From positions 1-64,000 of the forward strand of contig JAFAPY010000357.1 in assembly GCA_019246795.1 (NCBI GenBank): DNA of 64,000 bases, given 5' to 3'. The position numbers and the translations under genes are program-made. Below are positions 1 to 64,000 of this stretch, piece after piece; positions within the stretch are counted from its first letter, which is position 1; each line of letters begins with the position of its first letter. The notes under the pieces were generated by a model. It ran no database searches. It worked only from the letters and a program-made list of their open reading frames with translations, and had not been told where the DNA came from. The DNA is from Streptosporangiaceae bacterium. GTDB taxonomy: Bacteria > Actinomycetota > Actinomycetes > Streptosporangiales > Streptosporangiaceae.

Positions 1-90
1 TCACCCCCGCGGTTGCCTATCTGCCGGACCCCCGGGTTCGCGGTGAGGTAAACCTCACCAAGGTTCTGGGCGGCGGCACCATGGCCCGGC

Positions 91-2340
91 ATGGTCATGA
101 CCAGCCAGGCTTCCGGCATGGCTAGAACACAGGCTCCTATCGTGGAACGAGTGGCCGGCTGGTCCTCCCGGCATCGCAAGACCGCCGTCTTCGGCTGGCT
201 GCTGCTGGTCGTCGGGGCCGTGGTGATCGGGCAGCGGTTCGGCACCGCCAACATCAACAGCTACGACCCCGGGCAGGCGGGCCACGCCGAGCGGGTGCTG
301 GCCCGGCCCGTGGTGCAGCAGCCCGACGGTGAGAGCGTGCTCATCCAGGGCCGTTCGGCGCGCCAGAGCTACGGCAGCGACCCGGAGATGCGGCAGGCGG
401 TCCGGCAGGTGGTCACCGCGCTGCGGGCCCGGCCTCAGGCCGCCGCCGATATCGAGTCTCCGCTCAGCCGCCCTGGGCTGGTCAGCGGCCGGTCCGCGCT
501 GGTCACCTTCAACGTCGCGGGCAAGCCGGGCGACGACGACCAGGCTGTCGTCCCGGCCTTGACCGCCGTGGCGGTCATTGCCGAACAGCACCCGGATCTG
601 ACCATCGAGGAGGCCGGCGGCGCCAGCCTGGACCGGGCGACCGGCAGCATCACCGGTCAGGACTTCCGGAAGGCCGAGGTCACCTCGATCCCGGTGACGC
701 TGGTCCTGCTGGTGATCGTGTTCGGCGCGCTGATCGCGGCCGGCATCCCGTTGCTGCTGGCAGGCACCGCCGTGGCCAGCGCGATCTCCCTGCTGGCCAT
801 CCCGAGCCGCTGGCTGCCTATCGGCAGCACGACCTCGTCGATCGTGCTGCTGGTGGGGATGGCGGTCGGCATCGACTACTCGCTGTTCTACCTGCGCCGG
901 ACACGTGAAGAGCGCGCGGCCGGGCACAGCACCCAGCAGGCGCTGCGGATAGCGGCCGGCACCTCGGGGCGGGCCATCGTGATCTCCGGGCTGACCGTGA
1001 TGATCGCCCTGGCCGGGCTGTTCCTCACCGGCATCGACGTGTTCTCCGGCGTCGCCGTCGGCACCATGGGTGTGGTCGGCGTGACGGTGCTCGGCTCGCT
1101 GACCTTCCTGCCCGGGATCTTGTCCATGGTCGGCGCGTGGACCGACCGCGGCCGGATCCCGTTCGTCGGCCGGCGGCGCACCGCCGCTGGTGAGTCCAGG
1201 TTCTGGGGGGCGCTAGCCCGCGCGGTGGTGCGGCGCCCGCTGGTCTGGGGCGGCGTGGCCGCGGCCGCGCTGCTGGCGCTGGCCCTGCCGGTGCTTTCCC
1301 TCAACCTGGAAGACCCGGGCATCCATGAGCTGCCCGCCGGCGTGCCCGTGGTCCGCAGCCTGATCGACATCTCGCAAGCCTTCCCGGGCGGGCCCGAACC
1401 GGCCGAGGTAGTCGTCACCGGCTCCGATCTCGGCGGCCGGCAGGTCGCCGGGGCCGTCGCCGCGCTGCACCGGCAGGTGGCAGCCACCCGCGGCGCCGTC
1501 CGCGAGCCCATTACCACCGCGATGTTCGGGCACGACCAGGTACTCGTCGTGTCGGTGCCGCTTGCCGGAGGCGGGACGGACGCCACGTCCAACCGCGCGC
1601 TGACCACGCTGCGCACCCGGGCCCTGCCCGCCACGCTCGGCACGGTACCCGGGATCAGCTACGCGGTGGCCGGGGTGACCGCAAGCAACCACGACTTCGA
1701 CGCGCAGCTGGCGAAAACCGTCCAGTGGGTCTTCGCCTTCGTGCTCGGGCTGGCGTTCGCCCTGCTGGGCATCACCTTCCGTTCGGTGTGCATCCCGGCG
1801 CTGTCGATCGGCCTGAACCTGCTGTCGGTGGGTGCCGCCTACGGCCTGCTGGTGCTGATCTTCCAGGACGGTCACCTGCAGTCGGCGCTCGGCTTCACCG
1901 CCTATGGCGGGATCACGCCATGGCTGCCGCTGTTCATGTTCGTGCTGCTGTTCGGGCTGTCCATGGACTACCACGTGTTCATCCTGAGCCGGATCAGGGA
2001 ACTGCGGCAGGGGGGCGCCTCCGCGCGAGAGGCGGTCACCGGCGGCATCGCGCGCAGCGCGGGCGTGGTGACAAGCGCCGCGGTGATCATGGTGGCCGTG
2101 TTCTCGATCTTCGCCACGCTGTCCCTGATCGAGTTCAAGATGTTCGGCGTCGCCATGGCGGCGGCGGTGCTGATCGACGCCACCGTGGTCCGCGGCGTGC
2201 TGCTGCCCGCTGGCCTGGCCCTGCTCGGCGACCGCGCCTGGCCGCGCCGGAACGGCTACGAGCTGACCGGGAAGCCGAGGCTGACGCCGCCATGGCTGGG
2301 GTCCAGCCAGCGCGAGGTGACCACCTTGCCGCGGGTGTAG
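91..2340 (+). CDS. MMPL family (RND-like) transporter
   Basis: 749-aa ORF, about 12 hydrophobic segments, MMPL-like motifs such as 'GMAVGIDYSLFYLRRTREE' and 'FGLSMDYHVFILSRIRE'. Confidence 0.93.
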   Translation: MVMTSQASGMARTQAPIVERVAGWSSRHRKTAVFGWLLLVVGAVVIGQRFGTANINSYDPGQAGHAERVLARPVVQQPDGESVLIQGRSARQSYGSDPEMRQAVRQVVTALRARPQAAADIESPLSRPGLVSGRSALVTFNVAGKPGDDDQAVVPALTAVAVIAEQHPDLTIEEAGGASLDRATGSITGQDFRKAEVTSIPVTLVLLVIVFGALIAAGIPLLLAGTAVASAISLLAIPSRWLPIGSTTSSIVLLVGMAVGIDYSLFYLRRTREERAAGHSTQQALRIAAGTSGRAIVISGLTVMIALAGLFLTGIDVFSGVAVGTMGVVGVTVLGSLTFLPGILSMVGAWTDRGRIPFVGRRRTAAGESRFWGALARAVVRRPLVWGGVAAAALLALALPVLSLNLEDPGIHELPAGVPVVRSLIDISQAFPGGPEPAEVVVTGSDLGGRQVAGAVAALHRQVAATRGAVREPITTAMFGHDQVLVVSVPLAGGGTDATSNRALTTLRTRALPATLGTVPGISYAVAGVTASNHDFDAQLAKTVQWVFAFVLGLAFALLGITFRSVCIPALSIGLNLLSVGAAYGLLVLIFQDGHLQSALGFTAYGGITPWLPLFMFVLLFGLSMDYHVFILSRIRELRQGGASAREAVTGGIARSAGVVTSAAVIMVAVFSIFATLSLIEFKMFGVAMAAAVLIDATVVRGVLLPAGLALLGDRAWPRRNGYELTGKPRLTPPWLGSSQREVTTLPRV

Positions 2341-3800
2341 AAGTGCACGCCTTCGGTGCCGTGCACGTGCGTGTCGCCGAACAGCGATGCCTTCCAGCCG
2401 CCGAACGAGTAGTACGCCATCGGCACCGGGATAGGCACGTTGACCCCGACCATGCCGATCTCGGCCTCCGACACGAACCGGCGGGCCGCTCCCCCGTCGT
2501 TGGTGAAGACGGCCACCCCGTTGCCGTACGGGTTGCCGTTCACCAGGTCGACCGCAAAGCCGTACGACGGCGCCCGGACCACGGACAGCACCGGGCCGAA
2601 GATCTCGTCGGTGTAGCAGCTCATCTGCGGCGTCACGTGGTCGAGCACGCTGGGCCCGAGCCAGAACCCTTCGCTGGCGCCCCCGCTGACCGGGTGCAGC
2701 CGGCCGTCGACGGCCAGCGCGGCGCCTTCGCGGACCCCGCTGTCGAGGTAGGAGGCAACCCGGTCCCGGTGCGGCCCGGTGACCAGCGGCCCCATCTGCG
2801 AGCGGTCGTCGGAGCCCGGGCCGACCCGCAGCTTCGCCACCCGGTCGGCGATCCGGGCCACCAGCTCGTCGCCTGCCGGGTCGACGGCCACCACCGCGGA
2901 CACGGCCATGCACCGCTCCCCCGCCGACCCGAACCCGGCCGAGACCGCGGCGTCGGCGGCCAGGTCGAGGTCGGCGTCGGGCAGCACCACCATGTGGTTC
3001 TTGGCGCCGCCGAGCGCCTGCACCCGCTTGCCCGCCTTGGTGCCGGTCTCGTAGACGTACCTGGCGACCGGCGTCGACCCGACGAAACTGACCGCGCTGA
3101 TGCCACGGTGGCCCAGGATGGCGTCCACGGCCACCTTGTCGCCGTGCACCACGTTGAACACGCCGTCCGGCAGGCCGGCCTCGGCCCACAGCGACGCCAG
3201 CAGCAGCGACGCGGACGGGTCCTTTTCCGACGGCTTGAGCACGAACGTGTTGCCGCACGCGATCGCCAGCGGGAACATCCACATCGGGACCATGGCCGGG
3301 AAGTTGAACGGCGTGATCCCCGCCACCACGCCGACCGGCTGCCTGATCGAGTAGGAGTCGACGTTCGCGGACACGTTCTCGGAGAACCCGCCCTTGAGCA
3401 GGTGCGGGATGCCGCAGGCGAACTCGACGACTTCCAGGCCGCGGGTGACTTCCCCGGCCGCGTCGGCGGCCACCTTCCCGTGCTCGGCGGTGATGAGCCT
3501 GGCGAGGTCGCCGGCGTGCGCGCGGACGAGCTCGCGGAAGCTGAACAGCACCGCGGCTCGCTTGGCCAGCGAGGCGCGGCGCCAGGCGCGGAACGCGTCG
3601 CTGGCCGCCGCGACCGCCAGGTCCACCTCGGCCGGGGTGGCGAAGTCGACCTGCCCGGTGACCTGCCCGGTTGCCGGGTCGTACACGTCGCCGCGGCGCT
3701 CGGCCTCCCCGTCCCAAAGCTTGCCGCCGATCCAGTGGGTACAGTGTTTCATTGCTCGCTTCTCCGCGCGCAAGCGCGCGTCGCTCGCCTGCTTTGTCAC
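2256..3800 (-). CDS. mmsA: CoA-acylating methylmalonate-semialdehyde dehydrogenase
   Basis: ALDH fold with 'GERCMA' active-site Cys, 'ITPFNFPAMVPMWMFPLAI', C-terminus 'YTRGKVVTSRWLDPSHGGVSLGFP'. GTG start at 3800 overlaps the upstream stop by 4 nt (alternative ATG near 3752). Confidence 0.92.
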   Translation of the reverse strand: MTKQASDARLRAEKRAMKHCTHWIGGKLWDGEAERRGDVYDPATGQVTGQVDFATPAEVDLAVAAASDAFRAWRRASLAKRAAVLFSFRELVRAHAGDLARLITAEHGKVAADAAGEVTRGLEVVEFACGIPHLLKGGFSENVSANVDSYSIRQPVGVVAGITPFNFPAMVPMWMFPLAIACGNTFVLKPSEKDPSASLLLASLWAEAGLPDGVFNVVHGDKVAVDAILGHRGISAVSFVGSTPVARYVYETGTKAGKRVQALGGAKNHMVVLPDADLDLAADAAVSAGFGSAGERCMAVSAVVAVDPAGDELVARIADRVAKLRVGPGSDDRSQMGPLVTGPHRDRVASYLDSGVREGAALAVDGRLHPVSGGASEGFWLGPSVLDHVTPQMSCYTDEIFGPVLSVVRAPSYGFAVDLVNGNPYGNGVAVFTNDGGAARRFVSEAEIGMVGVNVPIPVPMAYYSFGGWKASLFGDTHVHGTEGVHFYTRGKVVTSRWLDPSHGGVSLGFPVSS

Positions 3801-5101
3801 GTGCCGGTCGCCTCCCCGTTTACCGCGGCCAGCGCGTCGGTCAGGATCTGCAGGCCCTCGGCAGCCTCGGCCTCGCTCAGCGTCAGCGGCGGCGCCATCC
3901 GCAGCGTGTGCCCGTACAGCCCGCCCTTGCCGACCAGCAGGCCGCGTTCCCTGGTCGCCTCGAGCATCCGGCTCGCCAGCGTGGGGCTGGGTTGGCGGGT
4001 GGCCGGGTCCACCAGGTCCGCGGCGAACATCAGGCCCTTGCCGCGCACGTCGGCGACGATGTCGAGCGCGGAAGCGGCCTGCCTGAGCCCGTCGATGATC
4101 AGCTGGCCGGTGACGGCGGCGTTGCGCTGCAGGTCATGAGACAGCACGTAGTCCAGGACGGCATTGCCGGCGGTGGTCGCCACCGGGTTGCCGCCGAAGG
4201 TGGAGATGCCGTTGCCGCGGATCCCGTCGAGCAGGTCGCCGCGGGCGACCACGCCGCCGATGGCGAAGCCGTTGCCGAGTCCCTTGGCGAACGTCATCGC
4301 GTCCGGGGTGATCCCGTGCGCGCCGATGCCCCAGAAGTGCGCGCCGGTCCGGCCCCAGCCGGTCTGCACCTCGTCGGAGATCAGCAGGATCCCGTGGGAA
4401 TCGAGGACTTCCTTGTACGCGGCGAGCAGCCCGTCGGGCGGCATGGTGAACCCGCCCACGCCCTGGATCGGTTCGGCCAGCAGGCACCCGACATCGGCCG
4501 GGTGGACGCCGGCGGTCAGCAGGTCCCGCAGGTCGGCCACGCAGGCCTTGATGTAGTCCGCGTCGGACAGGGCGGCGTAGGGTTCGGCGTGCCGGTCCGT
4601 GCCGTGCAGGTAGTGAGTGCCGAACGGGCTGTTGCTTGATGGTTTCCATGCCGCGTTGCCGGTCACGGCGACGGCGGCGAAGGAACGGCCGTGGTAGCTG
4701 CCGCGCATCGCGAGGACCTGGCTGGCCTGGCGGGCCGTCAGCGCGGCGAGCAGCGCGGTCTCGTTCGCCTCGGTGCCGGAGTTGGTGAAGAAGACCTTCG
4801 CGTCCGGGATGCAGGACAGCTTGGCGATCTTCTCCGCCAGCTCCACCTGGCTGCGGATCAGGTACAGCGTCGAGGTGTGCACGATCCCGGTGGCGATCTG
4901 CCGCTCCACCGCGTCGCGCACCTCGGGCACGTCGTAGCCGAGCATGTTGGTGAGAATGCCGGCGAAGAAGTCCAGGTAGCTGCGGCCCTGGCTGTCGGTG
5001 ACCCGGCAGCCCTTCCCGCCGGTCAGCTCGATCGGCTCGTCGTAGTAGACCGAGACCCAGCTCGGGATGACCGCGCGGTGGCGGGCGAAAAGCTCGTTCA
5101 C
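3797..5101 (-). CDS. class III pyridoxal-phosphate aminotransferase (aspartate aminotransferase family / 4-aminobutyrate-type)
   Basis: 'NSGTEANETALLAA', 'LISDEVQTGWGRTG', 'MTFAKGLGNGFAIGGVV'. Confidence 0.92.
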   Translation of the reverse strand: MNELFARHRAVIPSWVSVYYDEPIELTGGKGCRVTDSQGRSYLDFFAGILTNMLGYDVPEVRDAVERQIATGIVHTSTLYLIRSQVELAEKIAKLSCIPDAKVFFTNSGTEANETALLAALTARQASQVLAMRGSYHGRSFAAVAVTGNAAWKPSSNSPFGTHYLHGTDRHAEPYAALSDADYIKACVADLRDLLTAGVHPADVGCLLAEPIQGVGGFTMPPDGLLAAYKEVLDSHGILLISDEVQTGWGRTGAHFWGIGAHGITPDAMTFAKGLGNGFAIGGVVARGDLLDGIRGNGISTFGGNPVATTAGNAVLDYVLSHDLQRNAAVTGQLIIDGLRQAASALDIVADVRGKGLMFAADLVDPATRQPSPTLASRMLEATRERGLLVGKGGLYGHTLRMAPPLTLSEAEAAEGLQILTDALAAVNGEATGT

Positions 5102-5233
5102 GGTTCGTCAGCACCTCTTTCCGCATGTGGTGCGCTCGGCCGGCCTTGCCCGCGCCGGCACCGATGCCCATCGGTCCGGTTACAGGGGTCCAGGATACCG
5201 GGGACGGCCCGCGCTCCCGGCGCCCGAGCAGGC

Positions 5234-6705
5234 CTAAGCCGGCCGCAGGGCCGGCGGCAGCAGCTCGGGCGGGAAATCCTGGTAGGCGACGGGGACCAGC
5301 CAGCGGCGGATCGCCGCGGTGCCGACGGAGGTGAAGCCGGGCATCGTGGTGGCCGGCCACGGGCCGCCGTGGTGCTGCGCCGGGACCACGGCGACGCCGG
5401 TCGGCCAGCCGTTGCAGACGATCCGCCCGGCGATCCGCTCCAGCACCGGAACCACCTGGCGGGCCAGCTCCATGTCCTGCGGCCAGTCCGTGTCGACGTG
5501 CACGGCGGCGACCAGGTTGCCCGGCAGCGCGGCCAGCACCGGCAGCAGGTCGTCCAGCGACGGGTAGGTGACCACGATCCCGGCTGGCCCGAACCTCTCG
5601 CGCGACAGGACCGCGAGGTCCGCGGCGAACTCCTTCAGCGTGGTCTGGAACACCTGCGGCGTCGCGCCCCACGGCCCGTCGCCCGGCTGGCCCGCGGCCA
5701 GCTCGGTGACGCCGGGATGACCCGCGGCCTGTGCCACCGCCTCGGTGTAGCCGGCGAAGATCCGCGCCGACAGCATCGGGCCGCCCGCCGAGGCGGCGAC
5801 CGCCTCGGCGATCGCGGTCAGCAGCCCCACGTCCTCCGGGGCGAACAGCAGCCCCGGGTTGGTGCAGAACTGGCCGGAGCCGAGCGTCAGCGACGCGGCG
5901 TACCCGATGGCGATCCCGGCCGGGCGGGCCAGCGCGGCGCCGGGCAGCACCACGCACGGGTTGACCGACCCGAGCTCGCCGTAGAACGGGATCGGCACCG
6001 GCCGCTCGGCGCAGATCCGGGCCAGGGCCAGGCCGCCGCCGGTGGACCCGGTGAACCCGGCCGCCGCGATGCCGGGGTGCCGGAGCAGGCGCAGGCCAGC
6101 ATCGGCGCCGTGTACCAGGCCGAACGTCCCTGGCGGCGCGCCGGCCGAAGCAAGCGCCCCGGTGACCGTCTCGGCGGTCAGGTCCGAGGTGACCGGGTGG
6201 TTCTCGTGCGCCTTGACCACTACCGGGCAGCCGGCCGCCAGCGCCGAGGCGGTGTCGTTGCCGGCCACCGAGAACGCGAACGGGAAGTTCGAGGCGGCGA
6301 ACACCGCCACCGGCCCCACCGGCCGCCAGACCCGCCGCACGTCCGGCAGGGCACCCACGGCCGGGCTGACCACGGCATCCACGTAGCCGCCGGCACGCAA
6401 GGCTGTGGCAAAGAGCCGGAGCTGGCCGGTGGTGCGGGCGACCTCGCCGGTGAGCCGCTCGCCGCCGAGCGCGGTCTCGGTGTCGGCGATCACCGCGAGC
6501 TCCCCGGCGCGGGCGTCCAGCGCGTCCGCGACCGCCTCCAGCGCGGCCGCCCGCAGCGGCGTCGCGCCCGGCGACCCCCACGCGGGACAGGCGGCCAGCG
6601 CCGCGGTCACCCGGGCGTCGACCTCGGCGTCGGCGGTCTCGGCGACCGGCTCCCCCACCGGTTCCCCGGTCCGCGGGTCAAACGCCTGAATCATCGGGTC
6701 CTCCC

Positions 6706-6709
<4 letters not shown>
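5234..6709 (-). CDS. aldehyde dehydrogenase (NADP+), alpha-ketoglutaric semialdehyde dehydrogenase-like
   Basis: ALDH superfamily; 'FAASNFPFAFSVAGNDTASALAAGCPVVVKAHENHP' is typical of KGSA dehydrogenases. Confidence 0.88.
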
Positions 6710-8444
<1,735 letters not shown>

Positions 8445-8448
<4 letters not shown>

Positions 8449-9359
8449 TTCAGGCCCCAGGACCGGAGGATGCCGGCTATCTCCTCCCTGACCGGCGCAG
8501 GCAGCGGCCGGCTGGGCGGGCGGACGTCGGCACGGCACAGGCCGAGCTGGGCCATCGCCTCCTTGACCACGCTGACGTTGTCCGCGCTGGCATCGGCGGC
8601 CCGCAGCTCCTCGAACCGGCGCACCGCCTCCCAGACCTTCATCGCGGCGGCGAAGTCGTTGGCGCGCAGCGCGTCCAGCATGGACAGGGCCAGCTGCGGG
8701 CCGACGTTGGCCAGCCCGGAGGTGAAGCCGCGGGCGCCCGCGGCCCAGAACATCGGTGCGGTCAGCTCAGCGGCCCCGGCCAGCCAGGCGAGCCGGTCGA
8801 TGCCCGCGTCCCTGGCCACGGCGGCGAACCTGGTCGCGTCGCGGACGCCGTACTTGACCCCGATGACGTTCGGCGCCCGGTGCAGCAAGGAGGCGATGTG
8901 GCTGCCGGTGATGCGCTCGGTGCGGACATAGGCGACGATGCCGAGACCGGGGACCGCGTTCGCGATCGCGGCGTGGTAGTCGATCCAGCCCTGCGCGGAG
9001 ACATAGGGGTGGACCGGCTGGTGGACCATGACCATGGGGGCGCCATGGTCGGCGGCGTGCCTGGCCGCCTCGGTGGCGGTGACGATGTCGTGGCCGACGC
9101 CGGCCACCAGCGCGGCCTTCGGGTCCCGGCCGCCGACGGCGCGGGCGGCGGTCTCGACCGCCTGCCTGGCCTCGGCGTGGGTCAGCGCGTAGAACTCCCC
9201 GGTGTTGCCGTTCGCTGTGATGACGGTGATGCCGGCGTCGATCAGCCGGGTGGTCAGCTCCGCGTATGTGTCCCAGTCGGGTGAGCCGTCCTCGTGCAGC
9301 GGCGTGACCGGGACCACCACCGCCGTAGCCAGGGAGGTGCGCAGCGTTTCCAGGCTCAT
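8445..9359 (-). CDS. dihydrodipicolinate synthase family protein (5-dehydro-4-deoxyglucarate / 2-keto-3-deoxy sugar acid dehydratase-like)
   Basis: TIM-barrel DapA-like: 'VPVTPLHEDGSPDWDTYAELTTRLIDAGI', 'ANGNTGEFYALTHAEARQAVE', 'GVKYGVRD'. Confidence 0.88.
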
Positions 9360-9370
9360 CTATGGCTCTC

Positions 9371-9433
9371 CTTCGGGCTCTTCTTCGGGCTCTGCTGCGG
9401 CTCTGCCGCGGCTCTGCCGCGGCTCTGCCGCGA
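9371..9433. repeat. 11-12 bp tandem repeat (~6 units, cttcgggctct(t/g) -> ccgcggctctg)
   Basis: Read directly: cttcgggctctt cttcgggctctg ctgcggctctg then three ccgcggctctg; directly upstream of the DapA-like start codon. Confidence 0.9.
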
Positions 9434-9678
9434 ACCGAAGCGTCGTCACCAGCATATGAACCGGTTATCCCGGCGCTGGCCGGCGTTAAGGTGGAGGTAG
9501 CACGTGGTTGCGCCTAGGGTTCCGCCGGCTGTCCGCCAGACATGCCACAACCAGGACGGCCGGGCCTGGACCGAGCGGCGCCGCGACCCGGATCCGGGTA
9601 TCGCCCGGGCCGGGGAACACCTGACGGGATAGAAGCCCTGAGGGCTCCGTTCAGCATTGCCTGACACCGAGGAGCCGG

Positions 9679-10527
9679 GTGGACCCGTCGACACTCCCGC
9701 TTACCGCGGCGCTGGCCGTGCTGGCCGCCGCAGTGATCCACGCGACCTGGAATGCCATCGCGCACGGCATCAAGGACCAGCTGCTCGCCTTCGGGCTGAT
9801 CGGCGTGGGCGGCATCATGGCGGCGATCCCGCTGGTCGTCGTGGCCGCCAGGCCAGGACCGGCGAGCTGGCCGTACCTGGCGGGGTCGGTCGCGATCCAC
9901 GTGTTCTACAACCTGCTGCTGATGCGGTGCTACCAGGTCGGCGAGTTCAGCCAGGTGTACCCGCTGGCCAGGGGGATCTCGCCGCTGGTGGTAACGGTCC
10001 TGGCGGCGGTGTTCGTGCACGAGCGCCTGGGCCCTGCCCTGGTCGCCGGGGTGCTGATCATCTCGGCAGGCCTGGCGGTGCTGGTGCTGGCCGGCCGGCC
10101 GCCCGGCCGCGCCGCGTTCCTCGCCGCCGTCGGCACCGGCCTGACCATCGCCGCCTACAGCACGGTGGACGGCATCGGGGTCCGGCTGTCCCATAGCCCG
10201 GCCGGCTACATCGGCTGGCTGATGGTGCTGGAAAGCCTGTGCGTGCCGATGGCCGCTCTGACCCGGCGGCGCGCGGTCCTGGCGGCCCAGCCACCGCGGA
10301 TCCTGCTGTCCGGGCTGGCCGCCGGCGCCCTCAGCGTGCTGGCCTACGGCCTGGTGCTGTGGGCGCAGACCCGGGGCGCGCTGGCCCCGATCGCCTCGCT
10401 GCGCGAGACCAGCGTGATCTTCGGCGCCGTGCTCGGCACCGTGGTGTTCCGTGAGCCGTTCGGCCGCACCCGGGTCGCGGCTACCGTCCTGGTCGTGGCC
10501 GGCATCGTGCTGCTCAATGTGGGCTAG
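9679..10527 (+). CDS. EamA/DMT family transporter
   Basis: 282 aa with about 10 hydrophobic helices; 'ASLRETSVIFGAVLGTVVFREPFGRTRVAATVLVVAGIVLL' is EamA-like. Confidence 0.88.
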   Translation: MDPSTLPLTAALAVLAAAVIHATWNAIAHGIKDQLLAFGLIGVGGIMAAIPLVVVAARPGPASWPYLAGSVAIHVFYNLLLMRCYQVGEFSQVYPLARGISPLVVTVLAAVFVHERLGPALVAGVLIISAGLAVLVLAGRPPGRAAFLAAVGTGLTIAAYSTVDGIGVRLSHSPAGYIGWLMVLESLCVPMAALTRRRAVLAAQPPRILLSGLAAGALSVLAYGLVLWAQTRGALAPIASLRETSVIFGAVLGTVVFREPFGRTRVAATVLVVAGIVLLNVG

Positions 10528-10630
10528 GCGCCCCGGCAGGGCATGGTTGGCGCACGGCGCCCCAGCGCACCGGCGCCCCGGCAGGGCATGGTTGGCGCAC
10601 CAACGCCCACCAGGGGGGATGGTTGGCGCA
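10527..10630. repeat. 29-bp direct repeat, two identical copies at 45-bp period plus a partial third
   Basis: ggcgccccggcagggcatggttggcgcac at 10527-10555 and 10572-10600; ggatggttggcgca at 10617-10630. Confidence 0.9.
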
Positions 10631-10664
10631 ATGACGCCCTTGGCCGGGTGCCGGGGTGCCGGGC

Positions 10665-12116
10665 TCAGGTGCCGATGTAGCTCATGACGTGCTTGATGCG
10701 GGTGTAGTCCTCGAAGCCATACAGGGACAGGTCCTTGCCGTAGCCGGAGTGCTTGAAGCCGCCGTGCGGCATCTCGGCCACCATCGGGATGTGGGTGTTG
10801 ATCCACACCGCGCCGAAGTCCAGGCGCTTGGCCATCCGCATCGCCCGGCCGTGGTCGGTAGTCCACACGCTGGAGGCCAGGCCGTACCGGACGCCGTTCG
10901 CCCAGCGGACCGCCTCGTCCTCGTCGCTGAACCGCTGCACGGTGATGACCGGGCCGAAGATCTCGTCCTGGACCATCTCGTCGTCCTGCTGCAGGCCGGA
11001 CACGACCGTCGGGGCGTAGAAGTAGCCGCGCGACCCGACCCGGTGGCCGCCGGTGACCACCTGGGCGTGTGAGGGCGCGCGCTCGACGAAGCCCTCGACG
11101 CGGGCCAGCTGGTTCAGGTTGTTCAGCGGGCCGTAGTAGGCGTCGGGGTTGTCCAGGCCGCCGGTGACCGTGGTACTGGCCTGCTCGGCGAGCGCGTCGG
11201 TCAGGTCGGCGGAGATTCCGGGGCCGGCGAGCACCCGGGTGGCGGCGGTGCAGTCCTGCCCGGCGTTGAAGTAGCCGGCCCCGGCGATCCCCTCGGCCGC
11301 CGCCGCCACGTCCGCGTCGTCGAAGACCACCACGGGAGCCTTGCCGCCGAGCTCCAGGTGCACCCGCTTGAGGTCGTCGGCGGCGGCGCGGGCGACCTCC
11401 ATGCCCGCCCGTACCGACCCGGTGATCGACACCATCGCGGGGACCTGGTGCGACACCAGCTCCCGGCCGGTGTCGCGGTCACCGCAGATGACGTTGAACA
11501 CGCCGGGGGGCAGGAACTCGGCGGCGATCTCGGCCAGCAGCAGCGTGGAGACCGGGGTGGTGTCCGACGGCTTGAGCACCACGGTGTTGCCGGCGGCCAG
11601 AGCAGGCGCGAACTTCCACACCGCCATCATCATCGGGTAGTTCCAGGGGGTCACCTGGGCGCACACGCCGACGGGCTCGCGCCGGATCATCGAGGTGTGG
11701 TCCCGCATGTACTCCCCGGCGCTGCGGCCCTCGAGCATGCGCGCGGCGCCGGCGAAGAACCGCACCTGGTCGACGGAGGGCGGGATCTCCTCGGACCTGG
11801 TCAGGGCGACCGGCTTGCCGGTGTTGCGGGTCTCGGCCTCGACGATCTCGTCGGCGCGGCGTTCCATCGCGTCGGCCATCCGGAGCAGGGCCAGGCTGCG
11901 TTCGGCCGGCGTGGCATCCCGCCACCCCTCGAACGCGTCCGCCGCGGCCCGGACGGCCATGTCCACGTCCAATCGCCCTGACAGCGGCGCCTGCGCGTAT
12001 ACCTCACCGGTGCCCGGATCGATCACGTCACTGGTGCGGCCGTCGCTGGCGTCGGCGAACTTGCCGTTCACGAAGTTCTGCAGCATCCGGTCTGTCATCG
12101 ACATCTCCATGGTCAT
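10665..12116 (-). CDS. gamma-aminobutyraldehyde dehydrogenase-like ALDH
   Basis: 'VTPWNYPMMMAVWKFAPALAAGNTVVLKPSDTTP', 'LELGGKAPVVVFDDAD', 'GYFNAGQDCTAATRVL'. Confidence 0.88.
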   Translation of the reverse strand: MTMEMSMTDRMLQNFVNGKFADASDGRTSDVIDPGTGEVYAQAPLSGRLDVDMAVRAAADAFEGWRDATPAERSLALLRMADAMERRADEIVEAETRNTGKPVALTRSEEIPPSVDQVRFFAGAARMLEGRSAGEYMRDHTSMIRREPVGVCAQVTPWNYPMMMAVWKFAPALAAGNTVVLKPSDTTPVSTLLLAEIAAEFLPPGVFNVICGDRDTGRELVSHQVPAMVSITGSVRAGMEVARAAADDLKRVHLELGGKAPVVVFDDADVAAAAEGIAGAGYFNAGQDCTAATRVLAGPGISADLTDALAEQASTTVTGGLDNPDAYYGPLNNLNQLARVEGFVERAPSHAQVVTGGHRVGSRGYFYAPTVVSGLQQDDEMVQDEIFGPVITVQRFSDEDEAVRWANGVRYGLASSVWTTDHGRAMRMAKRLDFGAVWINTHIPMVAEMPHGGFKHSGYGKDLSLYGFEDYTRIKHVMSYIGT

Positions 12117-12239
12117 CCGTGCTTTACCACGAGCTTCGCAGAGGATATGTATCTATACAAGGGATTCAGTTGCTATCGTTACATATGCCTACGAAATCAG
12201 TCGAATAGCCGGACTGCACGGCTGAGGGAGAGGACCGGG

Positions 12240-12719
12240 ATGGCGCGCAGCCAGCTGGGCAGGGAGCCCGGTCCCGCGGTGCCCGACGAGACCTCCAAGC
12301 GGATCATCGAGCAGCTGCAGGCCGACGGCAGGCGGTCCTACGCGTCGATCGGCAAGGCGGTCGGCCTGTCCGAGGCGGCGGTCCGGCAGCGGGTGCAGCG
12401 GCTGGCCGACGCCGGGGTCATGCAGATCGTCGCGGTCACCGACCCGCTGACGCTGGGCTTCCGGCGCCAGGCGATGATCGCCGTCAAGTGCGACGGCGAC
12501 CTGGAGAAGCTGGCTGCCCAGCTCGCCGAGATGGACGAGATCGACTACGTGGTCATCACCGCGGGCTCGTTCGACCTGCTGGCCGAGGTGGTCTGCGAGA
12601 ACGACGCCCACCTGCTGGAGATCCTCAGCCGACTGCGCGCCGTCCCGTCGGTGACCAGCACCGAGACGTTCGTGTACCTCAAGCTCTGCAAACAGACCTA
12701 CTCCTGGGGAACGAGATGA
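12240..12719 (+). CDS. Lrp/AsnC family transcriptional regulator
   Basis: 'DETSKRIIEQLQADGRRSYASIGKAVGLSEAAVRQRVQRL' HTH plus RAM-like domain; start ATG 12240 after AGGGAGAGG. Confidence 0.93.
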   Translation: MARSQLGREPGPAVPDETSKRIIEQLQADGRRSYASIGKAVGLSEAAVRQRVQRLADAGVMQIVAVTDPLTLGFRRQAMIAVKCDGDLEKLAAQLAEMDEIDYVVITAGSFDLLAEVVCENDAHLLEILSRLRAVPSVTSTETFVYLKLCKQTYSWGTR

Positions 12720-14098
12720 GCATGTCCTCCGACGCCACGCCGAACCTGCAGCAGGCCGCCAAGCGCAACCTGTGGCTGCATTTCACCCGGATGTCGGCCT
12801 ACGCCGACGGCGACGTCCCGGTGATCGTGCGCGGCTCGGGCGCCTACGTTTTCGACCAGCGCGGCAAACGGTACCTGGACGGGCTGTCCGGCCTGTTCGT
12901 CACCCAGGCGGGCCACGGCAGGGAGGAGATCGCCGACGCCGGCGCCCGGCATGGGGCCGAGCTCGCCTACTTCCCGCTGTGGTCCTACGCGCACCCGAAG
13001 GCCATCGAGCTGGCCGAGCGGCTGGCCGAGCTGGCCCCCGGCGACCTGAACCGGGTGTTCTTCACCACCAGCGGCTCTGAGGCCGTCGAGTCGGCGTGGA
13101 AGCTGGCCAAGCAGTACTACCAGACGCGCGGCCAGCCGGGACGGTACAAGGTGATCAGCCGGGACATCGCCTACCACGGCACTTCCATGGGCGCGCTGGC
13201 GATCACCGGGCTGCCCGCCATCAAGGTGCCGTTCGAGCCGCTGACGCCCGGCGGCGTCCGGGTGCCGAACACCAACTTCTACCGCGCCCCGGAGTTCGTG
13301 CGCGACGACGAGGCGGCGTTCGGCCGGTGGGCGGCAGATGAGATCGAGCGGGCGATCCTGCGCGAGGGGCCGGAGTCGGTGGCAGCCGTGTACCTGGAGC
13401 CGGTGCAGAACTCCGGCGGCTGCTTCCCGCCGCCGCCCGGCTACTTCACTGCGGTCCGGGAGATCTGCGACCGCTACGGCGTGCTGCTGGTATCGGACGA
13501 GGTGATCTGCGCCTTCGGCAGGCTCGGCTACTACTACGGCTCGCAGCGGTACGGCTACACCCCGGACATCATCACGTTCGCCAAGGGAGCCACCTCCGGA
13601 TACGCGCCGCTCGGCGGCATGGTCGTCAGCGACGCGCTGATGGAGCCGTTCAGCACCGGCACCGCGACGTTCCTGCACGGCGTCACGTTCGCCGGCCATC
13701 CGGTGTCCGCCGCGGTTGCGCTGGCCAACCTGGAGGTGTTCGAGAAGGAGGACCTGCTCGGGAACGTCCGCGGCAACGAGGAGGCGTTCCGCGCCACGCT
13801 CGGCAAGCTCTCCGACCTGCCGATCGTGGGCGACATCCGCGGGGCCGGCTACTTCTACGGCATCGAGCTGGTCAAGGACAAGGCCACCAAGCAGACGTTC
13901 GACGACGACGAATCCGAGCGGCTGCTGCGCGGGTTCTTGTCGCAGGCCCTGTTCGACGCGGGCCTGGTATGCCGCGCCGATGACCGCGGTGACCCGGTGA
14001 TCCAGCTCGCCCCGCCGCTGATCTGCGGGCAGGAGCACTTCGACGAGATGGAGCAGGTACTGCGCGCGGTGCTGACCGAGGCCTGGACGCACATCTGA
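12716..14098 (+). CDS. class III aminotransferase (putrescine/omega-amino acid-pyruvate type)
   Basis: 'FFTTSGSEAVESAWKLAKQYYQ', 'LLVSDEVICAFGRLG', 'ITFAKGATSGYAPLGG'. ATGA overlap with the regulator. Confidence 0.92.
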   Translation: MSMSSDATPNLQQAAKRNLWLHFTRMSAYADGDVPVIVRGSGAYVFDQRGKRYLDGLSGLFVTQAGHGREEIADAGARHGAELAYFPLWSYAHPKAIELAERLAELAPGDLNRVFFTTSGSEAVESAWKLAKQYYQTRGQPGRYKVISRDIAYHGTSMGALAITGLPAIKVPFEPLTPGGVRVPNTNFYRAPEFVRDDEAAFGRWAADEIERAILREGPESVAAVYLEPVQNSGGCFPPPPGYFTAVREICDRYGVLLVSDEVICAFGRLGYYYGSQRYGYTPDIITFAKGATSGYAPLGGMVVSDALMEPFSTGTATFLHGVTFAGHPVSAAVALANLEVFEKEDLLGNVRGNEEAFRATLGKLSDLPIVGDIRGAGYFYGIELVKDKATKQTFDDDESERLLRGFLSQALFDAGLVCRADDRGDPVIQLAPPLICGQEHFDEMEQVLRAVLTEAWTHI

Positions 14099-14100
14099 CG

Positions 14101-15057
14101 GTGGACGCTCTGGTCATCGGCGCCGGGGTCTGCGGCCTGACCACCGGGATCTGCCTGGCCGAGGCCGGCCTTAGCGTGACGATCCGCACCGCCAGCCCGC
14201 CGGAGCGGACCACGTCGGCGGCGGCGGGGGCAATCTGGGGCCTGGTCCGGGCGGGGCCGCCGGACCGGGTAATGAGCTGGGGCAAGGTCGGGCTCGAGGT
14301 CATGTCCGCCCTGGCCGCCGAGCCCGGCACCGGAGTGCGGATGGCCAGCGGGAGCGAGGTCACCCGCGGCGCGCCGGAACCGCACCCCTGGACCAGGCTG
14401 CTGCCGGGGCTGCGGATGTGCCGGGAGGACGAACTGCCCGGCGGCTTCGCCGGCGGCTGGCACTACACCGCCCCGGTCGCCACCATGCCGGACTACCTCG
14501 GCTACCTGCGCGCGCGGTTCGCCCGCGGCGGCGGCACGCTGGAGGTATCGCCGGTGACCTCGCTTGCCGGGCTGGCAGGCGTGGCCCCGGTCGTGGTCAA
14601 CTGCTCCGGCGTCGCCGCCCGCCTGCTGGTGCCCGACCCCGCGGTGACGCCGGTCCGCGGCCAGGTGGTGCTGGCCGCCAACCCGGGCATCGAGGAGTTC
14701 TTCATCGACAGGGACGAAGAGCCGCCCTGGATCGTGTACATGTTCCCGCACGGCGACACCGTCCTGCTCGGCGGGACCAACGACGAGGGCAACTGGGACG
14801 AAGAACCCAAACCCCAGATAGCAGAACGAATCGTGGCTGCGTGTGCCGCGATCGAGCCGCGGCTGCGGGGAGCGCGGATCCTGGGGCACCGGGTGGGCCT
14901 GCGCCCGTACCGGCCCGAGGTGCGGCTGGAGTCCGAGCCGGCCGACGGCGGCGTGCTGTGGCACAACTACGGCCACGGCGGCGCCGGCGTCTCGCTGTCG
15001 TGGGGCTGCGCCGCCGAGATCACCGCGGCGGTCTGCTCGTTAAGCTCGGCTCGTTAA
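14101..15057 (+). CDS. FAD-dependent oxidoreductase, D-amino-acid oxidase family
   Basis: N-terminal Rossmann 'DALVIGAGVCGLTTGICLAEAG'; C-terminal 'LWHNYGHGGAGVSLSWGCA'; GTG start. Confidence 0.88.
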   Translation: MDALVIGAGVCGLTTGICLAEAGLSVTIRTASPPERTTSAAAGAIWGLVRAGPPDRVMSWGKVGLEVMSALAAEPGTGVRMASGSEVTRGAPEPHPWTRLLPGLRMCREDELPGGFAGGWHYTAPVATMPDYLGYLRARFARGGGTLEVSPVTSLAGLAGVAPVVVNCSGVAARLLVPDPAVTPVRGQVVLAANPGIEEFFIDRDEEPPWIVYMFPHGDTVLLGGTNDEGNWDEEPKPQIAERIVAACAAIEPRLRGARILGHRVGLRPYRPEVRLESEPADGGVLWHNYGHGGAGVSLSWGCAAEITAAVCSLSSAR

Positions 15058-15077
15058 GCTCGGCTCGTTAAGCTCGG
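15036..15077. repeat. 3 x 14-bp perfect tandem repeat ctcgttaagctcgg
   Basis: Read directly at 15036-15049, 15050-15063, 15064-15077; contains the DAAO stop codon. Confidence 0.95.
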
Positions 15078-15080
15078 CTC

Positions 15081-16013
15081 ATGAGGTTCGCGATCGCCCT
15101 CCCGCAGCTGTCCGGCGACGACGGGTTCGATCCGGAGCTGTTCCAGGCCTATGTCAGGCGGGCCGAGGACCTGGGGTTCGACAGCGCGTGGGCGATGGAG
15201 CAGGTGCTCGGCACCTGGTCACGGCTGGGCACCTGGCCGCAGCTCGGGGCGGCCGAGACGATGAGCTACGCGGCCGCGTGCACCTGGCGGCTGCGGCTCG
15301 GCTGCGCGGTGTTCGTGTCCACGCTGCACAACCCGGTGCACCTGGCCAAGAGCCTCGCCACGCTGGACCAGCTCAGCCGCGGCCGGATCGAGATCGGGGT
15401 GGCCGCCGGCGGCAGCCGGCGGCCGTTCGCCGCCTTCGGCGTGGACCCGGAGCGGTACCTGGCGAGGTTCGCCGAAGGCGTAGCGCTGATGAAGGCGCTG
15501 TGGACCCAGGACCGCGTCACCTTCGAGGGCGAGTTCTGGCAGCTGGAAGACGCCGCGATGGAGCCGAAACCGTTCACCAAGCCGTACTCGCCGCTGTGGT
15601 TCGGCGCGTCCAGCCCGTCCGCGGTGCGCCGGGCGGTGCGGATGGGCGACGGCTTCTTCGGCGCCGGCTCCACCCCGACCGCGACCTTCGCCGAGCAGGT
15701 GCAGGTGGCGCGGGAAGCCCTGGCCGCCGCGGGGCGCCCGGCGGACAGCTTCCGGACCGCCAAGCGAATCTACATCGCGGTGGATGACGACGCCGCCCGG
15801 GCGCGGGAGCGGGTCAACGCGGCGCTGGAGCGCGTCTACGGCCAGCGGGTGCCGTCCATCGAGGCCGCCGCGATCGCGGGCACGCCCGCCGACTGCGCCC
15901 GCGAGGCGCGGCGTGTCGCCGAGGCCGGGGCGGAGCTGATCCTGTTCACTGCGCTGTTCGACCAGCGCGAGCAGATGGAACGGATCGCCGCCGAGATCAT
16001 CGGCGAGGTGTGA
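15081..16013 (+). CDS. LLM class flavin-dependent oxidoreductase
   Basis: Luciferase-like: 'RLRLGCAVFVSTLHNPVHLAKSLATLDQLSRGRIEIGVAAGG'. Confidence 0.9.
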   Translation: MRFAIALPQLSGDDGFDPELFQAYVRRAEDLGFDSAWAMEQVLGTWSRLGTWPQLGAAETMSYAAACTWRLRLGCAVFVSTLHNPVHLAKSLATLDQLSRGRIEIGVAAGGSRRPFAAFGVDPERYLARFAEGVALMKALWTQDRVTFEGEFWQLEDAAMEPKPFTKPYSPLWFGASSPSAVRRAVRMGDGFFGAGSTPTATFAEQVQVAREALAAAGRPADSFRTAKRIYIAVDDDAARARERVNAALERVYGQRVPSIEAAAIAGTPADCAREARRVAEAGAELILFTALFDQREQMERIAAEIIGEV

Positions 16014-16019
16014 CGCGCC

Positions 16020-16955
16020 ATGCGGATCGGGTTCGGCGCGCCGGTCGCGGGCGCATGGGCCACCCCGGCCTACCTGGCGTCCTTCGCCGGGCGCGCCGAG
16101 GATGCCGGGTACGCCTCGCTGTGGACGTTCCAGCGGCTGCTGGTGCCGGAGGGCTCCGGCATGGAGCCGGTGTACCGCAGCGTGCTCGACCCCATGGTCG
16201 CGCTCGGGTACGCGGCCGCCCGCACCTCGCGGATCAGGCTCGGCGTGGCCGTGATCAACCTGCCGTTCGTCTCCCCCGCCTACCTGGCCAAGCAGGCGAC
16301 GACCGTGGACGTGCTGTCCGGCGGCAGGCTCGACCTGGGCCTTGGCGTCGGGTGGATGCCGGAGGAGTTCGCCGCTGCCGGCGCCTCGATGGCCAGGCGC
16401 GGCGCCAGGGCTGAGGAGTACGTGGCGGTGCTGCGCACGCTATGGGCCGATGGGGTCAGCTCGTTCCGCGGCTCGTTTTACCAGATCCCGCCGGGGCGGC
16501 AGGATCCCGGGCCGGTGCAGCGCGGTGGTGGGTCCACGTGGTCCGGGCCGCCGGTGCTGCTCGGCGGCATGTCCCGCCCGGCGATGGAGCGGGCGGGGCG
16601 GATTGCGGACGGCTGGATCACCTCCAGCCACGCTGACCTGTCGCAGATCGGTCCGGCGGCCGCTGTCGTGCGCGACGCCGCGGCCGCGGCGGGTCGGGAC
16701 CCCGGCGCGGTGCGGATCATCTGCCGCGGCGTGGTGCTGGCGGGCACGGAGGCCAAAGGCACCGACGGGGCGCGCCGGCTGCTTTCCGGCAGCTATGACC
16801 AGATCCGGGCGGACGCGGCCTGGCTCGGCGAGCAGGGGGTCACTGAGCTGTTCTACGACCTCAACTGGGACCCGCAGGTCGGCTCTGTTTCCGTGACGCC
16901 CGAGGCCGCGGCGCTGCGCGCCGAGGAGATCCTGGCCGAGCTTGCCCCCGGGTAA
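16020..16955 (+). CDS. LLM class F420-dependent oxidoreductase-like
   Basis: 'RIRLGVAVINLPFVSPAYLAKQATTVDVLSGGRLDLGLGVGWMPEEF'. Confidence 0.9.
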   Translation: MRIGFGAPVAGAWATPAYLASFAGRAEDAGYASLWTFQRLLVPEGSGMEPVYRSVLDPMVALGYAAARTSRIRLGVAVINLPFVSPAYLAKQATTVDVLSGGRLDLGLGVGWMPEEFAAAGASMARRGARAEEYVAVLRTLWADGVSSFRGSFYQIPPGRQDPGPVQRGGGSTWSGPPVLLGGMSRPAMERAGRIADGWITSSHADLSQIGPAAAVVRDAAAAAGRDPGAVRIICRGVVLAGTEAKGTDGARRLLSGSYDQIRADAAWLGEQGVTELFYDLNWDPQVGSVSVTPEAAALRAEEILAELAPG

Positions 16956-19928
16956 GCCGAGGCCCTCGCGGTGGGCGATGGCGGCGGCCTCGGTGCGGCT
17001 TGTGGCGCGGAGCTTGCTCAAGATGTTGGACACGTGCACGCTGGCGGTCTTCGGCGCGATGAACAGCGCGGCGGCGATCTCCCTGTTGCTGCGGCCGGCG
17101 GCGATCAGCCGCAGCACCTCGCGCTCTCGCGGCGACAAGACGCTGAGCGCCGCGCCGCTGCCGTCGTGCTGCGTGGCCGTGCCTATCCTGGCGCGGCGGG
17201 CGAGGTCGTCGAGCGCCGCGCGCAATGGCCGGGCGCCGAGCCGCTCCGCGGCCTGCGCGGCCTGCCGCCACTGCTGCGCCGCGTCGTCCCTGCGGCCCGC
17301 CTCGGCGAGCGCCTCGGCCAGCCGCCACCGGGTGCGGGCGATCTCGTAGACGTACGCCGGGCCGAGCGCATCGAGGACCGCCTGCCAGGCCTGGGGGTCG
17401 TTGCCGCCGCTGGCGCGGCGGTACTCCGCCTCGGCCCTGGCCAGCCAGCCGTGCCCTTCCGGGCCCAGGACGTACTTCGGCCGCTTGACGAAAGCCGCGC
17501 CCTCACGGGCAACCCCGAGCAGCTTTTCAGCGGCGGCCACCTCGGCGGCGGCGGCCTCGTCATCGCCGGCGGCGCGGGCGGCGGCCGCCCGGTCCGCGCG
17601 GGCGCCCACGGCGACCGCGGCCGGCCTGATGGCAGACGGGTGGTACCCCCACGGCGGCTCGTTGACAAGTTCGATCGCCTTGCCCGCTTCGCAGACGGCT
17701 CGTTCGGCGTCTCCGCGCCACAGGGCATGCTCGGCAAGCAGGCTGCGCGCGATGTATTCATCGAAGCCGTGCGCCGCCCAGAACGGCTCGATCCAGGCGA
17801 GGCGTTCCTCCGCCGCCGGATTGCCCCGCGCGACGTCGATGAACAGGGCCATCGAGGACAGGAAGGCCTCGGCGGCGCTGGCCACCCGGACCGGGAAGCC
17901 GTCCGCGATCTCTTGCGCGTGGTCCCAGAGTCCCTCGGCGAAGTGGCACTGGAAGTGCAGGTGTTGCACGTCCAAGCCGAAGGGCGCCATGTGCAGCCCG
18001 GTCTCCATGGCGCGTTTGGTGCCCTGGTGTGCCACTGCCGCGCCGGCGGCCAGCTCGCCGAACTCGAGGTGCGCCCGCGCCAGGTGGTACGCGGCGCGCA
18101 GTTCGACGCCGAGGACGCTGGCGTCGCGTGCTTGCCGGTGCGCGGCGGTCAGCAGCTCGATAGCCTCGTCGTTGCGCCCTTCCCTGTTGCTGATATAGCC
18201 CAGCGTCACCAGCGCGTCCGCTTCTACCCAGGGCGCTTCGGCACCGCGGGCCGCCGCCAGCGCGCGCTGCGCCCACTGCCTGGCCTCGGTGTAGTCGTCC
18301 TCGTCCAGCATGACGTTGGCGAGAGTGGCGATGGCCCGGGCCCCCTGCCAGGTCGCAGGCTCCGCGGGCGTCGCATCGACCGTGGCACGTGCCACGTCGA
18401 TGGCCTCGGCGCGGTCCTTGGGGTCATCGAGCAGCATCAGGTAGTAAGCGAGCCGCTCGCCTATCCTGCTGGCCAGGCTGGCGTCTCGGGCTTCGGCGGC
18501 TTGATCCGCCGGCTGGGCGCTGATCACGTGCCGCAGCCGCCGCAGCAGGTGCACGGCGCGCTCGTAGTCGCCGCTGTCGGCCGCGTTCGTCGCGGACAGC
18601 AGGCCGAGCTTGGCGCGGGCCATGCCGGCGGTCTTGTCCGGATCGGGCACGCGCTCCCACAGCTCCAGCGCCCGGTCGTAGTGGCGATGCGCCTCGGCCG
18701 GGGCGCCGAGCCGCTCGGCCTCCTGCCCGGCGCGCACCGACGCCGCGAACGCCCCGGGGATGTCATGGCTGGCCAGGCAGTGGTGGGCCAGCTCGGCGGC
18801 CGTGCCGGGCACGGCGAGCTGCTGCTCGTCGGAAAGCAGCGAGCTCATCGTGGCGTGCAGCCTGGTCCGCTCCCCCGGCAGCAGGTCCCCGTAGACAGCC
18901 TCCCGCAGCAGCGCGTGCCGGAACACGTAGCCCTGATTGCCGTCCGGGACCAGAAGCTGGTGCGCGACGGCCTCGCGCACCGCTGCCTCGTAGTCGGCGG
19001 CGGCCAGGCCAGAGGCGGACCGCACCAGCTCGTCGTCGGCCCGGCGCCCGGCCACCGCGGCCGCGCGCAGCACCTGCTGCGCGGCATCGGACAGCTGCTC
19101 CACCCGGCTCAGCAGCAGCGCCGCCAGCCCGGCCGGCAGGATGCCGCACGCGTCCGGGCCGCCGCTTATCGACGCGGCCAGCAGCTCCTCGGCGTAATAG
19201 GCGTTGCCCTCGGCCCGGGCCACGATGTCGTTCAGCCTGGTGGCCTCCACGCGGCCCTGCGCCGCCGCCGTCAGGTGCTCGGCCATGGCCGGGGAACCCA
19301 GCGGCGCCAGGTCCACCGAGATGACGCTGGGCAGCCGCTGCAGCTCGGCGAGCACCGGCCGCAGCGGGTGACGCCGGTGCAGATCGTCGCCGCGGTAGCT
19401 GCCGATGAGCGCCACCCGCTCGCGGTGCAGCATGCGGGACAAGAAGGTGAGCAGGTCCCGGGTGGTGGCGTCGGCCCAGTGCAGGTCCTCGAGCACCAAC
19501 AGCACCGGTGCCGCTGCGGCCAGCTCGGCAAGCAGGCCGAGCGCGGCGCCGAACATCTGCTGCCGGACCAGGCCGGAACGGTCCTCGTCGGCCAGGTGCC
19601 AGTCGCCGCTCTCCGGGAGCAGCCGACTCAGCACCGGGCGGGAGCTGAGCGCGTCCCGGACCGCCGGGTCCTGGGCTGCGCCGCGCAGCGCGTCGGCAAG
19701 CGGCAGGTAGGGCACGCTGTCGCCCAGTTCGGCGCACTGGCCGGACAGCACGGCGAAGCCCCGCTCGGCGGCGAGCCGCGACACCTCGGTGACCAGGCGC
19801 GACTTGCCCACCCCGGCGTCGCCGCTGACCAATGCCACCACCGTGCGACCTTCGGCGGCATCGTCGAGCAGGGCGAGCAGGCGGGTGAGCTCGCCGTCGC
19901 GCCCGACCATGCGTCCCTCAGGCAGCAT
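16440..19928 (-). CDS. AAA ATPase-containing LuxR family regulator (LAL-type), with ~170-codon antisense C-terminal extension
   Basis: Walker A 'VSGDAGVGKSRLV', Walker B 'VLLVLEDLHWAD', LuxR HTH 'LSPREREVLRLIAAGRSNREIAAALFIAPKTASVHVSNILSKL'; ORF stays open 516 bp into the opposing LLM gene. Confidence 0.9.
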   Translation of the reverse strand: MLPEGRMVGRDGELTRLLALLDDAAEGRTVVALVSGDAGVGKSRLVTEVSRLAAERGFAVLSGQCAELGDSVPYLPLADALRGAAQDPAVRDALSSRPVLSRLLPESGDWHLADEDRSGLVRQQMFGAALGLLAELAAAAPVLLVLEDLHWADATTRDLLTFLSRMLHRERVALIGSYRGDDLHRRHPLRPVLAELQRLPSVISVDLAPLGSPAMAEHLTAAAQGRVEATRLNDIVARAEGNAYYAEELLAASISGGPDACGILPAGLAALLLSRVEQLSDAAQQVLRAAAVAGRRADDELVRSASGLAAADYEAAVREAVAHQLLVPDGNQGYVFRHALLREAVYGDLLPGERTRLHATMSSLLSDEQQLAVPGTAAELAHHCLASHDIPGAFAASVRAGQEAERLGAPAEAHRHYDRALELWERVPDPDKTAGMARAKLGLLSATNAADSGDYERAVHLLRRLRHVISAQPADQAAEARDASLASRIGERLAYYLMLLDDPKDRAEAIDVARATVDATPAEPATWQGARAIATLANVMLDEDDYTEARQWAQRALAAARGAEAPWVEADALVTLGYISNREGRNDEAIELLTAAHRQARDASVLGVELRAAYHLARAHLEFGELAAGAAVAHQGTKRAMETGLHMAPFGLDVQHLHFQCHFAEGLWDHAQEIADGFPVRVASAAEAFLSSMALFIDVARGNPAAEERLAWIEPFWAAHGFDEYIARSLLAEHALWRGDAERAVCEAGKAIELVNEPPWGYHPSAIRPAAVAVGARADRAAAARAAGDDEAAAAEVAAAEKLLGVAREGAAFVKRPKYVLGPEGHGWLARAEAEYRRASGGNDPQAWQAVLDALGPAYVYEIARTRWRLAEALAEAGRRDDAAQQWRQAAQAAERLGARPLRAALDDLARRARIGTATQHDGSGAALSVLSPREREVLRLIAAGRSNREIAAALFIAPKTASVHVSNILSKLRATSRTEAAAIAHREGLGLPGGKLGQDLLGAQRRGLGRHGNRADLRVPVEVVEQLSDPLLAEPGRVRPDLVIAAGKQPARPVGAFGLRARQHHAAADDPHRAGVPTRRGRGVAHDSGRRTDLRQVSVAGGDPAVRNPPRPLHRRAGHAAEQHRRPGPRGPTTALHRPGILPPRRDLVKRAAERADPIGP

Positions 19929-20120
19929 GGCTTCATTATCCCATCGGGCAGTCAGGGGTCCGCTCGATTAAGCTCCTGGCGGTACGCGCCGTGAGCGTTA
20001 TGCACAACCGACTCGCGAGTGCAGGCCTTTGGGGCCTGCGCGAGTGAGCGGTGCAGGCAAGCGGCCAGCAACCACGGCAGGCTCTTTGCATAACGCGAAC
20101 TTTCGCATAGACACTGTGTC

Positions 20121-20525
20121 ATGGACAAGGTGATCAGGACAGACGCCGAGTGGCGGGGGCGGCTGACGCCCGAGGAGTACGCCGTGCTGCGCCAGGCGGG
20201 CACGGAGGCGCCGTTCACGGGCGAGTACACCGGCACCAAGACCGAAGGCGTCTACCGCTGCCGCGCCTGCGGCGCGGAGCTGTTCCGTTCCGACGCCAAG
20301 TTCGAGTCGCACTGCGGCTGGCCGTCGTTCTACCAGCCATCGGAGACCGATGCGGTCGTGCTCATCGAGGACCGCTCGCTCGGCATGGCCCGCACAGAGG
20401 TGCGGTGCGCCAGGTGCGACTCGCACCTAGGCCACGTCTTCACCGGCGAGGGCTACGACGTCCCCACCGACCAGCGCTGGTGCATCAACTCCATCTCGCT
20501 GACCCTCGAACCGGCGGACAAGTAG
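20121..20525 (+). CDS. msrB: peptide-methionine (R)-S-oxide reductase
   Basis: 'CRACGAELFRSDAKFESHCGWPSFYQP', 'CARCDSHLGHVFTGEG', 'RWCINSISL'. Confidence 0.97.
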   Translation: MDKVIRTDAEWRGRLTPEEYAVLRQAGTEAPFTGEYTGTKTEGVYRCRACGAELFRSDAKFESHCGWPSFYQPSETDAVVLIEDRSLGMARTEVRCARCDSHLGHVFTGEGYDVPTDQRWCINSISLTLEPADK

Positions 20526-20529
20526 CCGG

Positions 20530-20585
20530 GCTGCGTTGGTCCGGCTGCGTTGGTCCGGCTGCGTTGGTCCGGCTCCGTTAGTCCG
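20530..20585. repeat. 4 x 14-bp tandem repeat gctgcgttggtccg (last unit gctccgttagtccg)
   Basis: Read directly; fills the gap between msrB and arfB 3' ends. Confidence 0.95.
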
Positions 20586-21012
20586 GCTCCCCGGCGCTGG
20601 CACGGCGGGCGCGCTTGGTCGCTCCGCGGCGCCGCTTGGCTTCCAGGCGGCGCTCATTGGCGCCCCGGCCCGGCCGGGTGGGCACCCGGGGGCGCTGCGG
20701 CGGGGCGACCGCGTCCCGGAGCAGGGCAGCCAGCCGGGCCCTGGCGGCCTGCCGGTTCGCGAGCTGGCTGCGATGTTCCGACGCCGTTACGGTGAGCACG
20801 CCCCCGGATAGACGACCGCCCAGGCGCTCGACCGCCCGGGCGCGCGCCCAGCCGGGCAGCGAGGTGGAACGCGCGAGGTCGAAGGACAGCTCGACCCGGC
20901 TGTCTGCGGTGTTGACCGATTGGCCGCCGGGCCCGGAGGACCGGGAGAAGCGCTCGTGCAGCTCGCTGCCGGGGATCTGCAGCGAGCCGTTCACCCGCAG
21001 GTCTTCGGGCAT
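20578..21012 (-). CDS. arfB: alternative ribosome-rescue peptidyl-tRNA hydrolase
   Basis: 'RSSGPGGQSVNTADSRVEL' GGQ motif, basic C-terminal tail. Confidence 0.93.
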   Translation of the reverse strand: MPEDLRVNGSLQIPGSELHERFSRSSGPGGQSVNTADSRVELSFDLARSTSLPGWARARAVERLGGRLSGGVLTVTASEHRSQLANRQAARARLAALLRDAVAPPQRPRVPTRPGRGANERRLEAKRRRGATKRARRASAGEPD

Positions 21013-21133
21013 CTCTGCTGGCTTCTATGTTCGCGCCGCCCGGAAGGCCCTGCGGGCCACCGGCCGCTCGCACGGGCCTGAAGACCCGTGCTCCCTAGTC
21101 GGTGCCGGGCGGCGCTCACGGGTCGGGCGGCGG

Positions 21134-21940
21134 TCACGCCAGGCTGGCGATGAGCTCATGCACCGGCTTGCGGCGGCCGGTGTAGAAGGGAATCTCCAGC
21201 CGCGTGTGCACCCTGGCCTCGGCGCCGCGCAGGTGGCGCATGAGGTCCACGATCCGGTGCAGTTCGTCGGCCTCGAAGGCGAGGATCCACTCGTAGTCGT
21301 TGAGGGAGAAGCAGGCGACCGTGTTGGACCGTACGTCGGGGTACTCGCGCGCCATCTTGCCGTGCTCGGCGAGCAGCCTGCGGCGCTCGGCCGCGTCGAG
21401 CAGATACCACTGGTAGGAGCGGACGAACGGATAGACGCTGACGTAGCCGCGCGGCTCCTCCTCGGCCAGGAAAGCGGGGATGTGGCTCTTGTTGAACTCG
21501 GCCGGGCGGTGCAGCGCCATGACCGACCAGACCGGGTCGCTGCACCGGCCGAGCCGGGTCCTGCGGAACCGAACGTAGGTGTCCTGCAGGTCCTCGGGGG
21601 CCGGCGCTACCCACCAGAACATGAAGTCCGCGTCGGCCCGCAGGCCCTGGACGTCATAACAGCCGCGGGTGACGATGCCCTTGCCCGCTGCCTGGTCGAG
21701 CAGTTCGGCTACCTCCGCGGCGGCGGCCTCGCGCACGGCCACCCCGGCTTCGCGGTCTGCCGCGTCCAGCGCGGCCCGGTCGGCCACCCGGAACACCGAC
21801 CACATCGTGTAGCGGATCAGCTCATTCAGGTCGCGGGCCTTCGGCTTGCTGGCGGTTTCTGCCGTCCTCGCCAGGTCATCGTTCGCAGCCATGCCTTCAT
21901 TGTCGGCCATGCCTTCATTGTCGGCCATGCGGCCGCTCAC
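21134..21940 (-). CDS. hemQ: coproheme decarboxylase (chlorite dismutase-like HemQ)
   Basis: '[13 protein letters not shown]', '[14 protein letters not shown]', '[17 protein letters not shown]', adjacent to cgoX. Confidence 0.95.
21890..21925. repeat. 2 x 18-bp repeat (plus degenerate third) encoding MADNEG at HemQ N-terminus
   Basis: catgccttcattgtcggc at 21890-21907 and 21908-21925. Confidence 0.93.
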
Positions 21941-21941
21941 T

Positions 21942-23483
21942 TTACCGGGGCGCTGGCTCCCGCCCCCGCAGGTACGTCATCACCTGGCCTGCCGCGGCCT
22001 GCGCGGTCGCGACGCATGCGGGTATGCCGATCCCGTCGTAGGCGGCGCCGCACACCGCGAGGCCCGGCTGGGACGCGATCGCGGCGCGTATCCTGGCCAC
22101 GCGGTCCAGGTGACCGACCGCGTACTGGGGCAGCGCGCCTCCCCAGCGGCTCACCCGGGAGACGGCGGGCGCGCCGCGAACGCCGGTCGCCTCGGCCAGC
22201 TCGGCCGCCGCAACCGCCACCAGGTCCTCATCGGCCCGCTGCAGCAGCGCCTCCTCGCCGATCCGGCCGGCCGAGCAGCGCACGATCTCCAGGATGCCGT
22301 CATCCGATCGCGCGGTCGGGCCGACCAGATGCGGCCACTTGACCGTGGAGAAGGTAACCGCCTTGACCGCCCGGCCGTCTACGGCGGGCACCAGGTACCC
22401 GCTCAAGCCGCGGGCGGCGAGGCCGCCGCCGGGGAACGCGGACCGCGGGTAGCCGAGCGTGACGATAGCCATGCTCGCGTAGCTGAACTCACCGAGCGCC
22501 GCGACGCCGGCGGCGCCCGGCACGCCGGCGAGCAGCCGCGCGGCCGGCCTGGCCGGGACCGCCAGGATGACCGCGTCGGCGTCGATGTGCTCGGCCGCCG
22601 CCGCAGAGCCCACGGTGATCCGCCAGCGCCGCCCGGTCCGGGACAGCTCCCTGGCCATCGAGCCGGTGCGCACCGCCGCGCCGGACGACTTGGCCACGAA
22701 GGCGGGCAGCGTGCCAAGCCCTCCGACCAGCGTGGTGAACACCTGTCCGCCGGCCCGGACGCCGCCCTGGCCAGGTGCAGTCCGGGCCGGTACCGTCTGG
22801 CCCGGTACCGTCTGGCCCGGTGCGGCCTGGCTCGGTCGTGCCTGTCTCGGCGCGTCCAGCAGCGATCGGGCCGCCTCGGCGAGGGACCGGTGCCTGCGGG
22901 CGGCGGCCGCCAGCGTAGGCAAGGTAGCGTCGAACGACAGTTCCGCGGCACGCCCGGCATAGACACCGCCGAGAAGCGGATCGACCAGTCGGTCCACGAC
23001 CTCCTGCCCGAGGCGCGCCGCCACATAGCGCGCCACGGGGACGTCGCCGGCGCGGGGGGTCGGCGGCAGCTCCAGGTCCTGGCCGGCCCGGGCGACGCCC
23101 TCCGCGGACAGCACTCCTGACATGCCAAGTTCGGCCATGTCCGACGGCACGCCCATGAAGTGACGCCGCGGCAGCGGACGCAGCGCCGCGCTGGTCCAGA
23201 TCGCCGCTGCCGTCGTGCCCGGCTCCACCCGCAGGCCGGACAGCCCGGCGTCGGCGATAAGCCCGGTTCCCTCCGGACGGGTGACCAGCAGCGCCTCGGC
23301 CCCCTCATCCACGGCGACGCCGCCGATCTCCGACACCGACAGCTTGCCGCCGAGGCGCGGCGACCCCTCCAGCACGGTCACCCGCACCGGCTGGTCCCGC
23401 AGGAAGAACGCCGCCGCCAGCCCGGATATCCCGCCGCCGACGATCACCACGTGCGGCAGCGCCTTCGCACCGTCCATACCCAC
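21942..23483 (-). CDS. cgoX: protoporphyrinogen/coproporphyrinogen III oxidase
   Basis: FAD motif '[19 protein letters not shown]', '[18 protein letters not shown]', next to hemQ. Confidence 0.95.
22787..22846. repeat. 4 x 15-bp in-frame tandem repeat in cgoX (PGQTV-type pentapeptides)
   Basis: ccggtaccgtctggc x2, ccggtgcggcctggc, tcggtcgtgcctgtc; protein '[26 protein letters not shown]'. Confidence 0.92.
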
Positions 23484-24145
23484 AGCGTGTCAGACGCCCG
23501 GCGGTGGGGGTACCGGCCGTACCTTCCCGACCGGCGCGGCAGGGCCAGCGGGCCAGATAACCCGGTGCACTTAGGGCTGGCGTAGACCAGGCCCGTCTCG
23601 ATGAGTGCCGCGTTCGGGTTGCCGGAGGTGCCAATGGCCTTGAAGCCGAGGTCGACTCCGGCGTCACGCGGCAGGGCGGAGGGCTGGATGGACGCCTGCC
23701 AGAACGCACTGTGCCGGTTGGGTCGGATGACCTTCCATATCAGGAGGCCTGCTACATAACTGGGTGGCTTCCCTGCGAAGTAGTTCCGGCACGACGGGTT
23801 CGGCTGGCCGACGTAGGTGACGCTGGCCGGCACGCCGTCCGCGCGGAGCGTGGCCTGCAATCCACTCGGGTCGCGCAGCTCGTTGATCGTGACCTCGATC
23901 GTGCCGTTTGCCTGCTTGTTCACCGTGTAGGCGGCCAGCTGGGCGTTGGGCGGGTGGCCGACAGGCAGCAGCGCTGCCCCCGCGAGCGCCGCGCCGGCCA
24001 CTGCGGCCGCGGCCCCGGCCACGCCGGGGATCCGGCGGCGGGCGCGGACCGCACGGCCACGGCGAATGATCTGCTCGATCGGCGTGTCCATGTGCACCGC
24101 GGTGAACGGCTCCCGCACCCTGGTGATCAGGTTGTCGTCATTCAT
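23444..24145 (-). CDS. membrane-anchored hypothetical protein, probable partner/anti-sigma of the adjacent ECF sigma factor
   Basis: Start MNDDNLITRVREPF at 24145, one TM 'GVAGAAAAVAGAALAGAALLPVG'; downstream of the sigma gene on the same strand. Confidence 0.7.
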   Translation of the reverse strand: MNDDNLITRVREPFTAVHMDTPIEQIIRRGRAVRARRRIPGVAGAAAAVAGAALAGAALLPVGHPPNAQLAAYTVNKQANGTIEVTINELRDPSGLQATLRADGVPASVTYVGQPNPSCRNYFAGKPPSYVAGLLIWKVIRPNRHSAFWQASIQPSALPRDAGVDLGFKAIGTSGNPNAALIETGLVYASPKCTGLSGPLALPRRSGRYGRYPHRRASDTLWVWTVRRRCRTW

Positions 24146-24164
24146 GATGGGCCTCCTGCGGCGC

Positions 24165-24695
24165 TCATGATGGGTTCTGCCCTCGCTGCGGCGCGCGTTC
24201 ATAGAGCGTGGATGTGAGCTCTTCGCGCAGTGTGGCGATGGCACGGGCCAGGTGGGCCGTCACCGTGCCCGGCGCGATGCCGAGCACCTCCGCGGTGCGG
24301 CTTGTGTCCAAGTCGAGAAACAGCCGCAGGGCGACCACCTGACGTTGCCGATCAGGAAGCCGCAGCACGGCCGCTATGATCTCGGAGTCGATGGGGCCGT
24401 CCGCGGCTGCGCCGGCGGCCGGCCGTTCCGCGACCACGCCGGGGTCCGGCAGCGGCACCTCCCTGCGGTGGCGGCGCCACCTGGAGACGTTCAGGTTGAG
24501 CGCGGTGCGGACCACCCATGCCGCAGGCACCGGGTGCCTGCTGACCGTGCGCCAGAACGCCCAGGCCCGGGCGAAGGCCTCGGCGACAAGGTCCTGCGCG
24601 GTATCCCAGTCACCGACGCTCACCAGGACGGTGCGGAAGCAGTCGTCTCGGGCCGCGCGGTAGAACTCTGCGAATTCCGTTGGTCGGGCTTCCAC
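24165..24695 (-). CDS. RNA polymerase ECF-type sigma factor
   Basis: 'DTAQDLVAEAFARAWAFW', 'RLPDRQRQVVALRLFLDLDTSRTAEVLGIAPGTVTAHLARAIATLRE'. Confidence 0.93.
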   Translation of the reverse strand: MEARPTEFAEFYRAARDDCFRTVLVSVGDWDTAQDLVAEAFARAWAFWRTVSRHPVPAAWVVRTALNLNVSRWRRHRREVPLPDPGVVAERPAAGAAADGPIDSEIIAAVLRLPDRQRQVVALRLFLDLDTSRTAEVLGIAPGTVTAHLARAIATLREELTSTLYERAPQRGQNPS

Positions 24696-25018
24696 GCCAA
24701 TTCAACGCGCCAAGGCCTCGCGGCGCTTACATGACGGCGTCTTTTCGATGCCACTCGTCTCGCATTGGAACATCGCGCACAACCAGAGCTGGTGGCGTCG
24801 TTTCGCGGAGCGCTGGTTTGCTCTAGCGCCGATACTGCCGGGCCGAGATAGTAGTGCCGCTCCCGCGGGGTCGTCGATGTCAGGGTCATGCGGTCAAGGA
24901 AAGAATGCTCAGCTGACTATATTGAAATTAAGTTCAGTATGATTGGTATATGACACGATAGCTGATATAGCGTTCGTATCGGTCTCTCGGTTCCTCCCTT
25001 CCGTACGAATGGTGTCGC

Positions 25019-26815
25019 ATGGCCCAGGACGTTTTCCGAGGATTTGACGGCGAGCAGCCAGGTCGTGGCGTGCCGCTTTCCGGCGCGGGGAACCGCGGGG
25101 ACGGCCGCAGGCCGTGGCCGGAGGATGAGTGGGATGGCGGGGAGGAGGCGCTGGACGCACTGGTCGCCCAGGTAGACGCTGGCCGATACGACGCGCCGCC
25201 CGAGGACCCCATTGAGGAGCTGCTGGGCTGGATCGCGGATGCCGCGGCCGGGTTCGCGCCCGGTGGCATGGCGGAGGGGATGGGTCCGGGCCCGGTGCTG
25301 GCTGCTTTGGTGTACGGTGCGGCCGGGGAGGACGGCAAGGGCCTGGCGGCGCTGACCGGGGACCAGCTGCTCGGCCTGGCCGCCGCGGCGCGGCGGCTGG
25401 AGTCGCGGGCTGCGTGGACCCAGCTGGCCGCGGTCGCGGAGTTCGCCGCCCGCCGCGCGGCCGGGCCGCCCGGCCCGGCGCAGTTCGCCGCCGATGAGCT
25501 GGCCGCCGAGCTCGGCCTGACCTGGCAGGCCGCGGCCGACCAGATGGCGTACGCGTCGGCGCTGGCCGTCCGGCTGCCGCGGACTTTTGCGGCGCTGGCC
25601 GCGGGAAAGATTCACCCGGTGCACCTGCACATCATCGAGGACGAGACCCGGGTGCTGTCCGACGCCGACGCGGCGCAGGCGGACCAGGAGCTGGCGCAGG
25701 CGGCACCGGGCATGACGTGGGGGCAGCTGCGGTATGCCGCGCACCGTCTGGTGCTGCGGCTGGATCCGGACTCTGCGCGGCGGCGCAAGGAAGCCGCCCG
25801 CAACGACGCGCACGTGCGGCCGTTCCGGGAGCAGTCCGGTAACGGCGGGATGATCGGCCGGGAGCTGCCGGCTGATGAGGTGCTGGCCTCCTGGCAGCAC
25901 GTGGAGCAGCGGGCGCTGGACCTGCGCGCCGCGGGGATGGCGGGCAGCCTGCGGGAACTGCGGGTACGCGCCTGGCTGGACCTGCTGCAAGAACGCGACA
26001 GCCGCAGTACCCTGGCCGCCCAAAGCGGCGCCGGCTTTGCAGATGCCGGGCCTGAAGATGGCAGCCCGGACGCCGGCAGCGGCCAAGGCGTTAGCGGCCC
26101 GAGCGGCAGCGGCGGCGACAGCGGTCCCAGCGGAAGCCGCCCGGCCGGGACTTGCCCGCATGGCGCCGCTGGCGGGAACACCAGTCCGAGCCTGGCGGCG
26201 CTGGTGACGATCACGGTGCCGCTGGGCACGGTGGTGGGCCATTCCGCAGCTCCGGCAGATGTCGCCGGGTTCGGCCTGGCCGACCCGGACACCGCCCGTG
26301 ACCTGCTGGCCGCGGCCATCCGCGACTCGCGGACCCGCTGGTGCGTGACCGCCCTGCACCCCGACGGTACCGCCGCCGCGCATGGCTGCGCCGCCGGCCG
26401 ACACCACCCGCCGGCCCCTGGCGGCCCCGGGCCGCCCGGACCAGGAGCCGCGGAGTTCCTGGCCGGGCTGAAGATCAGGCTCCGCCCGGTGATCCGCGGC
26501 CCGTGCGACCACGGCCAGGCCGAGGACGGGTGCCGGCCCAGCCGCGCGCTGGCCCACCTGGTCCGCGCCCGCACCGCCCGGTGCGCCGCGCCCGGCTGCA
26601 GCAGACCCGCCGGGCGCTGCGACCTGGACCACACCACCGCCTGGGAGAACGGCGGCCGGACGTGCCAATGTGACCTGGCCCCGCTGTGCCGCCACCACCA
26701 CCGGTGCAAGCAAGCCGAAGGGTGGTCACTGCAACAACCGGAACCGGGCGTCCTAGTGTGGCGGACCCCAGCCGGACGGACCCACATCACCACGCCCACC
26801 GTCTACGACGTGTGA
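25019..26815 (+). CDS. DUF222 / HNH endonuclease domain protein (13E12-type)
   Basis: C-terminal 'RCAAPGCSRPAGRCDLDHTTAWENGGRTCQCDLAPLCRHHHRCKQAEGW'. Confidence 0.92.
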   Translation: MAQDVFRGFDGEQPGRGVPLSGAGNRGDGRRPWPEDEWDGGEEALDALVAQVDAGRYDAPPEDPIEELLGWIADAAAGFAPGGMAEGMGPGPVLAALVYGAAGEDGKGLAALTGDQLLGLAAAARRLESRAAWTQLAAVAEFAARRAAGPPGPAQFAADELAAELGLTWQAAADQMAYASALAVRLPRTFAALAAGKIHPVHLHIIEDETRVLSDADAAQADQELAQAAPGMTWGQLRYAAHRLVLRLDPDSARRRKEAARNDAHVRPFREQSGNGGMIGRELPADEVLASWQHVEQRALDLRAAGMAGSLRELRVRAWLDLLQERDSRSTLAAQSGAGFADAGPEDGSPDAGSGQGVSGPSGSGGDSGPSGSRPAGTCPHGAAGGNTSPSLAALVTITVPLGTVVGHSAAPADVAGFGLADPDTARDLLAAAIRDSRTRWCVTALHPDGTAAAHGCAAGRHHPPAPGGPGPPGPGAAEFLAGLKIRLRPVIRGPCDHGQAEDGCRPSRALAHLVRARTARCAAPGCSRPAGRCDLDHTTAWENGGRTCQCDLAPLCRHHHRCKQAEGWSLQQPEPGVLVWRTPAGRTHITTPTVYDV

Positions 26816-26877
26816 TCCGTTCGCCAGCCGACGGCGACGGGCTTCCGCGATGCCGGCGGGGCGGGCAGGATTTGCCT

Positions 26878-27615
26878 ATGCGGATTGCGCTTTTCGTCAC
26901 GTGCCTGGCGGACACGCTGTATCCGAGCGTGGGCCGGGCGACTGTGACGCTGCTGGAGCGCCTCGGCCATCAAGTGGAATTCCCGCAGGCCCAGACGTGC
27001 TGCGGCCAGATGCACGTGAACACCGGATACCAGAAGGAGGCGCTGCCGCTGGTCCGCCATTACGTCGAGACGTTCGAACGATGCGAGGTGATCGTGGCGC
27101 CGTCGGGCTCGTGCGTGGGGTCGGTCCGGCATCAGCATCCGATGGTGGCCAGGGGCCGCGGCGACGAGGCTCTCGCCCGGCGGGCCGAGGCGGTCGGGCA
27201 GCGCACGTTCGAACTGTCGCAGCTGCTGGTGGACGTGCTCGGGCTTGAGGACGTGGGAGCGTTCTACCCGCACCGTGTCACCTATCACCCGACCTGCCAC
27301 TCGCTGCGGATGCTGCGGGTCGGGGACCGCCCGCTGCGGCTGCTGCGCCACGTCGAAGGGCTGGATCTGGTGGAGCTGCCGGACGCGGAGGTCTGCTGCG
27401 GGTTCGGCGGCACGTTCGCGCTGAAGAACTCCGACATCTCCACCGCGATGCTGGCCGACAAGATGCGGAACGTGCTGGGCACCGGGGCCGAGGTCTGCTC
27501 GGCGGGCGACAGCTCCTGCCTGATGCACATCGGCGGCGGCCTGTCACGGCTGCGCGCCGGGGTCAAGACCGTGCACCTGGCCGAAATCCTGGCCGCCACC
27601 AAGGACGCCGCATGA
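26878..27615 (+). CDS. lutA: lactate utilisation (Fe-S)-binding protein LutA
   Basis: CCG motifs 'QTCCGQMHVNTGYQKEA', 'EVCCGFGGTFALKNSDIS'; start ATG 26878. Confidence 0.95.
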   Translation: MRIALFVTCLADTLYPSVGRATVTLLERLGHQVEFPQAQTCCGQMHVNTGYQKEALPLVRHYVETFERCEVIVAPSGSCVGSVRHQHPMVARGRGDEALARRAEAVGQRTFELSQLLVDVLGLEDVGAFYPHRVTYHPTCHSLRMLRVGDRPLRLLRHVEGLDLVELPDAEVCCGFGGTFALKNSDISTAMLADKMRNVLGTGAEVCSAGDSSCLMHIGGGLSRLRAGVKTVHLAEILAATKDAA

Positions 27616-27672
27616 CGACGTGCCTGGGCACGCCGACCTTCCCGCCCGGCGTGGGGCACCCTCGGCGCGCCC
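27612..27672 (+). pseudogene. lutB 5' fragment (first ~18 codons)
   Basis: 'MTTCLGTPTFPPGVGHPR' matches intact LutB 'MTTAYLGMPTAPPGVGHLR'; then runs into repeats and the antisense gene. Confidence 0.85.
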
Positions 27673-27673
27673 G

Positions 27674-27736
27674 GGCTCAGCTGGACGGCTCGGAGGCTCA
27701 GCTGGACGGCTCGGCGGCTCAGCTGGACGGCTCAGC
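27674..27736. repeat. 3 x 21-bp tandem repeat ggctcagctggacggctcgg(a/c)
   Basis: Units at 27674-27694, 27695-27715, 27716-27736; the last overlaps the stop codon of the minus-strand gene. Confidence 0.95.
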
Positions 27737-29905
27737 GTGGGTGAGCCGGACGGTGACGGAACGGACCGTGCCCGGCAAGGTGACCGTGCCGGTCTGCTCG
27801 TCCACCGTTCCGGAGCTGGCGTGGGCGATGTTGTCCACAAAGGCGGGCAGCTGGAACAGCACCGGCCCGGCAGCCTGGCCGCCGCTGAGCGTCAGCGTGA
27901 CCGAGGCGCCGCTGGCACGGATGGTCAGCCCGAGGTGCTTCCCGTCCGTGGTCGGGAAGTTCGCCACGCTGATGACCTGGCCACCGCGCACCCAGCTGTC
28001 CGGCACGCCGCGCCCGACGACCAGGCTGCCGTCGGACCGCTGCGCGGCCAGCGAGTCGAGCAGCACCATGTTGGCGTTGGCAATGCCCCAGGCGTGCGGG
28101 CAGGAGCCGTTCCCGTTCTCCGGGTGAACGCCGATCCACGGCGAGCCCGGGTTGGGGAACTGCTGGCTTTCCCACCACGAATACGGCCCGTCCTGCCCGT
28201 TGGCGATCATGAACTGATAGCCCAAGATGCCCTGGTCCCGGTAATCGTTGCTGGCCAGGCCCCACTCGCCGTACCCGGCGTTGTAGGCAGTGCTGTAGTA
28301 CTGGGTCGGGTAGCCGCCGAACGTGTCCGGCGGCAGCTTGCCCGCCAGCCGGGCGAAGCCGTACCGGTACGTGGCGTCGATCAGGGTCAGGCCCGGACCG
28401 GACAGCGGCGCGCCGAACAAGTAGCCGTCCCATGCCCAGCGGCCGAACAGGAACGGCGCCGCCCAGTTGGCGTCCTCGGCGTTGGCGCAGCGGTTGTCGG
28501 TGTTCGGCTCGGTCATCGAGCAGGGCAGGTAGTTCAGCTGGTAGGCGGAGATCGTCGCGTCCAGCGTGGTGTTGACCACCGCCAGCAGGCTGTCGTACTC
28601 GGAGGCGGCCCAGGTCGCCTCGCTGGTGTTACCGACCTGCTCGGCGAGCCAGTGGTAGGCCCACAGGCCTGTCAGCGCCTCGTAGTTGTCGATCGTCCAG
28701 TAGCCGTTGGCGTCGACGTCGTTGGTCTTCTCCATGATCCCGCCGGGTCCGGTGCGGTCGGTGGCGATCAGGTGCGCGGCGTCCTTGATGCTCGGCTCGC
28801 TTGCCCCGCTGGGCCCTTCGGTGCTGAAGTTCGCCTTGACGAAGCCCAGGTCCCCGGTCTTGAGCAGGTAGATGGCCCAGACCCAGGGATAGGTCCACAC
28901 CCCGTCGGCGTACTGGGTCTGGGACCCGATCACGTACCGGGCGCGGTCCAGCAGCCCGTGCGCATCGGTGAAATAGCCCTGGGTGAACAGGTTGGCCAGG
29001 ATGCCGATGACGTCGTGGCTGAACTCCTTGTCATAGCCGTTGGCGCCGGTCTTCAGCTCTTCGCCGGCCCGGATGATCTGGGTGTAGATGAAACCCGTCT
29101 TGTAGGCGTCCACCAGCTGCTGGTCCGGAAGCTGCTGGATCTGGGCGATGCTGGCCAGCTGGCCGTTCCAGTACGTGGCCATGTGCGCGAAGTGCTGGTC
29201 GAAGCCCCCCGCGGCGACGACGGCGCTGTCGGACGGATACGGGTAGCTGCCGCCGAACTTGTCCGACGGCACCGCGTAGTCGTGGTTCACGGTGCCGTGC
29301 GGCGGCACCGTGTCCGGCGCTGAGTTCAGCGGGATCAGCCCGGCCGACGCTTCGGGGTCGATGGTGACCGGGCTGCCCGTCGGGTTGGTCACCTGCACCC
29401 GGCTGTAGATGATCACGAAGGCATCGCCGCCGATGGTCACGTCGTCGCCGAAGTTGGTGATTGAGATCGTGGCGCCGTCCCGGTGGAACGTCGTCACCAG
29501 CGCCGGCAGGTAGCCGTCGGCGTTGGCCCACGTAGTCGGGCTGTCGTCGTAGACGCCGTAGCCGTACGTCGTGCCGGTCACCGCAGCGGTGCTGCCGCTG
29601 CCCGGCCCGCCGCCCGGGCCGCTGGTGTCGACGAAGAAACTGCCGCCCAGGCAGGCCACCACCGCCTGGGTATTGCCCGCCCAGCCGATGACGCCCGCGT
29701 CGCCGAACGTCCCGTAGATCGTCTGGCCTCCGGTCGGCCCGTTCGCCGCGCAACTGTATGGCGCGGCCGTGGCCGCCGCAGCGGGCGCGGCCAGAGCCGG
29801 AGCCGTGCTCGCGGCGCCGGCGAGGGTCAGCGCGGCAGTCAGCATCACGACGACGCGCGCCCGGCCGATAAGGCGCGAGAATGCATGTTCAGGTGGCATT
29901 GCCAT
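27719..29905 (-). CDS. secreted (alpha/alpha)6 six-hairpin glycosidase-like protein
   Basis: 728 aa with signal peptide 'VVVMLTAALTLAGAASTAPALAAPAAA'; aromatic-rich helical-toroid-like sequence ('YWTIDNYEALTGLWAYHWLAEQ', 'WIGVHPENGNGSCPHAWGIANANMVLLDSL'). Confidence 0.72.
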   Translation of the reverse strand: MAMPPEHAFSRLIGRARVVVMLTAALTLAGAASTAPALAAPAAAATAAPYSCAANGPTGGQTIYGTFGDAGVIGWAGNTQAVVACLGGSFFVDTSGPGGGPGSGSTAAVTGTTYGYGVYDDSPTTWANADGYLPALVTTFHRDGATISITNFGDDVTIGGDAFVIIYSRVQVTNPTGSPVTIDPEASAGLIPLNSAPDTVPPHGTVNHDYAVPSDKFGGSYPYPSDSAVVAAGGFDQHFAHMATYWNGQLASIAQIQQLPDQQLVDAYKTGFIYTQIIRAGEELKTGANGYDKEFSHDVIGILANLFTQGYFTDAHGLLDRARYVIGSQTQYADGVWTYPWVWAIYLLKTGDLGFVKANFSTEGPSGASEPSIKDAAHLIATDRTGPGGIMEKTNDVDANGYWTIDNYEALTGLWAYHWLAEQVGNTSEATWAASEYDSLLAVVNTTLDATISAYQLNYLPCSMTEPNTDNRCANAEDANWAAPFLFGRWAWDGYLFGAPLSGPGLTLIDATYRYGFARLAGKLPPDTFGGYPTQYYSTAYNAGYGEWGLASNDYRDQGILGYQFMIANGQDGPYSWWESQQFPNPGSPWIGVHPENGNGSCPHAWGIANANMVLLDSLAAQRSDGSLVVGRGVPDSWVRGGQVISVANFPTTDGKHLGLTIRASGASVTLTLSGGQAAGPVLFQLPAFVDNIAHASSGTVDEQTGTVTLPGTVRSVTVRLTHAEPSS

Positions 29906-30012
29906 GGCTACCTCCGACTATTTTCGCGCTCACTACCCAGTGCGGGGCGACTCAAGACCACGATTCCGCACGAACTGTAACTATTCCGGAACTGAGCGGG
30001 CAGGATGTGCCC

Positions 30013-30105
30013 ATGCGGATTGCGCTTTTCATGGCCTGCCTGGCGGACACCGTCAAGACCGTGCACCGCGCCGACACCCTGGCCACCACCAAGGACGCGG
30101 CATGA
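30013..30105 (+). pseudogene. internally deleted lutA copy (30-codon in-frame 5'-3' fusion)
   Basis: 'MRIALFMACLADT' + 'VKTVHRADTLATTKDAA' versus lutA 'MRIALFVTCLADT' ... 'VKTVHLAEILAATKDAA'; TGA overlaps the lutB ATG. Confidence 0.9.
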
Positions 30106-31667
30106 CGACGGCTTACCTGGGCATGCCGACCGCGCCGCCGGGCGTGGGGCACCTGCGCGGCGCCGACCGGTTCCCCGTCGCGGCCCGGCGCGCGCTGGCC
30201 AACACCCAGCTGCGCCACAACCTGGCGATGGCCACCGCGACCATCCGGGCCAAGCGGGCCGCGGTGGTCGGCGAGCTGGCCGACTGGGAGGAGCTACGCG
30301 CCGCCGGCCGGGCGGCCAAGGCCGGGGCCATGAGGCAGCTGGACCGGTATCTCACCCAGCTGGAGACCGCGGTCGGTGCGCACGGCGGGGTGGTGCACTG
30401 GGCCAGGGACGCGATTGAGGCCAACCAGATCGTGTCCGACCTGGTCGCTGCGACCGGGAGCCGGGAGGCCGTCAAGGTCAAGTCCATGGCGACCGACGAG
30501 ATCGGGCTGAACCAGGCGCTGGCAGCCGCCGGGATCACCGCGTACGAAACCGACCTGGCCGAACTCATCGTCCAGCTCGGCCACGACCGCCCGTCGCACA
30601 TCCTGGTGCCGGCCATCCACCGCAACCGCGCGGAGATCAGGGAGATCTTCCTGCGGGAGATGGCCGGCGTGGATCCAGGGCTGACCGACGAGCCGGCCGC
30701 GCTGGCCGAGGCCGCCCGCGTCTACCTGCGGCGCAGGTTCCTGTCCGCCCGGGTCGGCATCAGCGGCGCCAACTTCGCCATCGCCGAGACGGGCACGATC
30801 TGCGTGGTCGAGTCCGAGGGCAACGGCCGGATGTGCGTGACCCTGCCCGAGGTGCTGATTACAGTGATGGGCATCGAGAAGGTGCTGCCGAGCTGGGCGG
30901 ACCTCGCGGTGTTCCTGCAGCTGCTGCCGCGGTCCTCGACCGGGGAGCGGATGAACCCGTACACGTCCATGTGGACCGGGGTGACGCCGGGCGACGGCCC
31001 GCAGCAGTTCCATCTCGTGCTGCTCGACAACGGCAGGACCGCCGCGCTGGCCGACCCGGTCGGCCGCCAGGCCCTGCACTGCATCCGCTGCTCCGCCTGC
31101 CTGAACGTGTGCCCGGTCTACGAGCGGGTCGGGGGGCACGCGTACGGCTCGGTCTATCCCGGGCCGATCGGCGCGGTGCTCTCGCCGCAGCTGACCGGGG
31201 TGGAGGACAACGCGACCCTGCCGTTTGCCTCCTCGCTGTGCGGCGCCTGCTACGACGCCTGCCCGGTCAAGATCGACATCCCGTCGGTGCTGGTCCACCT
31301 GCGGGCCCGGCACGTGGAGGAAAAGCGGCAGGAGCGCCGGGTGCCGGGCGCCGAGGCGATCATGATGGCGGCGGCGTCCTGGGTGATGGCGAGGCCCGGC
31401 CGGTTCGCGGCCGCACAGCGGGCGGACCGGCTCGGGCGGGCGCTCGGCCGGCGCCGCGGCCGCATCGGCCGGCTGCCGCCGCCGCTGGCCCGGTGGACGC
31501 AGGCGCGGGACCTGCCCGTCCCGCCTGCGCAGACCTTCCGCCAGTGGTGGCGCGACGAGCACGGGAAGCCGCCGCCGGACACGCACCGGGAGCCGCACCG
31601 CGAGCACGGGAAGCCGCCGCCGGACACGCACCGGGAGCCGCACCGCGAGCACGGGAAGCGGTCGTGA
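30102..31667 (+). CDS. lutB: lactate utilisation iron-sulfur protein LutB
   Basis: LUD domain plus 4Fe-4S 'CIRCSACLNVCPVYERVGGHAYGSVYPGPIGAVL', 'SLCGACYDACPVKIDIP'; true start ATG 30102. Confidence 0.95.
   Translation: MTTAYLGMPTAPPGVGHLRGADRFPVAARRALANTQLRHNLAMATATIRAKRAAVVGELADWEELRAAGRAAKAGAMRQLDRYLTQLETAVGAHGGVVHWARDAIEANQIVSDLVAATGSREAVKVKSMATDEIGLNQALAAAGITAYETDLAELIVQLGHDRPSHILVPAIHRNRAEIREIFLREMAGVDPGLTDEPAALAEAARVYLRRRFLSARVGISGANFAIAETGTICVVESEGNGRMCVTLPEVLITVMGIEKVLPSWADLAVFLQLLPRSSTGERMNPYTSMWTGVTPGDGPQQFHLVLLDNGRTAALADPVGRQALHCIRCSACLNVCPVYERVGGHAYGSVYPGPIGAVLSPQLTGVEDNATLPFASSLCGACYDACPVKIDIPSVLVHLRARHVEEKRQERRVPGAEAIMMAAASWVMARPGRFAAAQRADRLGRALGRRRGRIGRLPPPLARWTQARDLPVPPAQTFRQWWRDEHGKPPPDTHREPHREHGKPPPDTHREPHREHGKRS
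31557..31659. repeat. 2.3 x 45-bp in-frame tandem repeat at LutB C-terminus
   Basis: Encodes 'EHGKPPPDTHREPHR' twice then 'EHGK'. Confidence 0.95.
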
Positions 31668-32329
31668 GCGCGCGCGAGGAGATCCTGGCCCGGATCCGCG
31701 CCGGGCTGGCCGGCGGCGAACCGCCCGGCCCGGGGCAGGGACCTGACAGCGACGGCGCCGGAAGCGGCCCGGGGATCTCCTTCCGCGCCCAGGGCCACCT
31801 TGAGCCCGACGCGCGGCTTGACCTGCTGGCCGAGCGGCTGGCCGACTACCGGGCCCTGGTCCGCCGGGCCTCGCCGGGCGAGCGGGGCGCCGCGATAGGC
31901 GCGGCCCTGGCCGACCGGGGCGCGCGGCGGCTGGTGGTGCCGCCCGGCCTGGACCTGGACCGGGCGGCGCTGCCCGCCGGCACCGAGATCGTGACCGACG
32001 ACGGCCTGTCCGCAGCCGAGCTGGACGCCGTCGACGGGGTGATCACCGGCGCGGCCGTGGCAATCGCCGAGACCGGAACCATCGTGCTGGACGGCTCGCC
32101 CGACCAGGGCCGCCGGGCGATCACCCTGGTGCCCGACTACCACCTGTGCATCGTCTGTGCCGGCCAGGTGGTGGAAATCGTGCCCGAGGCGGTGGCCCGC
32201 CTGGCCGAGCGGGCCGACCGCCCGCTGACCTGGATCAGCGGCCCGTCGGCCACCAGCGACATCGAGCTGAAGCGGGTGGAAGGCGTGCACGGCCCCCGCA
32301 CGCTGGAGGTCATCCTGGTCGGCCGCTGA
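31664..32329 (+). CDS. lutC: lactate utilisation protein LutC (LUD domain)
   Basis: GTG start 31664 overlaps the lutB stop; '[32 protein letters not shown]', '[28 protein letters not shown]'. Confidence 0.93.
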
Positions 32330-33362
32330 GCCCGGATTCGGCGTGCACCAGGTCGGTCAGCCGGGCCAGCACGGCGGGATCGGTTTCCGGGAGCACGCCG
32401 TGACCGAGGTTGAACACGTGCCCCTCGGCGGTGCGCCCGCGCTCGACCACGTCGGTGGCGCGCTCCTTGATGACCTCCCACGGCGCCAGCAGGGCCGCCG
32501 GGTCCAGGTTGCCCTGCAGCGCCTTGCCAGGACCTACCCGCCGCGCCGCCTCGTCCAGCGGGACGCGCCAGTCGGCGCCGACCACGTCGGCGCCCGCCTC
32601 CGCCATCAGCCCGAGCACCTCACCGGTCCCGACGCCGAAGTGGATCCGCGGCACGCCCGCCGCCGCAAGCGCGGCGAAGATCCGGCTGGTGTGCGGCAGG
32701 ACCGCCTGCCGGTAGTCCTCCGCGCTGACCGCGCCGACCCAGGAGTCGAACAGCTGGATGGCCGCCGCGCCCGCGGCCACCTGCACCTGCAGGAAGGAGA
32801 TGGTGATGTCGGCAAGGCGGCCGAGCAGGGCGTGCCACAGCCCCGGGTCGCCGTACATCAGCGCCCTGGTGGTGTCGTGGTTCCGGGACGGGCCGCCTTC
32901 GATGAGGTAGGACGCGAGGGTGAACGGAGCACCCGCGAACCCGATCAGCGGACGGTCGCCGAGCTCGGCCAGGATCATCCGCACCGCTTGCGGGATGTAG
33001 GGCACGTCCCCGGCATCGAGGGGGCGCAGCCGGGCAAGGTCGGCAGACGTCCGCACCGGATCGTCCACCACCGGCCCGATTCCCGGCTTGATGTCGACGC
33101 CGACGCCCGCCGCGCGCAGCGGGACCATGATGTCGCTGAACAGGATCGCCGCGTCGACGTGGTACCTGCGCATCGGCTGCAGGGTGATCTCCGCGATCAT
33201 GTCGGGACGAGTGCAGGATTCGAGCATCGGGACGCCCGCGCGGACGCGCCGGTACTCCGGCAGCGAACGGCCTGCCTGCCGCATGAACCAGACCGGCGTG
33301 TAGGGAACCGGCTCCCGTCGGCAGGCGCGCAGGAACGGGGAATCGCGCGGGTGAACGGCCAT
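32310..33362 (-). CDS. hemE: uroporphyrinogen decarboxylase
   Basis: '[16 protein letters not shown]', '[26 protein letters not shown]', '[18 protein letters not shown]'. Confidence 0.97.
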
Positions 33363-33442
33363 CCCATGGATCGTCTCACATCGCCGCGGACACGCCGCCC
33401 GAGGTCCCACGCAATGTCGTAGGCCCGTGCCACTATCGCAGG

Positions 33443-33643
33443 ATGACGCTCCTTTTCCGGAACTGCGCCGGATGCGGCGGGGAACAGCCGTTCGAGCAGT
33501 TCCACGCGGACCCCGTCGGCTGCCCCGATGTCCCGGACGGCGAGTGTGCGGAGTGGGGATGTATCGTGTGCGGAGAGGCGCTGATCATCGGCCTCCCACC
33601 CGGGGAGCCTGCCGTGAGCGAGGGCACGTCCAGGGCCGCGTGA
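33443..33643 (+). CDS. small Cys-rich protein (66 aa, putative zinc-ribbon-like)
   Basis: '[15 protein letters not shown]', '[14 protein letters not shown]' paired Cys motifs; between hemE and DUF3000. Confidence 0.6.
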
Positions 33644-33659
33644 GACCGCAGAGGAGCGG

Positions 33660-34388
33660 ATGGGTGACACGTACGCCCGGGCGGCCGGGCCGGGCGGCCA
33701 GCCGCCGGAGCTGACGCGGGCGGAGGCGGATGGCACGGGCATGGCGGTCCCACGATCGGAAGCGATATTCGCCGCTGCCGTGTCCGCCTTCATGGCCGGG
33801 CGCGACGCCCAGGCCAGGCCGGGCCTGGTGTTCGAGGAGGTGCCCGCGCCCAAGCGCCTGGCGCCGTATGCCGCCGCCATCGCCGCCACCGTGGGGCGCG
33901 ACGGCACCGACGTCGCCTGGGGGCGTCTTGTGCTGTTGTATGACCCGGAGGGCCAGCTGGGATGGGAGGGCATGTTCCGGCTGGTGGCCTACGTCCGCGC
34001 CGAGGTCGAGCCGGACATCGCGGCCGACCCGCTACTGGGCGAGGTGGGCTGGAGCTGGCTGTCGGAGTCGCTGGACACGCACGTGCCCGGATACGCGGTG
34101 CCGAGCGGCACGGTCACCAGGGTGATCACCGAGGGGTTCGGCGCCAAGCAGGACGAGCTTCCCGCGACCGAGTTCGAGCTGCGCGCCTCCTGGTCGCCGG
34201 CCGGGTCCCCGGGTAACAAGCCCGCCGACGCCGACCTGGACGCGCTGGATCTCCCGGCGCATTTCGCTGCCTGGTGCGCCTGCATGTCGGCCGCGGCCGG
34301 CCTGGAACCACTGGGCACCCGTGCGCTGCGCCCGCGTGGTGCCGCGCAGGGTCGTGCACCAGCACAGCCGCCAGGACGCCGTGACTGA
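33660..34388 (+). CDS. DUF3000 domain-containing protein
   Basis: 'IFAAAVSAFMAGRDAQARPGLVFEEVPAPKRLAPYAAAIAA', GAGGAG ribosome-binding site. Confidence 0.88.
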   Translation: MGDTYARAAGPGGQPPELTRAEADGTGMAVPRSEAIFAAAVSAFMAGRDAQARPGLVFEEVPAPKRLAPYAAAIAATVGRDGTDVAWGRLVLLYDPEGQLGWEGMFRLVAYVRAEVEPDIAADPLLGEVGWSWLSESLDTHVPGYAVPSGTVTRVITEGFGAKQDELPATEFELRASWSPAGSPGNKPADADLDALDLPAHFAAWCACMSAAAGLEPLGTRALRPRGAAQGRAPAQPPGRRD

Positions 34389-35628
34389 CGAACTCGGCGG
34401 CTCGGAGGCCCCGGGGGATTCCAGGGTTCCGGTCCCGCTGACCGAGCCTCGCGACGGCCTGCCGCCGCTGGTGGACACCGCCGACGGGCTGGCCGAGGTC
34501 ACCTGCCGGCTCGCCCATGGCGACGGCCCCGTCGCGGTCGATGCCGAGCGGGCCTCCGGATACCGCTACGGGCAGCGTGCCTACCTGGTTCAGCTGCGCC
34601 GCGCCGGGGCCGGCACGGTCCTCATCGACCCGATTGCCTGCCCGGACCTGTCCGGCATCGATGCCGCCCTGGCCGAGGCGGAGGCTGTGCTGCACGCGGC
34701 GTCGCAGGACCTGCCGTGCCTGGCCGAGCTCGGTTACGGGCCGCGGCAGCTGTTCGACACCGAGCTCGCCGGCCGTCTGCTTGGCTACCCGAGGGTAGCG
34801 CTGGGCACGCTGGTCGAGGAGGTGCTCGGCTTCCACCTGGAGAAGGGGTACTCGGCAGCCGACTGGTCGATCCGGCCGCTGCGCCCGGAACTGCTGCGTT
34901 ACGCGGCACTCGACGTCGAGGTGCTGATCGAGCTGCGCGACGCCCTGGCCGCCGAGCTGGCCGCTCAGCGGAAGACGGAATGGGCGCGGCAGGAGTTCGC
35001 GGCCGTGCTCGCGGCCAAGCCGGCCGCGGCACGGCCGGATCTGTGGCGCCGTACCTCGGGCATCCACCGGGTGCCGTCCCGCCGCGGGCTCGCCGTGGTC
35101 CGCGAGCTGTGGACCGCCAGGGACCGGATCGCCCTGGCCGCGGACCTGTCCCCGCGCCGGGTGCTGCCCGACGCGGCGATCGTCGAGGCGGCCAGGTCGC
35201 TGCCGGGCAGCCGCGCGCAGCTTGCCCGGATCAGCGGGTTCACCGGGCGCCAGGCCCGGAGGTATGAGCGGGAGTGGCTGGCCGCCATGGCGCGCGCCCG
35301 GGCGAGCGCGGAACCCGACCTGCCGGAGGTCACCGCGGGGCCGGTGACCGAGGGGCCGCCGCCCGCGCACCGGTGGGCCGAACGCGATCCGGCCGCGGCC
35401 GCGCGGCTGGCGGCCGCGCGCGCGGCGGTGACCGCGATCGCCGCGGACCGGGGGCTGCCGGTGGAGAACCTGCTGTCCCCCGATGCGGTCCGCAGGCTGA
35501 GCTGGGATCCGCCGTGGCTCTGTGACGAGCAGGCCGTGGCCCGGGCGCTGGCCGACTGGGGCGCGAGGCCCTGGCAGATCGAGCTCACCGCCGGGCCTCT
35601 CGCGGCTGCGCTCAGCGCCGCTGGATAG
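34381..35628 (+). CDS. rnd: ribonuclease D / HRDC domain protein
   Basis: 3'-5' exonuclease motifs 'VAVDAERASGYRYGQRAYLVQL', 'HAASQDLPCLAELG', 'YAALDVEVLIELRD'; GTG start overlapping DUF3000. Confidence 0.92.
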   Translation: MTDELGGSEAPGDSRVPVPLTEPRDGLPPLVDTADGLAEVTCRLAHGDGPVAVDAERASGYRYGQRAYLVQLRRAGAGTVLIDPIACPDLSGIDAALAEAEAVLHAASQDLPCLAELGYGPRQLFDTELAGRLLGYPRVALGTLVEEVLGFHLEKGYSAADWSIRPLRPELLRYAALDVEVLIELRDALAAELAAQRKTEWARQEFAAVLAAKPAAARPDLWRRTSGIHRVPSRRGLAVVRELWTARDRIALAADLSPRRVLPDAAIVEAARSLPGSRAQLARISGFTGRQARRYEREWLAAMARARASAEPDLPEVTAGPVTEGPPPAHRWAERDPAAAARLAAARAAVTAIAADRGLPVENLLSPDAVRRLSWDPPWLCDEQAVARALADWGARPWQIELTAGPLAAALSAAG

Positions 35629-35636
35629 GGTTGGGC

Positions 35637-36332
35637 ATGCACCTCCTCGCCAGCGGGACGGCGCCGCAGCTGCCCGGCTTCCTCAACGCGCTGGCCGGGC
35701 CGCTCGATCGTTTCGGCTACTGGGCCGTCGCGCTGTTCGTCATGATCGAGGACTTCGGCGTTCCGGTGCCGGGAGAGACCGCGCTCATCGCCGCCTCGGT
35801 CTACGCAGGCGCGGGCCGGCTCAACGTCGTGCTGGTGGGCGTCATCGGCTTCCTTGCGGCTGTCACCGGCGACAACATAGGCTTCGCCATCGGGCATTAC
35901 GGTGGCCGCGCGCTGGCCGTGCGCTGGGGCAGGTACGTCTTCCTGACCGAGAAACGGCTGGACAAGGCCGAGGGCTTCTTCGACAGGCACGGCGCCTGGA
36001 TCGTCGTGTTCGCCCGCTTCATCGAGGGGCTGCGGCAGGCCAACGGCATCATCGCGGGCATCGTCGGCATGCCCTGGCTGCGCTTCCTGGTCTTCAACGC
36101 GCTCGGCGCCGCGTTGTGGGTGGGAACCTGGGTGAGCCTGGGCTACCTGGCCGGCAGCCACATCACCACGATCTACCACTACATCACGGTGTACGGCTAC
36201 TATCTCCTGATCGCGCTCGCGGTGCTGCTGGCTGCCTACATCGCCTGGCGGCTCGTGCGCCGCAGGCGCCGCGTCTCCATGTCAGCCCAGCCTCAGGAAG
36301 GCTCCGAAGACTCCAGGGCCCGCGGCTCGTAG
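35637..36332 (+). CDS. DedA family membrane protein
   Basis: 'MIEDFGVPVPGETALIAASVYAGAG', 'GDNIGFAIGHYGGR', 'FARFIEGLRQANGIIAGIVGMPWLRF'. Confidence 0.92.
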   Translation: MHLLASGTAPQLPGFLNALAGPLDRFGYWAVALFVMIEDFGVPVPGETALIAASVYAGAGRLNVVLVGVIGFLAAVTGDNIGFAIGHYGGRALAVRWGRYVFLTEKRLDKAEGFFDRHGAWIVVFARFIEGLRQANGIIAGIVGMPWLRFLVFNALGAALWVGTWVSLGYLAGSHITTIYHYITVYGYYLLIALAVLLAAYIAWRLVRRRRRVSMSAQPQEGSEDSRARGS

Positions 36333-37210
36333 CCTTCCAGGGCGGCCAGCGCGCCCGCCGCCGCGTGCAGCACCCAGAACCCGCCCTTGGGCCGCGACGG
36401 GTCCGCCGGAACCGGCGCGCCGAGCACGTCGCACGCCGCGTTCAGCGCCGACTTCAGGTTCTCCCGGTGCAGGCAGACCACAGCCGGCTCGCGGGCCGCT
36501 ATCGAGCCGGCAATCAGCTTCCTGAGCGTGTCATAACTGCTCGTTCGGTCAAATCCCGGGGAGCGGCCGGAAACCGCCAAGCCGGCATCGGCCTCGACGG
36601 TCCCGCCGAAGCTCGCCGCGTACGGGTGCACGGTCTGGGTGCAGCGCAGCGCGGGAGAGCTGAGCACCCGGGCGCGCGGCGCGAAGCAGGCCAGCAGCCC
36701 GGCCAGCGCGGCCGCGTCAGCCTCACCGTCGGCGTCGAGCGGCCGCAGGTCATCGTCGCCGGTCCAGTTGTCCTTGCTGCCGGCCGATGCGTGCCGGACC
36801 AGGATCAGCGGCACGGTCGTCTGCGCGCGCAGGCCGGCAAGAACCTCGCCGTCATGCGCGTAGCTCAGCCGCTGCCCCGCGTGCCGCAGCGGCAGCCAGG
36901 CAACCTGGTCCACCTCACGGGTGGGAGTGAACGCGCCGCTGCGCATGCGGGCCGACCAGTAGTCGACCTGTTTCGGCCGGCTGCCCGCGAGGTAATGCTG
37001 CGCAGGCAGCCTGGGACCCAGCACCGCGCGCACGCCGGTCTCCTCGAAGACCTCGCGGATCGCGGTCAGCAGCACGTGCTCGCCGGGCTCGCGCTTGCCC
37101 TTGGGCAGCGACCAGTCGTCGTATTTGGGCCGGTGCACCAGCAGGACCTGCGGGTCCAGCGCCGCGGGGCGCCACAGCACCGCACCTGCCGCGAGGATCA
37201 CCTCACTCAT
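36293..37210 (-). CDS. mutT1: NUDIX hydrolase fused to histidine-phosphatase domain (MutT1-like)
   Basis: Nudix box '[23 protein letters not shown]', RHG-type '[10 protein letters not shown]'; coupled to ppk. Confidence 0.9.
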
Positions 37211-39311
37211 CGGCCGGACGCACCCGGCGCATGCCGACCATGGTCTCCTGCACGTCGCGCAGCTGGTTGCCCGCCTCATCCCGGCTGTGCCTGGTCCAGT
37301 AGCCGTCCGCGTTCAGCCACCAGGAGGAGGTGCCGTCGTCCATGCCGAGGTCGAGCAGGCGGCGCAGCCGCAGCCGGTGCCCGGGATCGGTCACCCGCAC
37401 CAGGGCCTCCATCCGGCGGTCCAGATTCCGGTGCATCATGTCCGCGCTGCCGATCCACACCTCGGAGTCGGCGTCGTCACCGGGCCCGAACGCGTAGATG
37501 CGGGAGTGCTCGAGGAACCGGCCGAGCACGCTGCGGACCCTGATGTTGTCCGACACGCCGGGGATACCGGGCCGCAGCGCGCAGATGCCGCGTATCCACA
37601 AGTCGATCGGCACCCCGGCCCGGGAGGCGCGGTAGAGCGCGTCGATCACCACCTCGTCGACCAGCGCGTTCGCCTTGAACGCGATCCTGGCCGGCAGGCC
37701 GGCCCGGCGCCGCCCGGCCTGCCTGTCGATCCGGCTGACGATCCCGGCGCGCAGCGCCTCCGGCGCGACGAGCAGCTTCCGGTAGGCGCTGACACGGCTG
37801 TACCCGGTGAGGTGGTTGAACAGGGCGGTGACGTCCTCGCCTATGTCCGGGTCGGCGGTGAGCAGGCCGAAGTCCTCGTAGATCCGCGCCGTCCCCGGAT
37901 GGTAGTTCCCGGTGCCGATGTGGCAGTACCTGCGCAGCGTGCCGTCCGGCTCCTCCCGGACGATCAGCGCCATCTTGGCGTGGGTCTTCCACTGCACGAA
38001 GCCGTAGACGACGTGCGCGCCTGCCTGCTCCAGCTTGCGCGCCCAGGCGATGTTGGCGCGCTCGTCGAACCTGGCCTTGATCTCCACCACCACGACGACC
38101 TGCTTGCCCGCCTCGGCGGCGTCGATGAGCGCGTCCACGATCGGCGACTGGCCGCTGGTCCGGTACAGGGTCTGCTTGATCGCCAGCACGTGCGGGTCCT
38201 CCGCGGCCTCCTCGATCAGCCGCTCCACCGACGCCGCGAACGAGTCGTAGGGGTGGTGCACGAGCACGTCACGTTCGGCGATGGCGGTGAAGATGCTGGA
38301 GTCCTGGGGCACGGCGGGGGTGAACGGGACGAACGCCGGGTAGCGCAGCTCGCCGATGTTCAGGTCGGCGATGGCGGAAAGCCCCGACAGGTCCAGCGGC
38401 CCGGGCACCCGGTACACCGCGCGGGCGTCGATGTCCAGCTCGGTGACCAGCTTGTCCAGTACGTCGGGCGACATGGAGTCCTCCACCTCCAGCCGGACCG
38501 CCGGCGCGTTCTTGCGCTGGACGAGTTCCCGCTCCAGGGCCTGCAGCAGGTTCTCGGTGACGTCCTCGCTCACCTCCAGGTCCCTGGCGCGGGTGACCCG
38601 GAACACATGGTGTTCGATCACCTCCGCGCCGCCGAACAGGTCGGTCAGGTGAGCCGCGATGATGTCCTCGATCGGCACGTACCGGCACTGCGACACCTGG
38701 ATGAACCTGGGCAGCAGCGGCGGCACCTTCACCCTGGCGAACACGGTGGACTCGGTCGCCGGGTCGGCGATCATCACCGCCAGGTTGAGCGACAGGCCGG
38801 AAATGAAGGGGAAGGGGTGCGCCGGGTCTACCGCGAGCGGCGTGAGCACCGGGTAGATCCTGTTGCTGAACAGGTCGCCGAGGCGGTCCCGTTCCGCGGC
38901 GGACAGCTCCTTCCAGCGCAGGATCTCGATGCGGTGGTCGGCGAGCTCGCCGGCGATCCGCTCGGTGAAAGCCCGGGCGTGCCGCACGGTCAGCCTGCCC
39001 GCCAGGTCCTGGGTGTCCTGCAGCACCTGTTCCGGCAGCAGGACCCCGGTGCCCTCGGCGGGGAAGCCCGCCGCCATCCTGGTCATCAGCCCGGCCACGC
39101 GGACCATGAAGAACTCGTCCAGGTTGGTCGCGAAGATGGCGAGGAACCGCACCCGCTCCAGCAGCGGCACCGATTCGTCTTCGGCGAGCTCGAGCACGCG
39201 CTCGTTGAACCGCAGCCAGCTCTCCTCGCGGCCCAGGTACCGTTCCTCCGGCAGGCTGCCGTGCGGCTCGGCCTCCTGCCCGTCCGTACCGCTGATCTGG
39301 GTGACGCTCAT
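37203..39311 (-). CDS. ppk: polyphosphate kinase 1 (RNA-degradosome family)
   Basis: '[47 protein letters not shown]', '[28 protein letters not shown]'. Confidence 0.97.
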
Positions 39312-39374
39312 GACATCTATTGTCCCCGCGGCAGGCTGAACAGGAAACTTCGAGATCTTCCCGCCAGCAGCCGG

Positions 39375-40880
39375 CTAGAACGCCTCTGGGCGACGGCAGG
39401 CGGCCCAGATGGCGTCGCGACCGGCCAGCTTGACCCGCTCGCCGCGGCCCAGCGCCTTCGCCAGCTCGGCCTCGGCGGCCTCGATGCACAGCCATTCGTC
39501 GTAGCTGACCGGGGTGACGCCGCGGCCGGCGAGCACCGACGCCAGCGGCCACTCCGCGGCCTCGGCGCCGGCTGCGGCATCGGCGCCCATGGCGGCGGCC
39601 ACGCCGCCGGCTGTGGCCTCGGCGACCGGGTCCGGGTAGCGGAGCAGGCCCGGCCTGGGCAGCAGGGTGCCGCCTTCGCCGGGGCCGGCTGCCAGGCCGG
39701 CCAGGTCCTCCAGCAGGGAGCGGACGGTCTCGGCGGCGTCGGACTTGTTCGTGCCGATCACCCCGGTCGGGCCGCGCTTGAGCCAGCCGGCCACGTACTC
39801 GCCGGGCAGCGGCTGCCCCTCGGGGCCCAGGACGCGGCCGGCTGCGTTCGGGACGACGGAGGCCCGCTCGTCGAAGGGCACGCCGGGCAGCGGCACGCTC
39901 TGGTACCCGACCGAGCGCAGCACCATCTGTACCGGCAGCGTCTCGTAGCTGCCGGTGCCGCCGAACCTGCCCGCGGCGTCGATGACGGTACGCTCCAGGA
40001 CCAGGCCGCTGACGTGTTCGGTGCCGAGGATTTCCGCCGGCCGCAGCCAGAACCGCAGCGTCAGCCGCCGCGCCGCGCCCCCGGTATGCGCGGGCTGCGC
40101 CCAGCTGGCGATCGTGACCAGGTTGCCGCGGACCCGGCGGTCCGATTCCGCCAGCGCCGTCCCCTCGCCGACCTGGTCGAAGGCGCTCAGGTCGACCTCG
40201 TCGGGGTGCACGACGACCTCGACGCCGTCAAGCTCGCCCAGCTCGCGCAGTTCCTTGGTGGTGAACTTGGCGTGCGCGGGGCCGCGGCGCCCGATCACGT
40301 GCACCTCGCGCACCTTGCTCGCGTGCAGGGCGTCGAGCACCGGCTGCGGGACGTCGGTGGCGTGCAGCTCGGCGGGATCGCGGGCCAGGATCCGCGCGAC
40401 GTCGACGGCGACGTTACCGACGCCGATCACCGCGACCGACTCGGCGTCCAGGGTAAACGCTGCGGAGTCCGAATCGGGATGGCCGCAGTACCAGTTCACG
40501 AAGTCGGTGGCCGCGTAGCTGCCCGGCAGGTCCTCACCGGGGATGCCGAGCCGCCGGTCCCGCATCGCCCCGGTCGCGTAGATGACCGCGTCGTAGGCGG
40601 CCAGCAGCTCGTCGCGGGTGACGTTCTCGCCGAGGAGGACCCCGCCGACGAAGCGGACATCCGGGCTTTCCAGCACCTTGCGCAGGTACTGCGCGATCGA
40701 CTTGATCGACTTGTGGTCCGGCGCCACGCCGTAGCGGACCAGCCCGTAGGGGGTAGGCAGCCGGTCGAGGACGTCGACCCGGACCCGGACCGGCTCCGGC
40801 AGCGCCGCTGCCTGCTTGACCAGCGCCTCAGCGGCGTACAGCCCGGCAGGGCCGGAGCCCACCACGGCTACGTTCAGCAT
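39375..40880 (-). CDS. fprA: ferredoxin/adrenodoxin-NADP+ reductase-like FAD oxidoreductase
   Basis: 'VAVVGSGPAGLYAAEAL', 'YGLVRYGVAPDHKSIKSI', 'VIGVGNVAVDVARIL'. Confidence 0.93.
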   Translation of the reverse strand: MLNVAVVGSGPAGLYAAEALVKQAAALPEPVRVRVDVLDRLPTPYGLVRYGVAPDHKSIKSIAQYLRKVLESPDVRFVGGVLLGENVTRDELLAAYDAVIYATGAMRDRRLGIPGEDLPGSYAATDFVNWYCGHPDSDSAAFTLDAESVAVIGVGNVAVDVARILARDPAELHATDVPQPVLDALHASKVREVHVIGRRGPAHAKFTTKELRELGELDGVEVVVHPDEVDLSAFDQVGEGTALAESDRRVRGNLVTIASWAQPAHTGGAARRLTLRFWLRPAEILGTEHVSGLVLERTVIDAAGRFGGTGSYETLPVQMVLRSVGYQSVPLPGVPFDERASVVPNAAGRVLGPEGQPLPGEYVAGWLKRGPTGVIGTNKSDAAETVRSLLEDLAGLAAGPGEGGTLLPRPGLLRYPDPVAEATAGGVAAAMGADAAAGAEAAEWPLASVLAGRGVTPVSYDEWLCIEAAEAELAKALGRGERVKLAGRDAIWAACRRPEAF

Positions 40881-40892
40881 AGGAAGATAACG

Positions 40893-42809
40893 CTACCCCG
40901 CCGGCGGCTGTTCCGCGCGTTCCGCCGCCGCCCCCCCGGGCCATGGTGCAGCCGACCGGCTCGCGACCGCCTCGGTGATCTGCCTGGCCAGGTCCTGGGG
41001 GGCCAGGCCTGCGTCGGCGAGCACCTCCTCGCGCGTCCCGTGTGACAGGAACTCCTGCGGCAGCCCCAACGTCTTGACCGGCACGTCCACGTCGTGATCG
41101 TGCAGCAGCCTGGCCACCGCATCGCCGAACCCGCCGACCCGGCCGTTGTCCTCGACCACGGCCACCAGCCGGTGCTGCTGCGCGGCGCCGATCAGCGCGG
41201 GGTCGGCCGGCTTGGTCCACCGCGGGTCCACCACGGTGACGCCGATTCCCTGCCCGGTGAGCCGGTCCGCGACCTCCATGCTGGCCACCGCCATCGGGCC
41301 GACGCCCACCAGCAGCACGTCGTTGCTGCAGCCGGGCGCGGGGGCGCGCAGCACGTCCATGCCGCCCAGCCGGGACACCGCTTCCACCTCCCCGCCGACC
41401 TTGCCCTTGGGGAACCTGACCACGGTGGGCCCGTCGCAGACATCGACCGCCTCGTTGAGCAGTTCCGCGACCCGCGCGGCGTCCCTGGGCGCGGCGATCC
41501 GCATGCCCGGCACCAGCTGCATGATCGACCCGTCCCACATGCCGTGGTGGCTCGCCCCGTCAGGCCCGGTCACCCCGGCCCGGTCCAGCACCAGCGTGAC
41601 CGGGAGCCGGTGCAGCGCCACGTCCATCAGCGTCTGGTCGAAGGCACGGCTGGCGAACGTCGAGTAGATCGCCACCACCGGGTGCATGCCGCCCATGGCC
41701 AGGCCGGCGGCGCTGGTCACCGCGTGCTGTTCGGCGATCCCCACGTCGTAGACCCGGTCCGGGTAGGCCGCGGCGAACTGCGCCAGCCCGGTCGGGTGCA
41801 GCATCGCGGCGGTGATCGCGACGACGTCGGGACGGCGCGCCCCGATGGCCACCATCTCCTCGCCGAACACCCGGCTCCACGTGCCGGGCGCGGCGCCGGC
41901 CGCAGGCACCTGGTGCAGGCAGTCCACCTCGTTCTGCTCGGCGGCCGGGTAGCCGAACCCCTTCTTCGTGATCACGTGCACGATCACCGGGCGGCCGAAG
42001 TCACGCGCCCTGCTCAGCGCGCTTTCCACCAGCCGCTCGTCGTGCCCGTCGATGGGACCGACGTACTTGATGCCCAGGTCCTCGAACATGACCTGCGGCT
42101 GCAGCACGTCCTTGATGCCCTTCTTGATGCCGTGCAGCGTGCCGTACAGCGGCGGGCCGACCACCGGGGTGCGGGACACGGTGGTCTTGATGTAGTGCAG
42201 CACGTTCTCATACGGCTGGCTGACCCGGATCGCGGCCAGGTGCTCAGCCAGGCCCCCGATCGTCGGCTGGTAGGACCAGCCGTTGTCGTTGACCACGATG
42301 ACCAGCCGGGAGTCCCGGGCCGCCGCGATGTTGTTCAGCGCCTCCCAGGCCATGCCGCCGGTCAGCGCCCCGTCGCCGATGACGGCGACCACGGTCCGGT
42401 CCGGCTCTCCGCGCAGCTTGTAGGCCTTGGCCAGGCCGTCGGCGTAGGACAGGCTGGCCGACGCATGGGAGTTCTCCACCAGGTCGTGCTCGGACTCGGC
42501 CCGGCTCGGGTAGCCGGTGAGGCCGCCGCGCTGGCGCAGCGTGCCGAACCTGGCGGCGCGGCCGGTCAGCAGCTTGTGCACGTAGGCCTGGTGGCCGGTG
42601 TCGAAGACGATCCGGTCCTTCGGCGAGTCGAAGACCCGGTGCAGCGCGATGGTGAGCTCCACCACGCCGAGGTTGGGACCGAGGTGGCCGCTGGTGCGGG
42701 TCACGGTCTCGATGAGCACGTCGCGGATCTCCCCGGCCAGCTTGGTGAGCTGGTCATGGGTGAGTTCCTTCAGGTCCTCGGGACCGTTGATGCACTCGAG
42801 CAGGGTCAC
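40893..42809 (-). CDS. dxs: 1-deoxy-D-xylulose-5-phosphate synthase
   Basis: '[47 protein letters not shown]', '[19 protein letters not shown]'; GTG start at 42809, track ORF is 5'-extended. Confidence 0.97.
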
Positions 42810-42861
42810 GGCCGCTCCTCCGCGGAAGTCGGCGCTTGCTGGGACGCCGAACGACCAGAGT

Positions 42862-44112
42862 CTATGACCGTGACAGTCCTGAGTCCGCATGGTCCCCGAC
42901 GCGCGTGTCACCGGGACCGCCCGGCAGCATCGCCGGGCGGGCGGCGAGCAGCCCGGCGACGAGCGCACCCACCGCCAGCACCAGCAGCAGTGTGACCGGG
43001 ATGTCCCAGCCGCCGGTGGCGGCGTGCAGCAGGCCGACCGCCAGCGGCCCTGTGCTGGCCACCAGGTAGCCGACCGACTGCGCCAGGGCGGACAGCGAGG
43101 CGGCGGTGCCCGGGTCCGGGGCGCGCGCCACGGTGAAGAAGATGGCCAGGCCGAGCAGGGATCCCTGGCTGATGCCGAGCACAAGCACGCACAGCGGGGC
43201 CAGGCCGAGCGGCGCCCACAGCGACCCGGCCAGGCCGACTGCGGTGCCGGCCATGCTCGGGAGGACGAGGGCGCGCTGGCTGCGCATGCGGTGAGCCAGC
43301 GCCGGGACGGCCAGCGCGGTGGCCAGGCCGCCGACGCCCATCAGCGCCAGCAGGTTGCCGGCCTGCACCGCCGCGGCACCGCGGTCGCGGAAGATCGTCG
43401 GCAGCCAGGACAGCGCCGCATAGAACAGCAGGCTCTGCAGCCCCATGAACGCGGTCACCTGCCAGGCCAGCGCGTGCCGGTACACCCGCGGCGGCGGCCC
43501 CGTTGCCGCCCGGTGCCCGTGCCCGGGGCCAGCCTGCCTGAGCTGGGGCAGCCACAGCAGCACCGCCAGCGCGGCCGGAGCCGCCCACAGCCCGAGCGCC
43601 AGCCGGAGCGAGCCTCCGGACGCTTGGTACAGCGGCACCGACAGCAGCGACGCCAGGATCGACCCGACCGACAGCGCGGTCAGGTAGATGCCGATCAGCA
43701 GGCCGGCCCGCAGCGGCGAACGCCGCTTGACCATGGGCGACAGCAGCACGTTGAGCACCGCGATCGCCCCGGCCGCCAGCACGGTGCCGGGGAACAGCAG
43801 CGCTGCGGGCGCAGCGCCGCGCAGCAGCAGCCCCGCGGCGAGCAGGCCGAGCGCGGCCAGCAGGACGCGCTCCTCGCCGAACCTCCGGTTCAGCCGCGGG
43901 GCGAAGCCGGAGACCGCGCCGAAGCAGATGACCGGCGCCGCGGCGAGCAGCGACAGCGCGGCCGGGGACAGCCGCAGCCGCGCCGCCAGTTCCGGGAACA
44001 GCGGCGGCAGGCTGGTGATCGCGGTGCGCAGGTTCAGCCCGGCCGCTGCCACGGCGACGACGAGCAGTGCGGTGGCGTACCGGCGGCGCACGCCGGCTGG
44101 ATGTTCCGGCAT
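42862..44112 (-). CDS. MFS transporter (CynX/NimT-like)
   Basis: 416 aa, 12 hydrophobic segments, '[18 protein letters not shown]'. Confidence 0.88.
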
Positions 44113-45455
44113 CAGGACCCAAAGCTACATGAACGTAAAAATTCTTTAGCCGAACGAACCTGTGCCGTGAGGGCAAGCCATCCAACCAGGCCCAGCGGGT
44201 AGATGAAGTACCCGAACCTGACGTCGGGGCCGAGCGCGAACATCAGCGCCAGGCCGAACGCCAGCCGCCGGGCTGCCGCGGGCATGTCGTGCGGCGGCCG
44301 GACCGCCAGCGAGACCGCCACCGCCAGGGCCGCGGCGAGCAGCAGGCCCACCGACACCGCATGCCCGGCGGTGCCCAGCGCCGTCAGCAGGTGTCCGGGC
44401 AGCAGGCTCCCCGCCGGGGTCTTGAAGCGGGTCAGGCCGAGGGGGAACAGCACGCTGTCGCGCACCAGCGCCGCGGCCGCGCCGGGCCGGCTGGTGACGG
44501 CCGGCGCCGTGGCCGCAATGAGGGCAACCGCGGTGGCCGCGGTTGCCGCGGCGAAGCGGAGCCCGGCCCGCAGCCCGTCACGGGAGGCGAACATCACGGC
44601 CATGACCGGGACCGCCAGCCAGGCGGTGGACTTCAGGTCGCAGGCCACGCCGAGGACGGCACCCGAACCCGCCGCCGCCTTGGCGCCGTGCCGGGTGGCC
44701 AGCGCCAGTGACAACAGCATCAGCGCGAGCACGGGCGGGTCGGTGGTGATCACCGCCAGGTTGAGCGCGATCACCGGCGAGGCCACGGCGACCGCTGCCC
44801 CGAGCAGTGCGTCGCGACGGCACTGCGCGCAGCGCCGGTGCGGCGCTGCGGTCAGGAACGCCGCCGTCAGCAGGGCGACCGTGCACAGGGCAAGCCAGAC
44901 GCCGGGGTTGCCGACCAGACCGCCGAGGCCCGCCGCACTGGGCAGGCCGAACAGGGTCATCACCGGCAGGTACGGGTTGTAGGACAGCCATGACGTCACC
45001 TGGCCGGCAGGCAGGTACGGGGAGCCGTGGTGCACTAGCAGTCCGGCCGCCCTGTCGATGACCACCATCCCCGCCTCGAGCGGGTACCCGCCGGATAGCC
45101 ACAGCAGCGGCCCGACCACCGCCAGGGCCACCGACGCGCCCACCGCGGCCGCGGTAGCCCGCGTTCGCCACAGCAGCAGCACGGCTGCGGCGTAGCCGCA
45201 CGCCGCCCAGATGGCCCAGACCCTGTCCCTGCCGCCCGAGGCGACGGCGAACGCCAGCGCGTATGCCGCGAACGCGGCATAGGCGGCCATGAGCCGGGGC
45301 CGGTCGAGCCACGGCGGCTGCGGCTCGTGCGCCGCAGGCCGTACCCGCTCGACCGTCCGTGCTGTAGCGCTCACGCCCAGCGTGCCCGCTTCGTCCTCCA
45401 CGTGCTGGATCAGCTCGGCCCCCGTTGACCAGACCTGAAGTCTTCTTACCGGCAA
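44112..45455 (-). CDS. polytopic membrane protein, GT87/mannosyltransferase-like
   Basis: 447 aa multi-TM; 'YPLEAGMVVIDRAAGLLVHHGSPYLP...YNPYLPVMTLFGLPSA' resembles GT87-like proteins. Confidence 0.7.
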   Translation of the reverse strand: MPVRRLQVWSTGAELIQHVEDEAGTLGVSATARTVERVRPAAHEPQPPWLDRPRLMAAYAAFAAYALAFAVASGGRDRVWAIWAACGYAAAVLLLWRTRATAAAVGASVALAVVGPLLWLSGGYPLEAGMVVIDRAAGLLVHHGSPYLPAGQVTSWLSYNPYLPVMTLFGLPSAAGLGGLVGNPGVWLALCTVALLTAAFLTAAPHRRCAQCRRDALLGAAVAVASPVIALNLAVITTDPPVLALMLLSLALATRHGAKAAAGSGAVLGVACDLKSTAWLAVPVMAVMFASRDGLRAGLRFAAATAATAVALIAATAPAVTSRPGAAAALVRDSVLFPLGLTRFKTPAGSLLPGHLLTALGTAGHAVSVGLLLAAALAVAVSLAVRPPHDMPAAARRLAFGLALMFALGPDVRFGYFIYPLGLVGWLALTAQVRSAKEFLRSCSFGS

Positions 45456-45576
45456 CTAAGAGAATATTCGCCACCGCGTCGAGTAGGCGGCGCGCGCACA
45501 TCACGGGCCTTCGGCCCGGCGCAGTTGAAGGAACCTTATGATACCTAGTGCCTGCTAGTAAGCGACGGAGAAGGCG

Positions 45577-46047
45577 ATGACAACCAGCCCCGACCCGCTC
45601 GGCGTGCTACGGCACTCTCACGACGCGCTGCGGGCCATGGCGGAGCCGCTCGGCCTCGACCAGCTCCGGCAGGGTTCATACGACAAGGAGTGGTCGATCG
45701 CCCAGGTCCTGGCGCACATGGGCTCGCAGGCGGAGATCTCCGGCCTGTTCCTCGACGCCGCGCTGAGCGGGCAGGATCCCCCGGGCCGCGAGGCGTTCGC
45801 CCCCATCTGGGAGCGCTGGAACGGCAAGGACCCGCAGCGGCAGTTCATCCTGGAAACCGGCGACGGCGTCTCGCTGACGGCAGCCCCGGCGGGCCCGCCA
45901 GAGCCGGGCCTGCCCGAGGTGAACCTGCCTGCCGAGGCGTTCGTGCGCCTCGTCTACGGCCGCCTGGACCCGGCGCACACACCGCCGTCGGTCAAGTGCA
46001 CCGGGGTGGACCTGGACGACCTGCGGCCGCTGTTCCCCGGTTTCTGA
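45577..46047 (+). CDS. DinB/maleylpyruvate isomerase (mycothiol-dependent) family protein, apparently shortened
   Basis: N-term 'WSIAQVLAHMGSQAEI' and C-term 'LPAEAFVRLVYGRLDPAHTPP...VDLDDLRPLFPGF'. Confidence 0.78.
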   Translation: MTTSPDPLGVLRHSHDALRAMAEPLGLDQLRQGSYDKEWSIAQVLAHMGSQAEISGLFLDAALSGQDPPGREAFAPIWERWNGKDPQRQFILETGDGVSLTAAPAGPPEPGLPEVNLPAEAFVRLVYGRLDPAHTPPSVKCTGVDLDDLRPLFPGF

Positions 46048-46171
46048 CCAAAGCTTGCGGCTGGCACCGGGTTACGGCTGGCTCCGCTGCGGGGCGGTGG
46101 CAGTGTGCCCTGTGATCCCGGTGATCCCTGAGAGCTTGCTGGTGCTGTCGGCCCGGGCAACAGGACGAACG

Positions 46172-46242
46172 ATTTGTGCTTCACGAAGGAAAACCGGCCG
46201 GATATGACCACTTTTCTTACCTCAGGCACAAATCCTTCGTGA
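46172..46242. other. two perfect inverted-repeat pairs in crossing order (pseudoknot-like topology)
   Basis: atttgtgc 46172-46179 / gcacaaat 46226-46233; tcacgaagga 46181-46190 / tccttcgtga 46233-46242. Confidence 0.75.
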
Positions 46243-46314
46243 TAATTGCATGTTGTCCGTACTGGTGAGCGAGCCGACGGTTAGAGAGGCCAGTGATGCC
46301 CAGAGGCCTCAAGG

Positions 46315-47061
46315 TTACCGGGGGACCGTACCGATGACCACGGTGGCACCCAGCTCGGCGGAGGCAGCCACCGAGGCGGCCAGGCCGCATGCGGTGAAGG
46401 CCTCGGCCGCGGCGGGAGCTTGCCGGGCGCTGGTCTCGATCAGCAGGTGACCACCGGGGGCCAGCCACTGCGGTGCGCCCGCGGCGACCCTGCGCAGCAC
46501 GTTAAGGCCGTCGCCGCCGCCGTCGAGGGCGCACGTCGGCTCATGTGCCCGGGCCTCGGCGGGCAGCAGCGCGATCTCGCCGCTGGGCACGTAGGGCACG
46601 TTGGCGACGACGATGCCGACCCGGCCGCGCAGCCCGGACGGCAGCGCGGCGTACAGATCACCGTGATGGACCTGAGCGGCCGCGCGGCGGCTTGCCCGAC
46701 GTGCGCGCTCCGGCAAGCCCTGAGCGGCCGCGCGGCGGCTTGCCCGACGTGCGCGCTCCGGCAGGCACTGAGCGGAAAGGTTGCGGCGGGCGCAGCGCAC
46801 CGCGGCCGGGTCGATGTCGGCCGCGTGCACCTTGGCTGCGGGCACGGCCGCGGCCAGCGCGGCGCCGATCGCGCCGGTGCCGCAGCACAGGTCCACGATC
46901 ACCGCGCCCGGCGCGGCGAGCTGCACGGCCTGGTGCACGAGGAACTCGGTGCGGCGCCGGGGCACGAACACGCCGGGTTCGACGGCTATCCGCAGGCCGC
47001 AGAACTCCGCCCAGCCGAGGATGTGCTCCAGCGGCTCGCCCGCCGCCCGCCGGCCCACCAT
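46315..47061 (-). CDS. putative protein N(5)-glutamine methyltransferase (PrmC-like)
   Basis: 'VDLCCGTGAIGAALA', NPPY-like 'VVANVPYVPSGEI', 'PGGHLLIETSARQ'. Coding potential continues 5' of 47061, start codon unclear. Confidence 0.83.
   Translation of the reverse strand: MVGRRAAGEPLEHILGWAEFCGLRIAVEPGVFVPRRRTEFLVHQAVQLAAPGAVIVDLCCGTGAIGAALAAAVPAAKVHAADIDPAAVRCARRNLSAQCLPERARRASRRAAAQGLPERARRASRRAAAQVHHGDLYAALPSGLRGRVGIVVANVPYVPSGEIALLPAEARAHEPTCALDGGGDGLNVLRRVAAGAPQWLAPGGHLLIETSARQAPAAAEAFTACGLAASVAASAELGATVVIGTVPR
46672..46775. repeat. 2 x 48-bp in-frame tandem repeat in the PrmC-like gene
   Basis: Encodes 'LPERARRASRRAAAQ(G/C)' twice; units 46672-46719 and 46720-46767 plus an 8-bp partial. 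Confidence 0.95.
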
Positions 47062-47164
47062 GGCGGACAGCCGCTCACCGGTCCGCGCCGCGGCGGTGAG
47101 CAGCCGCGCCTCCTCCTCGGCGAAGACGCACCCGGCGGCCCGGAGCCTGGCGGCGACCGGTTCC

Positions 47165-49891
<2,727 letters not shown>

Positions 49892-49905
49892 CGTTGCTGA
49901 GCCTC

Positions 49906-49939
49906 CTCGCTCCTCGCGCTGTCTCGTTCCTCGCGCTGT
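49906..49939. repeat. 2 x 17-bp repeat ctcg(c/t)tcctcgcgctgt upstream of acnA
   Basis: Read directly; on the minus strand carries GAGGAGCGAG/GAGGAACGAG SD-like cores. Confidence 0.85.
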
Positions 49940-50019
49940 GCGCCGGTCCGCCAGGGCCGCGGGCCGCATGGCCCGGCGGCCCTGCGTCTCAATGTACAGT
50001 ATCTCGATATCAAGCTACT

Positions 50020-50829
50020 TCACAAGCGGGGCAGCGCCGGCCGGCCGCCTTCGGCCTCGCTGAGGCGCGCGTGCACGGCGCGGCTGGCCTCGGCGATGAG
50101 CGGGGGGACGCCGAGTTCGGCGAGCATGCCGACGGCCGCTTCCATCTCGGCGGTGCGGCGCAGCGCGTGGCGTCTGGTGCCGCCGACGATCCGCGCCAGC
50201 GTGCCGGCGTCCGCCGCCGCAAGCTCGGCGGCGATATGCTCCCGCAGCCACCGTTCGTGGCCCGCGGCCCTGGCGGCGTCGAGCGCCTCGACGGCCGCGG
50301 CCGCCATGCCCTTGTAAAAGACGCTGCGCAGCAGCTTCTTCACGGCCGCCAGCCCGGGCGGCCCGTCGATCACCTCGATGCCGGCGCCGAGCGGCGACAG
50401 CAGGCTCGCATAGCGGGCGGCGCCGTTCCCGCTGGCCAGCATCGGCACACGCAGGCCGCGCCCGGGCACCGGCGCCATCATCGCGACATCGGCGAAGGGC
50501 ACGCCCGCGGCCTCGGCGATCCCGGCCAGCTGGAGCTTGGTGCCGGGCGAGGCCGTGTTCAGGTCGGCCCACAGGGCGTGCACCGGCAGGCCGGGCAGCC
50601 CTGCCTGCAAGGCCTCCACCGCGGCCTTGGCGCTGTTGACGCTCAGCACCAGGTCGGCTCCGCGGGCCGCCGCGGCCTCGCTGGCTGTCTCCTCGATGCC
50701 TTCGGCGACCGCGGCGGCGGATACCGCCGGGTCATACCCGCGCACCACCGCCCCCGCCGCCAGCAGGTCGCGGGCGATCCGTGAGCCGGCTTCGCCCAGG
50801 CCGAGCACGGCAACGACCGGCCCGGTCAT
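50020..50829 (-). CDS. NAD(P)-binding beta-hydroxyacid dehydrogenase / 6-phosphogluconate dehydrogenase-like
   Basis: 'VAVLGLGEAGSRIARDLLAAGAVVRGYDP'. Confidence 0.83.
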   Translation of the reverse strand: MTGPVVAVLGLGEAGSRIARDLLAAGAVVRGYDPAVSAAAVAEGIEETASEAAAARGADLVLSVNSAKAAVEALQAGLPGLPVHALWADLNTASPGTKLQLAGIAEAAGVPFADVAMMAPVPGRGLRVPMLASGNGAARYASLLSPLGAGIEVIDGPPGLAAVKKLLRSVFYKGMAAAAVEALDAARAAGHERWLREHIAAELAAADAGTLARIVGGTRRHALRRTAEMEAAVGMLAELGVPPLIAEASRAVHARLSEAEGGRPALPRL

Positions 50830-51030
50830 GCCTGCCGTTGCTCCGCGGCTGGGCCTGCCGCTCCCGCGGCCGACCTGATGATGCCGAGCCGCACCCGCCG
50901 TACCCTGCCGGTAGTGGCGGTATCACAGCGCACTGGTCAACGATCCCATCGCGGTTTGCGCCCCGCAAGCCAGGCGGCCTCCCCGCCCGGCTCCCGTTGC
51001 CGTGCGCGCCGGGGCGCCGCTACCGCTGAG

Positions 51031-51957
51031 CTAGACCTGCGGCGCGACGTCCGACGCGATCAGCTCCAGGTGATCCAGGTCGTGCAGATCGAGGAGCTGC
51101 AGGTAGACGCGGTCCGCCCCCATCTCGGCGAAGGCGGCTATCTTGGCCGCCACCTCGCCCGGCGTCCCGCCGAGCGCGCCCAGGCGCAGGTCCTCCGGAT
51201 CCCTGCCGATGGCGGCCGCCCGGCGCCGGAACTCGGCTTCATCCTTGCCGCAGCACACCGTCTCGGCGACCGAGAACAGCATCGATGACGGGTAGCGCCC
51301 GGCCGACTCGCATGCCTCGCGGACGCGCGCGAACCCGGCGGCCACGTCGGTCGGCGACCGGAACGCCACGTTGAACTCGTCGGCGAACCTGGCCGCCAGC
51401 CGCGGCGTGCGGCGGGCGCCGCCGCCGCCGAGCAGGACCGGCGGGCGCGGGCGCTGGGCGGGCTTGGGCAGCGCCGGCGAGTCCGCCAGCTGGTAGTGCG
51501 TGCCGCTGAAGGAGAACGTCTCGCCTTCCGGCGTGCCCCACAGCCCGGTCATGATCTCAAGCTGCTCCTCCAGCCGCTCGAACCGCTCCCCCAGCGCAGG
51601 GAACGGTATGCCGTACGCGACGTGCTCGGCCTCGAACCATGCAGCGCCCAGGCCGAATTCCACCCGCCCCCCGCTCATCTGGTCGACCTGGGCCACCGTG
51701 ATCGCCAGCGGACCCGGCAGCCGGAACGTCGCCGCGGTCATCAGCGTGCCCAGCCGGATGCGGCTGGTCTCCAGGGCCAGGCCCGCCAGCGTGACCCACG
51801 CGTCGGTCGGACCTGGCAGCCCCGTGCCCGCCATGCTCAGGAAGTGATCGGACCTGAAGAAGGCGTCGAACCCGAGCTCCTCGGTGGTGACCGCCACCCT
51901 GCGCAGCATCTGGTAGTCGGCACCCTGCTGCGGCTCGGTGAAGATCCGGAGTTTCAT
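51031..51957 (-). CDS. LLM class F420-dependent oxidoreductase
   Basis: 'MKLRIFTEPQQGADYQMLRRVAVTTEELGFDAFFRSDHFL', 'VDQMSGGRVEFGLGAAWFEAEH'. Confidence 0.9.
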   Translation of the reverse strand: MKLRIFTEPQQGADYQMLRRVAVTTEELGFDAFFRSDHFLSMAGTGLPGPTDAWVTLAGLALETSRIRLGTLMTAATFRLPGPLAITVAQVDQMSGGRVEFGLGAAWFEAEHVAYGIPFPALGERFERLEEQLEIMTGLWGTPEGETFSFSGTHYQLADSPALPKPAQRPRPPVLLGGGGARRTPRLAARFADEFNVAFRSPTDVAAGFARVREACESAGRYPSSMLFSVAETVCCGKDEAEFRRRAAAIGRDPEDLRLGALGGTPGEVAAKIAAFAEMGADRVYLQLLDLHDLDHLELIASDVAPQV

Positions 51958-52298
51958 GGTGCCATCCTGCCAGGCCGCCTCGGCCCGTCCTTATCGCCCT
52001 CGGCGAAGAACCTGGTCCAGGACACGCGGCCCGCCGGCGTGCGCCTGCCGAGCCAGCCGACGCCGGCGCGCACGTAGCACGGCGTCAGCGATTGCGCGGC
52101 CATCCCCGGGCGCACCGCTTCGATGAGGACCACGATGGCTGCCCCGGAGGCGAGGATCTCCTCGCCCGCCCGCATTGCCCGTGCCCGGTCATCGGTGATG
52201 CCCATGGCGACCGCAGCGGTCGTCCCGACCGGCGCTGCCTCGCGCCGCCGGCACTGGCACGCTCCCCCGCTGAATGCCGTCCAGGAGTAAAAGATCAT
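51954..52298 (-). CDS. hypothetical small protein (114 aa), coupled to the LLM oxidoreductase
   Basis: 'MIFYSWTAFSGGACQCRRREA...DRARAMRAGEEILASGAAIVVLIEAVRPGMAAQSLTPCYVRAGVGWLG'; ATGA overlap with 51031..51957. Confidence 0.65.
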   Translation of the reverse strand: MIFYSWTAFSGGACQCRRREAAPVGTTAAVAMGITDDRARAMRAGEEILASGAAIVVLIEAVRPGMAAQSLTPCYVRAGVGWLGRRTPAGRVSWTRFFAEGDKDGPRRPGRMAP

Positions 52299-52403
52299 GA
52301 CCTGTCCAGGAATTGGCGTGGCGCGGCCCTGCGGCCCCTGATGGATTCCGACGTTAACGCTCCTTTGCTCTCTCGTCCAATCTCGACTGCTGTCGAAGTG
52401 TTG

Positions 52404-52425
52404 CGATTGGCAATATTGCCAATCG
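52404..52425. promoter_or_regulatory. perfect 22-bp palindrome cgattggcaatattgccaatcg, candidate operator
   Basis: Read directly; 15 bp upstream of the GntR GTG in an AT-rich divergent intergenic region. Confidence 0.8.
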
Positions 52426-52439
52426 AGTACGGTACAAGT

Positions 52440-52706
52440 GTGTCGATTAGTGACGAATCGGACCCTAGGGCGTACATGCGGCTGGCCGTGCGGCTGCGCC
52501 GGGACATCGCCGACGGCAAGCTCGCGCCCGGCATGCCCACGCCGTCCATCACGACGCTGAGCCAGCAGTACGGGCACGCGCGGCAGACCTGCGCCAAGGC
52601 GCTGCGCATGCTGGAGGACGAGGGGCTGCTCACCCGCATCCCCGGGCTCGGCTACTACGTCAAGGCCGCCCCCGGTGACCAGGCCGCCGCGGGGCCCCGT
52701 AGCTGA
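52440..52706 (+). CDS. short GntR family transcriptional regulator (88 aa)
   Basis: 'YMRLAVRLRRDIADGKLAPGMPTPSITTLSQQYGHARQTCAKALRMLEDEGLLTRIPGLGYYV'; GTG start; track ORF 5'-extended. Confidence 0.87.
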   Translation: MSISDESDPRAYMRLAVRLRRDIADGKLAPGMPTPSITTLSQQYGHARQTCAKALRMLEDEGLLTRIPGLGYYVKAAPGDQAAAGPRS

Positions 52707-52887
52707 CCAGCGGCCAGGCCGGGGGGCCAGCGCGCCCGCCGCGTGCGGAGGGCGACGCGCTCCACGTGGCGTGCCAGCCGGCGACCTGTGCCGGAAGCTA
52801 ATTCGTGCGGTCGAACTCCCGCAACGGAGGGCATACCTTGGGCGAGGTTCCCCGATCGGGGAAACCCGCGCAACGTGGAGGACGGTC

Positions 52888-53550
52888 GTGCACATCGTGA
52901 TTATGGGCTGCGGGCGGGTGGGATCGACGCTCGCGCACATCCTCGAGGACCGCGGCAACAGCGTCGCGGTCATCGACAAGAACCCGGACGCGTTCCGCAA
53001 GCTCGGTTCGGCCTTCAAGGGCGACCGCGTCACGGGGATCGGGTTCGACAGGGCCGTGCTCATCCAGGCCGGCATCGAGCGTACCGATGCCTTCGCTGCA
53101 GTGAGCAGCGGCGACAACTCCAACATCATCTCCGCGCGGGTGGTCCGCGAGACGTTCGGCGTGGAGCGGGTGGCGGCACGGATCTACGACCCGCGGCGGG
53201 CCGAGGTCTACGAGCGGCTCGGCATCCCGACCGTGGCCACGGTGCGCTGGACCGCCGACCAGATGCTGCGCAAGCTGCTGCCGGAGGAGGGCGAGCCGCT
53301 ATGGCGGGACCCGACCGGCAAGATCGCGCTGGCCGAGGTGGCCTTCTCTCCCTCCTGGATCGGCGAGCAGGTCAGGGCGCTGGAAGGAAGCACGCAGACG
53401 CGGATCGCGTTCATCGACCGGCTCGGGGAGGCGTTCGTGCCCGACGACGGCACCGTGCTGCAGGAAGGGGACGTGGTGCACGTGATCGCCGGCCAAGACG
53501 GACTGGACCGGATCGCCGCGGCGTTCGCGACGCGGGGCGGCGAGCGCTGA
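52888..53550 (+). CDS. TrkA family potassium uptake protein
   Basis: 'VHIVIMGCGRVGSTLAHILEDRGNSVAVIDKNPDAFRKLG'. Confidence 0.94.
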   Translation: MHIVIMGCGRVGSTLAHILEDRGNSVAVIDKNPDAFRKLGSAFKGDRVTGIGFDRAVLIQAGIERTDAFAAVSSGDNSNIISARVVRETFGVERVAARIYDPRRAEVYERLGIPTVATVRWTADQMLRKLLPEEGEPLWRDPTGKIALAEVAFSPSWIGEQVRALEGSTQTRIAFIDRLGEAFVPDDGTVLQEGDVVHVIAGQDGLDRIAAAFATRGGER

Positions 53551-54218
53551 TGCGGGTCACGATCGCGGGGGCCGGCGCGGTGGGCCGCTCGATCGCCGAG
53601 GAGCTGATCGAGAACGGCCACGAGGTGCTGCTCATCGACAACGATCCCGCGGCGATCAAGGTGGACAGCGTGCCGCGGGCCGAGTGGCTGCTCGCCGACG
53701 CCTGCGAGATCAGCTCGCTGGACGACGCGCAGCTGTACCGGTCCAACGTGGTCATAGCCGCGACGGGTGACGACAAGGTCAACCTGGTGGTGGCGCTGCT
53801 CGCCAAGACCGAGTACGGCGTTCCCCGGGTCGTGGCGAGGGTGAACAACCCGGACAACGAGTGGCTGTACAACGAGTCCTGGGGTGTCGACGTCGCGGTT
53901 TCCACGCCCAGGCTGTTGTCCGCGCTGGTGGAAGAGGCGGTCAGCGTCGGCGACCTGGTGCGGCTGATGACGTTCGGCCAGAGCGAGACCAGCCTGGTGG
54001 AGCTGACCATGCCCGCCGACGCGCCGCTGGTCGGACAGCGGGTCGGCGGGATCGAATGGCCGTCGGACACGGCGCTGGTCGCCATCCTGCGCGAGAGCAG
54101 GGTCCTGGTCCCGCAGCCCGACGATCCGCTGCAGGCCGGCGACGAGCTGTTCTTCGTGGCCGGGGAGGACGTGGAGGAGGAGCTCGCGCGCCTGCTGCGC
54201 GCTAACGAGTCTCGGTGA
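53550..54218 (+). CDS. TrkA family potassium uptake protein (second subunit)
   Basis: 'MRVTIAGAGAVGRSIAEELIENGHEVLLIDNDP'; TGATG overlap with the previous gene. Confidence 0.94.
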   Translation: MRVTIAGAGAVGRSIAEELIENGHEVLLIDNDPAAIKVDSVPRAEWLLADACEISSLDDAQLYRSNVVIAATGDDKVNLVVALLAKTEYGVPRVVARVNNPDNEWLYNESWGVDVAVSTPRLLSALVEEAVSVGDLVRLMTFGQSETSLVELTMPADAPLVGQRVGGIEWPSDTALVAILRESRVLVPQPDDPLQAGDELFFVAGEDVEEELARLLRANESR

Positions 54219-54912
54219 ACTCCGGGCCGCGCTGGAACGGGTGCAGCTCGGTGGCGAACCTGTTCTGCTCCTGGGCGGGCTGCTCGTCGAGCGCCTGCTG
54301 CGCCTCCGGCGGCAGCCGCAACTCCAGCAGGTCCCGCGGCGGCACCGGGTGATCCCCGCGCACCACGACGATGTCCCTGAGCACCTCCTCGAGCAGGGCG
54401 GCGGGCTCGCCGCCGCGGGCCGCCGGGCCGGTGAACAGGCCGCGGAGAAACCACCGCGGGCCGTCGACGCCGGCGAACCTGACCAGCCGCGACCCGGACG
54501 CCGGCCGGCCCGCTTCCGCCGGGACCTCGGCGGCCAGCTCGGTGCCGAACCATCCGGGCAGCTCCTGGCTGCGGCCGCCCGCCGCGCGCACCTCGGCGGC
54601 GATCTCGGCGCGGACCTCGTCCCACAGCGCGCTGCCGCGTGCCGCCGCGAACGCCTGTACCTGCAGCTCGCTGTCCCCCTGCCTGACCGTTACCCAGGCC
54701 CCGTGCTGCTCGGCCAGGACAAGCTGGATCTCGTGGAAGGGGCCGACCGGCACCCGCAGGCTGCCGAGATCGACCCGCTCCCGCGCCGGATGCGGCTCCG
54801 CGGCATCCCACGGGCCGCCCCCGGCGCGCAGCGCCGGGCTCTGCCCGGTCTCGTCAAGCTCTTCGTCCCCCGGGTCCTGGTCCGCATCCGCGCGATGTCG
54901 CCGCCGAAACAC
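54202..54912 (-). CDS. DUF3710 domain-containing protein
   Basis: 'VDLGSLRVPVGPFHEIQLVLAEQHGAWVTVRQGDSELQVQAFAAAR...DGPRWFLRGLFTGPAA'. Confidence 0.9.
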   Translation of the reverse strand: MFRRRHRADADQDPGDEELDETGQSPALRAGGGPWDAAEPHPARERVDLGSLRVPVGPFHEIQLVLAEQHGAWVTVRQGDSELQVQAFAAARGSALWDEVRAEIAAEVRAAGGRSQELPGWFGTELAAEVPAEAGRPASGSRLVRFAGVDGPRWFLRGLFTGPAARGGEPAALLEEVLRDIVVVRGDHPVPPRDLLELRLPPEAQQALDEQPAQEQNRFATELHPFQRGPEFTETR

Positions 54913-54929
54913 TTGCGCATTCTCCTTCG

Positions 54930-55439
54930 CTATAGCCCCGGCGGGGCTCCCTGGCCCGTTGAGCCGAAGCCTCCGTCGCCCCGGGCGGACCCGGGGAGCA
55001 CCGCCGCCTCGTGGAACACCGCCCGCTCTACCCGCTGGACGACGAGCTGGGCGATCCGGTCCCCGCGCTTGAAGCTGACCGGGTTCTCGGCGTCGGTATT
55101 CAGCAAGGTGACCTTGATCTCGCCGCGGTAGCCCGCGTCGACGGTCCCCGGCGCGTTGACGAGCGTCACCCCGTACCTCGCCGCCAGACCGGAGCGAGGC
55201 AGCACGAACGCCGCGTACCCGGCGGGAAGCGCGATGGCCAGCCCCGTGCCGACCAGCGCGCGCTCGCCGGGGCCGAGCTCGACATTCTGGGCCGAAGCCA
55301 GGTCCGCGCCGGCATCGCCTGGCCGGGCGTACGACGGCAGCGGCATGCCCGGATCGAGGCGCCTTATCAGCACATCGGGGCCGCGGCAGTCTGCTCGCAA
55401 CGGGGACTCCCTCCTACGGACGGCGAGCATAGCCGACAT
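54930..55439 (-). CDS. dut: dUTP diphosphatase
   Basis: '[11 protein letters not shown]', '[34 protein letters not shown]', '[10 protein letters not shown]'. Confidence 0.96.
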
Positions 55440-55445
55440 CCGCGC

Positions 55446-56801
55446 TCACGGCGGGTCGCCGGGATCGGGCGGGTCCGGGGAGTCCGGGGGTTCGCGGCGC
55501 CGCAGCTCGGGCACGGCACGGGTGATCACGGCGACCACCGGGACGGCGACCAAGGCACCGGGGATGCCGGCCAGCACGCCGCCGACGGCAAGCGCCAGGA
55601 TGATCCCGAGCGGGTGCAGCCGGATCACCCGGCCGACGACCTGCGGCTGGAGCAGGTGGGCCTCGAGCTGGTCCTCGACGACCAGCACGATCACCAGGAT
55701 GACGGCGTCCAGCCAGCCCTTGGTGGCCAGCGTCACCAGGACGGCCAGCGCCCCGGCCACCAGCAGCCCTACCAGGGGCACGAACGCCGCCATGAACACC
55801 AGCACGGCCAGCGGGAGAGCCAGCGGCACGCCCATGATCCACAGCGCTATCCCGACCACGGCCCCGTGGATGGCGGCCACCGCGACCGTGCCGCGCATGT
55901 AATACACGACCGCGGTCCACGACGCGCGCCCGGCCCGGTCCCAGCGGCGCGCGTTGTGTGGCTGCATCTTGCCGATCAGCCAGTTCCAGATCCGCTCCCC
56001 GTCCTTGATCAGGAAGAACATGACAAACAGCATCAGCACCAGGCCGCCGAAGAACTCTGCGGCGATCCTGCCGCCGGTCACCACCGTGCCCTCGATAACC
56101 GATCTGTGCGTGCTGACGTACTTGGGGATGTTATTCAGCAGGTTCTTGACGTTGGTGTTCTTGAGATGGAAGGGCGGGCCGGACAGCAGCGACTCGATCT
56201 GCGTCGCCGTGTGCTTCGCCTCGGCCACCAGCGTCGGGTACTCGGCACTCACCCGGGCGCTGATGAGCCACCCGAGCCCGCCCAGCACGGCGGCCGCGAT
56301 CAGCAGCGTGCACCAGGTGGCGGCAAGCGCCGGCAGCCCGGCCCGGCGCAGCCTGCCTGCCAGCGGCTGCAGCAGCGCGGTGAGCAGCAACGCCGCGACG
56401 CACGGCACCACCACGATGTACAGCACGCCGAACACGCGGGCGACCAGGTACACGACGACGGCGATGATCAGCAGCCGCCAGGACCATCCGGCACCGGTCT
56501 GCAGCCAGCCAGGCACCCGGTCCTGCCTGTGCGCCCCCCCGGCGCCGTGGGCGTCCGGCGCCGCGGCCTCGCGGCCGTCCGGCATCGCGGATTGCTGGGA
56601 ACGCCGGATCGTCTCGCGGGCCACCGGATCCCGTGCGGTCATGATGTTACCGTTACCGCTGCTGGCGGGAATTACTCCGCCTGCCGTCTCCTCACCGCGG
56701 TCCTCGCGCCTGCCGGCGCCGTCAGGGCCGGTTGCGCTGCGGCGGCCCGGCGTGAGCCGCTCCCGCCACGACCGCATCACACCCACTACCCTCGAGTGCA
56801 T
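55446..56801 (-). CDS. AI-2E family transporter
   Basis: Multi-TM, 'GIPGALVAVPVVAVI'; start uncertain (ATG near 56641 also possible). Confidence 0.87.
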   Translation of the reverse strand: MHSRVVGVMRSWRERLTPGRRSATGPDGAGRREDRGEETAGGVIPASSGNGNIMTARDPVARETIRRSQQSAMPDGREAAAPDAHGAGGAHRQDRVPGWLQTGAGWSWRLLIIAVVVYLVARVFGVLYIVVVPCVAALLLTALLQPLAGRLRRAGLPALAATWCTLLIAAAVLGGLGWLISARVSAEYPTLVAEAKHTATQIESLLSGPPFHLKNTNVKNLLNNIPKYVSTHRSVIEGTVVTGGRIAAEFFGGLVLMLFVMFFLIKDGERIWNWLIGKMQPHNARRWDRAGRASWTAVVYYMRGTVAVAAIHGAVVGIALWIMGVPLALPLAVLVFMAAFVPLVGLLVAGALAVLVTLATKGWLDAVILVIVLVVEDQLEAHLLQPQVVGRVIRLHPLGIILALAVGGVLAGIPGALVAVPVVAVITRAVPELRRREPPDSPDPPDPGDPP

Positions 56802-57279
56802 GCGCGATTACCGCGAACGGCTGAACGTACCGCTCGCCTGGTGGCTGCTTGCCGTCCCAACCGTCCTCATCCTCGGCAGCACTGCCATCGCCGGCCTGCC
56901 GTGGCCGTGGCCGGCGATCATCATCGGCGGCCTGGCCGCGGGCTGCGCGGCGATGCTGGTGGCTCTGGGCAGGGCCACGATCGAGGTCGGCGACGGGACG
57001 CTGCGCGCCGGAGGTGCGGTGCTGCCGCTGACCGCCGTCAGCGAGGTGATCGCCTTGGACGAAAAGCAGTCCACGCGTCTGCGCGGCCCGCGAGGGGACC
57101 CGGCCGCCCGCCTGTATCTGCGACCCTACCTCAAGCAATCCGTCTACGTGGCCGTGGACTCGCCGGCACCGGGAGGCTCCAAGGCCCCTTACTGGCTGAT
57201 AGGCACCAGGCATCCGGCGGAGCTGGCCGATGCGATCGAACGGTGCCGGGTGCAGGCCGGCCACGGGTTAGTGGCATGA
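56800..57279 (+). CDS. DUF3093 domain-containing protein
   Basis: 'MRDYRERLNVPLAWWLLAVPTVLILG', two TM then 'IALDEKQSTRLRGPRGDPAARLYLRPYLKQSVYVAVD'; ATG 56800. Confidence 0.9.
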   Translation: MRDYRERLNVPLAWWLLAVPTVLILGSTAIAGLPWPWPAIIIGGLAAGCAAMLVALGRATIEVGDGTLRAGGAVLPLTAVSEVIALDEKQSTRLRGPRGDPAARLYLRPYLKQSVYVAVDSPAPGGSKAPYWLIGTRHPAELADAIERCRVQAGHGLVA

Positions 57280-57324
57280 TGGCGCGGACGCAAGGTACCG
57301 AAGGCTGTGAGGGAAGGCAGTGGG

Positions 57325-57615
57325 ATGGCAGACAGCAAGGTTGATCTCGGCACCAGGGTCACCACCGCACTGGCGGCCATGGCTGCCGCCTTTGTGGCGC
57401 GCAAGGTGATCACGTTTGCCTGGACCAAGGTCACCGGCAAGGAACCTCCCACGCACCCGGAGGACCCGCAGGTGGCGCTCGCCGAAGCCCTCGGCTGGGC
57501 CATGCTGACCGGCGTCGCCGTCGAGGCGGCGCGGCTGCTCGCAACCCGGGCTGCTGCAGGCAGGGCTAAGCACAGCGAGGCTCGCGAGCCCGCCGGCGCG
57601 GCGGCCGGCCGCTAA
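57325..57615 (+). CDS. DUF4235 domain-containing protein
   Basis: 'VARKVITFAWTKVTGKEPPTHPEDPQVALAEALGWAMLTGVAVEAARLLATR'. Confidence 0.87.
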   Translation: MADSKVDLGTRVTTALAAMAAAFVARKVITFAWTKVTGKEPPTHPEDPQVALAEALGWAMLTGVAVEAARLLATRAAAGRAKHSEAREPAGAAAGR

Positions 57616-57911
57616 GCTGCGCACTCCCGGCAGACAAGCTGGCCATTGCGGTCTTCGGCAAGCTGGCTGCGGTGGTGCACAAGGAAGCAACGGGAACAGG
57701 TGAACTCGTCCGCCTGCCGCGGTATCACCCGGAATGAAAGCTCCTCGTTCGACAAGTCAGCACCCGGCAGCTCCAGTGACTCGGCAACATCGTCAGGGTC
57801 AAGGTCGATCGTGCTCGATGACTTGTCCATCCGGCGAGCCTGCAGCTCCTGGAGGCTGTCTTCAGTGAGGTCGTCGTCGGTCTTCCGCGGGCTGTCGTAA
57901 TCGGTGGCCAT
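57612..57911 (-). CDS. DUF4193 domain-containing protein
   Basis: 'MATDYDSPRKTDDDLTEDSLQELQARR', 'FTCSRCFLVHHRSQLAEDRNGQLVCRECAA'. Confidence 0.94.
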   Translation of the reverse strand: MATDYDSPRKTDDDLTEDSLQELQARRMDKSSSTIDLDPDDVAESLELPGADLSNEELSFRVIPRQADEFTCSRCFLVHHRSQLAEDRNGQLVCRECAA

Positions 57912-58059
57912 CTGGGTGGTCCATCCCCCTTCATCACGTGGCTGCGCGGTTGTAACGCTTTCACGGCCGTAGTTGTGCCCGATTCCGGCCGGGAATTCTG
58001 TCACGTTCGCGGCAAGCGCACACGCGGCTCGCCGAAGATAATCGCACGGCCGCGGGGAC

Positions 58060-58890
58060 CTATTCCCGTTCCGGGTCCAGGCTGGCCAGGAAGCGGTCAA
58101 GCTGCCGGTACAGCCCGGAACTCGCGGCGAGCACCATCGAGCCACTCTCCGGCTTGCCGGACAGGCCGCCCACCACCGCACCCGCCTCGCGGGCGATGAG
58201 GCCGCCTGCCGCATAGTCCCAGTAGTTCAGGCCGCGTTCGAAGAACGCATCGACCCGCCCCGCCGCCACCGAGCACAGGTCCACGGCGGCTGAGCCGCCG
58301 CGCCGGATGTCCCGCACCTGGGGCAGCACGGCCGCGATCACCTCGCCCTGCACCCGCCGGCGCGCCGCGGAGTAACCGAATCCGGTCGCCACCAGCGCCT
58401 GCTCCAGGGCCCGTACCGACGTGCACCGGAGCCGGATCCCGGTTCCCGGATCGCCGCCGCGGCGCAGCCAGGCTCCGCCCCCGGCCACGGCGGTGAAGGT
58501 CTCACCGAATCTGGGCACCTCCACCACGCCGGCCACCACCGCGCCGTCCACCTCGGCGGCTATGGATACCGCCCAGTCACGCAGGCCGTACAGGTAGTTG
58601 ACGGTGCCGTCGAGCGGGTCGACCACCCATCGCACCCGGCGCCCGGTGGCCGCCCCATGGCTCTGGCCGCCCTCCTCGCCGAGGATGGCGTCGCCTGGCC
58701 GGGCCGCGCGGAGGCGCCCGGCGATCACCGCCTCGGCGGCGCGGTCCATCGCGGTCACGACGTCGGTGGGGCTTGATTTGGTGCTGACAACCGCGGGGCG
58801 CACGTCGCCCCGCCATGAGGCGAGCAGGCCGCCTGCCTCGCTGGCCGCGGCAGCGGCGATCCGCAGCAGGGCTTCCGGATCCGCGGTCAT
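58060..58890 (-). CDS. inositol monophosphatase family protein
   Basis: 'ILGEEGGQS', 'RWVVDPLDGTVNYLYG', 'WDYAAGGLIAREAGA'. Confidence 0.94.
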   Translation of the reverse strand: MTADPEALLRIAAAAASEAGGLLASWRGDVRPAVVSTKSSPTDVVTAMDRAAEAVIAGRLRAARPGDAILGEEGGQSHGAATGRRVRWVVDPLDGTVNYLYGLRDWAVSIAAEVDGAVVAGVVEVPRFGETFTAVAGGGAWLRRGGDPGTGIRLRCTSVRALEQALVATGFGYSAARRRVQGEVIAAVLPQVRDIRRGGSAAVDLCSVAAGRVDAFFERGLNYWDYAAGGLIAREAGAVVGGLSGKPESGSMVLAASSGLYRQLDRFLASLDPERE

Positions 58891-59990
58891 CCCGGCCGTG
58901 CCGCGGACTGATACCGGCAGCAGTCCGCCAGGCAATCCTGGTCCGGTACCCCGATGCTGCCCAGGGCGGCGGCGTGCCCGGGCGGCAAGCCGATCCGTTC
59001 CCGGACCAGGTCGGTGACCATGGACACGAAGCCGGGGTGGGCGCCAGGGGTGGCCGCCCGCGCGAACGCCAGGCCCAGGACGCCGGCCGCATGCGCCGCC
59101 TCTGCATCCAGGTCATGCCGGACCTCCATGTGGTCGGACACGAAGCCGACCGGGACCACCACCACGGCCTTGACCCCGGACCTCGCCAGCTCGGCGAGAT
59201 GGTCGCCCACGTCGGGTTCGAGCCAGGGCTGCGAAGGGGGGCCGCTCCTGCTCGAGTAGGCGAGCGTCCACGGGTGCGCGCCGCCATCGGTTCGTTCGGC
59301 AATAAGACGCGCCGCCTCGGTCAGCTCGGCCACGTACCTGTGCCCGGCCGGCGCTGCTGGCTTGATCGGCTGTGCCGACGGGGTTGTTGTGGTCGGCGGC
59401 GCCGACGGGGGACCGCTGGCATCGGCCATCGCCACCGGGATGCTGTGCGCGGTGAACACGAGGTGTGCGCCGTCCCGCAGGCCGGCCGGCAGCGTGGCGA
59501 GCGCGGCGCGCGCATGCTCGGCGAACGGCCCGATGAAGCCGGGATGGTTGAAGAAACGCCTGATCTTGTCGATGCGCGGCGCGGCGGCACCGACGGCGGC
59601 GCGAGCCTGCGCGATGTCGTCCAGGTACTGCCTGCAGCTGGAGTACGAGCTGTAGGCCGAGGTGACGAAGGCAACGGCGTGCTGCACCCCGTCAGCGGCC
59701 ATCGTGCGCACCGTGTCGGCCAGGTACGGGGCCCAGTTCCGGTTCCCCCAGTACAGCGGGAGCCGCAGGCCGTTCCCGGCGAAGTCGGCGTGCAGCGCAG
59801 CCAGCAGGTCCCGGCACTGCTGGTTGATCGGGCTCATCCCGCCGAACGCATAGTAGTGCTCGGCCACGGCCGCCAGTCGTTCCGGGGGGACGCCCCGGCC
59901 GCGCGTGACGTTCTCCAGGAACGGCAGCACGTCTTCGGGTCGCTCCGGGCCGCCGAACGACACAAGCAGGAACGCATCATAGGCCGACAC
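58887..59990 (-). CDS. hemH: ferrochelatase
   Basis: 'DAFLLVSFGGPERPEDVLPFLENVTRGRGVP', 'LVFTAHSIPVAMAD', 'YSSRSGPPSQPWLEPDV'; GTG start. Confidence 0.96.
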   Translation of the reverse strand: MSAYDAFLLVSFGGPERPEDVLPFLENVTRGRGVPPERLAAVAEHYYAFGGMSPINQQCRDLLAALHADFAGNGLRLPLYWGNRNWAPYLADTVRTMAADGVQHAVAFVTSAYSSYSSCRQYLDDIAQARAAVGAAAPRIDKIRRFFNHPGFIGPFAEHARAALATLPAGLRDGAHLVFTAHSIPVAMADASGPPSAPPTTTTPSAQPIKPAAPAGHRYVAELTEAARLIAERTDGGAHPWTLAYSSRSGPPSQPWLEPDVGDHLAELARSGVKAVVVVPVGFVSDHMEVRHDLDAEAAHAAGVLGLAFARAATPGAHPGFVSMVTDLVRERIGLPPGHAAALGSIGVPDQDCLADCCRYQSAARPG

Positions 59991-60127
59991 GCCCTCAGGG
60001 TATCGGGGCGGAGTCGTCCGCTGGCCGGCCCCGCGACCGGCGATATCGTGGTGGCATGGGGCAGCGCTGCGGATGACGGGGGCCGACGACGCGGGCACCC
60101 GCCCACCTTTCCCCCTCTCCGCGTGTC

Positions 60128-61381
60128 ATGCTGGCCCGGCCGTTGCAGCCGTACCGGGACGTCTTCCGGATCCCTGGCGCCTGGCGGTTCTCGGTGGCCG
60201 GCGTCATCGGGCGGATGCCGATGTCGATGTTCGGACTGGGCACCGTGCTGCTGATCTCGGCGGTGACCGGCGGGTACGGCGTGGCCGGCGCGGTGTCCGC
60301 GGCCGGCTCGCTCGGTTACGCGTTCTGCTCGCCGCTGGTGGCCCGGCTGGTCGATTCCCAGGGCCAGCGCCGCGTGCTGCTGCCGCTTGTCACGGTGTTC
60401 GCGGCAGCCACCGCCGCGCTGATCGCCGCTGTCCAGGCACACGCGCCGACCTGGGTTTTCTTCGTGGCCGGCATGGTTGCGGGCTCCGCTATGCCGTCGC
60501 TGGGCGCCATGGTCCGTGCCCGGTGGAGCATGCTGCTTGCCGACTCGCCCCGGCTGCATGCCGCCTTCAGCTTCGAGTCCGTCGCCGACGAGCTGTGCTT
60601 CATCCTCGGGCCCGCGGCGGTGACGCTGCTGGCCACCGAGGTGTTTCCTGCCGCCGGCGTCGGGGCGGCCGCCGTGCTATGCGTCGCCGGATCGCTGTGG
60701 TTCGCCGCCCAGCGGAGCACCGAGCCCGCTGTCATCGGCCCGGACCGGCCCGGTAAGGGCCGGCAGGCGCGCGGGGCCACGATCGCCGGGGGACTGCCGG
60801 CGCCCGGGCTGGCCGTGCTGGCGCCGGTGTACCTGCTGCTCGGCGCCATGTTCGTCTCGGTCGACCTGAGCACGGTCGCGTTCGCGCAGCACTTCGGGCA
60901 CAAGCCGCTGGCCGGCTTCATCCTCGCCACGTACGCGTTCGGCAGCGCGACCGGAGGGCTATGGTACGGGACCAGGCAGTGGCAGGCGGCGGCGGAGTGC
61001 AGGTTCGCGGTCACGCTCACGCTCACCGCGCTCGGGGTGGGCACGTTCGCCGCGATGCCGAACCTGATCGCGCTTGCCTGCGTGGCCTACCTGTCCGGGC
61101 TCACCATCGCGCCGACGCTGATCGCCGGCGTCAGCTTGCTCGAGGCGCAGGCCAGTCCGGCCAGGCGCACCGAGGCGATCACCTGGCTGTCCAGCGCCAT
61201 AGCCGTCGGCGTGGCCGTCGGAGCGTCGGTCACAGGCTTTGTCATCGACGCGCACGGCCCGCGGGTCGGCTACGCGTTCGCTGCGGCATGCGGGGCGGCG
61301 AGCGCCGCGACGTGCCTGCTGGGCCTGCGGCGGCTGCGGGCCCCGGCCGCCGCAGCGCAGCGGAGTCAGACTCCGGGGTAG
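60128..61381 (+). CDS. MFS transporter
   Basis: 417 aa, 12 hydrophobic segments, 'YRDVFRIPGAWRFSVAGVIGRMPMSMFGLGTVLLI'. Confidence 0.9.
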   Translation: MLARPLQPYRDVFRIPGAWRFSVAGVIGRMPMSMFGLGTVLLISAVTGGYGVAGAVSAAGSLGYAFCSPLVARLVDSQGQRRVLLPLVTVFAAATAALIAAVQAHAPTWVFFVAGMVAGSAMPSLGAMVRARWSMLLADSPRLHAAFSFESVADELCFILGPAAVTLLATEVFPAAGVGAAAVLCVAGSLWFAAQRSTEPAVIGPDRPGKGRQARGATIAGGLPAPGLAVLAPVYLLLGAMFVSVDLSTVAFAQHFGHKPLAGFILATYAFGSATGGLWYGTRQWQAAAECRFAVTLTLTALGVGTFAAMPNLIALACVAYLSGLTIAPTLIAGVSLLEAQASPARRTEAITWLSSAIAVGVAVGASVTGFVIDAHGPRVGYAFAAACGAASAATCLLGLRRLRAPAAAAQRSQTPG

Positions 61382-62514
61382 TTCCTGGCGTACTCGCTGG
61401 CCAGTGCGAGCACCTCGTTGACGTACCAGGTGGCGTGGTTGTAGTCGAAGATCGCCTGACTCAGCGTGGCAGGGCTCGCTGCGCCGTCGGCGCACAGCAT
61501 CCGCGCGGCCGACGGCACCGCGTCCAGCGGGTTCATGATGTTCGGTGGCCCGGTCTGGCCGAACCCGTCGATGCCCCACACCGCCCAGGTAGCCGGCATG
61601 AACTGCATCGGACCGAGCGCCCCCGCGCTGGACGGGCCGTCGTTGGCGCCGTTGCCGCTCTCGATCTCCCCGATCGCGGCCAGCACCGTCCACGACATGC
61701 CGGGGCAGTACGCCTTGGCGGATTCCTGGTAGAGCAGCAGGTAGTTCGCCGGCGCGCCCGCCGCGGGTGTCGGCACGTCGGTGACGACGGGCAGCTCACC
61801 GGGGGTTTCCTTGATGTACGGCACCAGGTTGACCACCTGACCGCGGGTGCCGATCACCGACTGGACCTTGGCCTTCAGCGCGCCAAGGTCCGCCCCGGGC
61901 GCGTTGATCAGCACGGCGAAGTTCTTCGCCAGCCCCAGCTGGGCCGACCGTGCCTTGTCCACGATCGCGTCCGCGCCCGGCACGCTCAGCGCGGCCTGCG
62001 TGCCGAACGGCACCGCAGCGGTGATCGCCGCCGACACCGGATAGGCGTGCCCGTCGGCCAGGTGCAGCTTGCGCGCGGCGGCGCGGGTGGTGACGAGCCT
62101 TCCCTTGGTCAGGTCCGACCAGACCGCGGCCGACGCCGCCGTCATCGGCGGCGTCCAGGAGCGGAACGCCTGCGGCGACACGCCGAGCACGTTGGCGCTG
62201 CTGCCGTTGACGGTGATCCTCCCGCCGTCGACGGGCAGCACCGCAAGGACGTCGGCCAGCTTGCGGACCTTGGCGAGTTGCGCTGCGGTGATCCCGCCAG
62301 GTACGGCCGCCATCAGGTCCGGCACGAACAGCTGCCGGGGCGGAGCCCCCGCCGAGCCCGGAGAACCGGGGATGCCGGCGACCGGCGGCGGGGCGGCATG
62401 AGCGGCCGACGGGATGATACTCGCCTGGCTCGGCGGGGCGGCGAACGCGACAACGCAGGCAGCCGCCGCTGCGGTTCCGGCGGCGCTCAGGACAGCACGG
62501 CGTAGCACTCGCAC
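61366..62514 (-). CDS. secreted lytic transglycosylase
   Basis: SLT motifs 'LAAIGEIESGNGANDGPSSAGALGPMQFMPATWAVWGIDG', 'IFDYNHATWYVNEVLALASEYA'; signal-like N-term; track ORF 5'-extended. Confidence 0.9.
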   Translation of the reverse strand: MRVLRRAVLSAAGTAAAAACVVAFAAPPSQASIIPSAAHAAPPPVAGIPGSPGSAGAPPRQLFVPDLMAAVPGGITAAQLAKVRKLADVLAVLPVDGGRITVNGSSANVLGVSPQAFRSWTPPMTAASAAVWSDLTKGRLVTTRAAARKLHLADGHAYPVSAAITAAVPFGTQAALSVPGADAIVDKARSAQLGLAKNFAVLINAPGADLGALKAKVQSVIGTRGQVVNLVPYIKETPGELPVVTDVPTPAAGAPANYLLLYQESAKAYCPGMSWTVLAAIGEIESGNGANDGPSSAGALGPMQFMPATWAVWGIDGFGQTGPPNIMNPLDAVPSAARMLCADGAASPATLSQAIFDYNHATWYVNEVLALASEYARNYPGV

Positions 62515-62676
62515 AACGTATAAGACGGTACAACGCGGTGCGCGCCGGCAGAAAGGCCCCATGAGAGTTCTTAACCTTTCGGGGATCGAACCCTGATGTC
62601 GCGCGGCGCGGCAACATGCGGCAGCCGTCGGCACTCTCATCACCTCAGACCGACAGGCAACGGCTACCCTCTTGCT

Positions 62677-63387
62677 ATGAGCCAGGAGGCAAGCAGCGGC
62701 CCCGCCGAAGCCACGCCACCCGGGACCGCGCGGCCACCGAGGCAGCAGCCCGCCAGACCGTCGCTCGGCGGCGGCACCCCGGCCCAGGACCGCGAGCTCC
62801 GGGCCCAGGGCCGGGAAACCGTCCGCAGGCTGCTCGAGGCCGGCATGATCGAGTTCGAGGAGCGCGGGTTTCATGGTGTCCGGGTCGACGACGTGGTGCG
62901 CCGGGCCGGCATCTCGCACGGCACGTTCTACCTGTACTTCTCGAACAAGGAAGACCTCTTCAAGGCGCTGCTGCGGGACGCGCTGCACGACATGGAAACC
63001 GTGGCGGGCGACTTCCCGGTCGTCACCAGCGACGATACCGGGCTGAAGGTGCTGCGCCAGTGGGTGCGGAAGTTCTTCAGGGCCTATGCCGCGCACGCCA
63101 CCGTGATCCGGATCCTCAGCCAGGCGGACCTGGTGCCCGAGGAGGTGTTCGGCGACGGGCTGCGGCTTTTCTTCAGCATCGCGGAGGCCATGACCACCGG
63201 CATGACGGCCGCCGCCCAGGCGGCCGGGCGGCACCAGGAACACGCGGAGCTGACCGCCGTAGCCTGCCTGATGATGCTGGAACGGGTGAACTACCTGATC
63301 AGCGCGGAGGTAAGGCTGCCGGAGGAGGAGATGGCCGACCGTATCGCCGACATCATGTTCGCCGCGTTCGGCCTCAACGTCACCTAA
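62677..63387 (+). CDS. TetR/AcrR family transcriptional regulator
   Basis: 'FEERGFHGVRVDDVVRRAGISHGTFYLYFSNKEDLFKALL'. Confidence 0.94.
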   Translation: MSQEASSGPAEATPPGTARPPRQQPARPSLGGGTPAQDRELRAQGRETVRRLLEAGMIEFEERGFHGVRVDDVVRRAGISHGTFYLYFSNKEDLFKALLRDALHDMETVAGDFPVVTSDDTGLKVLRQWVRKFFRAYAAHATVIRILSQADLVPEEVFGDGLRLFFSIAEAMTTGMTAAAQAAGRHQEHAELTAVACLMMLERVNYLISAEVRLPEEEMADRIADIMFAAFGLNVT

Positions 63388-63405
63388 GCGGCGCGATAGC
63401 CCCCG

Positions 63406-63435
63406 GTCGTTCGGGAAGAAGTCGTTCGGTAAGAA
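63406..63435. repeat. 2 x 15-bp repeat gtcgttcgg(g/t)aagaa between tetR and guaB1
   Basis: Read directly. Confidence 0.85.
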
Positions 63436-63442
63436 TCTGTAG

Positions 63443-64000
63443 GTGCGATTCCTCAGCGGGACGGTCCCCGGTCATGAGCTGACCTATAGCGACGTGTTCA
63501 TGGTGCCGAGCCGGTCGGCCGTGGGCTCCAGGCTGGACGTGGACCTGGCCACGAGCGACGGCAGCGGCGCGACCATACCCATCGTGGCCGCCAACATGAC
63601 GGCCGTCTCCGGGCGGCGGATGGCCGAGACCGCCGCGCGGCGCGGCGGCCTCGCGATCCTGCCGCAGGACATACCGGTCGAGGTGGTCGCGGACGTGATC
63701 GCCTGGGTCAAGTCGCGTGACCCGGTGGTGGAGACCGCGCTGACGCTGGCACCGGCCGACACCGCGGGCGAGGCACTGAGCCTGCTGCCCAAGCGGGCGC
63801 ACGGCGCGGTCGTCGTGGTCCGCGGCGGGCGGCCAGTGGGGGTGGTCACCGAGGCGGACTGCCAGGGAGTGGACCGGTTCACCCAGCTCAGCCAGGTGAT
63901 GTCCGCCGACCCTTTCACGCTTCCCGCAGGCATCCCGCCGGAACAGGCGTTCGCCCTGCTTCACGACGGACGGCACCGGCTGGCGCCGGTCACAGACGCC
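63443..64000 (+). CDS. guaB1: GuaB1 family IMP dehydrogenase-related protein, 3'-truncated by window end
   Basis: 'LTYSDVFMVPSRSAVGSRLDVDLAT...IPIVAANMTAVSGRRMAETAARRGGLAILPQDIP' followed by a CBS-like region; GTG start. Confidence 0.9.
   Translation, partial: MRFLSGTVPGHELTYSDVFMVPSRSAVGSRLDVDLATSDGSGATIPIVAANMTAVSGRRMAETAARRGGLAILPQDIPVEVVADVIAWVKSRDPVVETALTLAPADTAGEALSLLPKRAHGAVVVVRGGRPVGVVTEADCQGVDRFTQLSQVMSADPFTLPAGIPPEQAFALLHDGRHRLAPVTDA

Follow-up and report, generated by a model that had tools for sequence, protein, structure and literature searches.

The crossing inverted repeat and its locus

The window analysed, a 64-kb stretch of DNA (64,000 nucleotides), contains a 267-bp gap between two gene ends at positions 46047 and 46315. 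The product of the left-hand gene has its best match in MDMPI_N, with DinB_2 falling below the cut-off, and the right-hand gene encodes a small-domain methyltransferase compatible with PrmC. An earlier note on this DNA labelled these neighbours DinB-like and PrmC-like, respectively. The gap holds two perfect inverted repeats, arranged in the order A-B-A'-B':

46171-46179, + strand: arm A, GATTTGTGC, pairing over 9 bp with A', GCACAAATC, at 46226-46234
46181-46190, within unit M2 (see below): arm B, pairing over 10 bp with B' at 46233-46242

The crossing arrangement is present as previously described, with both arms perfect, the gap of the length given and B/B' of 10 bp; A/A' is one base pair longer than the 8 bp reported, and A' and B' overlap in this copy by two bases, not one. 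Dinucleotide shuffling of the gap, repeated 5000 times, produced an A-B-A'-B' pattern once. The window contains two crossing patterns, against a mean of 0.3 in shuffled windows, the second coinciding with a tandem repeat within the prmC-like gene. When folded by itself, either strand generates one long, nested and imperfect hairpin (approximately 46165-46240, z -3.5 to -3.8) and does not favour the crossing pair. The crossing pairs are therefore alternatives to the hairpin, and not the favoured structure.

A dispersed intergenic repeat family

A search with the gap sequence in the genome containing the window (G000, a draft of 4.28 Mb in 424 contigs, 92% complete) returned about 30 other places, and a model built from the first copies yielded 74 matches. 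Because the element is palindromic, each place is matched on both strands, and these matches correspond to 37 places. The search for further genomic copies proposed in the earlier note is hence positive, and the pattern at 46172-46242 is one copy of a dispersed repeat, not a one-off RNA switch. The sequence at 46159-46248 scores 97.6 bits with model R1, and the following parts can be distinguished in this copy:

46162-46243 (model span 46159-46248), no strand assigned: repeat core, which aligns with sequence at 36 further places in the genome
46122-46158, no strand assigned: left extension, starting with GATnCCTGAGnG, weakly common to about ten other copies
46249-46276, no strand assigned: right extension, CGTACTGGTGAGCGA, common to about ten copies

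The aligned core (~80 nt) reads AAnAnCnCGnAGGATTTGTGCTTCGCGAAGGAAAAGCGGCCGnATATGGCCGCTTTTCCTACGTCAGGCACAAATCCTTCGCGnTAA, and the median pairwise identity among copies is 74%. About ten copies, the one at 46162-46243 among them, are alike beyond the core on both sides, with the longest copy match extending to window position 46122. Other subsets of copies are alike over up to 312 bp, and in some the core is embedded in units of 190-310 bp. The core presents a GC fraction of 0.50, as opposed to 0.72 in its flanks. Nearly all copies are intergenic, with four overlapping low-confidence ORF calls made with a simple composition rule, and the genes adjoining them belong to many unrelated families. 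Among the 27 copies with two clear neighbours, these are convergent in 11 cases, tandem in 11 and divergent in five. Judged by the features of MITEs laid out in PMC2229807, these are short (<200 bp), non-coding, dispersed and mainly intergenic sequences, with a core of about 85 bp and some copies sharing up to 312 bp. Inverted terminal repeats are likewise present, the whole core being an imperfect palindrome with an average self-complementarity of 68%.

Four 18-bp units define the core

All members of the family follow the same plan, an imperfect palindrome in which four ~18-bp units follow one another, M1 and M2 direct and M3 and M4 inverted, so that each arm of the palindrome is an inverted repeat built of two direct repeats. 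In the copy under study the units are:

46163-46180, + strand: iteron M1, GGACGAACGATTTGTGCT; consensus from 32 copies, TCACGTAGGATTTGTGCT
46181-46198, + strand: iteron M2, TCACGAAGGAAAACCGGC; consensus TCGCGAAGGAAAAGCGGC; contains arm B
46207-46224, - strand: iteron M3, inverted; own-strand consensus TGACGTAGGAAAAGCGGC
46225-46242, - strand: iteron M4, inverted; consensus TCGCGAAGGATTTGTGCC; contains nearly all of A' and B'

The outer units have TTTGTGC in common and the inner units AAAGCGGC, and GTGC/GCAC, which lies within the A/A' pairing, is invariant across the family (alignment columns 18-21 and 68-71). GTGC allows M4 to pair with M1, and CGAAGGA allows it to pair with M2. Since M2 resembles M1, M4 is complementary to both, and the crossing A-B-A'-B' order arises as a by-product. 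Owing to a change in M1 (CGAACGA), the copy at 46162-46243 has a longer match between M2 and M4 than between M1 and M4. Matching between M2 and M4 exceeds that between M1 and M4 in 20 of the 32 copies and is equal or better in 26, and only 12 of them present any crossing arm pair with lengths of 6 and 7 bp or more. A weak positive association between M2 and M4 was detected both in this genome and in G014, a genome from another genus of the same family. The proposal in the earlier note of half-sites for protein binding or recombination finds a good fit in the fourfold iteration of an 18-bp unit, and the plan suggests the existence of a cognate DNA-binding protein.

Distribution among relatives

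The distribution of the repeat is patchy. R1 matched three and R2 six of the 347 genomes of the order, with no match in 341 of them, and R2 matched only the genome of origin among 395 genomes spanning the class. The only congener examined (G001, 74% complete) returned no match, nor did the plasmids, phages and viral contigs searched. A scan of GTDB contigs for the exact pattern, leaving out the genome of origin, produced seven single matches in unrelated organisms that were judged to be due to chance, and for a double-unit pattern, searched for in 343 genomes of the family, the matches resemble tandem repeats or chance hits, except those in G014 and perhaps in G364.

In G014 the repeat was identified in at least 45 distinct places, a figure that the actual total probably exceeds by far, and these fall into two subfamilies. 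Their sequence has diverged and their plan is the same: the units read CG.GGAAGAwwwGnGC, with spacing and order as in G000, and all four units differ together between the two genomes while the geometry is kept. One or two weak, four-unit-like matches were found in each of G358 and G364, and a partial match in G359 could be due to chance. A copy in G003, 92-93% identical to G014 copies, was rejected as evidence of an independent carrier, given that its contig (C79, loci L040 and L183) is 99.5% identical over 2.7 kb to a G014 contig (C332). C79 is probably mis-binned, a likely case of cross-binning between the two drafts.

Two further observations were made in G014. A core-bearing segment of ~239 bp at L183/L184 and at L187 lies in opposite orientations relative to shared flanks, which suggests an inversion or a nested insertion. 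In addition, elements of subfamilies (i) and (ii) lie roughly 110-200 bp apart at L042, L050, L054, L060 and L076, as if one targeted or travelled with the other.

Mobility and comparison with known repeat systems

At locus L071, two convergent stop codons are separated by 23 nt in G001 and by ~134 nt in G000, with the element located within the extra DNA. This spacing would fit an insertion in G000, although a deletion in G001 would look alike; it is the one clean empty-site-like case examined, and involves two genomes. No target-site duplication was detected above background among the copies. A terminal TA is present at the left end in 17 of the 37 copies, at the right end in 29 and at both ends in 11.

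Two candidate movers were considered and rejected. A search for the Y1 (IS200/RAYT-type) transposase (PF01797) detected it in G001 and in neither of the drafts of G000 and G014, and RAYT was set aside. The IS630-type genes of G000 and G014 neither carry nor adjoin any units, and IS630 was likewise set aside. The 25 commonest families of genes near copies include no transposase. As regards MITEs in the strict sense, whose ends are shared with an autonomous transposon, no link through Y1 or IS630-type genes emerges in these draft genomes.

The enterobacterial intergenic repeats ERIC/IRU (127 bp) and RU-3 (103 bp) (PMC2229807) resemble the present family in being short, intergenic and multicopy imperfect palindromes with a long stem and no proven mover; the comparison is by description only, and the difference is that in the present family each arm consists of an 18-bp unit repeated directly. 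A proposed IS630 client, RUP (107 bp) of Streptococcus pneumoniae (PMC2229807), is similar in size, intergenic copies and the TA at one end of most copies, but the IS630-type genes of G000 and G014 are devoid of units and just 11 of the 37 copies have TA at both ends. REP/REPIN sequences with RAYT (PMC3116915, PMC3733652) are likewise dispersed, palindromic, extragenic DNA made of composite inverted units; in contrast to them, the present units do not take the form of short hairpins with a GTAG tag at one end, and G000 and G014 yielded no Y1 (RAYT-type) transposase. Actinobacteria go unmentioned in the parts of PMC3733652 and PMC10969869, on dispersed repeats, reached by a term search. The family can be termed undescribed in so far as it has no match in Rfam or in the literature searched, which falls short of a full review.

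A probable old mobile element with a possible recognition site

It is likely that the locus harbors one copy of a dispersed, intergenic, non-coding family of palindromic repeats of the MITE/ERIC kind, and the repeat is most likely an old mobile element. A trans-acting enzyme, probably a putative transposase, would have bound the 18-bp units, and the bound element would then have been copied or moved into gaps between genes. After a loss of activity, the copies would have decayed to their median identity of about 74%.

More tentatively, the four-unit plan may constitute the site recognised by a novel enzyme or DNA-organising protein, co-evolving with its repeats; the repeat system, mobile or architectural in nature, would then be distinct from REP-RAYT and IS630 clients. 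This possibility is put forward because two genera maintain the geometry, with units spaced at 18 bp and a direct pair facing an inverted pair, while the sequences of all four units differ in step, and because the arms appear to be kept from perfect pairing, with nested pairing below and M2-M4 pairing slightly above shuffles. It is this preservation of the plan between genera, with unit sequences differing in step, that merits further attention, and the geometry provides a clear target for finding the recognising protein.

The four units, whose invariant positions recur every 18 bp, could also represent a cooperative site for a host DNA-binding protein, either a regulator or a nucleoid- or chromosome-organising protein, maintained at many places for its function. 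The joint change of all four units between G000 and G014 would be expected if the recognising protein had changed, and the copies form AT-rich islands in a GC-rich genome. We nonetheless regard this explanation as unlikely: nearly all relatives, congener G001 included, lack a match, many copies separate convergent genes, an unexpected setting for a regulator site, and the similarity of copy subsets over longer flanks is that of copied DNA.

RNA structure across copies

The analysis of the aligned copies speaks against a structured RNA. No Rfam match was obtained at either threshold, and the RNAalifold consensus kept only five pairs, none of them with compensatory changes. Such changes in the proposed stems, which would characterise a structured RNA, were not seen across copies, and neither the nested nor the crossing pairing showed covariation. 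The paired fraction was 75.5% for the nested hairpin, against 77.6% in shuffled data and equalled or exceeded in each of the 500 shuffles; it was 80.7% for the crossing structure, against 80.9%. Separate pairing counts agree in G000 and, more weakly, in G014. These shuffle tests treat copies as independent, which makes the below-shuffle pairing only a hint; it could be read as avoidance of perfect palindromes, and our claim is limited to the lack of any sign that pairing is under selection across copies.

These data make it very unlikely that the repeat is a transcribed RNA element, such as a bidirectional terminator or mRNA-stabilising hairpin serving the two convergent genes and possibly mobile. 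The hairpin is strong on both strands, many copies lie between convergent genes and the consensus centre, AAAAGCGGCCGnATAnGGCCGCTTTT, resembles an intrinsic terminator. However, that centre is degraded in the copy at 46162-46243, where a terminator scan located one weak site, near the shuffled mean; it is not terminator-like in subfamily (i) of G014, five copies lie between divergent genes, and the nested pairing lacks covariation and falls below all 500 shuffles. The unique pseudoknot switch or sRNA suggested in the earlier note is the most improbable reading, since the perfect crossing arms of this copy, the equal or better M2-M4 pairing in 26 of 32 copies and the weak M2/M4 association in G000 and G014 stand against 37 copies with unrelated neighbours, the absence of Rfam matches and of covariation for the crossing structure, and the fact that just 12 of 32 copies have crossing arms of 6 and 7 bp or longer. 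The lone pseudoknot switch is hence a false lead, and its place is taken by a repeat family in a high-GC bacterium, an actinobacterium judging from gene content and GC.

Other repeats nearby

The tandem repeat inside the prmC-like gene (46670-46775) has a 48-bp unit, GAGCGGCCGCGCGGCGGCTTGCCCGACGTGCGCGCTCCGGCAAGCCCT, and duplicates LPERARRASRRAAAQ in the protein. Units like it, with about 85-98% identity, recur in the vicinity of further copies of the main repeat, at L009, L021, L024, L031, L034 and L071; judging from these similarities, the 48-bp repeat is a second dispersed repeat family, lying here in frame inside a gene. A 128-bp tandem duplication with 92% identity (L073, 813-1020) adjoins one further copy of the main repeat.
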